The position numbers and the translations under genes were made by a program. From Thiovibrio frasassiensis (GTDB taxonomy: Bacteria > Desulfobacterota > Desulfobulbia > Desulfobulbales > Desulfurivibrionaceae), in NCBI RefSeq assembly GCF_029607905.1, contig NZ_JAPHEH010000001.1, positions 1,145,530 to 1,209,529 of the forward strand: a DNA stretch of 64,000 bases, given 5' to 3'. The notes under the pieces are model-generated. The model was not told the origin of the DNA. It saw nothing but the letters and a program-made list of their open reading frames with translations, and made no database searches. Below, piece after piece: positions 1 through 64,000 of this stretch. Each line of letters starts with the position of its first letter. Within the stretch, counting starts at the first letter, position 1.

Positions 1-2111
1 TCCAGGAGCCCTTGGCTCAAGATCGGGTTGGTCTTTTTAACAAAATCGAACAACGCGGCAAAGGCTTTGGAAACGTTCAGGTCATCGTCCATGGCTGCAA
101 AAAAACGGTCCTCCATGTCGGAGAGATAGGAGGCAACCTCCGGGTGGGGCAATCCCGGCGGCAGACAGAGCAGCTTGCCGATAAAGCCGTCAAGGCGGCG
201 GAGGTTTTTGCGGGCTGCGTCCAGGCTGCGGAAGGAGAAATTGATCGGTTTCCGGTAATGGGTGCGGATCAGGAAATAGCGCATCTCCCGGCCGGTGTAC
301 CCCTTGGCCAACACATCCCGCAGGGTGATGATATTCTGGTTGTCCGCGGACATCTTTTTGCCGTCCACCAGCAGCAGTTCGCTGTGCAGCCAGAAATTCG
401 CCAGGGGTTTGCCGGTGAGCGCCTCGGCAATGGCATTCTCATTCTCGTGGTGCGGGAACAGCAGATCGCGGCCACTGGTGTGGATATCCATGGTTTCGCC
501 GAGCAGATCCAGGGTCATGGCGGCGCATTCGATGTGCCAGCCGGGACGCATGTTCCCCCAGTCGGTGGAAAAGAAGATGCCGCTTTTCAGCTCGCTCAAG
601 GTTGAACGCTTGAGCAGGGTGAAATCAACCGGATTTTCCTTTTCATAGTCGTCCAGATCAACGGTTTTACCGACTTGGATCTTGCTGAGGTCCACCCCGG
701 AAAGCTTGCCGTACTTGGCAAATTTTGAGATGTCGAAATAGATGGAACCGTGTTTTTCGTAAGCGTACCCTTTATCGACCAGTTTCTGTGCCAGAGCGAT
801 CATCCCCGCCACATGCTCGGAGGCTCTGGGGTACCCGGTGGCTTCCTCCACCTCCAGTGCAGCAATGTCCTCGTTGAAAGCTTGAATGTATCTCCCGGTG
901 AACTCCTCAAGTGTCTCTTTTGCACGTTGTGCGCCCTGAATGGTATTGTCGTCCAGGTCGGTGAAGTTCATATAGAATCTGACCTGATACCCTTTAAGCG
1001 TCAGGACACGATGCACGAGATCTGCAACGATAAAGCGACGACAATGGGCCAGATGGGCCAGTTCGTGGGCGGTGGGGCCGCAGGCGTAAAAGGTCACGGT
1101 GTTCTGGACCAGGGACTTAAACACCTCTTTTTTCCTGGAGATGGTATTGAAAAAACGCAGTTCCGCCAGTTGGGATTCCTCGGTTTCTTGTTTGCTGAAA
1201 AGCTCGGTGCTCAGATACTTTTCGCCGCCATCGGGGAAGATCGCCACCAACACCCCTTCCTTCAACTGGGCGCCGCGGGTCAGGGCTGCGGACATGGCGG
1301 CCCCGGAACTCATTCCGGCAAAAATCCCTTCTTTTCTGGCGAGCAGACGGACCGAGGTAAAGGCCTCTTCGTCCGGGATGTTGATGATCTGGAAGGGAAG
1401 TTTTTTGTCGAAGATCCCGGGGGTATAGGACTCCTTCATGTTCTTGAGCCCCTGCAGCTTGTGGCCGAGAAAGGGTTCCACCGCCGTGATGCGGACCTCG
1501 GGATGGAACTCGGCAAAATACTTGCACAACCCCATGACCGTGCCGGAGGTGCCCAGGGTGGCGATGATATCCGTCACCTTGCCTTCGGTTTGTTCCCAGA
1601 TCTCTGGGCCGGTGGTCTTGTAATGGGTCAGCCAGTTCGCGGTATTGTTGAACTGGTCGGTCAGGAAATAGCGATCCGGATACTGCCGGGCCAGGGCATA
1701 GGCCTGCTCAATGGCCCCATCGGTGCCGCGTTTGCCGGGAGTCAGGAGAATCTCGGCGCCAAAGGCCTGCATGATCTTGCGGCGCTCGATACTCGCCGAT
1801 TCCGGCATGATCAGCTGGCATTTATACCCCTTGACCGCGCAGACCATGGCCAGACCGATACCGGTGTTGCCGCTGGTGGCCTCAAGGACGATCTTGTCCG
1901 GGGTCAGTTCGCCATCGGCCTCGGCGGTTTCGATCATGTTCAGGGCAACCCGGTCTTTGACCGAGCCGCCGGGGTTAAAGGCCTCAAGCTTGGCGTAAAT
2001 CGCCACCTTTTTCAGGGGATTCAGCCGCTTGATGGGCACCAGCGGGGTATTGCCGATCTTGTCGAGGATGGAGTGTATCGGTGGCTTGTTGGGTGTTTTT
2101 GATGTCGTCAT
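1..2111 (-). CDS. Cysteine synthase / cysteinyl-tRNA synthetase-like fusion (C-terminus beyond window)
   Basis: One open minus-strand frame starts at ATG 2111 and runs off the window edge after 703 codons. Residues 1 to about 315 are a CysK-type cysteine synthase (O-acetylserine plus sulfide to cysteine): NPGGSVKDR carries the PLP lysine K52 and EATSGNTG the substrate loop. After a short linker, a class I cysteinyl-tRNA synthetase-like catalytic domain begins near residue 330. It has a Cys in the CGPT motif (C344), FTDLDD, and the second zinc-ligand region GWHIECAAM. The two parts share one frame; I checked the junction at 1081-1200 base by base and found no stop. The signature motifs are unusual: HIGH is HLAH (353-356) and KMSKS is KMSAD (586-590), losing the second Lys. 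Whether the second half charges tRNA-Cys is therefore uncertain. The gene lies downstream of the dsr operon terminator, on the same strand. Confidence 0.88.
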   Translation of the reverse strand, partial: MTTSKTPNKPPIHSILDKIGNTPLVPIKRLNPLKKVAIYAKLEAFNPGGSVKDRVALNMIETAEADGELTPDKIVLEATSGNTGIGLAMVCAVKGYKCQLIMPESASIERRKIMQAFGAEILLTPGKRGTDGAIEQAYALARQYPDRYFLTDQFNNTANWLTHYKTTGPEIWEQTEGKVTDIIATLGTSGTVMGLCKYFAEFHPEVRITAVEPFLGHKLQGLKNMKESYTPGIFDKKLPFQIINIPDEEAFTSVRLLARKEGIFAGMSSGAAMSAALTRGAQLKEGVLVAIFPDGGEKYLSTELFSKQETEESQLAELRFFNTISRKKEVFKSLVQNTVTFYACGPTAHELAHLAHCRRFIVADLVHRVLTLKGYQVRFYMNFTDLDDNTIQGAQRAKETLEEFTGRYIQAFNEDIAALEVEEATGYPRASEHVAGMIALAQKLVDKGYAYEKHGSIYFDISKFAKYGKLSGVDLSKIQVGKTVDLDDYEKENPVDFTLLKRSTLSELKSGIFFSTDWGNMRPGWHIECAAMTLDLLGETMDIHTSGRDLLFPHHENENAIAEALTGKPLANFWLHSELLLVDGKKMSADNQNIITLRDVLAKGYTGREMRYFLIRTHYRKPINFSFRSLDAARKNLRRLDGFIGKLLCLPPGLPHPEVASYLSDMEDRFFAAMDDDLNVSKAFAALFDFVKKTNPILSQGLL

Positions 2112-2276
2112 GGTGGACTCAGCTTTTAGTGTCCTGTCTCGGGAATGCATCCAGGAAAACATACAAAGAGAGGGATCAATTATCAAGGATATCGGCAGAA
2201 TACAATATAACCGCCGGGCAAACCAGCCATATTATTGCCCCCGGCGGGAGTGCTTCTTCTCTGTACAGCACAAAAA

Positions 2277-2309
2277 AAGGCAAGCTCCCCCTGTTGGGGG
2301 GCTTGCCTT
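2277..2309 (-). terminator. Rho-independent terminator of the dsr operon
   Basis: A 9-bp perfect outer stem (AAGGCAAGC/GCTTGCCTT) encloses a C-run/G-run inner stem. On the minus strand it is followed by seven T residues. It lies 33 bp after the dsrP stop codon. Confidence 0.85.
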
Positions 2310-2341
2310 GAACACACAGCTACAGGGTAAAACGAACCCGA

Positions 2342-3511
2342 TTAGGCTTCCTTCTCAAGCTTGACGCTGATCGCCACCTTGTACAGGATGGAGAGAATAA
2401 AGAAGCCCGTGGCCCAGATGGCTGCGGTAATGCCAATCTCCTGGGCGCTGGGGTAGTATTCGGTAACCTGGTCCAGCATGTTTGGAACAAAACCGCCCAG
2501 TACCAAGCCAAGGCCCTTGTCGATCCAGAAAGCAAAGAAGATCAGGAGGCAGGAAATCACCAGGAGCCCGTCGGACTGTTTGGCCCGAGAGACAAAGATC
2601 AGGGCGATACCGGCCAATCCCATAACCACCGAGGCGCGCATGAAGGGCACCAGGTTGTTGTATACCTGCTCGCCATGGCCAAGGCCAAAGAAGAGGTAAT
2701 CCAGGGTGTGCATGTGGCCAGGGATCTGACTGTAGTACGCGACAAAAAATTCGCAGCCCAGGAAGAAAAAGTTGAGCATCGCGGCGTAGCCGATGATGGT
2801 CACCAGTTTGTCCTGCGCCTCACGGCCCACGTCAAACTTGGTGGTCCGTTTGAGGATCATGGCGATGACCATCAGCAAAGAGGGTCCTGCGGCAAAGGCC
2901 GAGGCCAGGAAGCGGGGGGCCAGGATGGCGGTGAGCCAGAAATGACGGCCCGGCAGACCGCAGTACAAAAAGGCGGTAACGGTGTGGATGCTGATCGCCC
3001 AGGGGATGGAGAGGTAGATAAAGGGCTTGATCCATTTCGGATACTTGATCCCTTTGTATTCGGACTGCAAGACCACCCAACCACAGAGGACGTTGAGAAA
3101 GAGATAGCCGTTGAGCACGATCATGTCCCAGAACAGCATGGAATGCGGGGTGGGATGGAGCAGCACGTTCATGGCCCGCATGGGCTGGCCCAGGTCGGCG
3201 ATAATGAACATCAGGCACATGGCGATGGCGGCAATGGCCATGAATTCGCCAAGGATGACGATGCGGCCAAAGGCCTTGTAGTTATGGATATAATACGGCA
3301 GTACCAGCATCAAGCCGCCGGCGGCCACACCAACCAAAAAGGTGAATTGGGAGATGTAAATACCCCAGGTCACATCCCGGCTCATGCCGGTGATGCCCAA
3401 GCCATAGTTAAACTGCTGCACGTAACAGAGGCCGCCTACGCCCATCAGGGAGAGCAGGAAGAGCATCCAAACCCAGTACCCTGTGCTTCCTTTTAATGCT
3501 TTTTCAATCAT
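2342..3511 (-). CDS. dsrP: DsrP, integral membrane quinone-interacting subunit of DsrMKJOP
   Basis: The 389-residue protein is almost wholly hydrophobic, with about ten membrane segments, and belongs to the NrfD/PsrC family. In the DsrMKJOP complex it is thought to exchange electrons between the menaquinone pool and the periplasmic Fe-S protein DsrO. Typical family features are the N-terminal WVWMLFLLSLMGVGG helix and the conserved DLGQPMR and FWD segments. ATG 3511 is preceded by GAGGT at a suitable distance, 10 bp after the dsrO stop codon. It is the last gene of the operon and is followed by a strong terminator. The assignment rests on family resemblance and on the complete dsrMKJOP order. 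Confidence 0.93.
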   Translation of the reverse strand: MIEKALKGSTGYWVWMLFLLSLMGVGGLCYVQQFNYGLGITGMSRDVTWGIYISQFTFLVGVAAGGLMLVLPYYIHNYKAFGRIVILGEFMAIAAIAMCLMFIIADLGQPMRAMNVLLHPTPHSMLFWDMIVLNGYLFLNVLCGWVVLQSEYKGIKYPKWIKPFIYLSIPWAISIHTVTAFLYCGLPGRHFWLTAILAPRFLASAFAAGPSLLMVIAMILKRTTKFDVGREAQDKLVTIIGYAAMLNFFFLGCEFFVAYYSQIPGHMHTLDYLFFGLGHGEQVYNNLVPFMRASVVMGLAGIALIFVSRAKQSDGLLVISCLLIFFAFWIDKGLGLVLGGFVPNMLDQVTEYYPSAQEIGITAAIWATGFFILSILYKVAISVKLEKEA

Positions 3512-3521
3512 GGTCTGTACC

Positions 3522-4352
3522 TCAAATAATATAGAAGAGGGATGGATGTGTCCCTGCGGAGGGTTTCCGCTGAATGGTAAAGGTTGTCTTCAACATCTGA
3601 CTGACCTCGGAAGCGGGGTCGTTGAGATCGCCAAAGACAAGGGCCTTGGATTCGGCCGCAGCTTCAACACAGGCCGGAATCTGGCCGATGGCCAGTCGTT
3701 CGGTGCAGAAATTGCATTTTTCGACCACCCCGCGCATCCGAGTGGGAAACTTGGGATTTTCGGCCTTGATGAAGGGCTGACCGTTTGCATCCTTACCGCG
3801 CGGATCACGCCAGTTGAAGCTCCGAGCGCCATAGGGGCAGGCAGCCATGCAGAACCGGCAGCCGATGCAGCGATGGTAGTCCATGGCGACAATGCCGTCC
3901 TTGGTCTTGAACGTTGCCTGGGTCGGGCAGGCGCGGACACAGGGCGGGTTGTCGCAGTGGTTGCACAGGGTCAAGATGGGCATGGAATCAAGAGCTTCCG
4001 GCTTCTTGTACTGGCTGCTGTCATCCGGGAAAACATGATTAAACGAGTCCACCCAGACCCACTTGATCTCATCCTTCTTGTTGCCGAAATCAGGCACATT
4101 GTGGACGGCGTGGCAGGTGGAGACGCATTTCTCTGCCAGCCCTGGATTTGCGCTGAATTTTTTAACGTCAATGACCATGCCCCAGCGCTTGCCGGTGGGG
4201 GCAACTGCCCCATGCGCACCAGCTGCTGCGGCGCCATGCTCGGAGGCCAAAGCCTCGCCCTTGAGCAGCGAGTTAAAGGCCGACGGTACGGCAATGCCGG
4301 CAATGGCGCTAAGCCCGGCAATCTTCAAAAAATCTCTTCTCTTGCTATCCAT
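3522..4352 (-). CDS. dsrO: DsrO, periplasmic ferredoxin-like subunit with Tat signal
   Basis: The 276-residue protein starts with a twin-arginine signal (SKRRDFLKIAG) followed by a hydrophobic stretch, so it should be exported folded. Cysteine clusters typical of four-cluster NrfC/DmsB-like proteins follow: CVSTC near residue 62, CNHCDNPPCVRACP near 138, CIGCRFCMAACPYG near 170, and CNFC near 215. It would pass electrons between DsrJ and the quinone-side DsrP. The start at 4352 lies one base after the dsrJ stop and has AAGGAGG upstream, indicating tight coupling. Confidence 0.93.
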   Translation of the reverse strand: MDSKRRDFLKIAGLSAIAGIAVPSAFNSLLKGEALASEHGAAAAGAHGAVAPTGKRWGMVIDVKKFSANPGLAEKCVSTCHAVHNVPDFGNKKDEIKWVWVDSFNHVFPDDSSQYKKPEALDSMPILTLCNHCDNPPCVRACPTQATFKTKDGIVAMDYHRCIGCRFCMAACPYGARSFNWRDPRGKDANGQPFIKAENPKFPTRMRGVVEKCNFCTERLAIGQIPACVEAAAESKALVFGDLNDPASEVSQMLKTTFTIQRKPSAGTHPSLFYII

Positions 4353-4353
4353 G

Positions 4354-4734
4354 TTACATCGCCTCCTTCGGCTGGAGATGACAATCCCAACAATACGGTT
4401 TCACGGAGGTATAGTTGTGGCACTCGTCACAGAACTTCTTCTTGTCGCTGTGACATTTCATGCAGCCATTCTGCAGGCTCCGTACATATTCGGTGCCGTT
4501 GGCGGTTTTCCCGATGCGGGAGCCGCCTTCGCGCAGGATGTCATCGCGCCACTGGTTGAGCAGCACCATGTGCGAGGTGCGCATCTCCTGGACCGGCGCA
4601 ACGCACTCCGTGTAGTCTTTTGGTTTTTCAGGTTTAGGCATTTTGCTGACATCTGCCGATTTAAACCACATCGGGGATGTCATAACGCCCAAAAACAATA
4701 TCAACGCAGGTATGATTCTTCCTTTCCCGTACAT
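4354..4734 (-). CDS. dsrJ: DsrJ, periplasmic triheme cytochrome c
   Basis: The protein has 126 residues, with an N-terminal uncleaved-looking membrane/signal segment (RIIPALILFLGVMTS). Three heme-binding motifs crowd near the C-terminus: CMKCH, CDECH and CWDCH. This matches DsrJ, which links periplasmic redox chemistry to DsrMK. GGAGGG inside the end of dsrK provides the ribosome site for ATG 4734. The known unusual His/Cys heme ligand of DsrJ cannot be assigned with certainty by eye. Confidence 0.93.
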   Translation of the reverse strand: MYGKGRIIPALILFLGVMTSPMWFKSADVSKMPKPEKPKDYTECVAPVQEMRTSHMVLLNQWRDDILREGGSRIGKTANGTEYVRSLQNGCMKCHSDKKKFCDECHNYTSVKPYCWDCHLQPKEAM

Positions 4735-4739
4735 GGCTA

Positions 4740-6365
4740 TCAGCCCTCCATTCCTGCAAGTGGCTCAAAACGGAGACCCGTTTCACGCTCTTTTTCTCCC
4801 TCCATGACCAGGGCGTTGCCAACCAGCTCGGACACGCCGCAGACCTCCACATCGGGATTCCAGTAGTTGTTCAGGCTCGTCAAGGTGGCGCGGTCGATGG
4901 CGCATACACAGGAGAGCATATTGACCGCATGCTTTTCCCGTACATACTTGACCGCATTTGCCCTTGGCAACCCTGCCCGCATTCTCAGTTCCATGATCTC
5001 ATCGGTGTTCAAGCCGGTGCCGCTGCCGCAGCAGAAGGTTGACTCACGGATGGTGTTTTCCGGCATTTCGTGGAAATTATTGCACACATTTTTCAGCACA
5101 TACCTGGGCTCTTCCAGCAAGCCCATGGCGCGAGCCGGGTTACAGGAGTCATGGTAGGTGGCAATCCGGTGATCGTTGCGTTTCGGGTCAAGCTTCAACT
5201 TGCCGTGCTTGATCAGATCCGCGGTGAACTCGCTGATATGGACCATCTTGGTGGAGGCGGCGTTTTCGAAGACCGTCCCGGTGATCGGCGAGGTGGGGAC
5301 TTGCAGGAAGTCGGCCGGGCCGTTCATGGTATCCATGTACTGATGGAGCACCCGCCACATGTGGCCGCATTCGCCGCCCAGGATCCACTTGACCCCCAGA
5401 CGCTTGGCTTCGGCATACATCTTACCGTTGAGTTTCTTCATCATCTCGTTGTTGGTAAAGAGCCCGAAGTTGCCGCCTTCCGAAGCGTAGGTGGACCAGG
5501 TGTAATCCAGGCCGATGTGCTCGAAGAGGAGCAGGTAGCCCATGGCCGTGTAGATGCCCGGTTCGGCGAAGACATCCGCCGAAGGGGTGATGAACAGCAC
5601 TTCCGCGCCCTTGCGGTTAAAAGTCGGGTTGCAACGGATGCCGGTGATCTCCTCGATGTCGTCGCAGAGATACTCGATGTTGTCTTTGAAGGTGTGGGGC
5701 TGGAGTCCCATGTGGTTGCCGGTGCGGTTGGAGTTGGCAGCCGGCTCCAGGATCCAATTGATGTTGACCCCCACCAGATGGAGCAGTTCGCGGCCCATCA
5801 TGGTGATCTCGGCGGTATCGATGCCATAGGGGCAGAATACCGAGCAACGACGGCATTCGGTGCACTGGTAGAAGTACATGAACCATTCTTTCAGCACTCC
5901 GAAGGTCATCTCGCGACCGCCGGCCATCTTGCCCAGGAGCTTGCCGGCCAGGGTAAAGTCGTTCCGGTAGACGGAACGCAGGAGTTCGGCTCGAAGAACC
6001 GGCATGTTCTTGGGATCGCCGGTGCCGAGGAAGAAGTGGCATTTGTCGGCGCAGGCGCCGCAACGCACGCAGCAGTCCATGAAGATCTTGAGGGAGCGGA
6101 ACTTGTCCAGCCGTTCCTTGAGACCCTGGAGGATTATCTCCTTCCAGTTCTCGGGCAACTTCCAGTCATCGCTCTCCGGATCCCATAATCTGGGGTTGGG
6201 GAACTTGTGGTACTCGACAATTTCCTGTTTGGCCGGGTAGGCATAATTGCCGGGCTTGAAATCAGCCGGAACATCCCACCAGTCCTTTTTCGGAATGGCC
6301 CCGGTCATCATGGACGGGGCCTTCGCTACGCTTACACCGAGTTTATCTGCTTTCATGATTGCCAT
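4740..6365 (-). CDS. dsrK: DsrK, cytoplasmic heterodisulfide-reductase-like Fe-S subunit
   Basis: The 541-residue protein is related to HdrD. Two [4Fe-4S] ferredoxin motifs (CVRCGACADKCHFF and CTECRRCSVFCPYG) are followed by CCG-type domains, including HDSCNPARAMG and FCCGSGTGLN. In sulfate reducers DsrK is thought to reduce the trisulfide bound to DsrC at a special Fe-S centre on the cytoplasmic side, with electrons from DsrM. It has no signal peptide. It lies 5 bp after dsrM and 5 bp before dsrJ; AAGGA precedes ATG 6365. Confidence 0.94.
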   Translation of the reverse strand: MAIMKADKLGVSVAKAPSMMTGAIPKKDWWDVPADFKPGNYAYPAKQEIVEYHKFPNPRLWDPESDDWKLPENWKEIILQGLKERLDKFRSLKIFMDCCVRCGACADKCHFFLGTGDPKNMPVLRAELLRSVYRNDFTLAGKLLGKMAGGREMTFGVLKEWFMYFYQCTECRRCSVFCPYGIDTAEITMMGRELLHLVGVNINWILEPAANSNRTGNHMGLQPHTFKDNIEYLCDDIEEITGIRCNPTFNRKGAEVLFITPSADVFAEPGIYTAMGYLLLFEHIGLDYTWSTYASEGGNFGLFTNNEMMKKLNGKMYAEAKRLGVKWILGGECGHMWRVLHQYMDTMNGPADFLQVPTSPITGTVFENAASTKMVHISEFTADLIKHGKLKLDPKRNDHRIATYHDSCNPARAMGLLEEPRYVLKNVCNNFHEMPENTIRESTFCCGSGTGLNTDEIMELRMRAGLPRANAVKYVREKHAVNMLSCVCAIDRATLTSLNNYWNPDVEVCGVSELVGNALVMEGEKERETGLRFEPLAGMEG

Positions 6366-6370
6366 TGTTC

Positions 6371-7366
6371 TTATTCCTTCTCAACGGGTATTCCGCCATC
6401 CTTCATGAACTCCCTGAACTCGTCCTCGTAGGCAGCGTAAGAATGCGGCTTGATGTTGGGATCATTCCACGGATTGATGTGCCGGACCATCCGGCTGTTG
6501 TTGATCATGTTCCGGGTGGGGCTCATGAAGACACCGGCCATGTGCATCAGCTTGCTGAAGGGGAAGTAGACCATCAGGGCGCAGACCAGGAAGACATGGA
6601 TAAAGAACACCGGGCTGATCTGTCCGACGATGGCCGGGCTCAGGGTGGCCAAGCCAAGGGTGAGCTGCTTGATTGCCACCACGTCGGCCCTGAAGACATA
6701 GCGCATCAGGATGCCGGTAAGGGCGATGCCGAAGATCAGGAAGAGCGGGAAGTAGTCGGCGGGCAGGGAGATGTAGCGGATATTGGAAAGCATCACCCTG
6801 CGCAGGAACAAAAAGGCAATGGCCCCGAGAAAGATTGCATCGGTCTGATAGAAGACCGGAGCGCCGATCTGCAGGAAGCCGTCGCCGAATTCAAGGGCGG
6901 CGACAAAACCGGGGACCGGATCCATGAACAGCCGCATATGGCGGAGAACGATGACCAGGAAAGAGTAGTGGAAGAGCAGGGCGAAGAGCCAGAGGAACTT
7001 GCTCGAGCCGTAGACCAGCTTGGGGCCTTCATGCATTTCCGCCTTGGTGTTACGAAACAGCGAACGGAAGAGAAAGACCTCCAGGAACATCCGGGCAATG
7101 ACCCCGAGTTTGGTGGAGGGGCAGTCGATCTTGTTTTGTTTGATCCAGGGCAGGGAGTTGGCCTGACCACAGGTGGTCGGGATCCGGAAGGGAACGGGAG
7201 ATTTTGCCCATTGCATTACGCGATAAGCAAACCCTCCTAAAAAGAGGGCAAAAGCAAGATAGGGCAAAACGATCCCTATCAATGCCTGCCCACCCGGCAC
7301 CTGCGCGGCCACCAGGCCAACCGCGATAAGCGCCAACACTGCGATGAATGGAGTCAGGATTCTCAT
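6371..7366 (-). CDS. dsrM: DsrM, membrane cytochrome b subunit (NarI-like)
   Basis: The 331-residue protein opens with two hydrophobic helices and continues with a NarI-like five-helix cytochrome b region, with His residues such as LFHYSF and ILRHMRLF placed to bind heme b. It should anchor DsrK and take electrons from menaquinol. ATG 7366 has GAGGT upstream. About 20 bp before the start codon the leader carries a short sequence that recurs before the HDOD gene (see the repeat at 7386). Confidence 0.93.
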   Translation of the reverse strand: MRILTPFIAVLALIAVGLVAAQVPGGQALIGIVLPYLAFALFLGGFAYRVMQWAKSPVPFRIPTTCGQANSLPWIKQNKIDCPSTKLGVIARMFLEVFLFRSLFRNTKAEMHEGPKLVYGSSKFLWLFALLFHYSFLVIVLRHMRLFMDPVPGFVAALEFGDGFLQIGAPVFYQTDAIFLGAIAFLFLRRVMLSNIRYISLPADYFPLFLIFGIALTGILMRYVFRADVVAIKQLTLGLATLSPAIVGQISPVFFIHVFLVCALMVYFPFSKLMHMAGVFMSPTRNMINNSRMVRHINPWNDPNIKPHSYAAYEDEFREFMKDGGIPVEKE

Positions 7367-7385
7367 TTACTGTTACCTCGCCTCA

Positions 7386-7452
7386 AGTTTAGGAGCCGTT
7401 GCGGAATATCCCGTGCCGTTAACTTCTGTTTTTTGGCTATTCCGGTCCGGTT
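7386..7452 (-). repeat. Dispersed leader repeat, copy 1 (upstream of dsrM)
   Basis: On the plus strand this region begins TTTAGGAGCCGTTGCGGAAT and ends TTCTTTATGCCG. The copy at 10540-10592 begins TTTAGGAGCCGTTACGAAT and ends TTCCTTATGCCG; the middles differ in length. Both copies stop about 20 bp before the start codon of a minus-strand gene. Downstream of this copy, 7466-7490 holds a 7-bp hairpin (CCTTGCC/GGCAAGG) without a T-run. Confidence 0.55.
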
Positions 7453-7507
7453 CTTTATGCCGTCCCTTGCCAGGAAAGCGGCAAGGTTGTTTGTTATACC
7501 GACTTAC

Positions 7508-8053
7508 TCACACAACAATGGGTTTCATCTCCGCCTTCAGAGCGGTATTCCCGTCCATCAGCTTTGACGGGCAGCCGCGATCCGTGGTGATGCTGTTTCC
7601 ACTCTTAATCTCCGCGATCCGGGTCTGGTACAGCCTTTCCCGACTTGCGGCATAGAGGTCGAACAAGGTGTAGGCCAGGATATCGGCCTTTTCTTCAAAC
7701 GCATGCCAGCCGTCCAGGTCCGCCACTTTTTCTTTGAGGCAGACTGCTTTAACCACTTTTTTCAGGGTGTAGGCCATGGAGACCGCTTCAGAGGGAACAA
7801 AGGTCTGTACGGCGCGGATCCTGACCAGTTGCTCCAAGGAGGCGACGATTTTCTCGGCCTCGTTCTTTTCGAACAGCAAACCGTATACTTCCCAAAGGCT
7901 GCTTTTTACCGCAAAGCCCACCGGGTTGGCAAACTGGTCCTTCTCTTTTTTAAAGATCCGGGCGCCATCTGCCGGGTAGGTCGTCAGTACCTGCTCGACC
8001 CAAGCATCCAGAATCTCGCCTTTATTTTCGATGAGCAGTTCTTGCAGCAGCAT
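7508..8053 (-). CDS. RsbRD N-terminal domain protein at the head of the dsr operon
   Basis: The 181-residue soluble protein is mostly helical and resembles the RsbRD N-terminal (RsbT co-antagonist) domain in its first 140 residues, with no STAS domain after it. Genes of this kind commonly stand just upstream of dsrM in sulfate reducers, so a regulatory or sensory link with the Dsr complex is likely but unproven. GAGGGGAAATC precedes ATG 8053. The 141-bp gap to dsrM holds the dispersed repeat and a small hairpin, so dsrM may have separate control. Confidence 0.8.
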   Translation of the reverse strand: MLLQELLIENKGEILDAWVEQVLTTYPADGARIFKKEKDQFANPVGFAVKSSLWEVYGLLFEKNEAEKIVASLEQLVRIRAVQTFVPSEAVSMAYTLKKVVKAVCLKEKVADLDGWHAFEEKADILAYTLFDLYAASRERLYQTRIAEIKSGNSITTDRGCPSKLMDGNTALKAEMKPIVV

Positions 8054-8187
8054 GATTTCCCCTCTTGGACCCCCATTTTTCAGGGGTAAACATCTCTATC
8101 CTGAATGACCATTCAGAATATGAATGGCATTGGTAGCATGTTTCAATCCAGATTTCAACAAGAAAAATATGTGGGGAAAAGGGTGGA

Positions 8188-8607
8188 TTATGAGATGGTG
8201 TCGAGGAGAATCCCGGCTTCCTGCTGGAGGTTTTTGAGGAGAGCCGGCAGGTCGTCGAGGTCGATGACCACATCGCCGATAATGGCGCATTGGTCATCGA
8301 AGGTACAGTCATAGACATCAAGGGAATAGCCGTGCTCGTCTTTGATGAGCACAAGATGGATGAGGATGTTTTGGTTTTCCAGGTGGGTGTTGACCTGTTC
8401 CACCAGGCGGCGGATTGATGCTTCCTCCGGCGAGGGAAGCAGGACTTCTCGCTGCTGGCGGCGGTCCTTGTTCCGCTGCCAATCGCGCCGGAAAGCGCCG
8501 ATGCGCGCTATCGGGGAGAGGCCGTCAACGGGATCGACCTTTTTTTCCTTGCGATACGGATCGATTCTTATGGGGCGTGGAAATTTGATCTCATCGGAAA
8601 TAACCAT
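8188..8607 (-). CDS. Hypothetical protein with FlaG-like C-terminal half
   Basis: I set the start at ATG 8607 because GGGGGAG lies just upstream; the longer frame would overlap the next gene. The 139-residue product has a basic N-terminal half (KDRRQQREVLLPS) and a C-terminal half of alternating strands and helix (VEQVNTHLENQNILIHLVL, then LDVYDCTFDD). The arrangement is reminiscent of FlaG/YvyC proteins but lacks the usual VIRQIP ending. No signal peptide or membrane segment. Its function is unknown; it sits between the Dsr operon and the MBL/HDOD pair. Confidence 0.7.
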   Translation of the reverse strand: MVISDEIKFPRPIRIDPYRKEKKVDPVDGLSPIARIGAFRRDWQRNKDRRQQREVLLPSPEEASIRRLVEQVNTHLENQNILIHLVLIKDEHGYSLDVYDCTFDDQCAIIGDVVIDLDDLPALLKNLQQEAGILLDTIS

Positions 8608-8701
8608 TGTCTCCCCCTGCCCGTGGTTGCTTCCTTTTTTGGCAGTATTGCTTCTCCTCGATATTCTGTCACAATACCCATCGACATTTTTGCTGTTTGC
8701 C

Positions 8702-9625
8702 TTAAATTTCTCTTTCCGCCCCTTCCCTGGCAAAGAAAATCTCGGTGTCCCCCTCCCCTGCGCGGACGCAATATTTTTTTGACAGAGAGTCGATCTGGTC
8801 ATCGCTGCGCATGGGATCATGATGGAATAGGGCCAGGGCTTTCACCCCGGCGCGCTCGGCCGTGGCAACGGCATGCTCGAAGGAGGAGTGGCCCCAACCA
8901 AGAAATTTGGCCAGGTATTCTTCCTGGGTGTACTGGGAGTCGTGCACCAAAAGGTCCACCCCGGAAAAAAACTGCTCCAAAACGTTGTTTTGTTCCTGGG
9001 CCACCAGTTCGCCCTCGCTGGCCATGCCTTCGTCATAGGACGGGTCTTCCGGGTCGGTGCAGAAAACATTGCGGAAGGGTTCGGTATCATAGGCCGTGCA
9101 GACCGTCTTCCCCCGCCAGGCAATGCGGTAGCCGAGGCAAAGCAGAGGGTGGTTCAGATATTTTGCCGTCACGGTAATGCCGTCGCCCAGATCAATCTCT
9201 CCTTCCTTGAGGTCGAAATATTCAATCTGGGCGGCAAGCTCTGCCTGGCGAACCGGGAAATACCGATAGGTCAGCTGCCCGCCCACCACTTTTTCCAATG
9301 TGTCGCCCTCGAAACTGACCGGGCCATAGACCCGGAGGGTGCTGCCCGGTACGTAGATCGGGGTGAAGAAGGGAAACCCCATGATATGATCCCAGTGGGT
9401 ATGGGTGAGAAAGATATCCGTGTTGATCGGGCCATTCTTGAAATCGTTGGCCATCATGAAATTGCCCAGCTCCCGAAGACCGGAACCGGCATCGATGATG
9501 ATCAGACGATTTATTTCCGGGAAACGTATTTCTATGCAGGCTGTGTTTCCGCCATACTTCATGGTTTTTGGCCCGGGACAGGGGATGGAGCCCCGGACCC
9601 CCCAAAATTTGACCTTGATGCTCAT
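8702..9625 (-). CDS. Metallo-beta-lactamase-fold hydrolase
   Basis: The 307-residue protein opens with the WGVRGSIPCPGP motif and has the metal-binding motif HTHWDH near residue 75, then HDSQY and a late HH pair (LALFHHDPMRSDD). This set is typical of cyclic-nucleotide phosphodiesterase-like or RNase Z-like MBL proteins often found in signalling loci. The substrate is not predictable. Its ATG overlaps the stop of the HDOD gene (ATGA), so the two are translationally coupled, which suggests a shared signalling role. Confidence 0.85.
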   Translation of the reverse strand: MSIKVKFWGVRGSIPCPGPKTMKYGGNTACIEIRFPEINRLIIIDAGSGLRELGNFMMANDFKNGPINTDIFLTHTHWDHIMGFPFFTPIYVPGSTLRVYGPVSFEGDTLEKVVGGQLTYRYFPVRQAELAAQIEYFDLKEGEIDLGDGITVTAKYLNHPLLCLGYRIAWRGKTVCTAYDTEPFRNVFCTDPEDPSYDEGMASEGELVAQEQNNVLEQFFSGVDLLVHDSQYTQEEYLAKFLGWGHSSFEHAVATAERAGVKALALFHHDPMRSDDQIDSLSKKYCVRAGEGDTEIFFAREGAEREI

Positions 9626-10518
9626 GAGGTCTCCCTGGCAACCTGGAGAAAAACCTGGGCCTTTTCGATTTCCTGCTCCACAACCGAATGCAGGTTTGAA
9701 AGGTCATGCCATTTCAGGCCGACCTGGGTGAGAAGATCATCGACCCTGGACATTTCCGGGTAGCGATCGCCGGCCGAACCGACGTCAAAGAGATTGGCAT
9801 AGGTGTTTGCCAGGGCTACTACGCCAATCAGCTGCTGGTTGTCCGGCGAGGCTTTTTCCGGGGTATGGTGGAAGCGGAGCATTTCGGTGAGCCCCTGATT
9901 GAGCTGCCATTTGTCGGCAATCATCTTCCCTGCCCGGCCATGATCGAAGCCCAGCAGCATCTCCTCGGCTTTCGGCAAGGGCCCCTGCTCGATGGCGGAC
10001 AATTCCAGAGCCTGGCGGTATTCTTCGGCAAAACAGTTGTTCAACGGGATCTTCCCCAGATCATGGAGCAACCCGGCCACAAAGAATTCCTCCTGCATCA
10101 TGCCGGGGATTTTTTTGAGCTTGGCCAGGGCCTTGGCCATGACCCCCACGCAGAGGGAATGGGTCCAGAACGCATCCATGGACAGCGAGCGGAAGGAGTC
10201 TTCCCTCCCCATGCTGCCGACAACCGCAGTGCTTAAGGCCAGATTTTTAACCGTGTTGATCCCGAGCATGATGATCGCCCGGGTGAGGGAACTGATTTGA
10301 TTGGGCAGGGAGTAATAGGCTGAGTTGATGAGCTTGAGCACCTGGCCGGTCAGGACTGGATCCAGGGCGATAACCCTGTTCAGGTCGTTGGGCGAGGTGT
10401 TGGGACGATTGCAGACCTCCAGAACCTTGGTCACCGTGGTGGAGAGGCTCGGCATCCGCTCGATATATTTTTGGATCAGCGCGAAGCGCTGTTCGTTGGT
10501 CAGGGGAGCCCCAGGCAT
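9622..10518 (-). CDS. HDOD domain signalling protein
   Basis: The 298-residue protein is one HDOD domain. It contains PSLSTTVTKVLEVCN, the VIALDPVLTGQVLKLINSA helix pair, and LLHDLGKIPLN near residue 150. HDOD proteins are HD-domain relatives, usually without catalysis, found in signalling and motility control. It is the first gene of the operon with the MBL protein: a good promoter lies at 10654-10682, leaving a leader of about 130 nt that contains the dispersed repeat. Confidence 0.88.
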   Translation of the reverse strand: MPGAPLTNEQRFALIQKYIERMPSLSTTVTKVLEVCNRPNTSPNDLNRVIALDPVLTGQVLKLINSAYYSLPNQISSLTRAIIMLGINTVKNLALSTAVVGSMGREDSFRSLSMDAFWTHSLCVGVMAKALAKLKKIPGMMQEEFFVAGLLHDLGKIPLNNCFAEEYRQALELSAIEQGPLPKAEEMLLGFDHGRAGKMIADKWQLNQGLTEMLRFHHTPEKASPDNQQLIGVVALANTYANLFDVGSAGDRYPEMSRVDDLLTQVGLKWHDLSNLHSVVEQEIEKAQVFLQVARETS

Positions 10519-10539
10519 CAGCAGACCTATTGTTAAAAT

Positions 10540-10592
10540 TTAGGAGCCGTTACGAATTATTATCTTCTTTTTTGACCAGTTCCTTATGCCGT
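10540..10592 (-). repeat. Dispersed leader repeat, copy 2 (upstream of the HDOD gene)
   Basis: This copy shares its first 19 positions with the copy at 7386 apart from two differences, and its last 12 positions apart from one. It ends 22 bp before ATG 10518, inside the transcribed leader predicted from the promoter at 10654-10682. Confidence 0.55.
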
Positions 10593-10653
10593 TCGCATTG
10601 CTGCCGTTTGGTCAGTTGAGCTGAAGATAGTATTTGTTACAGCGGCGTAAACC

Positions 10654-10682
10654 ATAGTAGCTGAGGCGGACCCTGCGGTCAA
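10654..10682 (-). promoter_or_regulatory. Sigma-70-type promoter for the HDOD/MBL operon
   Basis: Minus strand: -35 TTGACC (10682-10677), 17-bp spacer, -10 TACTAT (10659-10654). Transcription would start near 10647. Confidence 0.7.
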
Positions 10683-10695
10683 GGCGGGGTTTTGT

Positions 10696-10911
10696 TCAAC
10701 ACCCATGCTTTATGAGAAAATCGCGGACCATTTCGTTCATGATCTCGATTCTAGGCCTGCCGGTATCATGGACAATGATCCAGGTGCAGCGTTGAAAGGC
10801 CCGGAAAAGATCACGGTCCACCAGGAGGGTCAATTGCTCGCTCGTGCCATGGTCCGGATCTCCCGCACCTCTGTTCGGGGAGTCCGGATGCTGGTTGCTG
10901 TCTTGTCCCAC
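10696..10911 (-). CDS. Small hypothetical protein downstream of hisA
   Basis: The 71-residue protein starts with GTG at 10911, three bases after the hisA stop region; GGAAGGA lies 8 bp upstream within the end of hisA. The last 45 residues look structured: a strand (LTLLVDRDLFRAF), a second strand (WIIVHDTGRP) and a final helix (IEIMNEMVRDFLIKHG). That layout is compatible with a ribbon-helix-helix-like or small adaptor fold. Function unknown. Translation is probably coupled to hisA. Confidence 0.6.
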   Translation of the reverse strand: MGQDSNQHPDSPNRGAGDPDHGTSEQLTLLVDRDLFRAFQRCTWIIVHDTGRPRIEIMNEMVRDFLIKHGC

Positions 10912-10913
10912 GC

Positions 10914-11684
10914 TCAGTATCCTTCCCGCCGATTAAAGGCCACGGCTTCCGCATAGGTGATGCCGGTTCCGCCAAAGATATCCAGGGCGCTGCCGATGGT
11001 GGCGTCCAATCGGTTCTCTCCCAATTCCTTGACCCGATAGAGATCGGCCAGATTTTTCACCCCGCCCGCATAGGTGGTGGGGATGGGGCTGAACCGGCCG
11101 AGCAGCGCGGTGAGCTCTTCTTCGATCCCACCGCATTTGCCTTCCACATCCACGGCGTGGATGAGAAATTCGCAGCAGTGTTCGGCAAAGTATGCAAGGG
11201 ATTGTTCGGAAACCGTCACCTGGGTGAATTTTTGCCAGCGATCGGTAACGATATGATAGGCATTCTCTCTTTTCCGGCAGCTCAGGTCGAGGACCAGGTG
11301 TTCCTTGCCCACGGCCCGGACCAGCTCATTGAGGCGGTCTTCGTGCACCGTCCCGTCCTTGAACACCGCCGAGGTGACGATGACCGCGCTCGCCCCCTGC
11401 TCCAGCCAATGAGCGGCATTCTCCGCCGTAATTCCCCCGCCCACCTGCAAGCCGCCGGGGAAGGCCTGCAAGGCCTCGGTCGCCGCCGCTTCATTGCCTT
11501 GCCCCAGCATGATCACGTGGCCGCCGAACAGCCGGTCATGCTGATACATGGCGGCATAATGGGAGGCGGGCTGATCCGAGGCAAAGTTGGTGGTCAGGCT
11601 CCCCTCTTGTGTGTCGGAGAGGGTGGAGCCGACGATCTGCTTTACCCGGCCATGGTGGAGGTCAATGCACGGTCTGAATTTCAT
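10914..11684 (-). CDS. hisA: HisA of the eukaryotic (yeast His6) type
   Basis: The 256-residue protein should isomerise ProFAR to PRFAR in histidine biosynthesis. The sequence follows yeast His6 rather than usual bacterial HisA: CIDLHHGRVKQIVG at the start, then GGHVIMLG, LQVGGGI, VIVTSAVF, DLSCRK, WQKFTQVTV, EFLIHAVDVEGKCGGI, TYAGGVK and TIGSALDIFGG. Most of these match His6 nearly word for word from memory. Length fits that family. No other histidine genes are nearby, so it stands apart from a his operon. ATG 11684 is clear. Confidence 0.88.
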   Translation of the reverse strand: MKFRPCIDLHHGRVKQIVGSTLSDTQEGSLTTNFASDQPASHYAAMYQHDRLFGGHVIMLGQGNEAAATEALQAFPGGLQVGGGITAENAAHWLEQGASAVIVTSAVFKDGTVHEDRLNELVRAVGKEHLVLDLSCRKRENAYHIVTDRWQKFTQVTVSEQSLAYFAEHCCEFLIHAVDVEGKCGGIEEELTALLGRFSPIPTTYAGGVKNLADLYRVKELGENRLDATIGSALDIFGGTGITYAEAVAFNRREGY

Positions 11685-11761
11685 GGGGCGTCATCTGTCC
11701 TGGATATATGCGGCTATTTTTTAGCAAGAGTAGCCGTTTCTCCGGAAAAAGGTCAATAAAA

Positions 11762-11789
11762 AAGGCGGACAGCTTTCGCCGTCCACCTT
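11762..11789 (-). terminator. Terminator of the P-loop ATPase gene
   Basis: On the minus strand the stem AAGGTGGAC/GTCCGCCTT (one G-U pair) continues inward to a GAAA tetraloop and is followed by TTTTTT. It lies 28 bp after the stop of the gene at 11818. Confidence 0.85.
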
Positions 11790-11817
11790 GTGCAGATCGA
11801 TACAGTACCGGTAATAA

Positions 11818-12531
11818 TTACTTGCAGTCTTCCCGGATCATGAAGGTCCTGGTGTCAAGCTTGAGGAGCTTGCCGCATTTGCTGACCGCCGCAGACCCTT
11901 TGAGAACCTTGAGGTCGATGCAGTCGCTTTGCGGAACCGGCTGGAGAAGGACCACGGTATTGAAAAGATCCTCCATTCCCTTGCAGGGGGCAGGCACTCC
12001 GGACGCACACTGGCATTCGTTCCCATCGGTGCAGACGGCGGAAAACCAGATCTGCAGGTCCATGGTCTTGGCCAATTCCCGCATTTCTTCCAGCACCTTC
12101 CGGTCGGTTTGGGCAAAATCAAAGCCGTCAACCACCATGCAGCTCGGGGTGATTACGTTCTGCTGGACAAGATCATGCAGCCGCTCTTCCAGTTTGGCCA
12201 GGCTGAACTTGGACTCGTTGAAGGTGATGATCATCCGGTTCTTCATGATCGAGTCATGGATTTCCCCGGCATTCTCAAGCTTGCAGCCGTCGGCGATATC
12301 CTTGAACATGTCGTCGTACCAGAGCTTGGTTTTGTCCAGGGACTGGCCTACGCTGACATGGACCACCTGCTTGTCGTTCATCAGGCTGTCCAAGGCGATC
12401 TGCACGAGCAGGGCGGTTTTGCCCACGCCGGGGCGGGCCATGACCAAACCCATCCGGCTGGATTCCTTGGCATCGCTTTCACCCTTCAGGTGGCGGATGG
12501 GATTCTTTTCAATCAGGTCTTGTTTCAGCAT
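11818..12531 (-). CDS. P-loop NTPase, RecA/KaiC-like, function unknown
   Basis: The 237-residue soluble protein has a Walker A motif ARPGVGKTA near residue 33 and a hydrophobic strand ending in Asp (SCMVVDGFDF) near 135 as Walker B. This is a RecA-like ATPase core without obvious added domains. Several Cys residues occur in the C-terminal half (VCTDGNECQCAS, APCKG), which could bind metal. ATG 12531 has AGGATACC upstream. It sits 93 bp downstream of fusA on the same strand with a hairpin between. I do not recognise a named function. Confidence 0.7.
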   Translation of the reverse strand: MLKQDLIEKNPIRHLKGESDAKESSRMGLVMARPGVGKTALLVQIALDSLMNDKQVVHVSVGQSLDKTKLWYDDMFKDIADGCKLENAGEIHDSIMKNRMIITFNESKFSLAKLEERLHDLVQQNVITPSCMVVDGFDFAQTDRKVLEEMRELAKTMDLQIWFSAVCTDGNECQCASGVPAPCKGMEDLFNTVVLLQPVPQSDCIDLKVLKGSAAVSKCGKLLKLDTRTFMIREDCK

Positions 12532-12570
12532 GATGGTATCCTATTTTTGTAGCAACTACCGTGGCTATTG

Positions 12571-12610
12571 AGACTGAAGGCGGAAGTATACTCAAAGAAA
12601 CCTTCAGTCT
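12571..12610 (-). other. Perfect 10-bp inverted repeat between fusA and the ATPase gene
   Basis: AGACTGAAGG and CCTTCAGTCT flank a 20-nt loop. There is no T-run, so it may be an attenuating hairpin, an RNA-processing site, or a weak terminator for fusA. Confidence 0.5.
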
Positions 12611-12624
12611 ATCCCCCTAAGTAG

Positions 12625-14703
12625 TTACTGTTTTTTGTTTTTCAGGGCCTTGGCGATCAACTCTTCGGCAACGCTCTTGGGTACCTGTCGGTAGGTGGCA
12701 AATTCCATGGTAAACTCTGCCTTGCCCTGGGTCAAGGAGCGAAGATCGGTTGAATAACCAAACATCTCGGAAAGCGGCACCTCGGCCTCGATGACCGTGT
12801 AAGCGTCTTCCTCGTTGGTGCCGATGATCATGCCGCGGCGCTGGTTCAGGCTGCCCATGATCGAGCCCTGGAACTCGGTGGGGCCCTCGACCGCGACCTT
12901 CATGATGGGCTCCATGATCACCGGCTTGGCTTTCATGTATGCCTCCTTGAAACCGCCCTGGGCGGCCAGCTGGAAGGCGATATCCGAAGAGTCCACGGCA
13001 TGGGAGGCGCCGTCGTTGATGGCGCAGCGGACGCCGGTGACATGGGCGCCGACCAGAGCACCCTTGTCCAGGCATTTCTGGAAGCCCTTGTCACAGGAGG
13101 GGATATATTCCCGGGGCACTGAACCGCCGACGATCTGATCGACAAATTCATATTCGCCCTCTTCCATGGGCTCGATGAAGCCGGCAACCCGACCGAACTG
13201 GCCGGAGCCGCCGGTCTGCTTCTTGTGGGTGTAGTTGAACTCGGCCCGCTGGGTGATCGTCTCGCGGTAAGCAACCTGGGGCGCACCCACGGTGACCTCG
13301 GCCTTGTATTCGCGCTTCATCCGTTCGACGTAGACGTCAAGATGCAGCTCGCCCATACCCGAGATGATGGTTTCCAAGGTCTCCTGGTCCACATAGGTCT
13401 TGAAGGTGGGGTCTTCCTTGGTGAAGCGGTTTAAGGCCTTGGACATGTTGTCCTGGGCCTTGTTGTCGATCGGGGTGATGGAGAGCGAGATAACCGGGGC
13501 CGGGACATGCATGGAGGTCATGGAGAAGTTGTAATCGCTGCCGCTGGTGAAGGTATCGCCGGAGGCGCAATCAATGCCGAACAGGGCGACGATATCGCCG
13601 GCCCCTGCTTCGTCGATCTCTTCCATATCGTCGGAATGCATCCGCACCAAGCGGCCAACCTTGGCCTTCTTGCCGGTCCGGACATTGACGATGGAATCGC
13701 CCTTTTTCAGGGTGCCCTGGTAGGTGCGCACGTAGGTCAGCTGTCCGTAGCGACCATCCTCAAGCTTGAAGGCCAGGGCCAGCAAGGGATCGCTCGAAAC
13801 GTTGCTCACCTTGACCTCGGCTTCCTCATGATCCAGATCCAGGGCGAAGTTGTCAACATCGGTCGGGCAAGGGAGATAGGAGACTACCGCATCCAGCAAA
13901 AGCTGCACCCCTTTGTTCTTGTAGGCGGTGCCCATCATAACCGGGGTGAACTCCATGGACAGCGTGCCGGTGCGGATCGCGGCCATGATCATCTCTTCGG
14001 TGGGCGTGCCTTCCAGCACCGCCTCCATCAATTCGTCGGAAAACATGGAAACCGCGTCCAGCATCTCTTCCCGCTTGATGTCGCACTCTTCCTTGTACTG
14101 GGCGGGAATCTCTTCTATGCGGATCTTGTCGCCGTTTTCCCCGTCAAAATAGACGGCCTTCATCTGGACCAGATCGATAAGCCCCTGCATGTCGCCTTCG
14201 AGACCCATGGGCACCTGGATGGGCACCGCGTTGAGGCCCAGCTTCTCGCGGATCTGCTTGATAACCCGGTCCGGATTGGCGCCGGTCCGGTCGCATTTAT
14301 TGATGAAGGCGACGCGGGGAACCCGGTAACGGGTCATCTGCCGGTTTACCGTGATGGACTGGGATTGTACCCCGCCAACGGAGCAGAGGATCAATACCGC
14401 GCCGTCGAGTACGCGCAGGGCCCGCTCAACCTCGATGGTGAAATCCACATGGCCGGGGGTATCGATGATGTTGACGGCATGGTCCTTCCAGTCGCAATAG
14501 GTCGCGGCGGAACAGATGGTGATGCCCCGCTCCCGCTCCAGCTCCATGGAATCCATCTTGGCGCCGACGCCATCCTTGCCGCGTACTTCATGGATGGCAT
14601 GAATACGCTGGGTATAAAAAAGAATGCGCTCGGTCAGGGTAGTTTTTCCCGAGTCGATATGGGCGCTGATTCCAATATTGCGGACTTTCGTAATGTCTCT
14701 CAT
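12625..14703 (-). CDS. fusA: Elongation factor G, mitochondrial EF-G1-like (spdEFG1 type)
   Basis: The 692-residue translational GTPase has G motifs [19 protein letters not shown] and NKCD, and the full set of EF-G domains. It should drive translocation of the ribosome. The text is close to human GFM1: [64 protein letters not shown] and [10 protein letters not shown]. This places it with the mtEFG1/spdEFG1 group known from spirochaetes, planctomycetes and delta-proteobacteria rather than with ordinary bacterial EF-G. It is not next to rpsL/rpsG/tuf, as canonical fusA is. It has its own promoter and a leader hairpin. Confidence 0.92.
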
Positions 14704-14784
14704 GGTAAATTTTCCACTCCATTCGTGCAGTTGCGCGGTTACGCCTGGCGCCGGTCAAGGCACCATACCTTGGCAAACCGGCAT

Positions 14785-14811
14785 TAAAAAACGGCCCGTA
14801 TCGGGGGCCGT
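14785..14811 (-). terminator. Terminator-like hairpin in the fusA leader (attenuator candidate)
   Basis: On the minus strand a 7-bp GC-rich stem (ACGGCCC/GGGCCGT) is followed directly by six T residues. It lies between the promoter at 14838-14866 and ATG 14703, so it could cut short transcription before fusA. Confidence 0.6.
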
Positions 14812-14837
14812 ATGGACAGTCTTTTTCAGAACAGGCA

Positions 14838-14866
14838 CTTTTACCCCTAAGGCCTGCGGCTGTCAA
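14838..14866 (-). promoter_or_regulatory. Promoter for fusA
   Basis: Minus strand: perfect -35 TTGACA (14866-14861), 17-bp spacer, -10 TAAAAG (14843-14838). The rest of 14867-15054 shows no gene I can support. Confidence 0.65.
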
Positions 14867-15054
14867 GGGAAAAATTCGGCGCATTCGCACGCAGTTACTT
14901 GTGGCGGTGAGGGGGAAATTGTGGATGGAGGAACCATGGAGCAGTCAGCGTTTCATACCGTCGGAATCGGTCTATTTGATTCGGTGGCTTGGTCAACCTA
15001 TTGGGGGGTCCTTGAGGCAATGAAGTAGGATGGGTAAAATAACAAGAAAACAAT

Positions 15055-15085
15055 AAAAGGGGATGCCATTGAGGCATCCCCTTTT
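15055..15085 (-). terminator. Terminator of the mtrAB pair
   Basis: A perfect 13-bp stem (AAAAGGGGATGCC and its complement) with a 5-nt loop ends in TTTTATT on either strand. It lies 26 bp after the mtrB stop. Confidence 0.88.
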
Positions 15086-15110
15086 ATTATAATGCTTCCG
15101 GTGGTTCAGG

Positions 15111-17162
15111 TTAAAAACCGTATTTGACCATTACGTAGCCCACATTAGCCTCGTAATTCGGGTCGGCATACACTCCGCTGTAATAAAAGTTGCCGACCAC
15201 GTTGGTAAAATTTGCATAGCTGATATCGGAATATTCCATTTTTTCATAGAGATACCCGAGAGTCAGTCCCAGCTTGGGGTCAATGGCATAGGTGGCCTTG
15301 GCCTCCAAGGTCTTTTTGGTATAGTCATCCGTCGCGCTGATACTTTCATACGTGGTGTTGTTCAAGCTGTTGTCGTAATTCACTGCGCCGTCGGATTTTT
15401 GATATTGCCATGACAGATCAAAGGTCAATTTCTCAGTGGCCGTCACGTTGGCAGCGAGGCCATAGGTCCAGAAATCGTCATCGGTTTTTTCAACATGGTC
15501 GACGTCGAGCGCCAAATTGAGCCGCTTGTTGGAATCGACTTCCTTTTTTTCGAAACCGAGAAAGCCGCTCAATCTGACCGATTCAACTGCCCGCCAGCCA
15601 AGGTCGAGATACACACTCTGCCGTTTGTCGTCGTTGATACTCGAATTATTCTCATCATAATCATTGTGCGTGTAGGTGTAACTCAACCCCAGATCAAGAT
15701 TGTCCGCAGGAATAAAGTCAAAGGACAATTTCCACTCATCCATGCTCTTGTCCGCGGCATCGAAGCGGGTTGTGTAGATGGTCGGATCATTCCCGTCGGC
15801 AACTACCGCGGCGGTATTAATATCCGAATTGCGCTCCAATTTTTTGTAGCGGATCTTGGCGGTGAGCCAGTCCAGGGCGCTGTTTTTGAGCCCGACATAC
15901 AGGGTGTCGTCCGTGGTCGATTCGGGGTTGTCATACCGATAAAAATTAGTAGCGCCCGAATAAGCGGGCAGAGCAGTTGAGCGGTCCATTTTCATGTATT
16001 CATACCCGGCATTCAGCTTGGTTTTGTTGGGTAGCCGGTAGCCGATATCGATGCCAGTGGTATCTTTTTCGTAACTGAGCAGTTCCTTGGCGTTGTTGGT
16101 GGATGCTGTTGTTGCGCCGTATGAAATAAAGGACGAATTATTATCGCGATCGCGATAATTGTAATAGATCTTGGTATCTAACTTATCCAGAGGCCTTGAG
16201 CTTAGGGCAATGGAGACATTGGTGTAATCAATATCGCCCTCAAAGGTCGTGCGGTTCAGGTTGGCAAGTGTTGCCAGCATGACAGGGCTGTAATTGATAT
16301 CATTTGCGGTGAAATCATTTTCTAAATGGGCACGGCTCAAGCCGGCGGCCAGAACAGAGCCAAGGGGGAGATCGCACCAACTGAGGTCTGCGGCCATCTT
16401 GCTGTAGTCGTTATCCGGCGCAAGAACGATATTGTTATCAACAAGATCCGCGACATTATCGCGGTAAACATACTTGTTGTCGTTTTTAAAGGAACTCAAG
16501 GAGCCGGTGAGTGAAACCGTAACCGACTCACCCAGGTAACCGCCTTTCAGATGTAGATTGTCGGTGGTGGTTGAAATAGGTTCCGGACCTTCAGCAAAGC
16601 CACCAAATCCGGTTTTTAAGGTGTATGGCCTTAAGCCGCTTTGTTCTCGTTTCTCTGCGCCGACATTGACATAGAAGGGGGAGTGCAGCGAGAGCTCCAG
16701 TTCGCCCCCATAAGTTTTGTGTTCGACTGCAGAATCAAATTTGGTCCAGGTGGAGGTGTCCGCTGGGACGGCAACAACGTTGACCTGTTGTGTGCCCAGC
16801 CCGGTGTACGGCGTTATGGCATCAAAGCCGTAGTTGTGGACCATCTCGTCATAATTGAACTTGTATTTGAAGTTGCCGTACTCTCCTCCCTTTAAATGGA
16901 AAGACTGATCATCCAGGCCAATTTTGTCGGCGTCGAATTGGAAATGATAAGCGCTTTTTAGGTAGTCGAGCTGTATCCCTCCCAAAATGGAATCATCCAG
17001 ATCGCGAAATTCCTGGAAAAGGGCCTTGTTGCCACTGATATCAACCCCTCGGGCACCAAGTTCTACAGTGCCATGGATTTCGCTTTTATTCGCATCCGCC
17101 GCAACTGCCAAAGCAGGTACGACAAGCGACAACACGATTACAGCAGAATAAATTTTCTTCAT
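15111..17162 (-). CDS. mtrB: MtrB/PioB-family outer-membrane porin for decaheme cytochrome
   Basis: The 683-residue protein has a Sec signal (MKKIYSAVIVLSLVVPALAVAA) and then alternating beta-strand text ending in the aromatic MVKYGF, as expected for an outer-membrane barrel. Features such as GTVELGARGVD, FKYKFNYDEMVHNY and repeated NAGYEYMKMD-type strands match MtrB/PioB proteins, which sheath a multiheme cytochrome across the outer membrane. It lies 12 bp downstream of the decaheme gene. GGAGGCAAGCA precedes ATG 17162. No CXXCH motif occurs in it. Together the pair would pass electrons between periplasm and cell surface. Confidence 0.88.
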   Translation of the reverse strand: MKKIYSAVIVLSLVVPALAVAADANKSEIHGTVELGARGVDISGNKALFQEFRDLDDSILGGIQLDYLKSAYHFQFDADKIGLDDQSFHLKGGEYGNFKYKFNYDEMVHNYGFDAITPYTGLGTQQVNVVAVPADTSTWTKFDSAVEHKTYGGELELSLHSPFYVNVGAEKREQSGLRPYTLKTGFGGFAEGPEPISTTTDNLHLKGGYLGESVTVSLTGSLSSFKNDNKYVYRDNVADLVDNNIVLAPDNDYSKMAADLSWCDLPLGSVLAAGLSRAHLENDFTANDINYSPVMLATLANLNRTTFEGDIDYTNVSIALSSRPLDKLDTKIYYNYRDRDNNSSFISYGATTASTNNAKELLSYEKDTTGIDIGYRLPNKTKLNAGYEYMKMDRSTALPAYSGATNFYRYDNPESTTDDTLYVGLKNSALDWLTAKIRYKKLERNSDINTAAVVADGNDPTIYTTRFDAADKSMDEWKLSFDFIPADNLDLGLSYTYTHNDYDENNSSINDDKRQSVYLDLGWRAVESVRLSGFLGFEKKEVDSNKRLNLALDVDHVEKTDDDFWTYGLAANVTATEKLTFDLSWQYQKSDGAVNYDNSLNNTTYESISATDDYTKKTLEAKATYAIDPKLGLTLGYLYEKMEYSDISYANFTNVVGNFYYSGVYADPNYEANVGYVMVKYGF

Positions 17163-17174
17163 TGCTTGCCTCCT

Positions 17175-18080
17175 TTATCGGCTGAAGGAACGACGGAAAT
17201 TTGCGGAGCCATGAATTGCATGATGACATTCCAAGCAGGCCCGTGCTCTAAATTGGCTTGCGGAAGCGGCGCCGCCAAATCCGGAAGTGTTGTCATATGG
17301 TCCGTCGTGGTGCTGTCTGTCGTCATGGCAGTTCTGGCAGAGGTTAACGACCTTCTCCACCAGCAGTGTTTCATGCCGACTCCCGTGCGGGGTATGACAG
17401 GTGGCACAGTTCTCTTCCACCGGTGGATGCTCCCAGATCCAGGGGCCGCGCTTGTCGGCATGGCACTTGTAGCAGAGCTGGTTGACGTTTTCGGCCTTGA
17501 GCATGTGTTTTGTCAGGGTGCCGTGGGTGTTGTGGCAGTCGGAACACTTGACCTTGCCTTCGATGATGGGGTGATGCGACATCTTGTTGGCATCGGAACG
17601 GACATCCTTATGGCAGGTGAAGCAGACCGTGGGTTGCTTTACGGTGGAGCGCGGGGAATGGATATCGTGGCAGGCGATACAGGTCACGTCGTTCTTCTTG
17701 TGCGCACCCATCTCCCAGAGAGACATATGGGCCGATTTCTGATGGCAGCCCAAACATTGCTTGCTGAGCTCCTCGGCGGTGCGCCCGCCGCCCTTGCCGA
17801 AGGAAACAACATTTTGTTTGGACGGGTCGTTTACATGCTTGTCGGTTGCTCCATGGCAGGATTGGCAATCGTTTTTGCCCTGCCAGATTTTTGCATGGTA
17901 TGAGTCCTTAAAACTTGCCACCGGTTTTTCATGGCAGCTGACACATGCGGCACCGAGTTCGGCTGCCTGGGCCGCGTCCGGTGCTAAAAATTGCCCCCAA
18001 AGGCCCCATCCCATTGTTATCATGGTCAAAGACCATGCCGACACCACGACTTTTGGCAACAGCCTGTTTCGTTTACGCAT
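17175..18080 (-). CDS. mtrA: Decaheme c-type cytochrome, MtrA/DmsE family
   Basis: The 301-residue protein has a signal/anchor segment near residues 10-40 and exactly ten CXXCH motifs: CVSCH, CQSCH, CLGCH, CIACH, CFTCH, CSDCH, CYKCH, CATCH, CQNCH and CLECH. Length and heme count match MtrA/DmsE periplasmic decaheme cytochromes that insert into an MtrB barrel. GGAGGAAGGAT precedes ATG 18080. I see no extracellular MtrC/OmcA-like cytochrome in the window. The adjacent divergent operon encodes a heme-containing sensor kinase, which might control it. Confidence 0.9.
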   Translation of the reverse strand: MRKRNRLLPKVVVSAWSLTMITMGWGLWGQFLAPDAAQAAELGAACVSCHEKPVASFKDSYHAKIWQGKNDCQSCHGATDKHVNDPSKQNVVSFGKGGGRTAEELSKQCLGCHQKSAHMSLWEMGAHKKNDVTCIACHDIHSPRSTVKQPTVCFTCHKDVRSDANKMSHHPIIEGKVKCSDCHNTHGTLTKHMLKAENVNQLCYKCHADKRGPWIWEHPPVEENCATCHTPHGSRHETLLVEKVVNLCQNCHDDRQHHDGPYDNTSGFGGAASASQFRARACLECHHAIHGSANFRRSFSR

Positions 18081-18150
18081 ATCCTTCCTCCTCTCCCTTT
18101 TCTCCTGTTTTTGTTCGGAAGCCCCCTTTACAACGAGCGTTTCCAGCTAA

Positions 18151-18179
18151 GCATCTTTTTGTTAATGCGAAAAAGATGC
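18151..18179. other. Perfect hairpin upstream of mtrA
   Basis: GCATCTTTTT and AAAAAGATGC form a 10-bp stem around a 9-nt loop, 71 bp upstream of the mtrA start. It could be an operator or a leader hairpin. Confidence 0.45.
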
Positions 18180-18273
18180 CAGAGGGGGCAGAAAAAATAA
18201 ATACAAAGAATACAATAAGATAGGTGGGCGCTGCCCGGCTGGTCTCTCTGGCCTAGTGGGGTATTCCGGTGGA

Positions 18274-18305
18274 ATGGCCAGATCGGTTTGGTCATATGGC
18301 CAGAT
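18274..18305. promoter_or_regulatory. Paired TGGCCA sites, candidate enhancer for the sigma-54 regulator
   Basis: ATGGCCAGAT occurs twice, at 18274-18283 and 18296-18305, exactly 22 bp apart (two helical turns); each core TGGCCA is a palindrome. They lie about 80-110 bp upstream of the -24/-12 promoter at 18386. The rest of 18180-18385 shows no gene. Confidence 0.45.
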
Positions 18306-18385
18306 AGCAGATTGGCGGCTGGATTGGAGTGCGGCAAGGCATGGATCTCTGGGATGAATTGCAACTTGCACAGATGCAGGGCGGC

Positions 18386-18401
18386 TGGTAGTCTTTTTGC
18401 A
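18386..18401 (+). promoter_or_regulatory. Sigma-54 (-24/-12) promoter
   Basis: TGGTAGTCTTTTTGCA fits the consensus: GG (18387-18388), ten bases, then GC (18399-18400), with TTGCA at -12. It lies about 30 bp before the start codon of the PhnD-like gene. Confidence 0.65.
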
Positions 18402-18429
18402 AGTCCATCATATTGAGCCGGAGGGGAGT

Positions 18430-19374
18430 ATGCGGTTGTGTTGTGTCCGAGACGGAATCCGAATCCTGCTGTGCGGTTTTTTCCTGCTTTTTTGGGCGGG
18501 TTGCAGCGATGAGCAGAGCGCTGCCCCTGCCTCCGCCTCCCCCCCCTCACCTGCCCCGGCCACAAAGATTGTCATCGGCCTTATTCCGGAGATGGACATC
18601 TTTGTGCAGAAGAAACGCTACGAGCCCATTGCCCGCTATCTTTCCCAAAAAACAGGCGCCCAGGTTGAACTCAAGATCCTTTCCCGCTACGGCAATATCT
18701 TGAATAATTTTCAGAGCGAGGGGCTGGACGGTGCCTTTTTCGGCAGCTTTACCGGAGCACTGGCCATCAAGAGGTTGGGGGTTGAGCCCTTGGCCCGGCC
18801 CGAATATGAAGGCGGGGTCTCCAGCTATTACGGAATGGTATTTGCCCGAAAGGACAGCGGTATAAAGACGGCGCGGGATGTGAAGGGTAAGGTCTTTGTT
18901 TTCGTGGACAAGGCGACCACCGCAGGATGGCTGCTGCCCCTCTATTTTTTTCGGACCCTAGGCATCGCGGATTACCGCGCCTGGTTCAGGGAGACCTATT
19001 TCAGCGGTACCCATGAAGATGCGATCCATGATGTTTTGAGTGGCAAGGCGGACCTGGGCGCGGCCAAGGATCTTGTTTTTAACCGCCTTGCCAAGGAGGA
19101 CCCCCGAATTGCGGCAGAGCTGAATATCCTCACCACTTCTCCGGCGGTTCCGGCCAATACCCTGGCGGTGCGGCACGATCTGGATCCTGCCCTGAAAAAG
19201 GTGATGCAAACCAGCTTGCTGGCCATGGATCAGGATGCGGAAGGTCGCCAAGCATTGGTCCAATTCGGGGCCAGCCGATTTATTGAAACCCGAGTGCAGG
19301 ATTACCAGCCGGTTATTGAATATGCCAAACGCATTGGCTTGGATCTGGCAACCTATGATTATGTCAATGATTGA
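18430..19374 (+). CDS. PhnD-like periplasmic substrate-binding lipoprotein
   Basis: I chose ATG 18430 because GGAGGGGAG lies just upstream. The 314-residue protein has a lipoprotein signal ending at LFWAGC and a Pro/Ala-rich linker. A binding-protein fold like PhnD (phosphate/phosphite/phosphonate) follows: IVIGLIPEMDIF, YEPIARYLSQKTG, LDGAFFGSFTGALAI, GVSSYYGMVFARKDSG and GKVFVFVDKATTAGWLLP. No ABC permease or ATPase is nearby. Its neighbours are a sensor kinase and a regulator, so it probably delivers a ligand to the kinase rather than to an importer. The ligand is unknown. Confidence 0.85.
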   Translation: MRLCCVRDGIRILLCGFFLLFWAGCSDEQSAAPASASPPSPAPATKIVIGLIPEMDIFVQKKRYEPIARYLSQKTGAQVELKILSRYGNILNNFQSEGLDGAFFGSFTGALAIKRLGVEPLARPEYEGGVSSYYGMVFARKDSGIKTARDVKGKVFVFVDKATTAGWLLPLYFFRTLGIADYRAWFRETYFSGTHEDAIHDVLSGKADLGAAKDLVFNRLAKEDPRIAAELNILTTSPAVPANTLAVRHDLDPALKKVMQTSLLAMDQDAEGRQALVQFGASRFIETRVQDYQPVIEYAKRIGLDLATYDYVND

Positions 19375-19425
19375 AAGTATCCTTCTTGGGCGTCGGAACC
19401 CTTCCATTCTCGGAATAGGGGTTGT

Positions 19426-21273
19426 ATGAGAAAAAAAGTACTCTTCGGCTTTATCCTGCTGATTCTTTTTTTCGGTGTCGGCGGCTTGTATATTGCCCAG
19501 ACCAATGCCAAAGCCCTCCAAAATCTCGAAAAAATCCTCGCCCTCAATCAGATGGAATTTTTGCGCGAGGATCTGCTCAACAAGGTCCAAATCATTCAGG
19601 CGGATCTCTATCTCACCACCTCGCCGCGCAGTACAAGCGTTGGGGCTTTTGTCGAGCACGGTGAGGGGCTGCAGCTCGCCGGAGAAAAGTGCTTCGGCTG
19701 TCATCATGCCGAACCGGTGGTGTTACGGTTAAACCATCTTCGGCAAGGCGTTGATGGCTATCTGAAAAAGGCGAGCAGGGTCTATACCCTCAGAGCAAAC
19801 CAGGAGCGACGCGCCATTGCGGAAGACATTGCCTCTTCTGCGGGCGGCCGGCTGCTTGAGGAAATTGACAGTCTGGTGGTTCTTTCCTCCGACACGATTT
19901 CCCAGAAGGTTTTTAATGCCCGGCAACAAATTTCCCTCATGAAGAATATCTTGCTGATTCTTGTCACTGTCGCGCCCCTGATTTTCCTTATTTTCACCTT
20001 CCTTTTTATCAAACGATTTTCCAGTTCTTTTTCCGTACTCCTTCGGGCCACGGAAAAAATCAAGGCGGGCGAATTGACCCACACCATTGATGAACCTCTT
20101 CCAGATGAATTTAACGTTCTGGCCACCGCCTTTAATGAGATGGCGCGCTCCTTGAAAAAACAGTGCGCTGCGGTTGTGGCCGAGCAGAATCGCTACCAGG
20201 TGCTTTTCGAGTCGGCGGATGACGCCATCTTTATTATTGAGGGAGAAGGCGAGGGAGCAGGGAGAATCATCGCAGCCAATCAGGCGGCGGCGGATATGCA
20301 CGGCTACACGGTGGAAGAGTTGTGCAATCTCTACATCCAGGAATTGGACACCGTTGAAAGTGCGGCGCAAGCGCCTGAGCGGTTCCGGCAGATGATGGCT
20401 GGAGCCCGTATTGAGGTGATGGTGGAGCATCGACGCAAGGACGGCACTGTTTTTCCGGTGGAGGTTCGGGCCGGGCTGCTTGAAATTGAAGGGCGAAAAT
20501 ATATCCATGCCTTTGACCGGGATGTGACGGTGCGCAACCAGACCGAGGCGGCCTTGCACCGCTCACGGCAACTGGCCATGGTCGGGCAGATGGCTGCCGG
20601 TCTGGCCCATGAGATCAAAAACCCTCTGGCCGGGATCAAGGTTTCCATGGAAGTACTGATGAACGAGTTGCCCCTTTCCTTGGAAGACAAGGAGATTTTT
20701 GTCCGGACTGTCGGGGAGGTGCAGAGAATTGAAGCATTGTTGAAAAATCTCCTCAACTACGCCCGGACGCCCCGACCGGTCTTTTCCCGGATCGGGCTGA
20801 ACCGGCAGCTTGAAAACGCCATGAAAAATGCAAACCTGTTGCTCAAAGCGCCGGAATACCTTGCGGTCCGCAGTAAGGGGCTGGCATTTGTCCGTAACCT
20901 TGATCCGGATCTTCCCATGATCATGGCGGACCCCTCCCAGATGCAGCAGGTGATCCTGAATCTGCTGCTCAATGCCATGGAGGCGACCCCAGCCGGCGGG
21001 AGAATCACCGTGAGTACCAGGCTTGCTCGGGCCGGAATCGTGGAGGTGGTGATTGCGGATACAGGAAAAGGCTTGAGCGAAGAGGCGTGCACCAGTGTTT
21101 TTCAGCCGTTTTACACGACCAAACCCAAGGGGAGTGGGTTGGGGCTGGCAATAACCCGGCGTCTTGTTGAACAACACCATGGTGAGATCGAGGTTGCCAG
21201 CATTTTGGGCGAGGGCGCCGCATTTACCGTTACCCTGCCAATTGAACAAAAAAACGAGGATGCAAACCCATGA
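19426..21273 (+). CDS. Sensor histidine kinase with periplasmic c-type heme motif
   Basis: The 615-residue protein begins with a membrane helix (residues 5-25), followed by a periplasmic domain of about 150 residues that contains KCFGCHH (Cys89, Cys92, His93), a covalent heme-c motif. A second helix lies near 175-200, followed by HAMP, a PAS domain (YQVLFESADDAIFIIEGEG) near 255-375, HisKA with GLAHEIKNPLAG near 395, and HATPase with NLLLNAMEA and GSGLGLAI. The heme suggests sensing of redox state or a small ligand such as NO or O2. Its stop overlaps the regulator start (ATGA). Confidence 0.9.
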   Translation: MRKKVLFGFILLILFFGVGGLYIAQTNAKALQNLEKILALNQMEFLREDLLNKVQIIQADLYLTTSPRSTSVGAFVEHGEGLQLAGEKCFGCHHAEPVVLRLNHLRQGVDGYLKKASRVYTLRANQERRAIAEDIASSAGGRLLEEIDSLVVLSSDTISQKVFNARQQISLMKNILLILVTVAPLIFLIFTFLFIKRFSSSFSVLLRATEKIKAGELTHTIDEPLPDEFNVLATAFNEMARSLKKQCAAVVAEQNRYQVLFESADDAIFIIEGEGEGAGRIIAANQAAADMHGYTVEELCNLYIQELDTVESAAQAPERFRQMMAGARIEVMVEHRRKDGTVFPVEVRAGLLEIEGRKYIHAFDRDVTVRNQTEAALHRSRQLAMVGQMAAGLAHEIKNPLAGIKVSMEVLMNELPLSLEDKEIFVRTVGEVQRIEALLKNLLNYARTPRPVFSRIGLNRQLENAMKNANLLLKAPEYLAVRSKGLAFVRNLDPDLPMIMADPSQMQQVILNLLLNAMEATPAGGRITVSTRLARAGIVEVVIADTGKGLSEEACTSVFQPFYTTKPKGSGLGLAITRRLVEQHHGEIEVASILGEGAAFTVTLPIEQKNEDANP

Positions 21274-22664
21274 AGATTAGGGGAAGAATTTTTGCCGTGG
21301 ATGATGATGAACTCATTGTCTCCATGCTTGCCAGGGGTTTGAAAAAAGAGGGGTATGCGGTGCATTTTCAAACCACTCCCCAGGATGTTGTCGCCAACAT
21401 TATTGCCTGGCAGCCGGACATTGTCTTTTTGGATGTGGATCTGGCCGAGGAGATGACTGGTTTCGATATCCTTGCCGCCATCAAGAAGGAAGGGCTTGAG
21501 GCGGAGGTGGTTATGTTGACCGCCGATGATTCGGCGGAATCGGCCATCCGGGCCATGAAACTCGGGGCGATTGAGTATTTCACCAAGCCGTTCAATCTCG
21601 ATGAGATAAAAATCATCACCGGCAATATCATCGATAACATCCGGCGGAAGGCCGAGATCGACTATCACCGGAAAAATACCTGCCCCTATTTTGAACACGG
21701 ATTGGTGGGCGAATCTCCCTGCATAATGGAAATCATCCGGAAAGCGGAAAAGCTGGTTCAGGCCAGGGCGGAGACTATCCTCGTCACCGGCGAGTCCGGA
21801 AGCGGCAAGGAGGTTCTGGCCCGGCATCTCCATTGCCGGCGGCAGAAGGAGGAGGGCGTTGGTCAGGGGCAGAGCCCGTTCTTTGCCGTCAACTGCACGG
21901 CCTTGCCGGAAAATCTCATCGAAAGCGAGCTGTTCGGCCATGTGAAAGGCGCTTTCACCGACGCCCGGACCGACAAAAAGGGGATTTTTGAGCTGGCTGG
22001 GGATGGCACCCTGCTTCTTGATGAAATTGGGGACATGCGGTTGGATCTCCAGGCAAAACTGCTGCGGGTTCTGGAGGAGAGGACGGTCCGGCGGCTGGGG
22101 GGGAGTGTTGATCTGCCCGTGCAGGCGACGGTGATCGTCACCACCAATAAGGATCTTCAGGCCGCTTCGGAACAGGGGGGCTTTCGGAAGGATCTGTTTT
22201 TCCGGCTGAGCGCTTTTGCCTTGGAGTTGCCGCCCCTGAGGGAACGGGAGGATGACATCCTCCTCCTTGCCCGGCATTTTTTACGCTATTTTTCCAGTAA
22301 ATATCTCAAAAAAGGGATCAAGGGCTTTTCCGTCGATGCCGAACGGGCCATGCTGGCCTATGCTTGGCCCGGGAACGTGCGGGAGTTGCGCAACATCATC
22401 GAGCGGTGCGTGGTGCTTGAGGAGATGGAAACCATCACCCGGGAGCATCTTCTCCCGAATCTGGCCGGTTGGGCGGATGCTGCGGCGGTCGCATCCGCGA
22501 GAATCATCCTGCCGGAAGAAGGGCTTTCTCTCGAGGGGTTGGAAAAGGATCTTATCCGCCAGGCGTTGGAAAGGACAGGCGCCAACCAGACCAAGGCCGC
22601 CAAGTTGTTGGGTATTTCCTATGACACCCTGCGGTACCAGATGAAAAAGTTTGCTCTGGTCTGA
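21270..22664 (+). CDS. Sigma-54-dependent response regulator (NtrC family)
   Basis: The 464-residue protein has a receiver domain (DDD at 11-13, phospho-acceptor Asp55 in FLDVD, Lys in FTKPF). An AAA+ domain follows with Walker A GESGSGKE, Walker B DGTLLLDEIGD and an R-finger region, then a Fis-like helix-turn-helix (NQTKAAKLLGISYDTLRYQ). The sigma-54 contact loop reads GAFTDA rather than GAFTGA, a variant also found in some family members. It overlaps the kinase gene by 4 bp. A sigma-54 promoter upstream of the operon suggests autoregulation. Confidence 0.92.
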   Translation: MKIRGRIFAVDDDELIVSMLARGLKKEGYAVHFQTTPQDVVANIIAWQPDIVFLDVDLAEEMTGFDILAAIKKEGLEAEVVMLTADDSAESAIRAMKLGAIEYFTKPFNLDEIKIITGNIIDNIRRKAEIDYHRKNTCPYFEHGLVGESPCIMEIIRKAEKLVQARAETILVTGESGSGKEVLARHLHCRRQKEEGVGQGQSPFFAVNCTALPENLIESELFGHVKGAFTDARTDKKGIFELAGDGTLLLDEIGDMRLDLQAKLLRVLEERTVRRLGGSVDLPVQATVIVTTNKDLQAASEQGGFRKDLFFRLSAFALELPPLREREDDILLLARHFLRYFSSKYLKKGIKGFSVDAERAMLAYAWPGNVRELRNIIERCVVLEEMETITREHLLPNLAGWADAAAVASARIILPEEGLSLEGLEKDLIRQALERTGANQTKAAKLLGISYDTLRYQMKKFALV

Positions 22665-22672
22665 AGGGGCGC

Positions 22673-23914
22673 CTAGAGAAACTCCTCGAAATAGTCCAGG
22701 TCCTTGTGAAAGGTCTCTTCAAGCCCGGCCAGGGCAAGAAAGGCTGCGATTAGGCAGATCGCGCCGACCAACAGGGCGCTGGACTCCAGGCTGAGATAAT
22801 TGCGGCCCAGTTGGAAAAGCATGGTGATCGGCACCACCATCCCCCGGACGAAGTTGGGTACGGTGGTGGCCACCGTGGCCCGCAGGTTGGTGCCGAATTG
22901 CTCCGCGGCAACGGTGACGAAAATGGCCCAGTAGCCGCCGGCAAAGCCAAGGAATCCGCAGACTCCGTAGAAAAAAGCCGGGCTTTGGCCGCCTTGGAGA
23001 AAATAGAGGGTGATCCCGGCCACGGTCAGGAACAGGAAGATCAAGATCGCCTTTTTTCGGCTGCGCAGGAGCTGACTCACCAGGCCGCTGGACAAATCGC
23101 CCGCGATCAAGCCCAGATAACAGAACATCACACTATTGCCCGCCGAGACCGGGCCGCTGATACCCAGCGCGACACCAAACTCCGGGGAAAAGGTGATCAG
23201 GACCCCGACCACGAACCAGATTGGGATGCCGATCAGAATCGAGTTGCAGTAGCGGCGGAATCGCAACCAATCGGTGAACAGGGCCAAAAAGTTTCCCCGC
23301 CGTACCCCGGTCCGGTCATCCATGGCCCGGAACATCCCCGACTCGGCCACCCGGATCCGGGTAACGAGCAGCAGTAATCCGAGCACCCCGCCGATGACAA
23401 AGGCGGTGCGCCAGTCAAAGGTGGTGGCGACGAGATTGGCCAGGATGGCCCCGGAGACGCCCACCGAGGCGACCAGCATGGTGCCGTACCCGCGGATGCT
23501 CTTGTGCAGGATCTCGGAGACCAGGGTGATGCCTGCGCCCAACTCTCCGGCCAGGCCGATACCGGCAATAAAGCGCAGGGTTGCGTAAGCCGGCAGTGTG
23601 GTGGCAAGCCCGTTTGCCAGGTTGGCGAGGGAATAGAGGAAGATCGAGGCGAACATGATCGTGAGCCGCCCCTTGCGATCTCCGAGAATACCCCAGAGAA
23701 TCCCGCCGACCAGCATCCCGGCCATCTGCATATTCAATAAAAAAACGCCGTTATCGATGAGCGCCTGCCCGGAGAAGCCAAGGGATTTGAGGCTCGGCAC
23801 CCGGACGATGCTGAAGAGCACCAGGTCGTAGATGTCGACGAAATAGCCCAAGGCGGCGACAATGACCGGCAGGCTGAAGATTTGGCGAAGGGTCGTGTTG
23901 TTGTGTGGTGTCAT
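22673..23914 (-). CDS. MFS transporter, metabolite:H+ symporter type
   Basis: The 413-residue protein has twelve predicted membrane helices. The loop motif GDRKGRLTIMFAS between helices 2 and 3 is typical of MFS, and GLAGELGAGITLVSE is the helix-5 motif of the organic-acid symporter branch (shikimate/sialate/proline-betaine relatives). The N-terminus (IVAALGYFVDIYDLVLFSIVR) also fits that branch. The substrate is not predictable. It converges with the response regulator gene, the two stops lying about 10 bp apart. Confidence 0.85.
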   Translation of the reverse strand: MTPHNNTTLRQIFSLPVIVAALGYFVDIYDLVLFSIVRVPSLKSLGFSGQALIDNGVFLLNMQMAGMLVGGILWGILGDRKGRLTIMFASIFLYSLANLANGLATTLPAYATLRFIAGIGLAGELGAGITLVSEILHKSIRGYGTMLVASVGVSGAILANLVATTFDWRTAFVIGGVLGLLLLVTRIRVAESGMFRAMDDRTGVRRGNFLALFTDWLRFRRYCNSILIGIPIWFVVGVLITFSPEFGVALGISGPVSAGNSVMFCYLGLIAGDLSSGLVSQLLRSRKKAILIFLFLTVAGITLYFLQGGQSPAFFYGVCGFLGFAGGYWAIFVTVAAEQFGTNLRATVATTVPNFVRGMVVPITMLFQLGRNYLSLESSALLVGAICLIAAFLALAGLEETFHKDLDYFEEFL

Positions 23915-23984
23915 GGACGTTTCTGTCGGAGGCGGGTCAGGCGCCCACTAAAAATCAGGCATGCAGTTTGTAACAGCGGAAATT

Positions 23985-24572
23985 TCATTTGATCACCTCG
24001 GTGGCCAGGCGCAACAGGTTGGAGCTGAGACTCAGGCCATTGCCCTGCGCTGCGAGCAGATTCGCTTTGAAAGTCACTTTTCCCATATTTGTATCCATGT
24101 TCAGCACAACCCCCTCCAGGATGGCTCCCGGCGAGTCGGCCACAGTCAGCACCGGCTTGTTGTGCAGACTGTCAAGCACCCGCGGCAGATTGCCAATCAC
24201 CGGGCGGGAGATGAATACAATCTGGCAATTTCCCAAACCATCCACGCTGGTGATGCGTTTTACGGCCAGACTGCGTCCGTTGACGCTCTGGCCTTGGATT
24301 TTATTGTCCAGGTCCTGGCCGAAGGGGTCCGGGCCGTATACGCAAACGTTCAGGGGGGAGCCCACTTCGGCAGGCCATTTGGTGAAGGCGACGAAGTTAT
24401 ACAGGAAAGCCGCCTTGAGGGTATACTCCGCCATTCCCTCTGCACGTGCCAAAGAAACCCAGCAGATCAGGGCAAGCGTGCAGCAAAGAGAGCGAAAACC
24501 CTTTTTGAGCCGGGGTTTGGTGGTTCCGCGCATTTGGGGGGATGCGGAAGAATGATGGCGAGAAAAAAGCAT
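23985..24572 (-). CDS. YfiR-family (DUF4154) periplasmic protein
   Basis: I set the start at ATG 24572, which overlaps the stop of the TonB receptor gene (TAATG); the longer frame reads antisense-like text through that gene. The 195-residue product has a basic N-terminus, a signal helix (LCCTLALICWVSLARA) and then the YfiR signature YTLKAAFLYNFVAFTKWP, followed by NVCVYGPDPFG and GKVTFKANLLAAQ. YfiR proteins are periplasmic partners of membrane signalling proteins, and genes of this type often accompany TonB receptors. Confidence 0.82.
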   Translation of the reverse strand: MLFSRHHSSASPQMRGTTKPRLKKGFRSLCCTLALICWVSLARAEGMAEYTLKAAFLYNFVAFTKWPAEVGSPLNVCVYGPDPFGQDLDNKIQGQSVNGRSLAVKRITSVDGLGNCQIVFISRPVIGNLPRVLDSLHNKPVLTVADSPGAILEGVVLNMDTNMGKVTFKANLLAAQGNGLSLSSNLLRLATEVIK

Positions 24573-26566
24573 TAGAAGCGGTAATCCATCTTGGCCCAGA
24601 CGCTCCGGCCGTCTTGGGCCAGCGCGTTCTGCCAGTTGATGTCTGAGGTCGGGTGCTCGTAGTATTGATCGAATAGATTGTGAATGCCCAGCGATATCTC
24701 CATCCTCGGGAGCCATTTGCTCGCGGTCACAGTCAGGTTGGAAAGCCAATACCCCTTAAGGTAAGAACCATCTATCGTCTGGCGTTTTGCGTCGTACCGG
24801 AGTTCATAGCCCAGACGCAGACCCGGCCAGGGCAGGGGCTGGGACAGGTTGAGTTTTCCAAGCCATTGGGGGGAATTGAGCGGTTCTTCGTTGTTGGCGT
24901 ACGCGATATCCTGATAGGCCACGCTACCGCGGACGCGCCCGCCGGATTCCCAGGTCTTGTCGGCCGAGAGCTCGACGCCCCGGGCTGTGAGCTTGTCGCC
25001 GGACTGGTATTGCGGCAGCCCACTGAGGGGATCAATGCCCAAGGTCACGATATCCAGCATGCTCCACTGATATATCGAGGTGCGCACACTGAAATCACGC
25101 GTCAACCGTTGCTCTATGTTCAGCTCCAGGGTATCGATGGTCTCATTTTCCAGGGTTGGATTGGCAACCTGCGCTACTCCGTCGTCGTAGTCTCGCTCGT
25201 AGGCGTTGGGAGCGCGGTGGGCGCGGCCGTACATCGCTTTCAGCGTGGTTTCCGGCAAGGCCTGCCAGATGAGCGCTGCCCGGGGGCTAAATAAGGTGTC
25301 CGTATTATTGTTGCGGTCCACCCGCACGCCGAGGGTCGTCGACCAGGTGTCGCTGAGGCGCCATTCGTCCTGGGTGTAAATGCCGAACCGGGTGCCTGAT
25401 CCGTTGATTTGCGTTTCCATCCCCGGGGTGGTGAGGTCGTCGTTGGTCTGGTCGATGCGGCTATTGTTCTGCCCTTCCATTCCCAGCATGAGTTTGTGAT
25501 TGTTCAGTCCCTTATAGAGCAGGCGCAGTTCGGCGCCCAGCCAGTCACCTGCGGCAGTGGCGAGATTCGGGGCGGTGGCATAATGAAACAAGCCGGTGTA
25601 GCGATACTGTCCCAGAAACATTCGACCCAGCACGTCCAGGGTCTTGCGGGCGAAACTGTCCTGATATGCCAGTTGGCTCAACATGGATTTGTCCCGTTCA
25701 TAGTGGTCCGGGGCCAGCGCATCGGAAAAGAAAGATGCCGTGGGGTCATCCTTGCGGCGATTGCCGTAAATGAAATCAAGGGACAAGGGGCCGCGGATAA
25801 TGCGGGTGAAGAATTCCTTGTCCCGCTCGCCGTCCTGATTAACGGCCAGGCCGGAGATGTCGCTTTCGCCAGGACCCGCACTCGGGTAGTCCATGAGCAG
25901 ATCTTCACCCCGGGAGTACATGCCGGAGGCGGAAGCCAGCACGTTAACGCCGTTTCCAAGCACCTTTCCCCAGCTGATGCGGCCTTCCCGGAGGGATTGG
26001 GGACTTGTCCAGCCGGCGGACAACTCGCCGCCATCGACCGTGGCTCCACTGCGCGTGATTACGTTGACAACACCGAACATGGCATTCTGACCATAGACCG
26101 CGCCACCCGGTCCGGCGATGAATTCAATACGTTCGACCAGGTCCAGATCCAGGGGGAAATCGCGTCCGATTGAAGCGCCGGCATAGACCGTCTCATTGAT
26201 GCGATTGCCGTTGATGGCGAGCAGCATCCGGGTGTTGTAATCTCCGGGCAGCCCGAAACCACGGGCGCCCAAATAGCTGTATTGACGGTCATAGGTAAGG
26301 TGAATGCCGGGCAGGCTGGCCAGGGCTTGGTCCAGGGTGCGCCAACCGAAGGCCTTGATCTCGTCACGGGTGATGACGCTGACCACGGCGGCCACTTCGC
26401 TTTGCTTCTGTTCGTACTTGGAGGCGCTGGTCACCGTGGTGTTCAGCAATTGTTCCAGGCTCAGCTCTTTCGAATCGTTTGCCGCCTGGGCAGGCAACGC
26501 GAGGGCAAGGGTCAATCCCAGTGCAGGCAGGATGGTTTTGGATATTTCCGTAATCATGAAGAGCAT
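24572..26566 (-). CDS. TonB-dependent outer-membrane receptor
   Basis: The 664-residue protein has a signal peptide (residues 1-28), a plug domain (SLEQLLNTTVTSASKYEQK, ITRDEIKAFGWRTLDQAL, ARGFGLPGDYNTRMLLAING, IEFIAGPGGAVYGQNAMFGV) and a barrel ending in WAKMDYRF with a C-terminal Phe. Such receptors import siderophores, cobalamin or other large solutes with TonB energy. I see no riboswitch or clear Fur box before it, so the substrate is open. CGAGGTA precedes ATG 26566; an ATG three codons later is an alternative. It is coupled to the YfiR gene. Confidence 0.88.
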   Translation of the reverse strand: MLFMITEISKTILPALGLTLALALPAQAANDSKELSLEQLLNTTVTSASKYEQKQSEVAAVVSVITRDEIKAFGWRTLDQALASLPGIHLTYDRQYSYLGARGFGLPGDYNTRMLLAINGNRINETVYAGASIGRDFPLDLDLVERIEFIAGPGGAVYGQNAMFGVVNVITRSGATVDGGELSAGWTSPQSLREGRISWGKVLGNGVNVLASASGMYSRGEDLLMDYPSAGPGESDISGLAVNQDGERDKEFFTRIIRGPLSLDFIYGNRRKDDPTASFFSDALAPDHYERDKSMLSQLAYQDSFARKTLDVLGRMFLGQYRYTGLFHYATAPNLATAAGDWLGAELRLLYKGLNNHKLMLGMEGQNNSRIDQTNDDLTTPGMETQINGSGTRFGIYTQDEWRLSDTWSTTLGVRVDRNNNTDTLFSPRAALIWQALPETTLKAMYGRAHRAPNAYERDYDDGVAQVANPTLENETIDTLELNIEQRLTRDFSVRTSIYQWSMLDIVTLGIDPLSGLPQYQSGDKLTARGVELSADKTWESGGRVRGSVAYQDIAYANNEEPLNSPQWLGKLNLSQPLPWPGLRLGYELRYDAKRQTIDGSYLKGYWLSNLTVTASKWLPRMEISLGIHNLFDQYYEHPTSDINWQNALAQDGRSVWAKMDYRF

Positions 26567-26794
26567 TACCTCGTATGGTCAGGATGAATACGTGCAGGGA
26601 AAATGTGCTGAAGGGGTCTGATGATTGGTGTTTTGCTTTTCAAAAGATATAATAAATCAAGCACGGGTGCATAGATATATTTTTTAAAGAGAGAGGAGCA
26701 TGATTGAACAGCGAGATCATTGCGCAGGATTCTCTGTGTGACAGGCTGTGCAGCTGCATCGCTGGGGGGGCTTTGCAATGATTATGATAAAAAA

Positions 26795-26825
26795 AATGGG
26801 TTACGGTAAATTACCGTAACCCATT
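26795..26825 (-). terminator. Terminator of tRNA-Phe
   Basis: A perfect 15-bp inverted repeat (AATGGGTTACGGTAA and its complement around one base) is followed on the minus strand by seven T residues, 9 bp after the tRNA end. The stretch 26567-26794 holds no gene I can support. Confidence 0.88.
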
Positions 26826-26833
26826 GATTTTAC

Positions 26834-26909
26834 TGGTGCCGGGACCAGGATTCGAACCAGGGACACTCGGATTTTCAGTCCGATGCTCTACCGACTGAGC
26901 TATCCCGGC
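26834..26909 (-). tRNA. tRNA-Phe (GAA)
   Basis: The 76-nt minus-strand cloverleaf pairs acceptor GCCGGGA with TCCCGGC and has AGCTCAGTCGGTAGAGC as D arm. The anticodon stem GGA/TCC surrounds CTGAAAA (anticodon GAA), the T arm contains GGTTCGAATCC, and 3' CCA is encoded. Confidence 0.97.
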
Positions 26910-26923
26910 AAAAAAGTAGCTAT

Positions 26924-26952
26924 CATATATTGAAATCTGCCCCGCTTGTCAA
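26924..26952 (-). promoter_or_regulatory. Promoter of tRNA-Phe
   Basis: Minus strand: -35 TTGACA (26952-26947), 17-bp spacer, -10 TATATG (26929-26924), 15 bp before the tRNA. Confidence 0.75.
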
Positions 26953-26958
26953 CCTATT

Positions 26959-27429
26959 TCACGAGGAGACCTTCAGAACCACCCGGGTGTCGGCTACGTG
27001 GTCGTGCCATCCGCATTTCTCCCGGTCGATAATACTCCAGAAAAGTCCGAGTCCCACGGGGAGGATCGAAAGAGCAAAGCCGATAAAACGCAGAAAGGCG
27101 ATACCCGGGGTGACCTCCCCGCCGTCGGACCGGATCACCCTCAGGCCCATGAACATCTTGCCGAGGGTCTGCCCCTGCCAGCCATGCAGGGCGAGAAAAT
27201 AGACCGCGATGAACAGGGGAAAGGTGAGCAGGAAGAGGAGCAGGCAGAAGAGGAGGGAGGGGATCAGGACGAGCCAGTGGGGAGAATGCACCCAGAGAAC
27301 CGCCGCCGTCGCACACAGGCAAGCAAAATAGAGCAGGTGGATCAGAAGGATATCGATACCCATGGCCATTCCGCGGGCCAGGAAGCCTGCATATTGGGGT
27401 TGGGGGGTGGTTTCCCCGTTCATGGGCAT
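26959..27429 (-). CDS. RDD-family membrane protein
   Basis: I chose ATG 27429, preceded by AAGGGGAACGAC, over an ATG seven codons earlier. The 156-residue protein has an N-terminal YAGFLARGMAMGIDIL segment with the Arg-Asp signature of RDD proteins. Two or three membrane helices follow, then GQTLGKMFMGLRVIRSDGG, the typical second half, and WHDHVADTRVV at the end. RDD proteins are poorly understood; some act in ion homeostasis. It is nearly contiguous with the zinc-ribbon gene upstream. Confidence 0.83.
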   Translation of the reverse strand: MPMNGETTPQPQYAGFLARGMAMGIDILLIHLLYFACLCATAAVLWVHSPHWLVLIPSLLFCLLLFLLTFPLFIAVYFLALHGWQGQTLGKMFMGLRVIRSDGGEVTPGIAFLRFIGFALSILPVGLGLFWSIIDREKCGWHDHVADTRVVLKVSS

Positions 27430-27439
27430 GTCGTTCCCC

Positions 27440-28249
27440 TTATTGGTCATCGTTTTCCAGGGTCAGGTCGAGGTCCGGGATCTCGGCCAGGGTGTTTGTC
27501 GATTTTTTGGCCGCACCGTCCGGGGCTGGGGCAGGCTCGCCATCTTCTAGACTTAAATGGAGTTCTTCCGGCGCCTCGCCAAGGGAGAGATCCATAATAT
27601 CGTGCTCATCTTCCTTTTCCGCCGGGGCATCGTCAAAATCCATCAGAGAGGAGAGATCGATAATCTCCTCTTCTTCATTGTCCGGAGATTCCCTGGGCTC
27701 ATCTTCAAATCCGCCCAGGGGGTGTTCTTTCTCCGCAGCGCTCAACGTATCATCAAACTCAAAGCCGGAAAACTCGATGCCGGAGAGAAGCTCTTCCTCC
27801 TCTTTTGCCTCCTCGTGCGCGCTTATGCTTGTCTCGCCCTCTTCTTGCTCGCTTCCCAGGGTCAGCTCCAGCGCTTCTTCTTTTTCTTCTTGTGGAGGGA
27901 TAAGGTCGGAAACATCAATATCTTCGAGACCAAGCGATGGCAGGGGCTGCTCGTCCAGGTCATCCTCGTTGAGGGGCACCCCGGAGAAATCGAGCTCCTC
28001 CTCGTCCGTTGGCAGAGTTTCGGCATCCAACTCGTCTAGGGAAAGGGTCTCTTCTTCCTCGTAAAGTGTTGGGCTGGGCTCATCATAGGCGGGAGTTTTT
28101 TTGCCGAGGACAGCGCCAAGGAAAAAAGGAGCTGCAGCCTTGCTCACCGTACCGGTGATCTGCTCGGCCGCAGCCGTTAAGTCATTGCTGCATTTGCCGC
28201 AGGATCTTTGCCGGTCAAACGAGATGTAGCCGCATTTCGGGCAACGCAT
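27440..28249 (-). CDS. Zinc-ribbon protein with long acidic region
   Basis: The start at ATG 28249 is supported by GGGGAGA. The 269-residue protein begins with a zinc ribbon (CPKC at 3-6, CGKC at 17-20), followed by about 200 residues very rich in Glu and Asp (EEEETLSLDELDAETL, EEELDFSGVPLNEDDLDEQP) with repeated LSLxxAPEEL- or LDLTLE-like pieces. It is probably largely disordered. No enzymatic motif is visible. It is likely co-transcribed with the RDD gene, which in related genomes often follows a zinc-ribbon protein. Confidence 0.75.
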   Translation of the reverse strand: MRCPKCGYISFDRQRSCGKCSNDLTAAAEQITGTVSKAAAPFFLGAVLGKKTPAYDEPSPTLYEEEETLSLDELDAETLPTDEEELDFSGVPLNEDDLDEQPLPSLGLEDIDVSDLIPPQEEKEEALELTLGSEQEEGETSISAHEEAKEEEELLSGIEFSGFEFDDTLSAAEKEHPLGGFEDEPRESPDNEEEEIIDLSSLMDFDDAPAEKEDEHDIMDLSLGEAPEELHLSLEDGEPAPAPDGAAKKSTNTLAEIPDLDLTLENDDQ

Positions 28250-28510
28250 GGTGGATCTCCCCTTGCACGGTGGGCCGGCACGCATTCCGCGGGCCGATCA
28301 AGAAAAAAAGTATGGATAACGCTACAACTTTATTATATATCTTCACAGGTGGTCAAGACATTCTCCTGTATCCATAGCAAAAAAGCAATCGCAGTTTGTC
28401 CGGGAGAAAAAAAGTCCGGGGCACGGTTTCTTGCAAAATACAGCGAATCGCGCTACTTTTCCCCCTGCTCGTGCGTTTCCGTCAACCCCCTTTTCTCGGA
28501 GGAGAGAAAA

Positions 28511-28903
28511 ATGAGATGTGCCACCCCCTTGCGTTTTGTCGTCTGCCTCTGCCTGCTGGGCTTTGTCGGGTCAGGGTGTTTTTACCATGACCCGGTGCGC
28601 CATCTCTCTTCGGATATTTGCCTGATTACGCCTAATCTCACCAAGAAGGAGGTTCTGGCCACGCTTGGCGAGCCCGATCAAAAACAGAAAGGAGATCAGG
28701 GCGAGGTCTGGCTCTACCGGGAGGTGAACAAAAGCTTCCTGCGGAAGACCCCGTATATAGGGGATAAGCTTGGTTCGGAAAAATATGATGTGGTGACCAT
28801 AACCTTTGCCGGGGACATGGTGTCCACCTGCCTCTATCGCGCCTATAACGAGGAAGAAATTAAGAAAAGCGGCACTGCCATCAGTGGGCCGCGTGCGGAT
28901 TAA
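28511..28903 (+). CDS. Small lipoprotein, SmpA/OmlA-like
   Basis: The 130-residue protein starts at ATG 28511 (GGAGAG upstream). A lipoprotein signal ends in GFVGSGC. The remainder contains NLTKKEVLATLGEPDQKQ, the pattern of BamE/SmpA-like domains in which a helix precedes a GxPD/E turn, then WLYREVNK and a late strand (YDVVTITFAGDMV). Its role is probably in the envelope. Its stop overlaps the start chosen for pcm. The frame can be extended upstream, but without signal or ribosome site. Confidence 0.75.
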   Translation: MRCATPLRFVVCLCLLGFVGSGCFYHDPVRHLSSDICLITPNLTKKEVLATLGEPDQKQKGDQGEVWLYREVNKSFLRKTPYIGDKLGSEKYDVVTITFAGDMVSTCLYRAYNEEEIKKSGTAISGPRAD

Positions 28904-29546
28904 CAAGTACGAAAAATTTCGGGCGCGCATGGTTGAGGAGCAACTGCTCCCCCGAGGGATTGAAGATCCGGCGGTGCTCCATGCCATGGAGGTGGTCCCG
29001 CGCCATCTTTTTGTCTCCGATGCCCTGCATGCCCAAGCGTATGGCGATTTCCCCCTGCCCATCGGCAATGGCCAGACCATCTCCCAGCCCTATGTTGTGG
29101 CCCTCATGACCCAGTTGCTGCAGCTCACCGGGCAGGAGAAGGTGCTTGAAATCGGCACCGGTTGCGGCTATCAATCCGCGATTCTTGCCGCCCTTTGCGA
29201 GCGGGTCTATACGGTTGAACGGCTCAAGCCGCTGCTGGCCCGCGCCCGAAAGACTTTTGACCGGCTCCAGATATACAATATCATGAGTAAGGTGGCGGAT
29301 GGGACCGAAGGCTGGCCGGAGCATGCGCCCTTCCCGGCGATCATTGTTACCGCGGCGGGGCCGCAGATTCCGCAGCCGTTGGTGGATCAGTTGGCGGACC
29401 CAGGCGTTATGGTGTTGCCGGTAGCTGATTTGGAAGGGCAGACCCTCATGGTGGTCAAAAAAGAAGGGGGGGCGGTGACGATCACCCCAGTGGAAAGCGT
29501 TCGTTTTGTCAAACTGGTTGGCACCCACGGCTGGAAGGCCGCCTGA
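28893..29546 (+). CDS. pcm: Protein-L-isoaspartate O-methyltransferase
   Basis: The enzyme methylates isoaspartyl residues of damaged proteins using SAM. Key motifs are LPIGNGQTISQPYVVA, VLEIGTGCGYQSAILA (SAM motif I), YTVERLKPL and IIVTAAGPQIP. GTG 28893 gives 217 residues and fits the family length; ATG 28929 is an alternative, and neither has a strong ribosome site. The gene overlaps the preceding lipoprotein gene by 11 bp, so coupling is likely. Confidence 0.9.
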   Translation: MRINKYEKFRARMVEEQLLPRGIEDPAVLHAMEVVPRHLFVSDALHAQAYGDFPLPIGNGQTISQPYVVALMTQLLQLTGQEKVLEIGTGCGYQSAILAALCERVYTVERLKPLLARARKTFDRLQIYNIMSKVADGTEGWPEHAPFPAIIVTAAGPQIPQPLVDQLADPGVMVLPVADLEGQTLMVVKKEGGAVTITPVESVRFVKLVGTHGWKAA

Positions 29547-29568
29547 ACTTCTGGTTTTCTCCCCCTTT

Positions 29569-30888
29569 TTACGTCCCTGCTCTCACCCGCCTGGCCAACC
29601 TTCTTACTTCGTTCAGGGTTTCCGCCAGATCAAAGGAAAGAAGCCGTCTCTCCTCCATGACCACCCTGCCGTCAATGATTACGGTGGAAACATCGCTGCC
29701 TCTCCCCGCATAGACCAAGCGCTCCGGATTATGCACGGCGTTCGGGTGTGGCTGCTTGCTCTCGACGATGATGCAGTCTGCCCGCAGGCCTGGAGCAAGT
29801 CGACCGGTCTGCCCGGTTAGACCGAGAATCCCGCTGCCCTCCCCCGTGGCCATGCCGAGCAGGGTTGTGGCCGGCAGGTGGCTTGGCCCATGGGCGGCAA
29901 TCTTGTGCAGCCTGGCGCAAATCCCCATCTCCTGAAAAAGGTCCAGATCGTTATTGCTGGCGCAGCCGTCCGTGCCCAAGCCAACCCGCACTCCGGCCCC
30001 GCGCAGTGCGGCCAGGGGAGCGATACCCGAACCGAGCTTCATGTTGCTTTCCGGGCAGGTTACCGCCTTGGCGCCGCTCTCCCTAAGCAGCCCGATATCC
30101 TCCTCGTCCAGCCAGACACAGTGCACGCAGATTGTTTCTGCATCCAGCAAGCCAAGGTCGTGGAGCAACCCCACCGGGGTGTGGCCGTGTTGTTCCTTGA
30201 TCTGTCTCCCCTCTTCCCGGGTTTCGGCCAGATGGATGAAAAAAAGGCTCCCGGCTTCGCGGGCCAAGGCTTTGGCCCGTTGCAGGGTGTCCGGGCTGCA
30301 GGTGTAAGGGGAATGGCAGAAGAGGGCCGGGGTGAGCAGGGAGTTTTTCCCCTGCCAAGTGGCAAGAAACTCCGCCGCCGCCGCAATGTTCTGGGTCGGG
30401 TCCGGGACCCCGGGCGCCGGAAAATCGATGATCCCCTGGGCTGCCACTGCCCGCAGGCCTGTGGCACAAAAGGCCTGTGCCGCGGCATCCTCATGGAAAT
30501 AGGCATCGGCCACGGTGGTGGTCCCGCCCATGAGCATCTCGGCGGCGGCAAGCTTGCTGCACCAGTAAACCATTTCCGCATCGACCAGCCGCGCCTCGCT
30601 CGGAAAGATATGCTCGTTGAGCCAGGTCATGAGGGGCAGGTCATCGGCCAAACCCCGGAACAGGGTCATGGCGCCATGACAGTGACAGTTGACCAGCCCA
30701 GGCAGGAGCAGGTTGCCTGCGGCATCAATGGCCCTTGCCGCCGCAGGTCGCGGGGGCAGATCGGCCATTGTCCCAATCTCGACAATGGTTCCCTCCTGTA
30801 CGGCAAGATAGCTCGCCTCCTGCACATGTCCGTCTGCCGGAGTTGCCAGGAGGGTAGCGTTTGTTATGAGCAGATCATGGGGCAGCAC
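29569..30888 (-). CDS. mtaD: Amidohydrolase, methylthioadenosine/SAH deaminase type
   Basis: The protein (439 residues from GTG 30888, with AGGA upstream; a TTG six codons earlier is less likely) belongs to the metal-dependent deaminases of the ATZ/TRZ/MtaD family. Metal and substrate motifs are GLVNCHCHGAMT, HSPYTCSPDTL, FIHLAETREE, CVHCVWLDEED and GLGTDGCASNNDLD. It probably deaminates 5'-methylthioadenosine or S-adenosylhomocysteine in methyl-group salvage. It converges with pcm, which produces SAH, a plausible but unproven metabolic link. Confidence 0.85.
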   Translation of the reverse strand: MLPHDLLITNATLLATPADGHVQEASYLAVQEGTIVEIGTMADLPPRPAAARAIDAAGNLLLPGLVNCHCHGAMTLFRGLADDLPLMTWLNEHIFPSEARLVDAEMVYWCSKLAAAEMLMGGTTTVADAYFHEDAAAQAFCATGLRAVAAQGIIDFPAPGVPDPTQNIAAAAEFLATWQGKNSLLTPALFCHSPYTCSPDTLQRAKALAREAGSLFFIHLAETREEGRQIKEQHGHTPVGLLHDLGLLDAETICVHCVWLDEEDIGLLRESGAKAVTCPESNMKLGSGIAPLAALRGAGVRVGLGTDGCASNNDLDLFQEMGICARLHKIAAHGPSHLPATTLLGMATGEGSGILGLTGQTGRLAPGLRADCIIVESKQPHPNAVHNPERLVYAGRGSDVSTVIIDGRVVMEERRLLSFDLAETLNEVRRLARRVRAGT

Positions 30889-30993
30889 GTCGCTGAGTCC
30901 TGGCAAGGGTCAAAGTGGTTATGGGGAAGCGTTCGATTGGGCGGGCCGCGGGGTAAAGAGAGAGGATGCGGTGCTCTGGCCCAGGAGAAGAGG

Positions 30994-31497
30994 TTAAGGC
31001 ATCAGATAAAAACCCAGTTCCCTGTCGGTGGTGGCCGGCTCGTCAAAACGCAGCCCGAGGTAGGGGCCCTCGACAAGCTGGACAACCGCGGTTTTTTCTA
31101 TCCACGTTTTCTGCGGATTATCCAGGGTAAAACCCAGGACAATCCGGGCATTTTTCATGATCCTGTGTCTGCCCAGAATGGCGACCCCGACCCCATGCAT
31201 GGAGATGTTCTCAATCCGGCAGTTAATGGTTTTTCTGGCCTGGGAGAGGTCTGGGATATCCCTTTCATCGAACAGCACCTGATAGGTCCCCTCAAGATTG
31301 GTGGCCTTGCGATAAAATTTCCGGTATTCGAAGCGCACTGGAAACACGGCGGTGCAGGTGCATCGTATCCGGACTACGGGTGCAAGGGAGGTAAGATTTT
31401 GCAGCTGCACCGTTTTCACCAGTCCGCATGACTCGCAGTGTATTTTCGCGCTGCTATCCTCTTTCACGAAAATTTTTTGTGCGTATTCCTCTGTCAT
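30994..31497 (-). CDS. PilZ-domain protein
   Basis: I chose ATG 31497 (GGGCAAAGAG upstream), giving 167 residues. The C-terminal half shows a PilZ pattern: RKFYRKATNLEGTY carries the RxxxR c-di-GMP contact, CRIENISMHGVGV the D/N-x-S-x-x-G motif, and a strand ends LGLRFDEP. The N-terminal part has a possible metal site (CESCG, then CTCTA). It would act as a c-di-GMP receptor; the target is unknown. Confidence 0.8.
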   Translation of the reverse strand: MTEEYAQKIFVKEDSSAKIHCESCGLVKTVQLQNLTSLAPVVRIRCTCTAVFPVRFEYRKFYRKATNLEGTYQVLFDERDIPDLSQARKTINCRIENISMHGVGVAILGRHRIMKNARIVLGFTLDNPQKTWIEKTAVVQLVEGPYLGLRFDEPATTDRELGFYLMP

Positions 31498-31634
31498 CTC
31501 TTTGCCCTGAGGGTGTCGATTGTATCCGGAAGAAGCTTTTTTTCGGGTCCGGTTTTTCGCTGAGCCAGAAAAGTTTATCACGTTCCCTTGTTGGAAGGAA
31601 GGGGAGAATCAGACCGGACCTGCTCCCCCACTGT

Positions 31635-34183
31635 TTACGGGTTATTTTTCTTATCCCGCAAGGTTTCGCGTGCCGTGCGGGCCAGGTCGTCTATGGAAAA
31701 AGGTTTCTGGATGAAATGGATGTCCGTGTCCAGCACGCCGTGATGGGCAATAACATTAGCCGTATACCCCGACATAAAGAGGCAGTGCATTGTCGGACGC
31801 AGGGACACGAGCCGTTTGGCCAGATCCCGCCCATTCATCTCGGGCATCACCACATCGGTGATGAGGAGATGGATTTCCCCTGGGTGTTCCTGGGCCAGCT
31901 CAATCGCCGCCATCGGTGTGCTGGCGGCGAGCACCGTGTAGCCCAAGCGTTGCAGGATGGTTTTGCCCAGATGCAGGAGCGTGGCCTCGTCTTCCACCAG
32001 CAGAACCGTTTCCGTGCCGCCGGTCGGTTCTTCCGCCAGCCTGGTCTCCGTGGGTGTCACTTCTTCGCTGCTGAAGCTGGGCAGATAGATGCTGAAGGTG
32101 GTTCCCTGGCCGGGTTCGCTGTACACGTTGATAAAGCCGTTATTCTGCCTGACCACGCCATAGACGGTGGCCAGCCCCAAGCCGGTGCCCTTGTCTTTTT
32201 CCTTGGTGGTGAAGAAGGGTTCGAAGATCTGGGCCAGGATCTCCTTGTCCATGCCGCAGCCATTGTCGCTCACCGCCAGCAGGACGTATTCACCGGGGAG
32301 ACAGTCCGGGTGGTCGGCGCAATAGGCCGCATCCCGCGAGACATTTTCCGTTTCGATGGTGATCTTGCCGGTATCGGCAATGGCATCGCGGGCATTGACC
32401 GCAAGATTGGCCAGAATCTGGTCGAGCTGGGAAGGATCCATCTTCACGGGCCAGAGGTCGTGTCCCGGCAGCCAAGCCAGGTCGATGTCCTCGCCGAGGA
32501 GCCGCTGGAGCATTTTCAGCATGCCCCCGACGGTGTCGTTGAGGTCGAGGATCTTGGGACTCACCGTCTGTTTGCGGGCAAAGGCGAGGAGCTGGCGGGT
32601 GAGATCCGCGGAACGCATGGCCGCCTTGTGGATTTCCCGGAGGTTTTCATGGAGCGGATTGGTTGCTTCCAATTCGGAGAGGGAGAGATCGCAGTAGCCG
32701 AGAATGGTCTGGAGCATGTTGTTGAAGTCGTGGGCCACGCCGCCGGCCAGCCGGCCCACCGATTCCATCTTCTGGGACTGGAGGAGCTGCGCCTGCAGTT
32801 TCTCCTTTTCCGCTTCGTTGCGCTTGCGGTCGGTAACATCCCAGACGGTTGAGATCATCATCTCTTGACCGGGGATCGACATGTTTCTCGCGACAATATA
32901 CGCGGTCTCCTCCCCCGCTCGGAAAATGGGTACGTCTTCCCACTGCATCCGGCTCGGGTCACCACTGGCACAGGCCTCCATCACTTGCTTCCTGATGGCT
33001 TCCCGAAGATCGGATCCTCGTATGCCGCCTCCCAAAATGCGTCCGAAGTGGCGAGTGCTTCGCGGGTGGTGTGGTAAAATTTGGGGAAATTGTCGTTCAT
33101 GTAGAGAAATTCCACCGCCGGAGCAACCGCGTTGACCGCAATGCCGATGGGGAGATTGTCCAAAACCGTGCGAATAAAGATTTCGTTTTCCCGCAAAGCC
33201 TCTTCCGCCTGTTTGCGTTCGGTGATATCGGTGTGGGTGCCGATCATCCGCAGGGGACGGCCGGCGTTGTCGTATTCCACCACCTTGCCCAGGGAAAGGA
33301 TCCATTTCCAGTCGCCTGCCTTGGTCCGTTGCCGGAACTCCACGCGGTACTCCGGGATCTTGCCGGCGATGTAGTCCCGATAGGCCATGGCCACGGGTTC
33401 GCGGTCGTCCGGGTGCATCCGTTCGATCCATTTGTTTACGGTCAACTGGAATCCTACCGGATCATACCCGAGCATGGTGGCGTATTCCGGGCTGATCTTG
33501 GCCTCGCCGGTCTGGACATTGAGATCGTAAAGCCCCTGATTGGCGGCCATGAGCGCCAAGCGAAGCCTCTCCTCGCTGACTTGCAGTTGGGTACTGAAAT
33601 CCTCCCGCCCCAGCCTGTTGACCATGAGTATGCCCAACAGGGTTGTGGCCAGGGGGTAGATCAACAAAACCGGCAGGCTGATCTGGGAAAGGACCCGCAG
33701 GGCCGTATCCCATGGGAGGATGAACATCAAGGCCAGCATGACCAGATGCACGAGGAGGCCAAAGAGGTAGAATTGTTGCCAGGAGATCTCGGTCAGGGGG
33801 TGGCGGCGCAAATGGCGCCAGAGAATGCCCAGCGAGCCGGTGGCCAGGATTACCGCGACTCCGGTCCAGGCTGCGGCCCCTCCTAGGGAGAGACGCAAGG
33901 CACTGGTTATAATCATGGCTATCCCGGTGGGGATCACCCCGAAAAAGAGCCCGGAGATACTGAGCAGCACCGAGCGGGTGTCGAAGACAACACCCGGCAC
34001 ATAGGTCCAGGGGGTAAGGATGAGAATGCCGCCGAGAATACCGAGCAGCGCCCCGATCCCCACCTGCATAAGCGGGGGGCTCACCCCGAACCGGTAGCGG
34101 CTGGTCATTACGTCATAGATGAAGGCCATGGCCAACAGCAGAGCGGCGTTCTGGATCAGGCCGAGGAAAGCGGGGTCAATCAT
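31635..34183 (-). pseudogene. Hybrid sensor histidine kinase interrupted by a frameshift
   Basis: The first frame (34183 to 32981) encodes an N-terminal membrane region of about six helices like 5TM-LYT sensors, a PAS domain with SPEYATMLGYDP and ITERKQAEE, and the start of a second PAS domain. It then ends at YEDPIFGKPSGSK. The rest continues in another frame from about 33015: DLREAIRKQVMEACASGD, HisKA with [11 protein letters not shown], HATPase with NLAVNARDA and GTGLGLATV, and a receiver domain with LITDVVMPEMNG. Restoring one base near 33011-33016 (GGATCCGATC) would give a single 849-residue protein. This may be a true mutation, a sequencing error, or rarely a programmed shift. Confidence 0.85.
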
Positions 34184-34447
34184 GCGAGGGTATTCCTTGT
34201 CATGTTTCAGGGCAAGTGGGGCGAGAGGAGAGCATACGTTTTACTTGTCGCCCCTCCTTCTTTCTCTGTTATATCATATTTTGATAGGGCGCAGCCCAGG
34301 GAAAAGAAAGAAGGGGCTGGCCCGAATCGAGAGCGGTTGCAAGCAGGGATGGGAAAGTGGGAAATTGGCGTGTGCCAAAAAGTTGGACATGCTAATTGGC
34401 AAAACGTTTGTTTGAGAAAAAGGGGAAATATACGGCGCGGAGGCAGT
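34184..34447. other. Intergenic region without a recognised gene
   Basis: Between the frameshifted kinase start and the nap terminator I see no convincing ORF, RNA gene or repeat. Kinase promoter elements should lie here, but none is clear. Confidence 0.5.
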
Positions 34448-34485
34448 AAAACGAGGAAGGAGCCCGTGAGCCCCTTCCTCGTTTT
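34448..34485 (-). terminator. Terminator of the nap operon
   Basis: AAAACGAGGAAGG and its complement form a 13-bp stem around a GC-rich loop, with TTTTA on the minus-strand exit, about 20 bp after the napC stop. Confidence 0.85.
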
Positions 34486-34504
34486 AGGGAGAGAGGTGCG
34501 GTTT

Positions 34505-35110
34505 TTAGGGCCTGTTGCCGATGACCGCCGAGGGATCGATTCCCGTCATATCGGGGAGGAGATGGGCGATTCCTTTGTGGCAATCGATGCAGGTCAGTTT
34601 CTCGTTGTCCCCCCGGATGTGGGCAAGTCTGGCTCGGCGAGACTGTTTGTAGTAATCCATGGCCTGCGCATCGTGGCAGCTGCGGCATTCGCGGGAGTCA
34701 TTAGCCTTCATCTCCTTCCATACCCTGGTCGCCATGGTCAAGCGATGATCCAGGAATTTTTCCCTGGTGTCGATGGTGCCCTTGATCTTGTTGAACAGCT
34801 CCCTTGCGGCCACAGTCTTGCGGGCCAGTTTCGGACCGAGGTCCCGGGCCAGATGGCAGTCGGCGCAGGTTGCCCGTACTCCGGATTTGTTGCTGAAGTG
34901 GGCGGTATTTTTATATTCCATGTAGACGTTTTCCTCCATCTCGTGACAGGAGATGCAGAACGATTCCTGGGCCGAGGCGTGCAGTTCGCCGAGAAATCCT
35001 GAGAGGACGGCGATTCCTCCGATAAAGCCGAGGCCCAAGAGAGTGAGGACCGAATAACGGGCACTGGGGCTTTTCAGTTTCTCCCAGAATCCTTTGCTCT
35101 TTGTTTTCAT
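34505..35110 (-). CDS. napC: NapC, membrane tetraheme quinol dehydrogenase
   Basis: ATG 35110 has GGGAG upstream and gives 201 residues. A membrane anchor (VLTLLGLGFIGGIAVLSGF) precedes four heme motifs CISCH, CADCH, CRSCH and CIDCH. The text KIKGTIDTREKF, RECRSCHDAQAMD and CHKGIAHLLPDM is very close to NapC. It takes electrons from quinol and hands them to NapB/NapA. It is the last gene of the nap operon. Confidence 0.92.
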   Translation of the reverse strand: MKTKSKGFWEKLKSPSARYSVLTLLGLGFIGGIAVLSGFLGELHASAQESFCISCHEMEENVYMEYKNTAHFSNKSGVRATCADCHLARDLGPKLARKTVAARELFNKIKGTIDTREKFLDHRLTMATRVWKEMKANDSRECRSCHDAQAMDYYKQSRRARLAHIRGDNEKLTCIDCHKGIAHLLPDMTGIDPSAVIGNRP

Positions 35111-35268
35111 AATAGACTCCCGCTGTTTTTCCGATGCCAATTCCTGGGGTTGCTTTCTTGGCCGCTCATCAGAACGTTCTCCCGACAGAATTGCAAGCGG
35201 AGATAATTTTCTGCTGAAAAATCAGACCCCGCGTCCGATTTTCCTCTGCACGCCTCTTTCTTCCCGCC

Positions 35269-35724
35269 TTACTTCTGGGGGGGGAGGGGCGGGCTGGGCT
35301 GGAAGGTGTTATCGACCAGGGGCGGAGCATCGGTCTGCACCACATGACACTGGGTGCAGAAGTAGCGCCGCGGCGCCAAAGTGGTCAGCTTTTTGTTGTT
35401 GCGGTCAATAAAATGGTCCGGGCTGATCTTGGTGGCGCCTGCGGCCTTGGCGTTGGCCCAGCTATGGCAGCTGAGGCACTTGTTGTAGTTCTTGTCGATG
35501 ATGTATCCCTCGATATTATGGGGGATCAGGGGGGGTTGGTGGACAAAATCACGCTTGATCGGCTTTTGGTCGGGAATCAACTTATCCACCTCCGGGACCT
35601 GCGGGGGGGCCGTGATTTCCAGGCCACCGCGCAATGATTGCACTACTTCGGCAGAGGCGGTTTGGGGCAGGATGGCCAAGCAACCGATGAGACTCAGCAG
35701 AATTACGGTTTTGTTGTTTTTCAT
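35269..35724 (-). CDS. napB: NapB, diheme cytochrome subunit of periplasmic nitrate reductase
   Basis: ATG 35724 (GAGGAG upstream) gives 151 residues. A signal peptide (VILLSLIGCLAILPQTASA) is followed by IPDQKPIKRDFVHQPPLIPH, a NapB hallmark, and two heme motifs CLSCH and CTQCH with conserved His residues between. It relays electrons to NapA in the periplasm. Confidence 0.93.
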   Translation of the reverse strand: MKNNKTVILLSLIGCLAILPQTASAEVVQSLRGGLEITAPPQVPEVDKLIPDQKPIKRDFVHQPPLIPHNIEGYIIDKNYNKCLSCHSWANAKAAGATKISPDHFIDRNNKKLTTLAPRRYFCTQCHVVQTDAPPLVDNTFQPSPPLPPQK

Positions 35725-35780
35725 CTCGTCAACTCCTCGTGCAGGGTTAATCGCGGTCGGAAGGCTCTTGCTGTCCTTGT

Positions 35781-36626
35781 CTAAAAACGGCGGCCGAAGG
35801 AAAACACCCTTTCGGCGCAAATATCAATGCATCTGCCGCAGTTGGTGCAGTTTGCTCCGGTGATCACGGGCCCCCGGCCGTTTTCCCCCTTGAGGGCCGG
35901 GGAAATCACCTGGGGTTCCGGGCAGACCGCATAACAGTCCAGGCAGTTGCTGCAATGTTCTCGCCTCTCTGCCCGAACCCGGAGGAGGCTGAATCTGCCA
36001 AGCAGGCTGTAAAAAGCGCCCACCGGGCAAAGGTGGCCGCACCAGCCGCGTTTGCTCACCAAAAGATCAAAAGCGAAGATCCCCAAGGGAATGGTCCAGG
36101 CCAGGCCGAGGCCGAAGACCAGGCCCCGGTGCAGCATGGTCACGGGATTGATCAGTTCCCAGGCCAGCGAGCCGGTCAGGGCGGTGACCGCCAAGACCAT
36201 GGCGATCATCCAGTAGCGGGTGTTCCGGTTGAGGGAGATTCCCTCCCGCAACCGAAAGCGCAGTCGCAACCAAGCCGCACAATCGGTAAGGATGTTGACC
36301 GGGCAGACCCAGGCGCAATAGACGCGGCCGCCGCTCAGCAGGTAAAAGGTGGCGATGAGCGCCCCTCCCAGCAAGGCGGTGCTTCCGGCAATGGTGCCGG
36401 TGGCAAGGCTTTGCAGCAGGATAAAGGGGTCGCTCAACGGGATGGTGTCGAGAAAACGGCTCGCCGCCAGATTGCCCTTGAAAATCCAGAGCCCGGTAAG
36501 CGGCCCGCACAAAAAGAGGGCGAGCATGCTCAGCTGGCTTGCGCGACGCAGCAAGAGATAGCGGTGCGCGGAAAGCCAACCCTTTTTCGCCGCAGCCAAG
36601 GTGCCGGCATAGGTATCCTTGCTCAT
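35781..36626 (-). CDS. napH: NapH, membrane ferredoxin-type subunit
   Basis: ATG 36626 overlaps the napG stop (ATGA) with GGAG 8 bp upstream, giving 281 residues. Four or so membrane helices carry the cytoplasmic YCAWVCPVN and [11 protein letters not shown] motifs. Two C-terminal [4Fe-4S] clusters follow: [14 protein letters not shown] and [15 protein letters not shown]. NapH works with NapG as a quinol oxidation module. Confidence 0.92.
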
Positions 36627-37411
36627 GGCTTCCACTCCGGGGTAATGGGGGTGGTGAACTCGGGCATCCGGTCCGGCAGGTCCAGCTGTTCAGGGATCAG
36701 ACTCTTGCCTGCTTTTGTTTTTTCTTCCCAGCCCAGGCGGTAGTGGTGCCCGAGCTCCCCCTGGGCCAGCGCCAAAGGCACTACCTTGATCGCCGCCTTT
36801 TCCAGAACGCAGGACTTTTCGCATTTGCCGCAGCCGGTGCAGTGTTTGGAGTGCACCTCCGGCAAAAACAGGGTGTGTTTGCCGCTCCGTTGGTTATGGA
36901 GCGGGTTGAGGGTGATCGCCTTGTCGATCAGCGGGCAGTTGCGGTAGCAGACATCGCAGCGCAGCCCGAGAAAGTTCAGGCAGTTTTCTCGGTCAATGAG
37001 TACGGCCAACCCCATGCGTGCCTTATAGATATCGGTGAGCAACGGATCCAAGGCGCCGGTGGGACAGGCGCGGATGCAGGGCCGTTTCTCGCACAGCTCG
37101 CAGGGGATCTGACGGGCGCTGAAATACGGGGTGCCGGTGGCGACCTCCTCTTCCGGTTTGGCCAAGCGCAGGGTCTTGTAGGGACAGGCCCGAACGCACT
37201 GGCCGCAACGGATGCAGGCGGCAAGAAACTTCTTGTCGGGCAGCGCCCCCGGCGGCCGCATGGTATAGACCGGCCGGGCCACCGCCTGTTTGTTGCCGTA
37301 CAACCCGAGGCCCAGGCCGAACAGGGCTACCCCGCAGGCGGTACGCGCTGTTTCCAGGAGAAACTTTCGCCGCTCGCTGCTTTGACCGTCATGGTATTTT
37401 GTCTCAGTCAT
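36623..37411 (-). CDS. napG: NapG, periplasmic ferredoxin-type protein
   Basis: The 262-residue protein has a twin-arginine-like signal ([11 protein letters not shown]) and four [4Fe-4S] motifs: [35 protein letters not shown] and [11 protein letters not shown]. It accepts electrons from NapH. It starts 12 bp after the napA stop codon and overlaps napH by 4 bp. Confidence 0.92.
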
Positions 37412-37423
37412 AAGGCTGTGCCC

Positions 37424-39934
37424 CTATGCCTTGCTCACCTTGACCGCACATTTCTTGAAATCTGTTTCCTTGGAAATGGGGCAGGTGGCGTCCAGGGTCA
37501 GTTTGTTGACCAACCGGCTCTCATCGAAAAACGGGATAAAGATCAGCCCTTCGGGCATCTTGTTGCGACCCTTGGTTTCCACGGTGGCCAGGATCTCGCC
37601 GCGGCGGGTGGTCAGTTTTGCCGTCATGCCCCGGCGCAGCCCCCGTTTTTCCGCATCGGTTTGGTTCATGAACACCACGGCGTTGGGCACCGCCCGGTGC
37701 AGCTCCGGGACCCGCTGGGTCATGGAGCCGGAATGCCAGTGCTCCAGCACCCGGCCGGTGGAGAGCCAGAGGTCGTACTCCTTGTCCGGTATTTCGGCCG
37801 GGGGCTCGTAGGGCAGGGCAAAGATGTTGGCCTTGCCGTCCGGGTTGCCGTAAAAGACCACCCCCTCCCCCGCCTTGACATGGGGGTCGTAGCCTTCCCG
37901 ATAGCGCCAGAGGGTTTCCTTGCCGCCGATCACCGGCCAGCGTAGACCGCGGGCCTTATGGTATTGGTCGAATTCGCCCAGCTCGTGGCCTTTTTTCGGG
38001 CCTTCCAGGCTGAAGCGCCGGTACTCTTCGAAAAGACCTTTTTGCAGATAATAGCCGAAATGGTCCATCTCGGAGTTGTCGTAGGGGATGTTGGCCAGAT
38101 CCTTGACCACCTGTTTGGGATATTTGTTCACCTGGCCGTTGGCAAAAAGGACGTCATACAGGGTTTTGCCCTTGTATTCCGGTTTTTTGGCAATGAGCTC
38201 CGCGGGCCAGACCTCTTCGACCTTGAAGCGTTTGGAAAACTCCACCATCTGCCAGAGATCGGACTGTGACTCGCCCGGCGCCTTGACCTGCTGTCGCCAA
38301 AATTGGGTGCGGCGTTCGGCATTGCCGTAGGCGCCTTCCTTTTCCACCCACATGGAGGTGGGCAGGATAAGGTCGGCGGCCATTCCGGACACCGTTGGGT
38401 AAGGGTCGGAAACCACGATGAAGTTTTCCGGGTCGCGCCAGCCCGGATACATCTCGTTGTTGATATTGGGGCCGGCCTGCATGTTGTTGTTGCAGAGCTG
38501 CCAGTAGCAGTTCATCTCCTTGTCGCGCAGCTTGCGCTGCATCAGCACCGCGTGGAACCCAGGCTTGTCCGGGATGGTGCCTTCCGGCAGCTTCCAGATG
38601 GCCTCGGCCACCGCGCGGTGTTCGGGCTTGTTGACCACCAGATCCGCGGGCAGACGGTGGGCAAAGGTGCCGACCTCGCGGGCCGTGCCGCAAGCGGAAG
38701 GCTGGCCGGTTAGGGAGAAGGGACCGTTGCCGGGCTGGGAGATCTTGCCGGTGAGGAGATGGATGTTGTAGACTAGGTTGTTGGCCCAGGTGCCGCGGCT
38801 GTGCTGGTTGAAGCCCATGGTCCAGTAGGAAACCACCTTGATCTTCGGGTCGGCGTAGAGTTTTGCCAGAGCCACCAACTGTTCCTTGGGCACCCCTGAG
38901 ATCTGGTGGGTTTTGTCCAGGGTGTATTCGGCGACAAAGGCCTTATACTCTTCAAATTTCATGGGCTCGGCATCGTTGGCCTTGGCCGCGTTTTTCGCCT
39001 TCTGCTCCCGGGGATCATTGGGGCGCAAGCCATAGCCGATGTCGGTGACCCCGCGTTTGAAATTGACCGATTTCTTGACAAAGGCTTCGTTGACCTTGCC
39101 GTTTTGGATGATGTAGTTGGCGATATAGTTGAGAATGGCCAGATCCGACTGCGGCTTCATCACCAGTTTCACATCGGCCAGCTCGAAACAGCGGTTTTCA
39201 AAGGTGGAGAGGACCGCCACCTTGACATGGGAGGCGGTGAGCCTGCGGTCGGTGAGGCGCGACCAGAGGATGGGGTGCATCTCCGACATGTTGGCGCCCC
39301 AGAGCACGAAGGCATCGGCGTATTCGAGATCGTCGTAACACCCCATGGGCTCATCGGAACCGAAGGTGCGCATAAAGCCGGTCACGGCCGAGGCCATGCA
39401 GTGTCTGGCATTGGGGTCGATGTTGTTGGAGCGGAATCCTGCCTTGCACAGCTTGACCCCGGCATACCCTTCCCAGACTGTCCACTGGCCGGAGCCGAAC
39501 ATCCCCACCGCGGTTGGGCCCTTTTTTTTCAGGGCTTCTTTCCATTTGCTGGCCATGATGTCAAAGGCCTGATCCCAGCTGATCGGGGTGAATTCGCCGT
39601 TCTTGTCGAACTGGCCGTTTCGCATGCGCAGCAACGGCTTGGTGAGACGGTCCTTGCCGTACATGATCTTGGAGAGAAAGTAGCCCTTGATGCAGTTCAG
39701 TCCCTTGTTGACCGGAGCATCGGGATCTCCTTGGGTGGCCACCACCCGTCCCTCCTTGGTGCCCACCAGCACGCTGCAGCCGGTGCCGCAGAACCGGCAG
39801 GGAGCCTTGTCCCAGCGGATGCTGGGGTCTTCGGTGGCTGCCACGGCCGGCATTTCAGGGAGCGAGATACCGGCCGCCAGGGCAGTGGCCGCTATGGCGT
39901 TTGTTTTAATAAAGTTACGCCGGGTCAGTTTCAT
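37424..39934 (-). CDS. napA: NapA, periplasmic nitrate reductase catalytic subunit
   Basis: The 836-residue molybdoenzyme has a Tat signal ([21 protein letters not shown]) and a [4Fe-4S] site beginning CRFCGTGC (Cys46, 49, 53). The Mo-ligand Cys lies in [12 protein letters not shown], and NapA-specific stretches include [25 protein letters not shown] and [14 protein letters not shown]. It binds Mo-bis-MGD and reduces nitrate to nitrite. GGAGGAACGTTT precedes ATG 39934. NapD, encoded just upstream, is its signal-peptide chaperone. Confidence 0.96.
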
Positions 39935-40028
39935 AAACGTTCCTCCTTCTTCGCTTGCTCTCGAGTGATCCTTCTGGTGGGTCTGGAGACGGCCTTACAG
40001 AAGAACGAAAGGATAAAGCATGCTTATT

Positions 40029-40277
40029 TTAAGGCGTTGCGCCTTCTTCCTGTTCGCAATGTTGGTAGACCATGGATGCGGACAACACCCCCTCGACACG
40101 GTACAGCGCGAGCAGGGTCTCGGAGATTACGGCCTGCTCATGTTCCTCGATAGTGATGACAAAACGGTGGTCTTCGGTGCGGGCATGGATTTCAAGGCCT
40201 GGCATTTGCCCCAGTGCGACGGCAACCTGTGCACTGGAATCTGGCCTGGCATGGACAAGAACGCCGGCAATATTCAT
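40029..40277 (-). CDS. napD: NapD, NapA signal-peptide chaperone
   Basis: The 82-residue protein has the NapD pattern: NIAGVLVHARPDSSAQVAVAL, a middle strand HRFVITIEEH and the terminal VEGVLSASMVYQHCE. It binds the Tat signal of NapA and delays export until the cofactor is inserted. AAGGGGATAAA precedes ATG 40277. A 249-bp gap separates it from napF, so a separate promoter is likely. Confidence 0.92.
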   Translation of the reverse strand: MNIAGVLVHARPDSSAQVAVALGQMPGLEIHARTEDHRFVITIEEHEQAVISETLLALYRVEGVLSASMVYQHCEQEEGATP

Positions 40278-40364
40278 TTTATCCCCTTATTGTGAAGCAT
40301 TGCTGAGCGCAATCTATCGGGCGGAAATGCCTGGGCGGATCTCATTTTCAGGCCTTCTTTATTT

Positions 40365-40395
40365 AATATAGCAACAGGTGTGCCAGCAAAGTCAA
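40365..40395 (-). promoter_or_regulatory. Candidate promoter of napDAGHBC
   Basis: Minus strand: -35 TTGACT (40395-40390) and an AT-rich -10 region TATATT (40370-40365) with a 19-bp spacer. The long spacer suggests that an activator is needed. Confidence 0.4.
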
Positions 40396-40470
40396 CCCTT
40401 GAATTTACGTGAAAATTGTGGCCTTAAGATTAGCAGTGTTACCGGAAGATCTCGTTAATACGATATCAAT

Positions 40471-40486
40471 GTTACTTAAAGGTAAC
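40471..40486. promoter_or_regulatory. Inverted repeat upstream of the napD promoter
   Basis: GTTAC-TTAAAG-GTAAC is a perfect 5-bp dyad with 6-bp spacer, 76 bp upstream of the -35 element, suitable for an activator. The cognate regulator is unknown. Confidence 0.35.
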
Positions 40487-40525
40487 GGTGGGGTTCTGAC
40501 AAATACTGCCTTTGGAAAAAAGTGC

Positions 40526-41002
40526 TCAGGTGAGAAGATCAATGGCTTGGACCGGGCATACCGCATAGCAGGCACCGCAGCCGGTGCAATCGGCCGTGAC
40601 CAGCTGGGGAAGGATGCGTCCGCCGGGGGAGGGGGGGAAGATGATGGCGTTGCTGTCGCATTGCTCGCCGCAGGTCCGACACGGGATACCTTGGCCGTTG
40701 AGGCAGGTTTTGGCAAAGACCGCCTTGTGGAGCCATGGTGGAGCAGCGGTATCCATGACGAGAGCCTGCGGGGTGCAATGTTGGGCGCAAGCGCCACAGA
40801 AGGTGCATGGCCCTTTGCTGAAATTCACCCGGGGGAAGCCAAGGAGGTCGGGGGCAAGAATCCCTTGGGGGCAGTGGCTACAGCAATCTCTGCACCGGTT
40901 GCAGCGCTTTACAAAATCATCTTCCGACAGGCTCCAGGGCGGGCGGATGGCCAGGGGGCGTCCACCTCGCAGGAATAGGCGGCGGTCCGGGTTTGTGATC
41001 AT
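40526..41002 (-). CDS. napF: NapF, cytoplasmic ferredoxin-type maturation protein
   Basis: The 158-residue protein carries three or four [4Fe-4S] motifs: CNRCRDCCSHCP, CTFCGACAQHCTP, CRTCGEQCDS and CTGCGACYAVCP. NapF is thought to help load Fe-S or supply electrons to NapA in the cytoplasm. GGATTTGCC lies before ATG 41002. It heads the nap cluster; upstream lies the displaced tRNA-Leu terminator and then the integrated element. Confidence 0.9.
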   Translation of the reverse strand: MITNPDRRLFLRGGRPLAIRPPWSLSEDDFVKRCNRCRDCCSHCPQGILAPDLLGFPRVNFSKGPCTFCGACAQHCTPQALVMDTAAPPWLHKAVFAKTCLNGQGIPCRTCGEQCDSNAIIFPPSPGGRILPQLVTADCTGCGACYAVCPVQAIDLLT

Positions 41003-41217
41003 GGCAAATCCTGTGTGCGTTATGCCTTGCTCTGCGGTGTTGGCGAAACGGGGTAGTTTTTTTGGGTAATCCCAAGCAAGGGAGTTGTCCGTCCCAGTTT
41101 TTTCTTATCATACCGCCGGAATTGGCGGAAACCAATGCGAAAAAAAGAGGGGAGGGGAGGAACGCGAAGAGGGAGTCGCGCAAAATTACGAGGCAGAGCG
41201 TGGGTCCGGAAAACAAA

Positions 41218-41246
41218 AAGGGTCAGCGGAAATACCGCTGACCCTT
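41218..41246 (-). terminator. Original terminator of tRNA-Leu, now 6.4 kb from its gene
   Basis: AAGGGTCAGCGG and CCGCTGACCCTT form a perfect 12-bp stem with a 5-nt loop, followed on the minus strand by TTTTTG. It lies 10 bp beyond the remnant of the tRNA-Leu 3' end at 41257, where a tRNA terminator would be expected before insertion. Confidence 0.75.
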
Positions 41247-41256
41247 GAATGTGCGT

Positions 41257-41275
41257 TGGTGCGGAGGTCGGTATC
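41257..41275 (-). repeat. Distal attachment site: degenerate copy of the tRNA-Leu 3' end
   Basis: TGGTGCGGAGGTCGGTATC matches TGGTGCCGGAGGTCGGAATC at 47636-47655 with one missing base and one substitution. This is the expected att copy for integration into the tRNA T arm and CCA end. Confidence 0.7.
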
Positions 41276-41330
41276 TAACTGAGCATGTAATTAGCTGTTT
41301 TGCTACCTGAATATCGTTTGAAAAATTTCT

Positions 41331-41353
41331 TTTACCCGTTATTTTACCCGTTA
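41331..41353. repeat. Two exact TTTACCCGTTA repeats near the left element end
   Basis: Copies at 41331-41341 and 41343-41353 are 12 bp apart, about 60 bp inside the att remnant. The exact reverse complement occurs at the other end of the element, so they are probably integrase arm-type sites. No gene is supportable between 41276 and 41721. Confidence 0.6.
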
Positions 41354-41721
41354 CTTTGTGCGCTGCTTTGCTTCCAACATCGCGATCTGACTGAAAATAA
41401 TGAATTTCCCCTGTACGGCTAAACTCGACCATTTTAGCCTCGGCAATCTTGATAAAAAATCGGTATTCTAACAGAAGGGCAACCGAAAGTGATGGTTGCC
41501 CTTAACTAATGAAAAGTAAAAGAAAAATAGTAAAAAACAACGTATTAACTATTAGTTAAAAGTTAATAAGGAATGAAATGAATTGACTCGAGCGTCTAGA
41601 ATAAACAAAAAAGTTGTTTTTTTCGACAATTTGCCTATCAAAAAATACCTTTTAAAAAAGATAACTTGAGGATAGAATATTATCGATCTTGATCGATCCC
41701 AAAAAATCAGCGGAGGATTTA

Positions 41722-42174
41722 ATGAACAGAATTTTTCTCGTTTTATTTTTTCTTGTCGGGTTAACAGGATGTGCAAGTGTTCAGCCATTAAACACCCCCA
41801 GTTCAAAACCAGAAGTCACAATTCCCAATGGGCAAAAGAAAGCTGTCATCGATAAAATTACGAACATGATGCTCGGGCGGGGATATAAAATTAAAAATAT
41901 CAATGAATACAGTGCAGTATTTGGAAAACCATTACAGTCTACAGGGGCGGCTATTTTATTTGGCTCCCAATTTAACACAACCCCAGAAGGAAGGATCAGT
42001 TATAACATTGTGGATACCACTAAAGGTGTTCGTGTCATTGGAACTCTCGAGGTCGTCACCAACCCTGGAAGTGGGCTAGAGCGCGTAACGGATTTAAGCC
42101 AAAACAGCAAGAATGCTCACGAATACCAGCAGTTGCTGGAAGAAGTTGCCGCTTCTTTTGAGGGTGTAAAATAG
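41722..42174 (+). CDS. Element-encoded lipoprotein of unknown function
   Basis: ATG 41722 has a strong GGAGG upstream and gives 150 residues. The lipoprotein signal is MNRIFLVLFFLVGLTGC. The mature part has a predicted mixed alpha/beta domain: KKAVIDKITNMMLGRGY, then strands YSAVFGKPL, GRISYNIVDT and GVRVIGTLEV, and a closing helix. It is the only clear plus-strand gene of the element and may be cargo. Lipoproteins of phages and satellites sometimes block superinfection, but nothing here proves that role. AT-rich compared with chromosomal genes. Confidence 0.78.
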   Translation: MNRIFLVLFFLVGLTGCASVQPLNTPSSKPEVTIPNGQKKAVIDKITNMMLGRGYKIKNINEYSAVFGKPLQSTGAAILFGSQFNTTPEGRISYNIVDTTKGVRVIGTLEVVTNPGSGLERVTDLSQNSKNAHEYQQLLEEVAASFEGVK

Positions 42175-42183
42175 ATTGTGTAA

Positions 42184-42360
42184 ATGGCCATTCCGGGGGT
42201 AGGAAAATTACCCGTAGCTTTGGTGCTGCCCAAAACCCATCGTGTACAATTGGCTTTAAACCAAAGCTCCGACGTTTTCCTCGAAACCCACCCCCTTGCT
42301 CTAGAGCAAACCCTTAACGCCGCTTATCGCCAAAACAAACGCTATTACTCGCGTGGCTAA
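42184..42360 (+). CDS. Possible small ORF of 58 residues, doubtful
   Basis: An ATG 10 bp after the lipoprotein stop opens a 58-codon frame (begins MAIPGVGKLPVALVLPK, ends YRQNKRYYSRG). It has no good ribosome site and no recognised family. It may be a gene remnant. The following 42361-42639 shows no gene I can support on either strand. Confidence 0.25.
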   Translation: MAIPGVGKLPVALVLPKTHRVQLALNQSSDVFLETHPLALEQTLNAAYRQNKRYYSRG

Positions 42361-42639
42361 ACCCCCATGGTCTTTGTGTTGTGCCCGGCTCTGCCCTCTG
42401 ATCGGTTTTTAAAAAGATTATGCTCCCTCAATATCTGGTTTTCTTTACATCAGTGTCATTGACCATCATCACGCATCTCAGGCTTAACGTCCTAAATTGC
42501 TTCAAACAGAACATGTCCAGTCCACTATCCTCGAATACTCCAAATACTAACTTATTTTGCTTAATGACGGGTTCTGACTTGAAATCAACACGCAATGTTG
42601 AGGATGCTATACTCAAGATTCACTCTGTTAGCTGATCTA

Positions 42640-42695
42640 CACTATGTTACTTCGTAACATAGTGGATTGGGGACTGAGTCTTCGCCTCAGTCCCC
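42640..42695. terminator. Twin perfect hairpins between converging element genes
   Basis: CACTATGTTAC/GTAACATAGTG (11-bp stem, 42640-42664) and GGGGACTGAG/CTCAGTCCCC (10-bp stem, 42669-42695, loop with TTCG) are 4 bp apart. They lie between the plus-strand lipoprotein and the minus-strand polymerase-like gene. No T-run follows, so they may be a bidirectional terminator or part of a structured RNA. Confidence 0.5.
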
Positions 42696-42865
42696 ATATT
42701 GGAGCATCTTATTAGCTAAACCGATGCAATGTTGCTTATCTCCTCCCCCTTAACCAAACCAGGAACCAAGGATACCCATAGTATGGCACTCCTCCCTTCC
42801 TCCTCGTATATAAGGGCTATAAGTCGGGAAGTAATTCCCAAAAAACAGATAGTTAATATAGCAAT

Positions 42866-44137
42866 TTATTTTATGGGGCATGAGAAGCCCCCTGAGTGCT
42901 TTTTGTAGGCGTCACCCATGACCTGATGCAGTTCATCTCTGTATTTTTCCTGGACGATAAAACTATCGTGAATGGCTAGGATCGGGACGCCTTTGCCTGT
43001 GAAGTATGCAATCACATCTAGGGCAATGGATGCGTCCTTATTCATCACACGTAGGCCATTGTCGTTATCAGCGCAAAAGTGATGGGCGATGAGTTTGTGG
43101 GCATCCTTGAAAAGGTCAATGATCTGACGGGCCTTGGTGATACCGTACTTCTCCAGCCGCGTTTTCCATTTTGGATTCTCGCCGATGCGCTGATTGATGC
43201 CACCTTCAGCGTTAGCCTCTGCTGTGCGCTGGTAGCCTTTCTTTCCTTTTGGCTTGACCCACCCATTTTTTGCATTGAGGAGGGCGAGGAGGCATTGTTT
43301 AAGGAAGTCCCGTAGTTCAGGAGCGTCCAGTACGACGGAATATGGGTCGAAATCTAGTTGCTTCCCTTCAGCTGCGTAAAGTATATGGGGATGCAGAGCG
43401 CTAAAGTCCAGTTCAACGACCTCCTCGCCATTTATAGCGATCCTACCCCGCTTATCCTCACTGAGCCCCTGGCAATGAAAACAGCCCTTAGTATGCAGGC
43501 GACCATACAACGTGAATTTGTGGTGGAAGATGGCCGTTAGAGCAGTGCTTACAGCTTGTTTTCCGTAAAGGATTTCAGCGGCTCGGTTGACCTCGTTGGC
43601 TTTTTTCAAAATCCTCTTGATTTGGATGGTTCGGGCTGTGTCTTTGTAGTCTTTGGGTTTTCCATTTTTGTCCTTCAAAATGACCAGCTCAGAAAACGGG
43701 GGATCAACGACAATATCAGGTGAATGTACTTTCTCGAAGTGGGCCAGTAGTTTTTCTGTCGGCCAAACTTTGCTGTAACGGGCAATAATTTTGGTTCCTC
43801 TTCTGATATCCAGGAACCCGTGATCTTTCAACTTGCGAACCAGAGGGGCCATTGTGGCTTCTATCGTTTTTAGTGCCATCTCGATTGGCCGCCGGTCACG
43901 ATAACGTAAAAGATTTGCAATGATGATCTCAAGTTTCTGACTGGTGTCCTGTCGTTTCGCTAATTCGCACACATTATGTATTTCTTTGACCACCACAAGA
44001 CTCTTTCCTTTGAGTCTGTACGAGGTATCAAATCGCACCGATCTTTCATAGAGCCACCACCCTGTGCCCTTTTGATTCTCAACTTGCCGGCGGGCAATTT
44101 CCCTAACAATTTCATGCAATGACCTGTATTTTGACAT
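42866..44137 (-). CDS. Family-A polymerase-like replication/primase protein of the element
   Basis: ATG 44137 is chosen because AAGGGA lies 9-10 bp upstream (a GTG three codons earlier is possible); 423 residues. The N-terminal part has a winged-helix-like stretch (MAPLVRKLKDHGFLDIRRG, about 96-114), as in replication initiators. The C-terminal half shows three motifs of the DNA polymerase I / T7 RNA polymerase superfamily. Motif A is ELDFSALHPHILY (Asp244); motif B is R-x3-K-x7-N (Arg276, Lys280, Asn288); motif C is AIHDSFIV (His390-Asp391). Spacing of motif B matches T7 R627-K631-Y639, but the Tyr is Asn, and the position of the Pol I steric-gate Glu is His. I infer a primer-making or replicative polymerase; no exonuclease domain is present. 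Confidence 0.65.
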   Translation of the reverse strand: MSKYRSLHEIVREIARRQVENQKGTGWWLYERSVRFDTSYRLKGKSLVVVKEIHNVCELAKRQDTSQKLEIIIANLLRYRDRRPIEMALKTIEATMAPLVRKLKDHGFLDIRRGTKIIARYSKVWPTEKLLAHFEKVHSPDIVVDPPFSELVILKDKNGKPKDYKDTARTIQIKRILKKANEVNRAAEILYGKQAVSTALTAIFHHKFTLYGRLHTKGCFHCQGLSEDKRGRIAINGEEVVELDFSALHPHILYAAEGKQLDFDPYSVVLDAPELRDFLKQCLLALLNAKNGWVKPKGKKGYQRTAEANAEGGINQRIGENPKWKTRLEKYGITKARQIIDLFKDAHKLIAHHFCADNDNGLRVMNKDASIALDVIAYFTGKGVPILAIHDSFIVQEKYRDELHQVMGDAYKKHSGGFSCPIK

Positions 44138-44374
44138 TTTCCGCACTTCCCTTGGGCGCGTAATCCCTGATTAAAATATTGTGGGGAATGATTGTCAGGG
44201 AAACAATCCTTGTTGGTTCAGGGAGCTACCCTTCACCTATCCCCCCAATTTGATATTTTTAGGTGTGATGCGGACGATCCCACCAAAGACTATGTTGCCT
44301 GTCTTGCAAGGCCGTGTTTGGACTTTTTCGAAAGCGGGGAGGGCGATTTCAGCTCTTTGCCTCACAAAGGAGGA

Positions 44375-44429
44375 CTGCCCACTGCCTCCGAGATATTGAT
44401 TTTTGCTGACACTGGGAGGCTGTGGGCAG
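44375..44429. other. Long inverted repeat after the Cys-rich small gene
   Basis: CTGCCCACTGCCTCC (44375-44389) pairs with GGAGGCTGTGGGCAG (44415-44429) at 14 of 15 positions around a 25-nt loop. It begins 8 bp past the stop of the gene at 44437. It may terminate or separate that transcript from the polymerase gene. The rest of 44138-44374 shows no gene. Confidence 0.45.
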
Positions 44430-44436
44430 TATTTTG

Positions 44437-44700
44437 TTACTTCTGGACGCGATCTTCCTCTTGGCTTTTTCCTTGGTACGGTCGAACCGGCCAGAGTGGG
44501 CAACTCTTAACAGGGCAAACTCGTACTTCGCCTTTTTGATCGTTGCTACAATTATAGCATTTTGCGTTAATCGCGAGCCGTAGTGACTTTGGGTTTTTAC
44601 TTGCCTTTTGCATCGGGTTCGCGAAGGTAATCTTCTCCCCGGCTATTATCCGTGCCGCTTTTGCTTCGCGCGCCTTTCGTAATCCGTCATTATTGGTCAT
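44437..44700 (-). CDS. Small Cys-rich (zinc-ribbon-like) phage/element protein
   Basis: The 87-residue protein starts at ATG 44700 with GGAGGCC upstream. It has a basic N-terminal helix and then AINAKCYNCSND, VRVCPVKSC and PLWPVRPYQ. This pattern of four Cys plus a CPLWPxRPY tail is familiar from small proteins of prophages and integrative elements whose role is unknown; zinc binding is likely. Confidence 0.65.
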   Translation of the reverse strand: MTNNDGLRKAREAKAARIIAGEKITFANPMQKASKNPKSLRLAINAKCYNCSNDQKGEVRVCPVKSCPLWPVRPYQGKSQEEDRVQK

Positions 44701-44806
44701 ATTTTCTGGCCTCCTGGCTAGTTATATTGCCCATGACATCCTTTTAGGTAATTAGGGCCACCTGGGTTCTTAATTTTCGATTTTCTAGCATAATCGTTAA
44801 GAATTT

Positions 44807-45049
44807 TCAGGAGGCTTTTCTTGCCTCTATCGCGCCTTCCAGTCGAGATTTGAGAAAATTCCGCCGTCCACGCAACCGCCCCAAGGATTCTTGGAGTGAC
44901 TTGAATTCGGGGGCATGAAAATTGATCGTTTCTCTATGAAAAAGCTTATGGAATTTTCTGAGATGCATCCAGAATTCGTTAAGTTTCACTGCCATCATTT
45001 TTAGTTTCTCTGAGGATGCTTCAGTGTTTTCAAGGGAAAAGGCAATCAT
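44807..45049 (-). CDS. Small helical protein, unknown
   Basis: The 80-residue protein is predicted to be mostly helix: EKLKMMAVKLNEFWMHLRKF, then SLQESLGRLRGRRNFLKSRL. It starts at ATG 45049, overlapping the stop of the alpA-like gene by 4 bp (ATGA), so it is translationally coupled. No recognised family. Confidence 0.6.
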   Translation of the reverse strand: MIAFSLENTEASSEKLKMMAVKLNEFWMHLRKFHKLFHRETINFHAPEFKSLQESLGRLRGRRNFLKSRLEGAIEARKAS

Positions 45050-45279
45050 GCTACCACCTCCTTTGCCATGGATTCAAGTAAGCCTAGAATCTCTGAAACT
45101 CGCCAACCGGTGCACCTTTTGCTTAGCTTGATTGGCTTGGGGTAACGGCCAGACTTGACTCCCTGCCACCATGTGGTTTTGCTGACTGGGATGATTGGGG
45201 GGGTGCCGGTCTTGGGATTGCCGACGATTTGAGCAAGGCGCAAAAAGCCGGTGGGGGGAAAGGGTGTTGCTGTCTGCAT
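45046..45279 (-). CDS. AlpA-like excisionase/regulator
   Basis: The 77-residue protein resembles AlpA/MerR-like DNA-binding proteins of P4-type elements: GFLRLAQIVGNPKTGTPPI, VSKTTWWQGVKSGRYPKPIKL (helix-turn-helix and wing) and WRVSEILGLLESM. AAGGAGGTATTACC precedes ATG 45279. AlpA proteins control integrase and excision genes. A dense repeat array lies just upstream of it. Confidence 0.78.
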   Translation of the reverse strand: MQTATPFPPTGFLRLAQIVGNPKTGTPPIIPVSKTTWWQGVKSGRYPKPIKLSKRCTGWRVSEILGLLESMAKEVVA

Positions 45280-45346
45280 GGTAATACCTCCTTAAAATTT
45301 ATCGCCAGCCTATAAGGTGCGGTGGCGGTTAAGGAGGTTTAACCAT

Positions 45347-45404
45347 GTGTCCACTAGTGGACTGTCAAGGTGGACAAGGCGGACAAATTGCGGACAAGAT
45401 GGAC
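45347..45404 (-). repeat. Operator or iteron-like array upstream of the alpA-like gene
   Basis: Minus strand: TTGTCCGC, TTGTCCGC and TTGTCCAC in tandem (9-11 bp apart), a further TGTCC/GTCC unit on either side, then the perfect 14-bp palindrome GTCCACTAGTGGAC. Closer to the gene, GGTTAA-ACCTCC-TTAACC forms another dyad (45327-45344). The array ends at the stop codon of the upstream gene. Confidence 0.6.
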
Positions 45405-46123
45405 TATTTCAAAAGCCGTTCACCTCTTTTTCTGAATGCATCAGTCGTAACAATAGACCCATTCCCTGTGATTAGCCTACCTATTCGGGAAGGGTTAATT
45501 TTGGGGAATGCTCTTTTTAATTCTTGTGCAATCGCCTTATCGGTCATCCCTGCCTCTTTCAGTTGTTTGACCATGGCCTCTTCTGCTTCATTGCTCTGGT
45601 TGATCAACTTATTATCTTGGCTGGAACTTGTCTCCTGAGACCTGGGCTGGGTGGTCATTTTTACAGGTCGTTCTGCTAGCTCTTGGTACTTATTTTCCAT
45701 GCGGACAGCTTCTCTGTTCATGACGATTAATTCTGATTTTGACAAGATTATGGTGTTAAATTTGTATAATCCTTCATCATCAAGCCTTTCCGAAAAAATC
45801 CATTCGGTTTTATTCATTATCACAGAATCTATCTCTATTGTTTTTAAGAAAATTAAGTCAGTGATATTCGATGTAAATAATTTGATAGGTCCACAAAAAT
45901 CACGGCAATACTTATTTGAAAGTCGAATTACTTTTCTCGAATTATTAAAGGTATCCACCCCATATTTTGATATTGTTATATATTTATTTATGACTGAACC
46001 ATGATAATAAAACCAGAATTTAAGTCGGCCCTGCTTTCCCCAGTCTAAAAGGATGTCTTCGCCTATGCCCCAATGTTCAGCCAATTCAGTCAGTTTGTAA
46101 AAACTTCTTTCGGGTAAAACCAT
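45404..46123 (-). CDS. Element protein of unknown function with an HTH-like N-terminus
   Basis: ATG 46123 has GGAGG 7 bp upstream, giving 239 residues. The first 40 residues (FYKLTELAEHWGIGEDILLDWGKQG) look like an excisionase/MerR-type winged helix. The middle is an unassigned alpha/beta part. Near the C-terminus MVKQLKEAGMTDKAIAQELKRA resembles a second helix-turn-helix. It may be a DNA-binding regulator acting on the adjacent repeat array. No family recognised. AT-rich relative to the chromosome. Confidence 0.65.
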   Translation of the reverse strand: MVLPERSFYKLTELAEHWGIGEDILLDWGKQGRLKFWFYYHGSVINKYITISKYGVDTFNNSRKVIRLSNKYCRDFCGPIKLFTSNITDLIFLKTIEIDSVIMNKTEWIFSERLDDEGLYKFNTIILSKSELIVMNREAVRMENKYQELAERPVKMTTQPRSQETSSSQDNKLINQSNEAEEAMVKQLKEAGMTDKAIAQELKRAFPKINPSRIGRLITGNGSIVTTDAFRKRGERLLK

Positions 46124-46233
46124 TGGCACACCTCCGTCTTGGTTTCCCTGAAAAAAACGGCGTGTCGGCCGTCAGGGTAAGGGCTTTATGGTCCGTGGTC
46201 TAGCCAGTGGCACCCAAATTCAGATTCGCATTT

Positions 46234-47457
46234 TTAGCCAGCATCCCTAATAGGTATGATCTCAGCGCCAATCTTGATCTTGTCCAAATAGTCAGCCCAG
46301 GCCTGCATCATGGCTTTACGCTCAGGAAGATAGGTTGTCCGATTATAGGCCCTGCCTAACGGATCGCGAACAGCGTGCGCAAGTTGATGTTCTATCAACT
46401 CAGGACGGAAACCAAGCACTTCATCAAGAATCGTTCGCGCCATTGCCCGGAATCCATGGCCAGTCAGCTCTAACTTGGTATCAATCCCCATGCGCCGCAG
46501 TGCGGCATTGATGGTGTTGTCGCTCATCGGTCTTGAAGCGGATCGCGCGGAGGGGAAAACATATCTTCCTGATCCGGTCAAGTCGTGTACCTCTCTCAAT
46601 ATTTCTACTGCCTGTCGGGATAATGGAACAAGGTGTTCAGCCTTAGTTTTTGTGGCCATGTAACGCCATTCGGCGCTATCCAAATCAATCGCCGCCCATT
46701 CTGCATGGCGTAGTTCTCCTGGACGGACAAAGACAAGCGGTGCCAGCCGCAAGGCGCAGGCGACTACAAAAGAACCGTCATACCCAGCAATCATGCGCAG
46801 GAGTGGGGCGACTTCTTTCGGGTCTGTTGGTGCCGCCATGTGCTTTGGCTTGACCGGGGGTAATGCTCCGCGCAATGCGTCAACGGGGTTATGCGTGGCC
46901 TTGCCGATGGCGATAGCGTAACGATAGACTTGACCACAAGTAATCTTTGCGCGATGTGCTGTTTCAAGGGTTCTGGATTCGATACGGCGTATGACGGCTA
47001 ACATTTCAGGTGGGGTGATTTCATTCATCGGTCTGATACCAATGAAGGGGAAAACGTCTTTTCCGAGTCTAGTCATTATGGATTCGGCATGGCCTACAGT
47101 CCATTTATTCTTAAATCTATTGTGCCACTCTCTGGCTACAGCCTCAAAGGTACCATCCCCGGCAGCTTTGGCCTTTTCACTTTTCCTCGAGACTGCCGGG
47201 TCAATCCCTGTCGCTATTTGTTTCCGTATCCCGTTGCGCTGCTCTCTGGCAAGGGATAAAGTGACCGTAGGATATTCTCCAAGGGAAAAAGAATTTTCCT
47301 TTTTGACAAAGACGGTTTTCAACTTCCACCACTTTTTCCCGGTCGGTTCAATAACAAGCCACAAGCCTCCCCCGTCACGCAAGGAATATGTCTTGTCTTT
47401 GGTCTTGGCGGTCTTGATTGAAACGTCTGACAGTAAATCTTTCCCTATTTTAGGCAT
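46234..47457 (-). CDS. int: Tyrosine-family integrase, P4 type
   Basis: The 407-residue protein has the N-terminal SLRDGGGLWLVIEPTGKKWW arm-binding domain (DUF4102-like) of P4-type integrases, a core-binding domain near 100-200 and the catalytic set Arg245 (RPGELR), His334-x-x-Arg337 (HGFR), His361 and Tyr376 (TTYLPER). It should integrate the element at the tRNA-Leu 3' end, which lies 178 bp upstream of its start. GGAGGTAGGCGCT precedes ATG 47457. Confidence 0.93.
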   Translation of the reverse strand: MPKIGKDLLSDVSIKTAKTKDKTYSLRDGGGLWLVIEPTGKKWWKLKTVFVKKENSFSLGEYPTVTLSLAREQRNGIRKQIATGIDPAVSRKSEKAKAAGDGTFEAVAREWHNRFKNKWTVGHAESIMTRLGKDVFPFIGIRPMNEITPPEMLAVIRRIESRTLETAHRAKITCGQVYRYAIAIGKATHNPVDALRGALPPVKPKHMAAPTDPKEVAPLLRMIAGYDGSFVVACALRLAPLVFVRPGELRHAEWAAIDLDSAEWRYMATKTKAEHLVPLSRQAVEILREVHDLTGSGRYVFPSARSASRPMSDNTINAALRRMGIDTKLELTGHGFRAMARTILDEVLGFRPELIEHQLAHAVRDPLGRAYNRTTYLPERKAMMQAWADYLDKIKIGAEIIPIRDAG

Positions 47458-47470
47458 AGCGCCTACCTCC

Positions 47471-47530
47471 TAACGGGTAAAGAAGTGAGCGGGTAAAATC
47501 CATACCCGTTATCTTACCCTTTTAACGGGA
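47471..47530. repeat. Repeats TAACGGGTAAA and variants near the right element end
   Basis: One exact reverse complement of the left-end unit (TAACGGGTAAA, 47471-47481) and three partial copies in both orientations (CGGGTAAA near 47490, TACCCGTTA near 47503, TAACGGG near 47523) lie between the integrase and the tRNA. Confidence 0.6.
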
Positions 47531-47565
47531 AGACGCTATTAAATTTCTTCGGCCTTCTGCGGACA

Positions 47566-47600
47566 ACAAAAAACCCGCAAACCTTGTCGGAGTGCGGGTT
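47566..47600 (-). terminator. Terminator carried by the element behind tRNA-Leu
   Basis: AACCCGCA/TGCGGGTT stem with a 13-nt loop; minus-strand exit TTTTTTG. It lies 36 bp after the tRNA end and inside the element, replacing the original terminator now at 41218. Confidence 0.8.
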
Positions 47601-47635
47601 ATATGTACTTCTTGAAACGTCTTGAAATGTTCAAA

Positions 47636-47722
47636 TGGTGCCGGAGGTCGGAATCGAACCGACATGGGGTTGCCCCCGCGGGATTTTGAGTCCCGTGCGT
47701 CTACCAGTTTCACCACTCCGGC
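47636..47722 (-). tRNA. tRNA-Leu (CAA)
   Basis: The 87-nt minus-strand tRNA pairs acceptor GCCGGAG with CTCCGGC. The anticodon stem GGGA/TCCC surrounds CTCAAAA (anticodon CAA). A long variable arm and GGTTCGATTCC in the T arm mark it as a leucine-type class II tRNA; CCA is encoded. It is the attachment site of the element. Confidence 0.96.
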
Positions 47723-47762
47723 AGAATGGCGATACGGCCCTGATGGGGCCGCACGGACGAAC

Positions 47763-47791
47763 ACTATAGAAGCCTTCCCGAGCCCTGTCAA
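47763..47791 (-). promoter_or_regulatory. Strong promoter of tRNA-Leu
   Basis: Minus strand: -35 TTGACA (47791-47786), 17-bp spacer, -10 TATAGT (47768-47763). A small GC hairpin (CGGCCC/GGGCCG) lies between it and the tRNA. Confidence 0.85.
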
Positions 47792-47821
47792 GCCCTAAAG
47801 AATGGCGCCCTTCTCTCTTTT

Positions 47822-48391
47822 TTAGTGGGGAGTGCCCAGGAAGATTTTCTGGAACCGGTAAAAATAATCCACCCCGGACCACACCGTCATGACGGCGGAA
47901 ACATAGAGGATGACTTTGCCAAGGTCATGCAGGAAGGGAATGGGCAGCACTCCCAAGGGGAAGATCAGGACGCAGAGCGCGGTGTACTGCAAGATGCTCT
48001 TCAATTTGCCCATGCCGCTGGCCGCGACCACGATGCCCGAAGAGGCGGCCACGCCGCGGAGCCCGGTGATTACCAACTCCCGGGCCAGGATGACGAAGAC
48101 CAGCCAGGCCGGGATCTTGCCCATGGGGATCAGCATGACCAAGGCCGCACAGACCAGGACCTTGTCGGCCACCGGGTCCATCAATTTGCCCAGCACCGTT
48201 TCGATCTTGTGCTTGCGGGCGTAGTAGCCGTCCGCAAGATCGGTGAGGGCGCCGGTGAGAAAAAGAAAAAAGGCCACCAGGCTCACCCCGATGCTTGGCT
48301 CGGGATAGAGAAAAAAGAGGAGCACCGGCGCCACCGCAAAGCGATAGCCGGTGAGCATATTGGGAATGGTGAAGATCGCGTGTCGGCTCAT
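47822..48391 (-). CDS. pgsA: CDP-diacylglycerol-glycerol-3-phosphate 3-phosphatidyltransferase
   Basis: The 189-residue membrane protein carries the CDP-alcohol phosphotransferase signature split over ALTDLADGYYARKH and LGKLMDPVADK (D-x2-D-G-x2-A-R, then G-x3-D-x3-D). It makes phosphatidylglycerophosphate for PG and cardiolipin. ATG 48391; the lytic transglycosylase gene ends 3 bp before. Confidence 0.92.
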   Translation of the reverse strand: MSRHAIFTIPNMLTGYRFAVAPVLLFFLYPEPSIGVSLVAFFLFLTGALTDLADGYYARKHKIETVLGKLMDPVADKVLVCAALVMLIPMGKIPAWLVFVILARELVITGLRGVAASSGIVVAASGMGKLKSILQYTALCVLIFPLGVLPIPFLHDLGKVILYVSAVMTVWSGVDYFYRFQKIFLGTPH

Positions 48392-48394
48392 GCG

Positions 48395-49063
48395 TTAATT
48401 GGCCGCCCCCAGCCAGCGGGAGGACGGGGACGCCGCGGCTGTTAGTTGTCGGTAATGGTGCAGGACCTTGGCCACATACTGCTGGGTTTCCGGGATCAAG
48501 GGAACGCCTTGGGCCGCCTCGACCCTGCCCGGCCCGGCATTGTAGGCGGCCAGAGCCAGTCGGAGGTTGCCGCCGAAGCGGGCCATCATCTGGCAGAGAT
48601 AATTGGTGCCGCCATAGATGTTTTCCTTGGGGTCAAATGGGTTCCAGACATTGAGGTCGGCGGCGGTTCCCGGCATCAGCTGCATGAGCCCTTGGGCCCC
48701 TTTGGAGGAAACGGCCAGGCAGTCGAAGTTGGATTCGGTCTTGATGACGGCCTTGATCAAGAGGGGGTCCATCTCGTAACGGCTGGCCGCCCTCTGGATA
48801 TGCTCTTCATAGAGGCGGGGATCACCGGCTCGAGACGCTCTGCCCTGTCGGGACTGGGGCCGGATTACTCCCCGGCGGTAACGGGGATCGTTGGGCACGT
48901 TGGTGAAATGCACGGTGCCATGCTGGTCGACAAAGGTATAGATCGCCGCCTGAGCGCCATCCGGCACCAGCAGTAATGCCCAGAGCAGCACGGCCAGGAG
49001 TGGTCCTGTTCTCCGTGTTCTGGCTATTCCCTTGTCCCGGGATGGTTTCCGTGTCCGCGCCAT
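48395..49063 (-). CDS. Lytic transglycosylase with DUF4124 domain
   Basis: The 222-residue protein has a basic N-terminus and signal helix (LLAVLLWALLLVPDGAQA), a DUF4124 strand region (IYTFVDQHGTVHFTNVP) and an SLT domain with catalytic Glu110 in VIKTESNFD, then SKGAQGLMQLMPGTA and ALAAYNAGPGRVE. It should cleave peptidoglycan in the periplasm. Confidence 0.88.
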   Translation of the reverse strand: MARTRKPSRDKGIARTRRTGPLLAVLLWALLLVPDGAQAAIYTFVDQHGTVHFTNVPNDPRYRRGVIRPQSRQGRASRAGDPRLYEEHIQRAASRYEMDPLLIKAVIKTESNFDCLAVSSKGAQGLMQLMPGTAADLNVWNPFDPKENIYGGTNYLCQMMARFGGNLRLALAAYNAGPGRVEAAQGVPLIPETQQYVAKVLHHYRQLTAAASPSSRWLGAAN

Positions 49064-49125
49064 GTTCTGGTCTCCGGGCAGATGCGCCTGCTATCCTTCG
49101 GTGCTTTCGCTATTGTATCACGATA

Positions 49126-49773
49126 CTACGCTTTTGTTCTTTTTTCCCAGTCGGCCAGAAATTGCTCCATGCCCAGATCGGTAAGCGGATGCCGGGCAAG
49201 CTGGGCGATAACCTTGAAAGGAATCGTGGCGATATGCGCCCCCAGCAGGGCCGCATCCACCACATGGATGGGGTTGCGGATGCTGGCGACGATTACCTCG
49301 GTGGCATAGCCGTAGTTGTCGTAGATATTCATGATATCGCTGATCAGGTCCATACCGTTCTGGGAGATATCATCCAACCGGCCGACAAAGGGGCTCGCAT
49401 AGCTGGCCCCGGCCTTGGCCGCCATCAGGGCCTGGCTGGCGGAGAAGATCAGGGTCACGTTGGTTCTGATCTTCTCATCGGCAAGCGTTTTGACCGCCTT
49501 GAGGCCTTCGGTGGTCATGGGGATCTTAATCACGATGTTGGAATGGATGGCGGCAAGCTCGCGGCCTTCCCGAACCATGCCTTCGGCATCGAGGGCGATA
49601 ACCTCGGCGCTGATCGGGCCGTCCACTATCTTGCAGATATCCTTGATGATTTCAACAAACGGTTTGTTCTCCCTGGCGATCAGCGAGGGGTTGGTCGTTA
49701 CCCCGTCCACCATGCCCATGTCCACGGCTTTTTTGATTTCTTCAAGGTTGGCGGTATCAATAAAAAACTTCAT
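49126..49773 (-). CDS. fsa: Transaldolase / fructose-6-phosphate aldolase-like protein
   Basis: The 215-residue protein belongs to the short MipB/TalC group: [26 protein letters not shown], Schiff-base Lys83 in [19 protein letters not shown] and [10 protein letters not shown]. It acts in sugar-phosphate exchange, either as a small transaldolase or as a fructose-6-phosphate aldolase; sequence alone does not decide. GGAGACTGC precedes ATG 49773. Confidence 0.88.
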
Positions 49774-49803
49774 GCAGTCTCCTTTAAGGGCAGGGAAAAC
49801 GGT

Positions 49804-50091
49804 TCAGCCGTTCTCCTGCCGAGTGGTTGTCTGGGCTTCGATATACATTTTCCGGCATTGGTCACTGCAAAAAAATACAGCTGTATTTGCATCTTGTAAC
49901 ACAATTGCCTGCTTTTTGGGAATATAGATATGGCAGACCGGGTCTTCCACCAGCTCATCATGGGCGGTAAGTGCGCCACCTCCAGCTTCTTGCTTGCCGC
50001 TGCCGTGGCCAACCGGCTTCTTTTTTCTGCCCCCGGTCAGCAGCCGGTAGATGACATAGAGAAAAACCGCGTAAATGAGGAGTTTAAACAC
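49804..50091 (-). CDS. Membrane-anchored YHS/TRASH-like metal-binding protein
   Basis: GTG 50091 is chosen because AAGGAG stands 7 bp upstream within the end of folK; an ATG six codons earlier has poorer spacing. The 95-residue protein starts with one membrane helix (LLIYAVFLYVIYRLL), a basic linker, and a small domain with DPVCHIYIPKKQAI and FFCSDQC, like YHS/TRASH metal-binding domains. Its function is unknown. Overlaps folK by 8 bp. Confidence 0.7.
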   Translation of the reverse strand: MFKLLIYAVFLYVIYRLLTGGRKKKPVGHGSGKQEAGGGALTAHDELVEDPVCHIYIPKKQAIVLQDANTAVFFCSDQCRKMYIEAQTTTRQENG

Positions 50092-50602
50092 CGGAGTGCT
50101 CCTTGCCAAGCCATTCCTGGCGCTCCACCCCTGTCTGTATTTTCAGTTCCCGATACATTTGTAGACTTGTCCGACCCAGGAGCGGATGCACCTGCTCGGG
50201 GGCCAGTTCCGCCAACGGGGCAAGGACGAAAAGCCGGTTGGCTATCTGCGGATGGGGCACGGTCAGGGTTTGGCTGTCTATCATCAGGTCTCCGTAATAG
50301 AGCAGGTCCAGATCAACGGGCCTGTCCTTGGTCAAGGTCCGATCCCGGCCCAGGGTTTTCTCAATGGCGAGCATGGCGGTCAGCAGCTCGGTGGGCGACA
50401 GGGTGGTGCTGATTTCCCCTGTCGCATTGGTAAACCAGTGCTCCGTCTCCATCCCTACCGGCTCTGTGCGGTATGGGCTCGACAGCCTGTTCAGGGTAAT
50501 CCCCGGCACCGTGCCTAACTGTTGCCACGCCTCGAGCAGATTCTTTTGACCGTCTCCAAGATTGGAGCCCAGCCCGATAAAGGCCTGTTGCGGTTTTTCC
50601 AC
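50084..50602 (-). CDS. folK: 2-amino-4-hydroxy-6-hydroxymethyldihydropteridine pyrophosphokinase
   Basis: The 172-residue protein shows the HPPK motifs IGLGSNLGD, EPVGMETEHWFTNA, LGRDRTLTKDRPVDLDLLYY and VPHPQIANRLFVLAPLAEL. It transfers pyrophosphate from ATP in folate synthesis. Start codon is GTG 50602, 8 bp after the dapB stop. Confidence 0.93.
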   Translation of the reverse strand: MEKPQQAFIGLGSNLGDGQKNLLEAWQQLGTVPGITLNRLSSPYRTEPVGMETEHWFTNATGEISTTLSPTELLTAMLAIEKTLGRDRTLTKDRPVDLDLLYYGDLMIDSQTLTVPHPQIANRLFVLAPLAELAPEQVHPLLGRTSLQMYRELKIQTGVERQEWLGKEHSGV

Positions 50603-50610
50603 GGAGTGAC

Positions 50611-51420
50611 TTAGATATCCTGCAAGCCCAGGACGTCGAACATGGTGTAGAGGCCGTTGGGCTGGTTCACCACCCAGGCGGCGGCCAAGGCCGCGCCCCG
50701 GGCAAAGTTGTCCCGACTATGCGCCCGGTGGCTGAGCTCCAGCCTCTCCCCTGCCCCGGCAAAATAGACGGTATGCTCGCCCACGATATCTCCGGCCCGG
50801 ATGGTCTGGATGCCGATCTCCTTCTCGCCCCGCTCGCCGATGATCCCGTGTCGACAATAGACCCCCACTTCGTCCAGATTCCGCTGTACGCCTTCCGCCA
50901 CCATTTCCCCAAGCTTCAGGGCCGTGCCGCTGGGGGCGTCTTTTTTCATCCGGTGGTGGGCCTCGATGATTTCGATATCGTAGGCATCCCCCAAGAGGGC
51001 GGCCATTTTTCTGGCGATTTTGAACAGGACATTGACACCCACCGCCATGTTGGGCGATTGGACACAGGGGAAATTCCGGCTCAATTCGGCGAGCTCGGCC
51101 AGGTTATCGGGGCTGAGCCCTGTGGTGCCGATGACCATGGGTTTTTTTGCCTTTGCCGCTTTGCGGGCCAAGGCCATGGTCGCCTCGTGGAAGGTGAAAT
51201 CGATGACCACATCTCCTTGTCCCATGACCGTTTCGAAGCTGTCCGCCAGCGGGACCCCCAAAGTGCCCATCCCGGCCAGCTCGCCAAGATCCTTGCCAAG
51301 TTCGGGCCCATCGGGGCGCTCAAAGCCGGCAGCCAGGGTCAACCCTTCCTGCTGGTGTACCATATAGCTGATCCGGCGGCCCATGCGGCCTGCTGCCCCG
51401 GCGACAATAACTCTGGTCAT
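50611..51420 (-). CDS. dapB: 4-hydroxy-tetrahydrodipicolinate reductase
   Basis: The 269-residue protein has the nucleotide-binding start VIVAGAAGRMGRRI and the catalytic motif EIIEAHHRMKKDAPSGTA. It performs the NAD(P)H reduction in diaminopimelate/lysine synthesis. GGAGAAGAGT precedes ATG 51420. The 61-bp gap after dapA contains AGCTGTCAGCTGACC-type short repeats. Confidence 0.95.
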   Translation of the reverse strand: MTRVIVAGAAGRMGRRISYMVHQQEGLTLAAGFERPDGPELGKDLGELAGMGTLGVPLADSFETVMGQGDVVIDFTFHEATMALARKAAKAKKPMVIGTTGLSPDNLAELAELSRNFPCVQSPNMAVGVNVLFKIARKMAALLGDAYDIEIIEAHHRMKKDAPSGTALKLGEMVAEGVQRNLDEVGVYCRHGIIGERGEKEIGIQTIRAGDIVGEHTVYFAGAGERLELSHRAHSRDNFARGAALAAAWVVNQPNGLYTMFDVLGLQDI

Positions 51421-51481
51421 ACTCTTCTCCTTAAAATCAGTGGTCAGCCATCAGCTTGCAGCTGTCAGCTGACCATGCAAA

Positions 51482-52363
51482 TTATACCAATCCGTAGCCT
51501 ACGAGAACCTTCTTCAGCTTTTCCTCGTTCGCCTCGTTCATCTTGTACAGGGGCAACCGCGGCAACCCGGATTTGATCTTGCCCATCATCATTAAGGCGG
51601 TCTTGGCTGGGACCGGGTTGGTGTCGATGAACATTGCCTGCATCAACGGAAGCAGTTTGTAGTGCAGCTCCTGGGCCTTGGCGATATCCCCAGCCAGGGC
51701 GGCGTCCATCATTGCGGCCATATCCTTGGGCTCCACATTGGAGGTGACGGAGATGACCCCGGTGCCGCCGATCATCACGGTGGGCATGGAGGTGAAATCA
51801 TCGCCGGACATGATGGCGAAACCCTTGGGGCAGAGGCGGATGACCTGGCTGATCTGGTTGAGATCGGCGGTGGCTTCCTTGACCCCCACGATATTGGCGA
51901 TTTGGGCGCAGCGGGCCACGGTCTCTGGCAGCATGTTTACTGCGGTCCGGCTCGGCACGTTGTAGAGGATGATTGGGATATCCACCGCTGCGGCCACCGC
52001 CTTGAAGTGCTGGTAGAGCCCTTCCTGGGACGGTTTGTTGTAATAGGGGGTGATCAGCAGGGCGCCATCCGCCCCGGCTTCCTTGGCCGCGCGGGTCAGC
52101 TCGATGGATTCGGCGGTGGAGTTTGAGCCGGTTCCGGCCAGCACCGGCACTCGCCCGGCCACGGTCTTGACGGTCAGCTCCACCACCCGGCGGTGTTCGG
52201 CATGGGTCAAGGTGGCGGATTCGCCTGTGGTGCCGCAGGGAACAATGCCATGGGTGCCATTGGCAATCTGGAATTCGATGAGATCCTGCAACCCCTGCTC
52301 ATCCAGCTGGCCATCAGTGAAAGGGGTGACGATGGCGACAAAGGCTCCGCGAAACTTGCTCAT
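51482..52363 (-). CDS. dapA: 4-hydroxy-tetrahydrodipicolinate synthase
   Basis: ATG 52363 has AGGAGGAAGTT upstream; 293 residues. Schiff-base Lys162 lies in IVGVKEATADL, Tyr134 in LYNVPSRT, and CGTTGESATL forms the substrate loop. It condenses pyruvate with aspartate semialdehyde, the first committed step of lysine synthesis. Confidence 0.96.
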   Translation of the reverse strand: MSKFRGAFVAIVTPFTDGQLDEQGLQDLIEFQIANGTHGIVPCGTTGESATLTHAEHRRVVELTVKTVAGRVPVLAGTGSNSTAESIELTRAAKEAGADGALLITPYYNKPSQEGLYQHFKAVAAAVDIPIILYNVPSRTAVNMLPETVARCAQIANIVGVKEATADLNQISQVIRLCPKGFAIMSGDDFTSMPTVMIGGTGVISVTSNVEPKDMAAMMDAALAGDIAKAQELHYKLLPLMQAMFIDTNPVPAKTALMMMGKIKSGLPRLPLYKMNEANEEKLKKVLVGYGLV

Positions 52364-52411
52364 AACTTCCTCCTGTGTGTCTCTCAAAGGCAAAAAAAAG
52401 GGGGATCCCCC

Positions 52412-53254
52412 TTACGATTTCGTCCGTATTGCTTCTTCGTGCAGCTGCCCTTCGTAGATAAAATGGGCCGGGCCTTCCAGGTAGACCTCGGAAATCTCCT
52501 GACCGCTCAGGGCATAATGGATGATCAGCTGTTCGCCGCCCGAGGTGGTTACGGTCACCGGCGGCTGCACCTGACCGAGAAGTCCGGCGATGATCGCCGA
52601 GGCCACGGCCCCGGTGCCGCAGGCCAGGGTTTCCCCTTCGACTCCGCGCTCATAGGTGCGGACGATCAACCCCTTGCCGGTCTGCGGCTGCACGAAATTG
52701 ACATTGGTACCGGCCGGCTGAAAGTGCTGGTGGAAGCGAAGCGTCCTCCCCCAATCCAGCACCGGCGCCTGTTGGATGTCTTCCATGAAGAGTACGGCGT
52801 GGGGCACCCCGGTATTGAGGCTGTGCACCAGCTGTTCTGCTCCGTTGACTTCGATTTTCTCCGCCAGGCGCAGGGTGTTGGGCGGGGTCATCTTCAGCTT
52901 GACCGAGGACCCTGTTACCTCGGCCTCGATGAGTCCGGCCACGGTTTCAAAGCGCATCCGTGCCGGAGCAATGCCTTGACTATGGGCAAAGCGGGCGGCG
53001 CAGCGGGCGCCGTTGCCGCACATCTCGGCCCAACTGCCGTCACCGTTCAAGAACTGCCAGCGGAAATCCGCGCTCTCGCTCTTTTCGATCAAGATCAGGC
53101 CGTCGGCGCCCACGGAAACACGGCGCTCGCAAACAGCCTTGGCAAAACCGGGCATTTCTTCCCTGCTCAGAAACGGGGTGCGGTGGTCAATGAGGATAAA
53201 GTCATTGCCGGTTCCGCTCATCTTGGTGAAATTAATGGGAAACTTGATGTTCAT
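52412..53254 (-). CDS. dapF: Diaminopimelate epimerase
   Basis: The 280-residue protein has the two catalytic Cys motifs MCGNGARC (Cys79) and ETLACGTGAVA, plus KMSGTGNDFILID at the start. It converts LL-DAP to meso-DAP. Part of the minus-strand lysine gene run. Confidence 0.95.
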   Translation of the reverse strand: MNIKFPINFTKMSGTGNDFILIDHRTPFLSREEMPGFAKAVCERRVSVGADGLILIEKSESADFRWQFLNGDGSWAEMCGNGARCAARFAHSQGIAPARMRFETVAGLIEAEVTGSSVKLKMTPPNTLRLAEKIEVNGAEQLVHSLNTGVPHAVLFMEDIQQAPVLDWGRTLRFHQHFQPAGTNVNFVQPQTGKGLIVRTYERGVEGETLACGTGAVASAIIAGLLGQVQPPVTVTTSGGEQLIIHYALSGQEISEVYLEGPAHFIYEGQLHEEAIRTKS

Positions 53255-53292
53255 GCGTCGTGCTTCCTAAGTCCCGCTAAACGGGATAATTT

Positions 53293-54549
53293 CTAACTTA
53301 CTAAAAATTCCGGGATGCTTTCTCCCTGGATCAAGGTTTCATAGGTTTCCCTGGTCCGGATCACATGAAATGCGTCCCCATGCACCAGCACCTCTGCCAC
53401 CCGCGGCCGGGAGTTGTAGTTCGACGACATGGAAAAGCCGTAGGCTCCGGCGCTCATGACGGCCAGGAGATCGTCGGCCTCCACCTTGGGCATCGCTCTT
53501 TCCCGGGCGAGAAAATCGCCGGTTTCGCAGATGGGGCCCACCACGTCGGCCACTGCCTGTTCCCGGTTGGGTCGCTCCACGGCCTGGATGAGGTGGAAGG
53601 CGTCGTAGAGGCTGGGGCGGGCCAGGTCGTTCATCCCGGCATCGACGATGATGAATTTCTTGAGTCCTTCCTTGGTATAGAGCACCTTGGTGATCAGCGC
53701 CCCGGCGTTGCCCACGATGACGCGGCCCGGTTCGAGAATCAGGGTGCAGGCAAGCCCTGCCAGCTCCTGCTTGATGGCGCGGGCATACTCCGCCGGCTCG
53801 GGCGGCTCTTCGGCGTTGTAGCGGATGCCCAGCCCGCCGCCCAGGTCAAGATGGGTGATGGAGATCCCCTGTTCGGAAAGCTGTCCGATGAAGCGTTTCA
53901 CCTTGGCCAACGATTCGACAAATGGGGCCACTTGGGTGAGCTGGGAGCCGATATGGCAGCTCACCCCCTTGATGGTGATGTTGGAGAGCTTGCTGGCCGC
54001 GAGATAGACCCGCAGCGCCTCGGTGATGGGGATGCCGAACTTGTTCTTGGCAAGGCCGGTGGAGATATAGGCGTGGGTTTTTGGGTCCACATCCGGGTTT
54101 ACCCGGAAGGAGACAGGGGCCTTGACTCCCAAGTCTGCAGCCACCGTCTGGATCATAGCCAGCTCCTGCTCGGACTCCACATTGAGCATGAGGATGCCGG
54201 CGCTCAATGCTTCGCGGATTTCGTCTGCGGTTTTGCCCACCCCGGAATAGACGATCTTTTGCGGATCAACCCCGGCGGTGCGGGCCCGGAACAGCTCGCC
54301 GCCGGAGACGATGTCCGCCCCGCCGCCCAGGCTCGCGAAAAGACGGAGGATGGCGATGTTGGCACAGGATTTTGCCGCAAAACAGGTGATGTGGGGGATC
54401 CCGGCAAAGGCGCGGTCAAAGGCGGCAAAATGGCGGGTCAGGGTGGCGGTGCTGTAAAGATAGAAAGGGGTGCCCACCGCCTCTGCCATCTTTGGGATGG
54501 CGACATCCTCGCAAAAGAGGGTCTCATTCTTGTACTGAAAATCATGCAT
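53293..54549 (-). CDS. lysA: Diaminopimelate decarboxylase
   Basis: The 418-residue PLP enzyme of the alanine-racemase fold has Lys60 in CFAAKSCANIA, HIGSQLTQ, the glycine-rich LDLGGGLGIRY, EPGRVIVGNAG and CETGDFLARER. It makes lysine from meso-DAP. The upstream order (lysA, dapF, dapA, dapB) forms one transcriptional direction. Confidence 0.95.
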   Translation of the reverse strand: MHDFQYKNETLFCEDVAIPKMAEAVGTPFYLYSTATLTRHFAAFDRAFAGIPHITCFAAKSCANIAILRLFASLGGGADIVSGGELFRARTAGVDPQKIVYSGVGKTADEIREALSAGILMLNVESEQELAMIQTVAADLGVKAPVSFRVNPDVDPKTHAYISTGLAKNKFGIPITEALRVYLAASKLSNITIKGVSCHIGSQLTQVAPFVESLAKVKRFIGQLSEQGISITHLDLGGGLGIRYNAEEPPEPAEYARAIKQELAGLACTLILEPGRVIVGNAGALITKVLYTKEGLKKFIIVDAGMNDLARPSLYDAFHLIQAVERPNREQAVADVVGPICETGDFLARERAMPKVEADDLLAVMSAGAYGFSMSSNYNSRPRVAEVLVHGDAFHVIRTRETYETLIQGESIPEFLVS

Positions 54550-54571
54550 GGTTTGTTATCCGCTTTTGCAA

Positions 54572-54650
54572 TGAAAAATGAAAAATTGAGAAGGTAAAAT
54601 TACAGGATTGCACTGTGTTCACAATTATGCACTTTTCATTTTTCACTCTT
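54572..54650. repeat. Low-complexity ATGAAAAATG-type intergenic repeats, inverted pair
   Basis: AATGAAAAATGAAAAATTGA (54571-54590) is mirrored by ACTTTTCATTTTTCACTCTT near 54626-54648. Similar text occurs at 58380-58470 and, in part, near 62495. Confidence 0.5.
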
Positions 54651-55710
54651 CATTATACGTGGCTTCCATGGAGTAGGTACTTTCGTTGGCCGGTCTGGCC
54701 TGGTCAAAGGCGGTGACCGAATAATACCAGAGACCTCTTCCCTTGGGCGGTTTTGCATCCAGGAAAGAAAGGCCTGCCCCGCCCACCTCGCCGATCCGCA
54801 CCGGCGTTTGGCTATTGGCTGCGCGGCGGTAGATGCGAAAACCTGCCAGATCGGGCTCGGCAACCGTTTCCCAGAAAATCTTGACCCCGCTGGCGGAGGC
54901 CACCACCCGTATCGTTTGGGGCGGCGCCGGAGGCGTAAGGTCGCGCGGAACCGCGCTCAAGCTGGGGCTGGGCATGCCCGCGGCCACGGTATCCGCATGC
55001 AACCGGATGGCGCGGACCTTGTATAGGTAAGCCTTGCCATTGCGCAATCCTCTGTCCGTGTAGGTAAGGGTTTCAATCAGCTTGCCCGGCATCTCGCTAA
55101 AGGTTTCTCCATCGTCGGTCGAGCGGGAAATCTGATACTGGATGGGGTCGGAAACCGGCGTTCCGTCCAAAAGTCCTGCGGGCGGCTGCCAGTGCAGGGT
55201 GAGGGTCTTGTCGGCTTCCTCGATCCTGAAATTTACAGGGGGCAGGAGCGGCGTATCCCAGACCACCGAAACGGTGTTTGAATCATCACTGCTGACAAAC
55301 CAGCCGGCCTTGCTGCGGACCCGATACACATAGCGATGATTGGGCCTGAGCAGGGTCTCTTGGTAGAAAACCTTGCCCTTATCCCCGCTTTCCGCCGTGA
55401 TCTCGATGGGCGGGCCAAAGGGGATGGGGCAGTCCGGGCAGTAGTCCTTGGCCGGGATAACGGCTCGCAAGAGTTCAAATTTCTCAATCCGATACGGCAA
55501 GCGGTCGCCTTCGACGGTTGCCCTGGGGTAGGACCAGCTGAGCTCCACCCCTTTTTCGTCAAGCTGATAGCGCAGGTCGGAGATGGGCGCGGGCATAACG
55601 GTATCGGGCGGCACCGGGCGAGTTTTTTTGCCGCAGCCTCCCAAGCCTGCGGCGAAAACCGCCGCCAGGGCCAGGAGAAGCATTTGTCTCCGCAACGATC
55701 CAGGTCTCAT
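54643..55710 (-). CDS. Lipoprotein with fibronectin type III domains
   Basis: The 355-residue protein has a lipoprotein signal ending AAGLGGC, a short linker (GKKTRPVPPDTVMPAP) and three fibronectin-III-like beta-sandwich repeats. Each has a Trp or Tyr strand pattern: VELSWSYPRATVEG, LTLHWQPPAGLLDG and VKIFWETVAEPDLAGFRIYR. It is probably attached to an envelope membrane, with an unknown partner. Its start overlaps the argH stop by 4 bp. Confidence 0.8.
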   Translation of the reverse strand: MRPGSLRRQMLLLALAAVFAAGLGGCGKKTRPVPPDTVMPAPISDLRYQLDEKGVELSWSYPRATVEGDRLPYRIEKFELLRAVIPAKDYCPDCPIPFGPPIEITAESGDKGKVFYQETLLRPNHRYVYRVRSKAGWFVSSDDSNTVSVVWDTPLLPPVNFRIEEADKTLTLHWQPPAGLLDGTPVSDPIQYQISRSTDDGETFSEMPGKLIETLTYTDRGLRNGKAYLYKVRAIRLHADTVAAGMPSPSLSAVPRDLTPPAPPQTIRVVASASGVKIFWETVAEPDLAGFRIYRRAANSQTPVRIGEVGGAGLSFLDAKPPKGRGLWYYSVTAFDQARPANESTYSMEATYNEE

Positions 55711-57122
55711 GCCGAAATCCCCATCTCTTTTTCCGCCCGCTTCAAGGCCTTGGCCACCATCTTGCCCGAGGTTCCTCCCGGAGAGACCCTGCTCGCAACC
55801 GAGCCCTCGATGGAAAGCACCTTGAAGACGTCACCCTCAATGACCTCGGAGAATTTCTGCAGTTCTTTCAAGGTCAGTTCGGTGAGCTCCTTGCCCTTGC
55901 TGAGGCAAAAGGCCACGGTGCGCCCGACAATGGCGTGGGCCTGTCGGAAGGGAATGTTCTTCAGTACCAGATAATCGGCGAGGTCGGTGGCGGTCATATA
56001 CCCCCCGCCCAGGCCTGCGGCCAACCGGGCCTCGTTGAATTGCAGGTTGCCGAGCAGCTGGCTCATGATCGCCACGGACTGGGAAACCGTATCCACCGTG
56101 TCGAAGAGCGGCTCCTTGTCTTCCTGCAGGTCGCGGTTGTAGGTCATGGGCAGACCTTTAAGCAGCATCAGCAGACTCATGAGATTGCCCACCACCCTGC
56201 CGCTCTTGCCCCGGATCAACTCGGGGATATCGGGGTTCTTCTTCTGGGGCATGATGGAGCTGCCGGTGCAGAAGCTGTCCGCCAGGGTGACGAAGGAGAA
56301 CTCCTCGGTGGTCCAGAGGACCAGCTCCTCGGAGAGACGGCTCAGGTGGATCTGGACCAGGCTGGCCGCGGACATGAACTCGATGATGAAATCCCGATCC
56401 CCCACCGTGTCCATGCTGTTGGCGGTTATCTTCGGGAAATCAAGCTCCTTGGCGACAAAGGCGCGGTCAATGGGCAGGCCGGTGCCGGCCAGGGCCGCAG
56501 CACCCAGGGGCATGACGTTGATTCGCTTCAAGGCATCGCTCAACCGCTCCCGGTCGCGGCCGAACATCTCGTAATAGGCCAGCATGTGGTGCGCCACCAG
56601 GACCGGCTGGGCCCGCTGCAGGTGGGTGTAGCCGGGCATCACCGCATGCTGGTATGTCCGGGCCAGAACGACAAAGGCCTTTTGCAGCCCGGCGAGCAGC
56701 GCGATGAGATTGCGGCATTCCTCCCGCAGATAGAGACGGACATCGAGCGCCACCTGATCGTTGCGGCTCCGGGCGGTGTGCAGCTTTTCTCCGGCCGGGC
56801 CGATCTTTTCCACCAGAGTCTTTTCGATATTCATGTGAATATCCTCAAGCTCGGGCCGAAAGACAAAGGTGCCGGCCTCGATCTCCCGCTCGATCTGGCC
56901 TAACCCCTTGAGAATCTGATCGCGCTCCTTGGCGCTGATCAACCCCTGCTTGGCGAGCATCTTGGCGTGCGCCCGGCTGCCGGCGATGTCATGCTTGTAC
57001 AGCCTGGCATCGTAATGGATGGAGGCGGTGAAGGCCTCCACCGAGGCGGCGGTTTTTTCCGCGAACCTGCCGCCCCACAGCTTGGCCGGAGCCTTATTTT
57101 TCTCTTTTGAAGAGGATGCCAT
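55707..57122 (-). CDS. argH: Argininosuccinate lyase
   Basis: The 471-residue protein has the fumarase/lyase signature [12 protein letters not shown], with [13 protein letters not shown] and [12 protein letters not shown] in the substrate region. It releases arginine and fumarate in the last step of arginine synthesis. Lies 23 bp after argG. Confidence 0.96.
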
Positions 57123-57145
57123 TGTCGTCTCTGCTTTGTGCCGGA

Positions 57146-58357
57146 TTATTTCTTCTTCTTTTCCACCAGGGCCTGGATGGTCAAGCGCAGGGCGTTGAGG
57201 CGGATAAAACCGCCGGCATCCGACTGGGTGTAGACCTGATCTTCTTCAAAGGTGGCGAAGCTTTCCTGGTAGAGCGATTGCTCGGACTTCCGCCCCACCG
57301 GGATGCAGTTGCCCTTGATCAGCTTGAGGCGGACCGTGCCGTTCACCGTTTCCTGGGCGTTGTCCATGGTTCTTTGCAAAAGCTTCATCTCCGGCGAGAA
57401 CCAGAAGCCGTTGTAGACGAGCTCGGCATAACGGGGGATCAGGCTGTCGCGGATCTTCATGACCTCGCGGTCCAGGGTGATGGTCTCCAGATCGCGATGG
57501 GCGCAGCGCAAGATGGTGCCGCCCGGAGTTTCGTACACCCCGCGGGATTTCATGCCCACGAAGCGGTTCTCCACCATGTCCAGCCTCCCGATGCCGTTGG
57601 CGCCGCCCAGGGTGTTCAGCCGGGCCAGCATGGCCGCCGGGCTGAGCTTTTCGCCATTGATGGCCACCGGATTGCCGCCCGCAAATTCCATCTCGATGTA
57701 GGTTGGGACATCCGGGGCCTTTTCCGGGGAGACGGAAAGCTTGAACATGGACTCCTCCGGCTCGTTCCACGGATCTTCGAGGATGCCGCCCTCGAAGCTG
57801 ATGTGCAGGAGGTTCTCATCGGAGCTGTAAGGCTTCGCCTTGGTCACCGGCACGGGGATGGAGTGCTGTTCCGCATAGGCCATGAGCTTGGTCCGGGAAT
57901 TGAGGTCCCAGATCCGCCAGGGGGCGATGATGGTCAGTTTCGGGTTCAAGGCGAGATAGGTCAGCTCGAAGCGGACCTGATCGTTGCCCTTGCCGGTGGC
58001 GCCGTGGCTTACGGCATCCGCCCCTTCCGCCTCGGCGATCCGCACCTGTTCCCGGGCGATGACCGGCCGGGCCAGGGAGGTGCCCAGCAGGTAGGAGCCT
58101 TCATAGATGGCGTTGGCCCGAAAGGCCGGGAAGACATAGTCGCGGACAAACTCTTCGCGCAGATCGGAGATGATCACCTTTTCGGCGCCGGTGGCCATGC
58201 CCTTGGCCCGCACCTTGTCCCAATCTTCCTCCTGGCCCACATCGGCGGCAAAGGCGACGACCGGGACCTGATACTCTTCCCGCAGCCATTTGAGGATAAC
58301 CGAGGTGTCCAGCCCGCCGGAATAGGCGAGGACGATCTTGTTTATATTGGCAGCCAC
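57146..58357 (-). CDS. argG: Argininosuccinate synthase
   Basis: The 403-residue protein starts with GTG 58357 (GGAGTACACA upstream). It has the ATP-pyrophosphatase loop [12 protein letters not shown] and [12 protein letters not shown], and [14 protein letters not shown] for substrate binding. It ligates citrulline to aspartate. Confidence 0.96.
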
Positions 58358-58375
58358 TGTGTACTCCCTGGGTAA

Positions 58376-58475
58376 GTGAAGAATGAAAAATGCATAATGA
58401 AAAATTAACCACTAAGAAGCAAGGAATCAGGGATGAGGGAAAAGCGTTTCACTTTTCATTCTTCCCTTTTAATTA
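58376..58475. repeat. Low-complexity ATGAAAAATG-type repeats between argF and argG
   Basis: GAATGAAAAATGCATAATGA at 58381-58400 and an inverted ACTTTTCATTCTTC stretch near 58451-58464 flank a unique centre. This is the same repeat kind as between lysA and the FN3 lipoprotein. Confidence 0.5.
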
Positions 58476-58476
58476 T

Positions 58477-59391
58477 TCATTGCCCCAGATGGATGGCCAG
58501 TATGGCCTTGTGGATATGGAGCTTGTTCTCCGCCTGGTCAAAGGCGACGCATTGCGGTCCTTCCAGGACCTCTTCGGAGATCTCCTCGTCGCGGTGGGCC
58601 GGCAGGCAGTGGAGGACAATGGCCCCCGGTTTGGCCTGGGCCACCAGGGCATTGTTCACCTGATAGGGGCGGAAGACCCCGATCCGTTCTTCCTGCTCGG
58701 ACTCCTGGCCCATGCTGGCCCAGACGTCGGTATTGATCACATCCGCCTCCCGCACCGCCTCGATTGGATCGCGCACCACCCGGATGGGTTTGCTCGCCTC
58801 ACTCTGGGCTGCCGCGAGAATGGCTGGGTTGGGCTCATAGCCTTCCGGGCAGGCCAGGGTCAGGGCAAAGCCGAAACGGGCGGCCGCCTGAATCCAGGAG
58901 TTGGCCATGTTGTTGCCGTCGCCCAGCCAGGCGATATGGAGGTTTTCCACCTCCCCCTTGTGCTCGACCACGGTCATGATGTCGCTCAATATCTGGCAGG
59001 GATGGTGCAGGTCGGTGAGGGCATTGATCACCGGCACCGAAGAGTACCCGGCCAGTTCATCGACAATGTTCTGGCCATAGGTGCGGACCACCATGCCGTC
59101 GACATAGCGGGACATGACCCGGGCCATATCCTTGAGCGGCTCATTGCGGGCCAGCTGGGTGTCCCGACCGGAGAGATAAATCACCCGGCCACCCAACCCA
59201 TACATGGCGGCCTCAAAGGAGACCCTGGTCCGGGTGGAGGGCTTTTCAAAGATAAGCGCCACGGTTTTTCCGGCCAGGTGCTGGTGGCGGATCCCTGCCT
59301 TGGCTTCTTTTTTAAGCAAAAGGGCCTGATCGATGTAGGCAGCAAGCTGTTCTTTGCTGAAATCCTGTAATGCCAATAGATGCTGTGTCAT
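58477..59391 (-). CDS. argF: Ornithine carbamoyltransferase
   Basis: ATG 59391 gives 304 residues; a start ten codons earlier is less likely. The motifs are EKPSTRTRVSFEAAM for carbamoyl phosphate, DLHHPCQILSDIMT, and HCLPAHRDEEIS for ornithine. It makes citrulline. The 244-bp region before argD (59392-59635) holds AT-rich promoter-like sequence with a -10-like TATAGT at 59576-59571. Confidence 0.95.
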   Translation of the reverse strand: MTQHLLALQDFSKEQLAAYIDQALLLKKEAKAGIRHQHLAGKTVALIFEKPSTRTRVSFEAAMYGLGGRVIYLSGRDTQLARNEPLKDMARVMSRYVDGMVVRTYGQNIVDELAGYSSVPVINALTDLHHPCQILSDIMTVVEHKGEVENLHIAWLGDGNNMANSWIQAAARFGFALTLACPEGYEPNPAILAAAQSEASKPIRVVRDPIEAVREADVINTDVWASMGQESEQEERIGVFRPYQVNNALVAQAKPGAIVLHCLPAHRDEEISEEVLEGPQCVAFDQAENKLHIHKAILAIHLGQ

Positions 59392-59635
59392 GGTTTTGCT
59401 CTCTCTGCCAGCCTCCCCCACACTCCCTCGAGGTAAGAAGACCTCTCTCTGTTCAGGGCGTCCTGCCGGCGACTCGGCGCGGGGCAGGATTGTAGAGACC
59501 GGCTCAAAAAAATGTCAGCCCAACCATTGCCGGCGGGGTGACGGACAATGCCTCCCTTTGGTTGGGCCAAACTATAATTCATACAAAAAAACTTTTTTTT
59601 TGCAAAGGGATTTTTCAGGGAAAATCTATGGGGGG

Positions 59636-60835
59636 CTATTGGCTCAGCTCGGCAAAAACCTCGTCCAGGGCCTGGATCAGGCGGTCTATCTCGGCCCGGC
59701 TGATGATAAGCGGCGGCAGACAGCGGAGGACCTTGTTGCCGGCAAAGTTCAGAAGGACCCCTTTTTCAAAAAGGAGGTTGACCATGGCCGGACCTTTCTC
59801 AATCCAGGCTTCAGTCAGGGGCAGCCCCTGGATCAAGCCCAAGCCGCGGGCTGGGGTTGCGATGGCCGGATATTTGGCGGCCAAGGCGCTGAGCTGCTCG
59901 TTCAGATAGGCGCCCTTGGCCTGCACCTCGGCAAGAAAAGTATCGGCCAGCATGATCCGCAAGGTCGTAACCGCGGCGGCGCAGGCCACCGGATTGCCGC
60001 CAAAGGTCGAGGCGTGGCTCCCCGGCTCGAAGGCCTTGGCCACCGACTCCGTGGCCAGCATGGCGCCGATGGGTAAGCCGTTGCCCAGGGCCTTGGCCAG
60101 GGTAAGGATGTCCGGGGTTACCCCGCACTGCTCGTAGGCAAAGAGGGTGCCGGTTCTGCCCATGCCCACCTGGATTTCATCAAAAATCAAGAGCAGGCCA
60201 TGTTTGTCGCAGAGTCGGCGGATACCGGCGAGATACTCCGGCGCCAGGGGCCGGACCCCGCCTTCTCCCTGCAGGGGCTCGCAGAGAATGGCACAGGTCT
60301 CCGGGGCCAGCATCGTTTCGAGTGCCGCGAGATCGCCGAAGGGCGCATGCCGGAACCCTTGGGGCAGCGGTTCGAACCCCTTATGGAATTTCTCCTGCCC
60401 CGTGGCGGCCACGGTGGCCAGGGTGCGGCCATGGAAAGAGCCGGCCAGGGAGATGATCTCGTATTTTCCGGGAGGGCTTGCCTTGCGCGCCAGCTTGATC
60501 GCGGCCTCATTGGCCTCCGCCCCGGAGTTGGCGAGAAAAACCCGGTCTCCAAAGGAATGGCTGATCAGCAGTTCGGCCAGCTCGGTTTGCGGAATCGTGT
60601 GGTAGAGGTTGGAAACATGGACCAGGGTGGAGGCCTGGCGGCAGATAGCCTCGGTGATCGCCGGATGGCAATGGCCCAGGCTGCAGACCGCGATGCCGGC
60701 GAGACAGTCCAGATATTCTCGGCCGTCGGCGTCCTTGAGCAGACATCCCTTTCCTTCGACCATCACCGCCGGATACCTCCCATAGGTGGTCATAAAGGAA
60801 GCAGTGCTTTTTTCGATCCATTCCGCATTCGCCAT
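59636..60835 (-). CDS. argD: Acetylornithine aminotransferase
   Basis: The 399-residue class III aminotransferase has SGAEANEAAIKLARK, LLIFDEIQVGMGRTG and the PLP Lys in LTLAKALGNGLPIGA. It makes N-acetylornithine. Its start overlaps the argB stop (TAATG). Confidence 0.95.
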   Translation of the reverse strand: MANAEWIEKSTASFMTTYGRYPAVMVEGKGCLLKDADGREYLDCLAGIAVCSLGHCHPAITEAICRQASTLVHVSNLYHTIPQTELAELLISHSFGDRVFLANSGAEANEAAIKLARKASPPGKYEIISLAGSFHGRTLATVAATGQEKFHKGFEPLPQGFRHAPFGDLAALETMLAPETCAILCEPLQGEGGVRPLAPEYLAGIRRLCDKHGLLLIFDEIQVGMGRTGTLFAYEQCGVTPDILTLAKALGNGLPIGAMLATESVAKAFEPGSHASTFGGNPVACAAAVTTLRIMLADTFLAEVQAKGAYLNEQLSALAAKYPAIATPARGLGLIQGLPLTEAWIEKGPAMVNLLFEKGVLLNFAGNKVLRCLPPLIISRAEIDRLIQALDEVFAELSQ

Positions 60836-61713
60836 TATACCACCTCGGTTCCGACACCCTGCTGGGTGAACATCTCAAGCAAAATAGCGTGCTCCACCCG
60901 CCCGTCCACGATATGCGCCTTGCCGACCCCTGCCCGGACCACGCCCTGGCAGCATTTGACCTTGGGAATCATGCCGCCGCCAATGACCCCGTCCTTGATA
61001 TATTGATCGGCTGCATCGCAGCTCATGGAGGAGATGAGGGTGCCCTCCTTGTCCAAAACCCCGGCCACGTCGGTGAGCAGGATGAGTTTTTCCGCCTTGA
61101 GATGGGTGGCGATGGCCCCGGCCACGAGATCGGCATTGATATTGTAAGCCTGCCCGTCTTCCCCTACTCCGACCGGGGCGATGACCGGGATGAAGTCCTG
61201 GGCGTCCAGGGTGTGCAGGATCTGCGGGTTGACCGTGGTCACCTCCCCTACCCTGCCGATGTCGATGATTTCCGGCGGGGTGTTTTCGGCCTGGGGTTTC
61301 ATGATCTGCATCTTCTTTGCCTTGATCAGGTCACCGTCCCGGCCGGAAAGACCGACCGCCTTGCCTCCGTGGAAATTGATCAGGCCGACGATCTCCTTGT
61401 TCACCTTGCCCACCAAGACCATTTCCACCACATCCATGGTTTCGCCGTCGGTGATCCGCATGCCCTGAACATAATCGCTCTTGATGTTCATCTTGTTCAG
61501 GAATTTGTTGATCTGCGGGCCGCCGCCATGCACCACCACCGGGTTGATGCCGACGTACTTCATCAGAATGATGTCAAGGGCGAAGCTCTTTTTCAACTCC
61601 TCATCCACCATGGCGTGGCCGCCATATTTGATGACCACGGTTTTGCCGTAGAACTTCTTGATATAGGGCAAGGACTCGATGAGGGTTTTGGCTTTTTCGA
61701 TACCTGTGAGCAT
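60835..61713 (-). CDS. argB: Acetylglutamate kinase
   Basis: ATG 61713 gives 292 residues; the longer frame has no similarity to the family. The protein shows [26 protein letters not shown] and [11 protein letters not shown]. An N-terminal helix ([20 protein letters not shown]) is present as in arginine-inhibited hexameric forms, so feedback control by arginine is likely. Confidence 0.94.
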
Positions 61714-61939
61714 GGCAGTCTGTCTGTAGAAGTTGAATGGTCGGGGCGGCTCTTTTCGGGGAAAAGGCGCCGTATTGTCCTGATAGTGCGCAAAACATAT
61801 ACCGTCCGCGTCAATCTGTAAAGAAGATAGGCGGGCAAAAAAACAGGGGGTCTCTTCCGGCAAAGCGATTGCCGAGAAACCTCGATGCTGGTATCCTTAT
61901 TTTTCAGAGTCCATCAGCAGAAAAGGAAACTAAAAAAGT

Positions 61940-62503
61940 ATGAACCCTTTGCCCCGTTTTTTATGCCGACTTGTGATCCTGTGTCCCTTTCTGGTTGCCG
62001 GTCCAGGCCTGGCCGCGCCAGCTTCCAACCCTGCGACCGCCAAACCGCCGATTCATATTGAGGCGGATAGGATGGTTTCGCTGAAAGACGATAACGCGGT
62101 TCTTTTTTCCGGAAACGTCGATGCCAAGCAGGGCCAGTTGGTGATCCGCGCCGCGGAAATGACGGTGTACTATCTTTCCAGCGAAGAAAAAGCCAGCAGG
62201 CCCCAGAGCGAGGAGCGGAGTCTGAAGAAGCTTTTTGCCTCGGGCAATGTGGAAATCCAGAATGAGGGGATGACCGGCACCGGCGACAAAATGGAGTACT
62301 ATGAAGCCGAGCGCAAAATGATTCTCATCGGCAACAGCAAGGTCTGGCAGGACAACAACCTCGTTACCGGCCATACCGTTGTCGTGTTTCTCGACCAGGG
62401 CAAGAGCATCGCCGAGCGGGGCGAGAAGAAGGGCGAGCGGGTCAAGGCCTTTTTCTATCCCGGCGGCCAAGGCCCGGAGAAAGAAGGGAAGAGTGCAAAG
62501 TGA
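61940..62503 (+). CDS. lptA: LptA, periplasmic LPS transport protein
   Basis: The 187-residue protein has a signal peptide (LVILCPFLVAGPGLAAP) and an OstA-like beta-jellyroll: IHIEADRMVSLKDDNAVLFSGNV, MEYYEAERKMILIGNSKVWQD and GHTVVVFLD. It bridges the periplasm in LPS export. It is divergent from argB and followed by lptB and rpoN, the usual order. Confidence 0.9.
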   Translation: MNPLPRFLCRLVILCPFLVAGPGLAAPASNPATAKPPIHIEADRMVSLKDDNAVLFSGNVDAKQGQLVIRAAEMTVYYLSSEEKASRPQSEERSLKKLFASGNVEIQNEGMTGTGDKMEYYEAERKMILIGNSKVWQDNNLVTGHTVVVFLDQGKSIAERGEKKGERVKAFFYPGGQGPEKEGKSAK

Positions 62504-62618
62504 AGAGTGCACAATCAACAGACTACCCCATGCGCACTGTCGGTTGTGCGGGACCCTCGTTATTTTTTAACTTTTCCTTCTTAACTTTTCCTTGCTCATT
62601 ATTCCCCCGGAGGCTTCC

Positions 62619-63341
62619 GTGTCTGTTCTAGAAACAAAAGATATTGTCAAACGGTATAAGGCCCGGACGGTTGTCGACGGGATCAGTCTGCGGGTTGAAA
62701 CCGGCACGGTGGTCGGGTTGCTCGGGCCAAACGGCGCCGGGAAAACCACCACCTTCTATGCCATTGCCGGCTTTGTCCGGCCGGATGCCGGCGTTATCCT
62801 GCTGGACGGGGAGGATATCACCGATCTGCCCATCCACCAGCGGGCCGGCAGAGGACTTTCCTATCTGCCCCAGGAATCTTCGGTTTTTAAAAAACTCACC
62901 GTGGAAGAAAATGTCCGCATCGTCCTGGAGCCGCTTGGCCTTGGTAAGGCCGAGATCAACAGCCGGGTGGGCCAGCTCATGGAAGATCTGAAGATCTCCC
63001 ATTTGGCCGGCAACCGGGGGCATTCGCTCTCCGGAGGCGAACGCCGCCGGGTGGAGATCATGCGGGCCCTGGCTACGAATCCGCATTTTATTCTCCTGGA
63101 TGAGCCGTTTGCCGGCATCGATCCGTTATCGGTGGCCGATCTGCAGCAGATCATCGGGAATCTGAAAACCCGCGGCCTGGGGGTGCTCATCTCCGATCAC
63201 AATGTCCGGGAAACCCTTTCCGTCTGCGATCAGGCCTATATCGTCAGCCAGGGCAAGATCCTCATCCATGGCGGCGCCGATGAGATTGTCGGCAGTGAGG
63301 AAGCCCGGCGGATGTATCTCGGTGAAAACTTCACCTTGTAG
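62619..63341 (+). CDS. lptB: LptB, LPS export ABC transporter ATPase
   Basis: GTG 62619 is chosen because CGGAGG stands 5 bp upstream; 240 residues. Walker A is GPNGAGKTT, the signature LSGGERRR and Walker B FILLDEPFAGID. Residues YLPQESSVFKKLTVEEN are typical for LptB. It powers LPS extraction with LptFG. Confidence 0.95.
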   Translation: MSVLETKDIVKRYKARTVVDGISLRVETGTVVGLLGPNGAGKTTTFYAIAGFVRPDAGVILLDGEDITDLPIHQRAGRGLSYLPQESSVFKKLTVEENVRIVLEPLGLGKAEINSRVGQLMEDLKISHLAGNRGHSLSGGERRRVEIMRALATNPHFILLDEPFAGIDPLSVADLQQIIGNLKTRGLGVLISDHNVRETLSVCDQAYIVSQGKILIHGGADEIVGSEEARRMYLGENFTL

Positions 63342-63682
63342 TAACCGTTCAGCAGCACCGCATCCGCGTCGCAGTCTCGCTCGCTTAGCTTTCATCGGCC
63401 GGCTCATGTGCAATAGCCACTTCGCAGGCCTCTTTGTCGGACACTTCTGCCGACACTTGACACGCGCATCTGCGGCAGCAGCGAAGCGGCGCGGCTGGTT
63501 TTTGGTGCCTTGTGGAATGATTTCTTCCTGACAGCCATCGCAACAAAATACCCTTTCTTTCTTCGTTCCCTTAAATTCTTCTTGCAAAAACCTTGCCGTC
63601 ATGGAGTATTATACTCACACAAGGGCCGCGCAATCCCGCGCCGCACCCTGTGTGTCTTTTGCAGTAAAGGATTTCGGCGAAC
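63342..63682. other. Intergenic region between lptB and rpoN
   Basis: No ORF with support on either strand. A small dyad (TGTCGG/CCGACA) lies near 63436-63455 and AT-rich promoter-like text (TTGCAA, then TATTAT) near 63582-63613, which may serve rpoN. Confidence 0.4.
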
Positions 63683-64000
63683 ATGGCTCTTGAACTGAGA
63701 CAGCAACTGAAACTCAGCCAGCAACTGGTGATGACCCCCCAGTTGCAGCAGGCGATCAAGTTGCTGCAGCTTTCCCGGCTTGAGCTTGCCGAAACCATCC
63801 AGCAGGAAATCGAGATCAACCCGGTGCTGGAAGAAGCGACGGACACCCAGGATCAGGGCGAGGCAGAGCATGAAGGCAATGGCCCGGATCAGATGGACAT
63901 TGCCGTGGTCGAGCCGGAACGGACCACCGAGGTCCAGATGGAAAACGACTCTTCCTTGCGGGAGATCGACTGGGAAAATTACAGCAACGAATATGAAAGC
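63683..64000 (+). CDS. rpoN: RNA polymerase sigma-54 factor, N-terminal part (runs off window)
   Basis: From ATG 63683 (AAAGGA upstream) 106 codons are present. The sigma-54 region I reads ALELRQQLKLSQQLVMTPQL then QQAIKLLQLSRLELAETIQQ, the activator-contact helix; the acidic region II follows. Its partner activator may include the regulator at 21270. The gene continues beyond the window. Confidence 0.94.
   Translation, partial: MALELRQQLKLSQQLVMTPQLQQAIKLLQLSRLELAETIQQEIEINPVLEEATDTQDQGEAEHEGNGPDQMDIAVVEPERTTEVQMENDSSLREIDWENYSNEYES

Follow-up and report, generated by a model that had tools for sequence, protein, structure and literature searches.

Introduction

Pipolins are integrative elements that carry their own self-priming family B polymerase (piPolB). 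They resemble the element described here in concept only, that of an element-encoded self-priming polymerase; the polymerase family differs, being B in pipolins and, by prediction, A here.

TV-Pols are minimal family-A polymerases of 400-600 aa that were predicted to be primase-polymerases (Iyer, Abhiman and Aravind 2008, PMC2579912). They were described from small viruses and from mobile elements that carry an integrase or resolvase, with linkage to a D5-like helicase as one of their two contexts, and the Microcystis phage Ma-LMM01 was cited as a source (PMC2579912). Their landmarks comprise an absolutely conserved hairpin Arg, two Asp residues, a fingers Asp and an RxxxK motif (PMC2579912). 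CcPol, the TV-Pol of SCCmec, is a proven DNA primase that prefers dNTPs and requires both Asp residues; priming depends on the OB-fold partner MP, and CcPol alone only extends primers (PMC7581432). As far as the literature examined shows, CcPol is the only TV-Pol to have been tested biochemically. PolA-SSB pairs related to CcPol-MP occur in Bacillota (PMC10061031). PICMI satellites have the gene order int-iolg-alpA-up1-prim-up2, and deletion of prim lowers their copy number and reduces transduction to below detection (PMC10803314).

The locus described here lies in a window of 64,000 nucleotides from Thiovibrio frasassiensis. The encoded protein is best described, in our judgement, as TV-Pol-like, a new member of a kind known since 2008. 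All sequence landmarks of TV-Pols were found (R216, D247 and D394, D267, R279xxxK283), and the length of 426 aa, the lack of a nuclease domain and the additional N-terminal domain also agree. TV-Pol settings are echoed across the family by lambda-type integrases or resolvases and by nearby restriction-modification genes; Rhodobacterales, Geobacter, Desulfococcus and Paracoccus are common to both groups. Unlike in TV-Pols, no D5 helicase was seen beside the polymerase gene in the loci examined.

By analogy, the best functional precedent would be CcPol-MP/PolA-SSB, in which a family-A polymerase without proofreading likewise forms part of a replication module in an integrative element. Those systems differ in their Bacillota hosts, serine recombinases, OB-fold partner and operon helicase, none of which was identified here. 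In architecture the element resembles PICMI, being small and arranged as integrase, extra gene, alpA, small gene, replication gene and cargo, and the polymerase stands where PICMI have prim. However, PICMI encode a DUF3987/DUF5906 primase and lie downstream of fis in Vibrio, whereas here a family-A polymerase is found at tRNA-Leu in a non-Vibrio host; no DUF3987/DUF5906 primase was matched by Pfam in the tested ORFs of the element. Membership in PICMI was rejected because the primase and the insertion site differ.

Element boundaries and gene content

The polymerase gene sits in an integrative element of approximately 6.4 kb at tRNA-Leu. From the tRNA, the gene order is integrase, a 241 aa ORF, AlpA, ORFs of 80 and 87 aa, the polymerase and, at the far end, a lipoprotein cargo gene. 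The insertion target, tRNA-Leu(caa) (47636-47722, minus strand), was identified with ARAGORN and Rfam and by the empty site in a congener (G002), where the two flanks are joined directly; the 3' end of this tRNA gene is the intact att copy. A search for exact att repeats of at least 11 bases gave no convincing attR. Alignment with the congener's empty site (L055) revealed a degenerate second copy at 41257-41280, at the distal end of the element (tggtgcggaggtcggtatctaac, compared with TGGTGCCGGAGGTCGGAATCGAAC at the tRNA). The empty site and this degenerate repeat of the tRNA 3' end together bound the element at approximately 6.4 kb. Its G+C content is lower.

The tyrosine integrase gene (46234-47457, minus strand) adjoins the tRNA and was matched by PF22022 (E 7e-31), PF13356 (E 1e-20) and PF00589 (E 3e-16). 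The 241 aa ORF (45404-46129, minus strand) lies between the integrase gene and alpA, the position of iolg/icg in PICMI, and had no convincing family match in Pfam, NCBIfam or PHROGs. An AlpA-family regulator or excisionase is encoded at 45046-45279 (minus strand; PF05930, 24.7 bits against a cut-off of 21). The 80 aa ORF (44807-45049, minus strand) had no family match in the same three collections. Directly upstream of the polymerase gene, a Cys-rich protein of 87 aa (44437-44700, minus strand; CxxC...CxxxxC) showed weak similarity to ORFs placed just upstream of the polymerase gene in Methylophaga (L090) and Nitrosospira (L088).

Downstream of the polymerase gene, a repeat search found two perfect hairpins in tandem in noncoding DNA (42640-42696), with stems of 11 bp and loops of 3 and 7. 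These could be a terminator, or pair of terminators, or an origin element; Rfam matched the tRNA only. The cargo gene (41689-42174, plus strand) encodes a putative lipoprotein of 161 aa (LPAM_1, PF08139, 20.2 bits against a cut-off of 20). No other replication gene was matched in the element with Pfam, NCBIfam or PHROGs, and no MP-like partner of the polymerase was identified there.

In another congener, this tRNA-Leu is occupied by a 16 kb element (L056:1602-17716) that encodes a related integrase together with an HUH Rep (PF23343, E 5.6e-10). The same site thus holds non-homologous replication genes, HUH Rep in one element and the polymerase in the other, which by analogy supports a replication role for the latter. 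Also present in the 16 kb element are two very long ORFs resembling sensor kinases and one that is Fic-like.

Polymerase gene and family alignment

The polymerase gene occupies 42866-44146 on the minus strand, with a GTG at 44146 as the start of the 426 aa frame. An earlier note on this DNA had given a span to 44137, which begins at Met4, with the strand unstated; its numbering equals the 426-aa numbering minus 3, and its Asp244, Lys280, Asn288 and Asp391 are D247, K283, N291 and D394 here. The protein is designated a TV-Pol-like family-A superfamily polymerase on the basis of PHROGs, AlphaFold2, Foldseek, VIA-align and motif counts. Residues ~45-145 are predicted to be winged-helix-like and residues 150-426 to form the palm and fingers, which hold R216, R233, D247, H252, D267, R279, K283, N291, H393 and D394.

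The only PHROGs family matched was phrog_4756, of unknown function (E 7e-51), and a sub-threshold RNA polymerase match was seen near motif C. Pfam and NCBIfam gave no polymerase match, the Pfam profile for Pol I (PF00476) included, and PDB searches with the single sequence and with a profile found no polymerase. As the earlier note had read from the letters, an exonuclease domain is lacking: no nuclease or exonuclease family was matched in Pfam, NCBIfam or PHROGs.

All motif counts were taken from a family alignment of 113 homologues, in which motifs A, B and C stand in the order that had been claimed. R216, R233, D247, R279 and K283 are invariant (113/113). N291 of motif B is Asn in 107/113, the fingers Asp D267 is kept in 106/113, H393-D394 in 112/113 and S395 in 110/113 (motif C HDS). 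H252 is His in 99/113, with Gln in 10, Asn in 2 and Met in 2. Such near-universal residues across the homologues indicate that the motifs did not arise by chance.

In Pol I, motif B has a Tyr, the steric gate is a Glu and motif C reads HDE; the position equivalent to N291 is also Tyr in T7 RNAP. H252 occupies the D+5 position, which is that of Glu710 in Pol I and Gly542 in T7 RNAP. In the present protein these Pol I hallmarks are replaced by Asn, His and HDS. An active-site change unique to this copy was considered and rejected, the same residues being present in the 113-sequence family. The replacements of Tyr by Asn and of Glu by His were read correctly in the earlier note, but they are common to the whole family and in register in a Ma-LMM01 protein (see below), and so do not set this copy apart. 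By the alignment, the motif-B Asn, the gate-position His and the RNAP-like motif C HDS form a family-wide signature.

Profile-profile comparison with Pol I aligned the motif-A region only (P 0.018; GRLS...QNIP...DYS), with R216, which lies in strand 215-220 of the AlphaFold2 model, placed on the Arg of GRLS. Comparison with T7 RNAP aligned the motif-C stretch only, and no alignment was obtained with T7 DNA polymerase. A search of Ma-LMM01 with the family profile likewise gave nothing. Among the ORFs of that phage, gp030 (L419:22749-24266), which lies beside a transposase and is annotated as hypothetical, came top at E 0.16; it gave a marginal hhalign P of 0.004, with R216, R233, D247, H252, K283 and N291 in register. 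From this we infer that gp030 is probably the TV-Pol of PMC2579912. At the profile level, the family is tied only weakly to Pol I, to T7 RNAP and to the Ma-LMM01 candidate.

Predicted fold

An AlphaFold2 model built from the family alignment had a pLDDT of 88.7 and a pTM of 0.83. Its best 50 Foldseek matches in the PDB were all family-A DNA polymerases (top E 3.4e-6). VIA-align, in which a family missing from the list is not thereby excluded, gave Z scores of 14.7 for apicoplast Pol (245 residues, 4.0 Å), 14.5 for yeast mitochondrial RNAP and 13.9 for T7 RNAP, with superpositions of about 240 residues at 3.6-4.1 Å. In the model a strand ends in motif A, R279 and K283 share one helix, and HD394 lies between two strands, as expected. 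Among viral structure models, the protein's own family matched best (E 4e-23 to 4e-17). Phage DNA polymerases came next, together with the replication protein of the Zamilon virophage at E 5e-4. The structure prediction proposed as a check in the earlier note returned a palm and fingers fold of the family-A/T7 RNAP type. On its motifs and modelled fold, the protein is assigned to the family-A polymerase/single-subunit RNA polymerase superfamily.

Residues 1-152 were also folded alone. The 50 listed matches were almost all winged-helix proteins (MarR, Fur and PadR types) with Z scores of 5.5-7.2, which are middling and below a conclusive level but uniform in kind; the N-terminus is probably a winged helix, as had been suggested.

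Distribution and phylogeny

When 84,980 genomes of bacteria and archaea were searched with a profile, 271 stretches with relatives were found, and 80 of these were kept. Searches of viral contigs with small profiles gave 44 and 48 loci, while a single-protein query of the viral and genome collections found no relatives. By tblastn, relatives were found in 192 phage records, all below 60% identity. The matches were mostly to large Rheinheimera, Vibrio and Aeromonas phages, and nearly all of those listed were annotated as hypothetical. Virulent phages are among the carriers of the polymerase family. Large myoviruses of Aeromonas, Vibrio, Pseudoalteromonas and Rheinheimera hold the same family (phrog_4756) in genomes of 80-145 kb, unlike the 6.4 kb element. 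Within the host's taxonomic order, relatives are distant only. The family, which has no name in Pfam or NCBIfam, is widespread among proteobacteria and phages and has defined signatures in its active site. In Barbavirus Barba31A, the polymerase gene (L018:7581-8885) is present alongside the phage's own annotated primase and DNA polymerase.

A tree was made using FastTree and midpoint rooted. The nearest neighbour of the window protein is a viral contig protein (L149; support 0.994), and the two belong to a branch (support 0.825) made up of 14 proteins from phages and 20 from viral contigs. This phage-type branch stands apart from most copies in bacterial elements. The contig of the closest relative (L149:1-5250) also encodes three serine recombinases, as well as a partial ORF resembling a D5 primase-helicase.

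Proposed role and alternative explanations

The protein is probably a TV-Pol-type minimal polymerase that acts as a primase-polymerase, starting and extending DNA for its own element. Its role would equal that of Prim in PICMI, or of the HUH Rep encoded by the 16 kb element of the other congener. The following course is proposed from excision onward. The integrase, assisted by AlpA, would excise the element as a circle; the winged-helix N-domain would bind single-stranded DNA or the origin of the element, and the palm and fingers domain would synthesise a primer on this circle and then extend it. Replication would be completed by a helicase and a polymerase of the host or of a helper phage, the helicase having to come from one of them because none was recognised in the element. 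Several observations count against this reading: CcPol primes only with MP, and no MP-like protein was identified here; no D5 helicase, the classical companion of TV-Pols, was seen next to the polymerase gene in the loci examined; the profile-level links are weak; and the AlpA layout is confined to four of about 90 loci.

A further-reaching proposal is made tentatively and is more doubtful than not. The family, with its Asn/His/HDS signature, may be a distinct family-A subfamily of single-protein, origin-recognising primase-polymerases that work without a D5 helicase or SSB partner, replace the primase in PICMI-like satellites and are shared with large virulent phages as possible helpers.

It is unlikely, though it deserves weight, that the protein is instead a primer-dependent DNA polymerase of the element or of phages, extending primers of host or helper or repairing gaps without self-priming. 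Such an activity would suit the Foldseek result, in which DNA polymerases are nearest, as well as the coexistence of the gene with an annotated primase and DNA polymerase in Barba31A and the behaviour of CcPol, which without MP only extends primers (PMC7581432). A second extender would, however, bring little gain to a 6 kb element, and no primase or Rep was matched in the element, whereas an HUH initiator is encoded by the 16 kb element that a congener carries at this tRNA.

An improbable reading is that of a single-subunit RNA polymerase transcribing the genes of the element or phage or making RNA primers. Motif C HDS (110/113) and a family Q-x-x-D-S stretch are nearer to T7 RNAP than to Pol I, and the VIA-align Z scores for T7 and mitochondrial RNAP are about equal to those for DNA polymerases. 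The catalytic part comprises only ~275 residues, however, motif A is D-F/Y-S as in DNA polymerases, and CcPol prefers dNTPs (PMC7581432).

There is similarly little probability that the gene has no current role and that the island is merely what is left of a decayed element. The second att copy is degenerate and relatives within the host's order are distant, yet the frame of 426 codons is uninterrupted and keeps every invariant catalytic residue, and those of the integrase and AlpA are likewise intact.

The self-priming primase-polymerase remains the preferred reading. The observation of the earlier note, that a small integrative element encodes a family-A superfamily polymerase, is confirmed by the motifs and modelled fold and by the att repeat, empty site, integrase and AlpA. 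Its interpretation is partly supported. A primer-making or replicative enzyme is most likely by analogy, with no other replication gene matched and an HUH Rep at the same tRNA in a congener; for unusual sugar selectivity, nothing was found beyond the residues themselves, and CcPol-MP, compared by kind and not by residues 252 and 291, prefers dNTPs (PMC7581432). The signatures, the delimited 6 kb host element and the empty site make the 2008 prediction of self-priming family-A polymerases testable outside SCCmec. If the proposal is true, phage-satellite-like elements can swap a primase for a family-A polymerase.

Gene neighbourhoods

A tyrosine or serine recombinase was found near the polymerase gene in 71/89 bacterial loci at a median of 1.4 kb, a raw frequency without a matched control, and a tRNA or tmRNA was near in many loci. 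Restriction-modification genes were among the commonest neighbours in two neighbour-family scans (raw counts without a matched control region). A cargo role as a defence or anti-phage effector, like the Abi reverse transcriptases, is very improbable: restriction-modification and related genes are common neighbours and the elements resemble defence islands, but the gene adjoins int/alpA and belongs to the backbone, unlike the variable cargo; it is also carried by virulent phages, and PADLOC gave no match.

AlpA lies between the integrase and the polymerase in only four of about 90 loci, those of the window, two Desulfogranum and one Methylophaga. The order int-X-alpA-(small)-pol is repeated in the Desulfogranum loci, one at tRNA-Leu and one beside tmRNA, and in Methylophaga. 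D5_N was found in 10/44 host genomes and, as judged by coordinates, at no polymerase locus among those examined.

In Nitrosospira (L088:8388-9792) and Thiobacillus (L112:8025-9707), a series of small ORFs of phage-like character precedes the polymerase gene, and some copies may accordingly be prophage genes; one of the Nitrosospira ORFs resembles an internal virion protein. At two further loci (L062:8585-9400 and L063:6544-7371), a common unnamed gene of 272-276 aa adjoins the polymerase gene.
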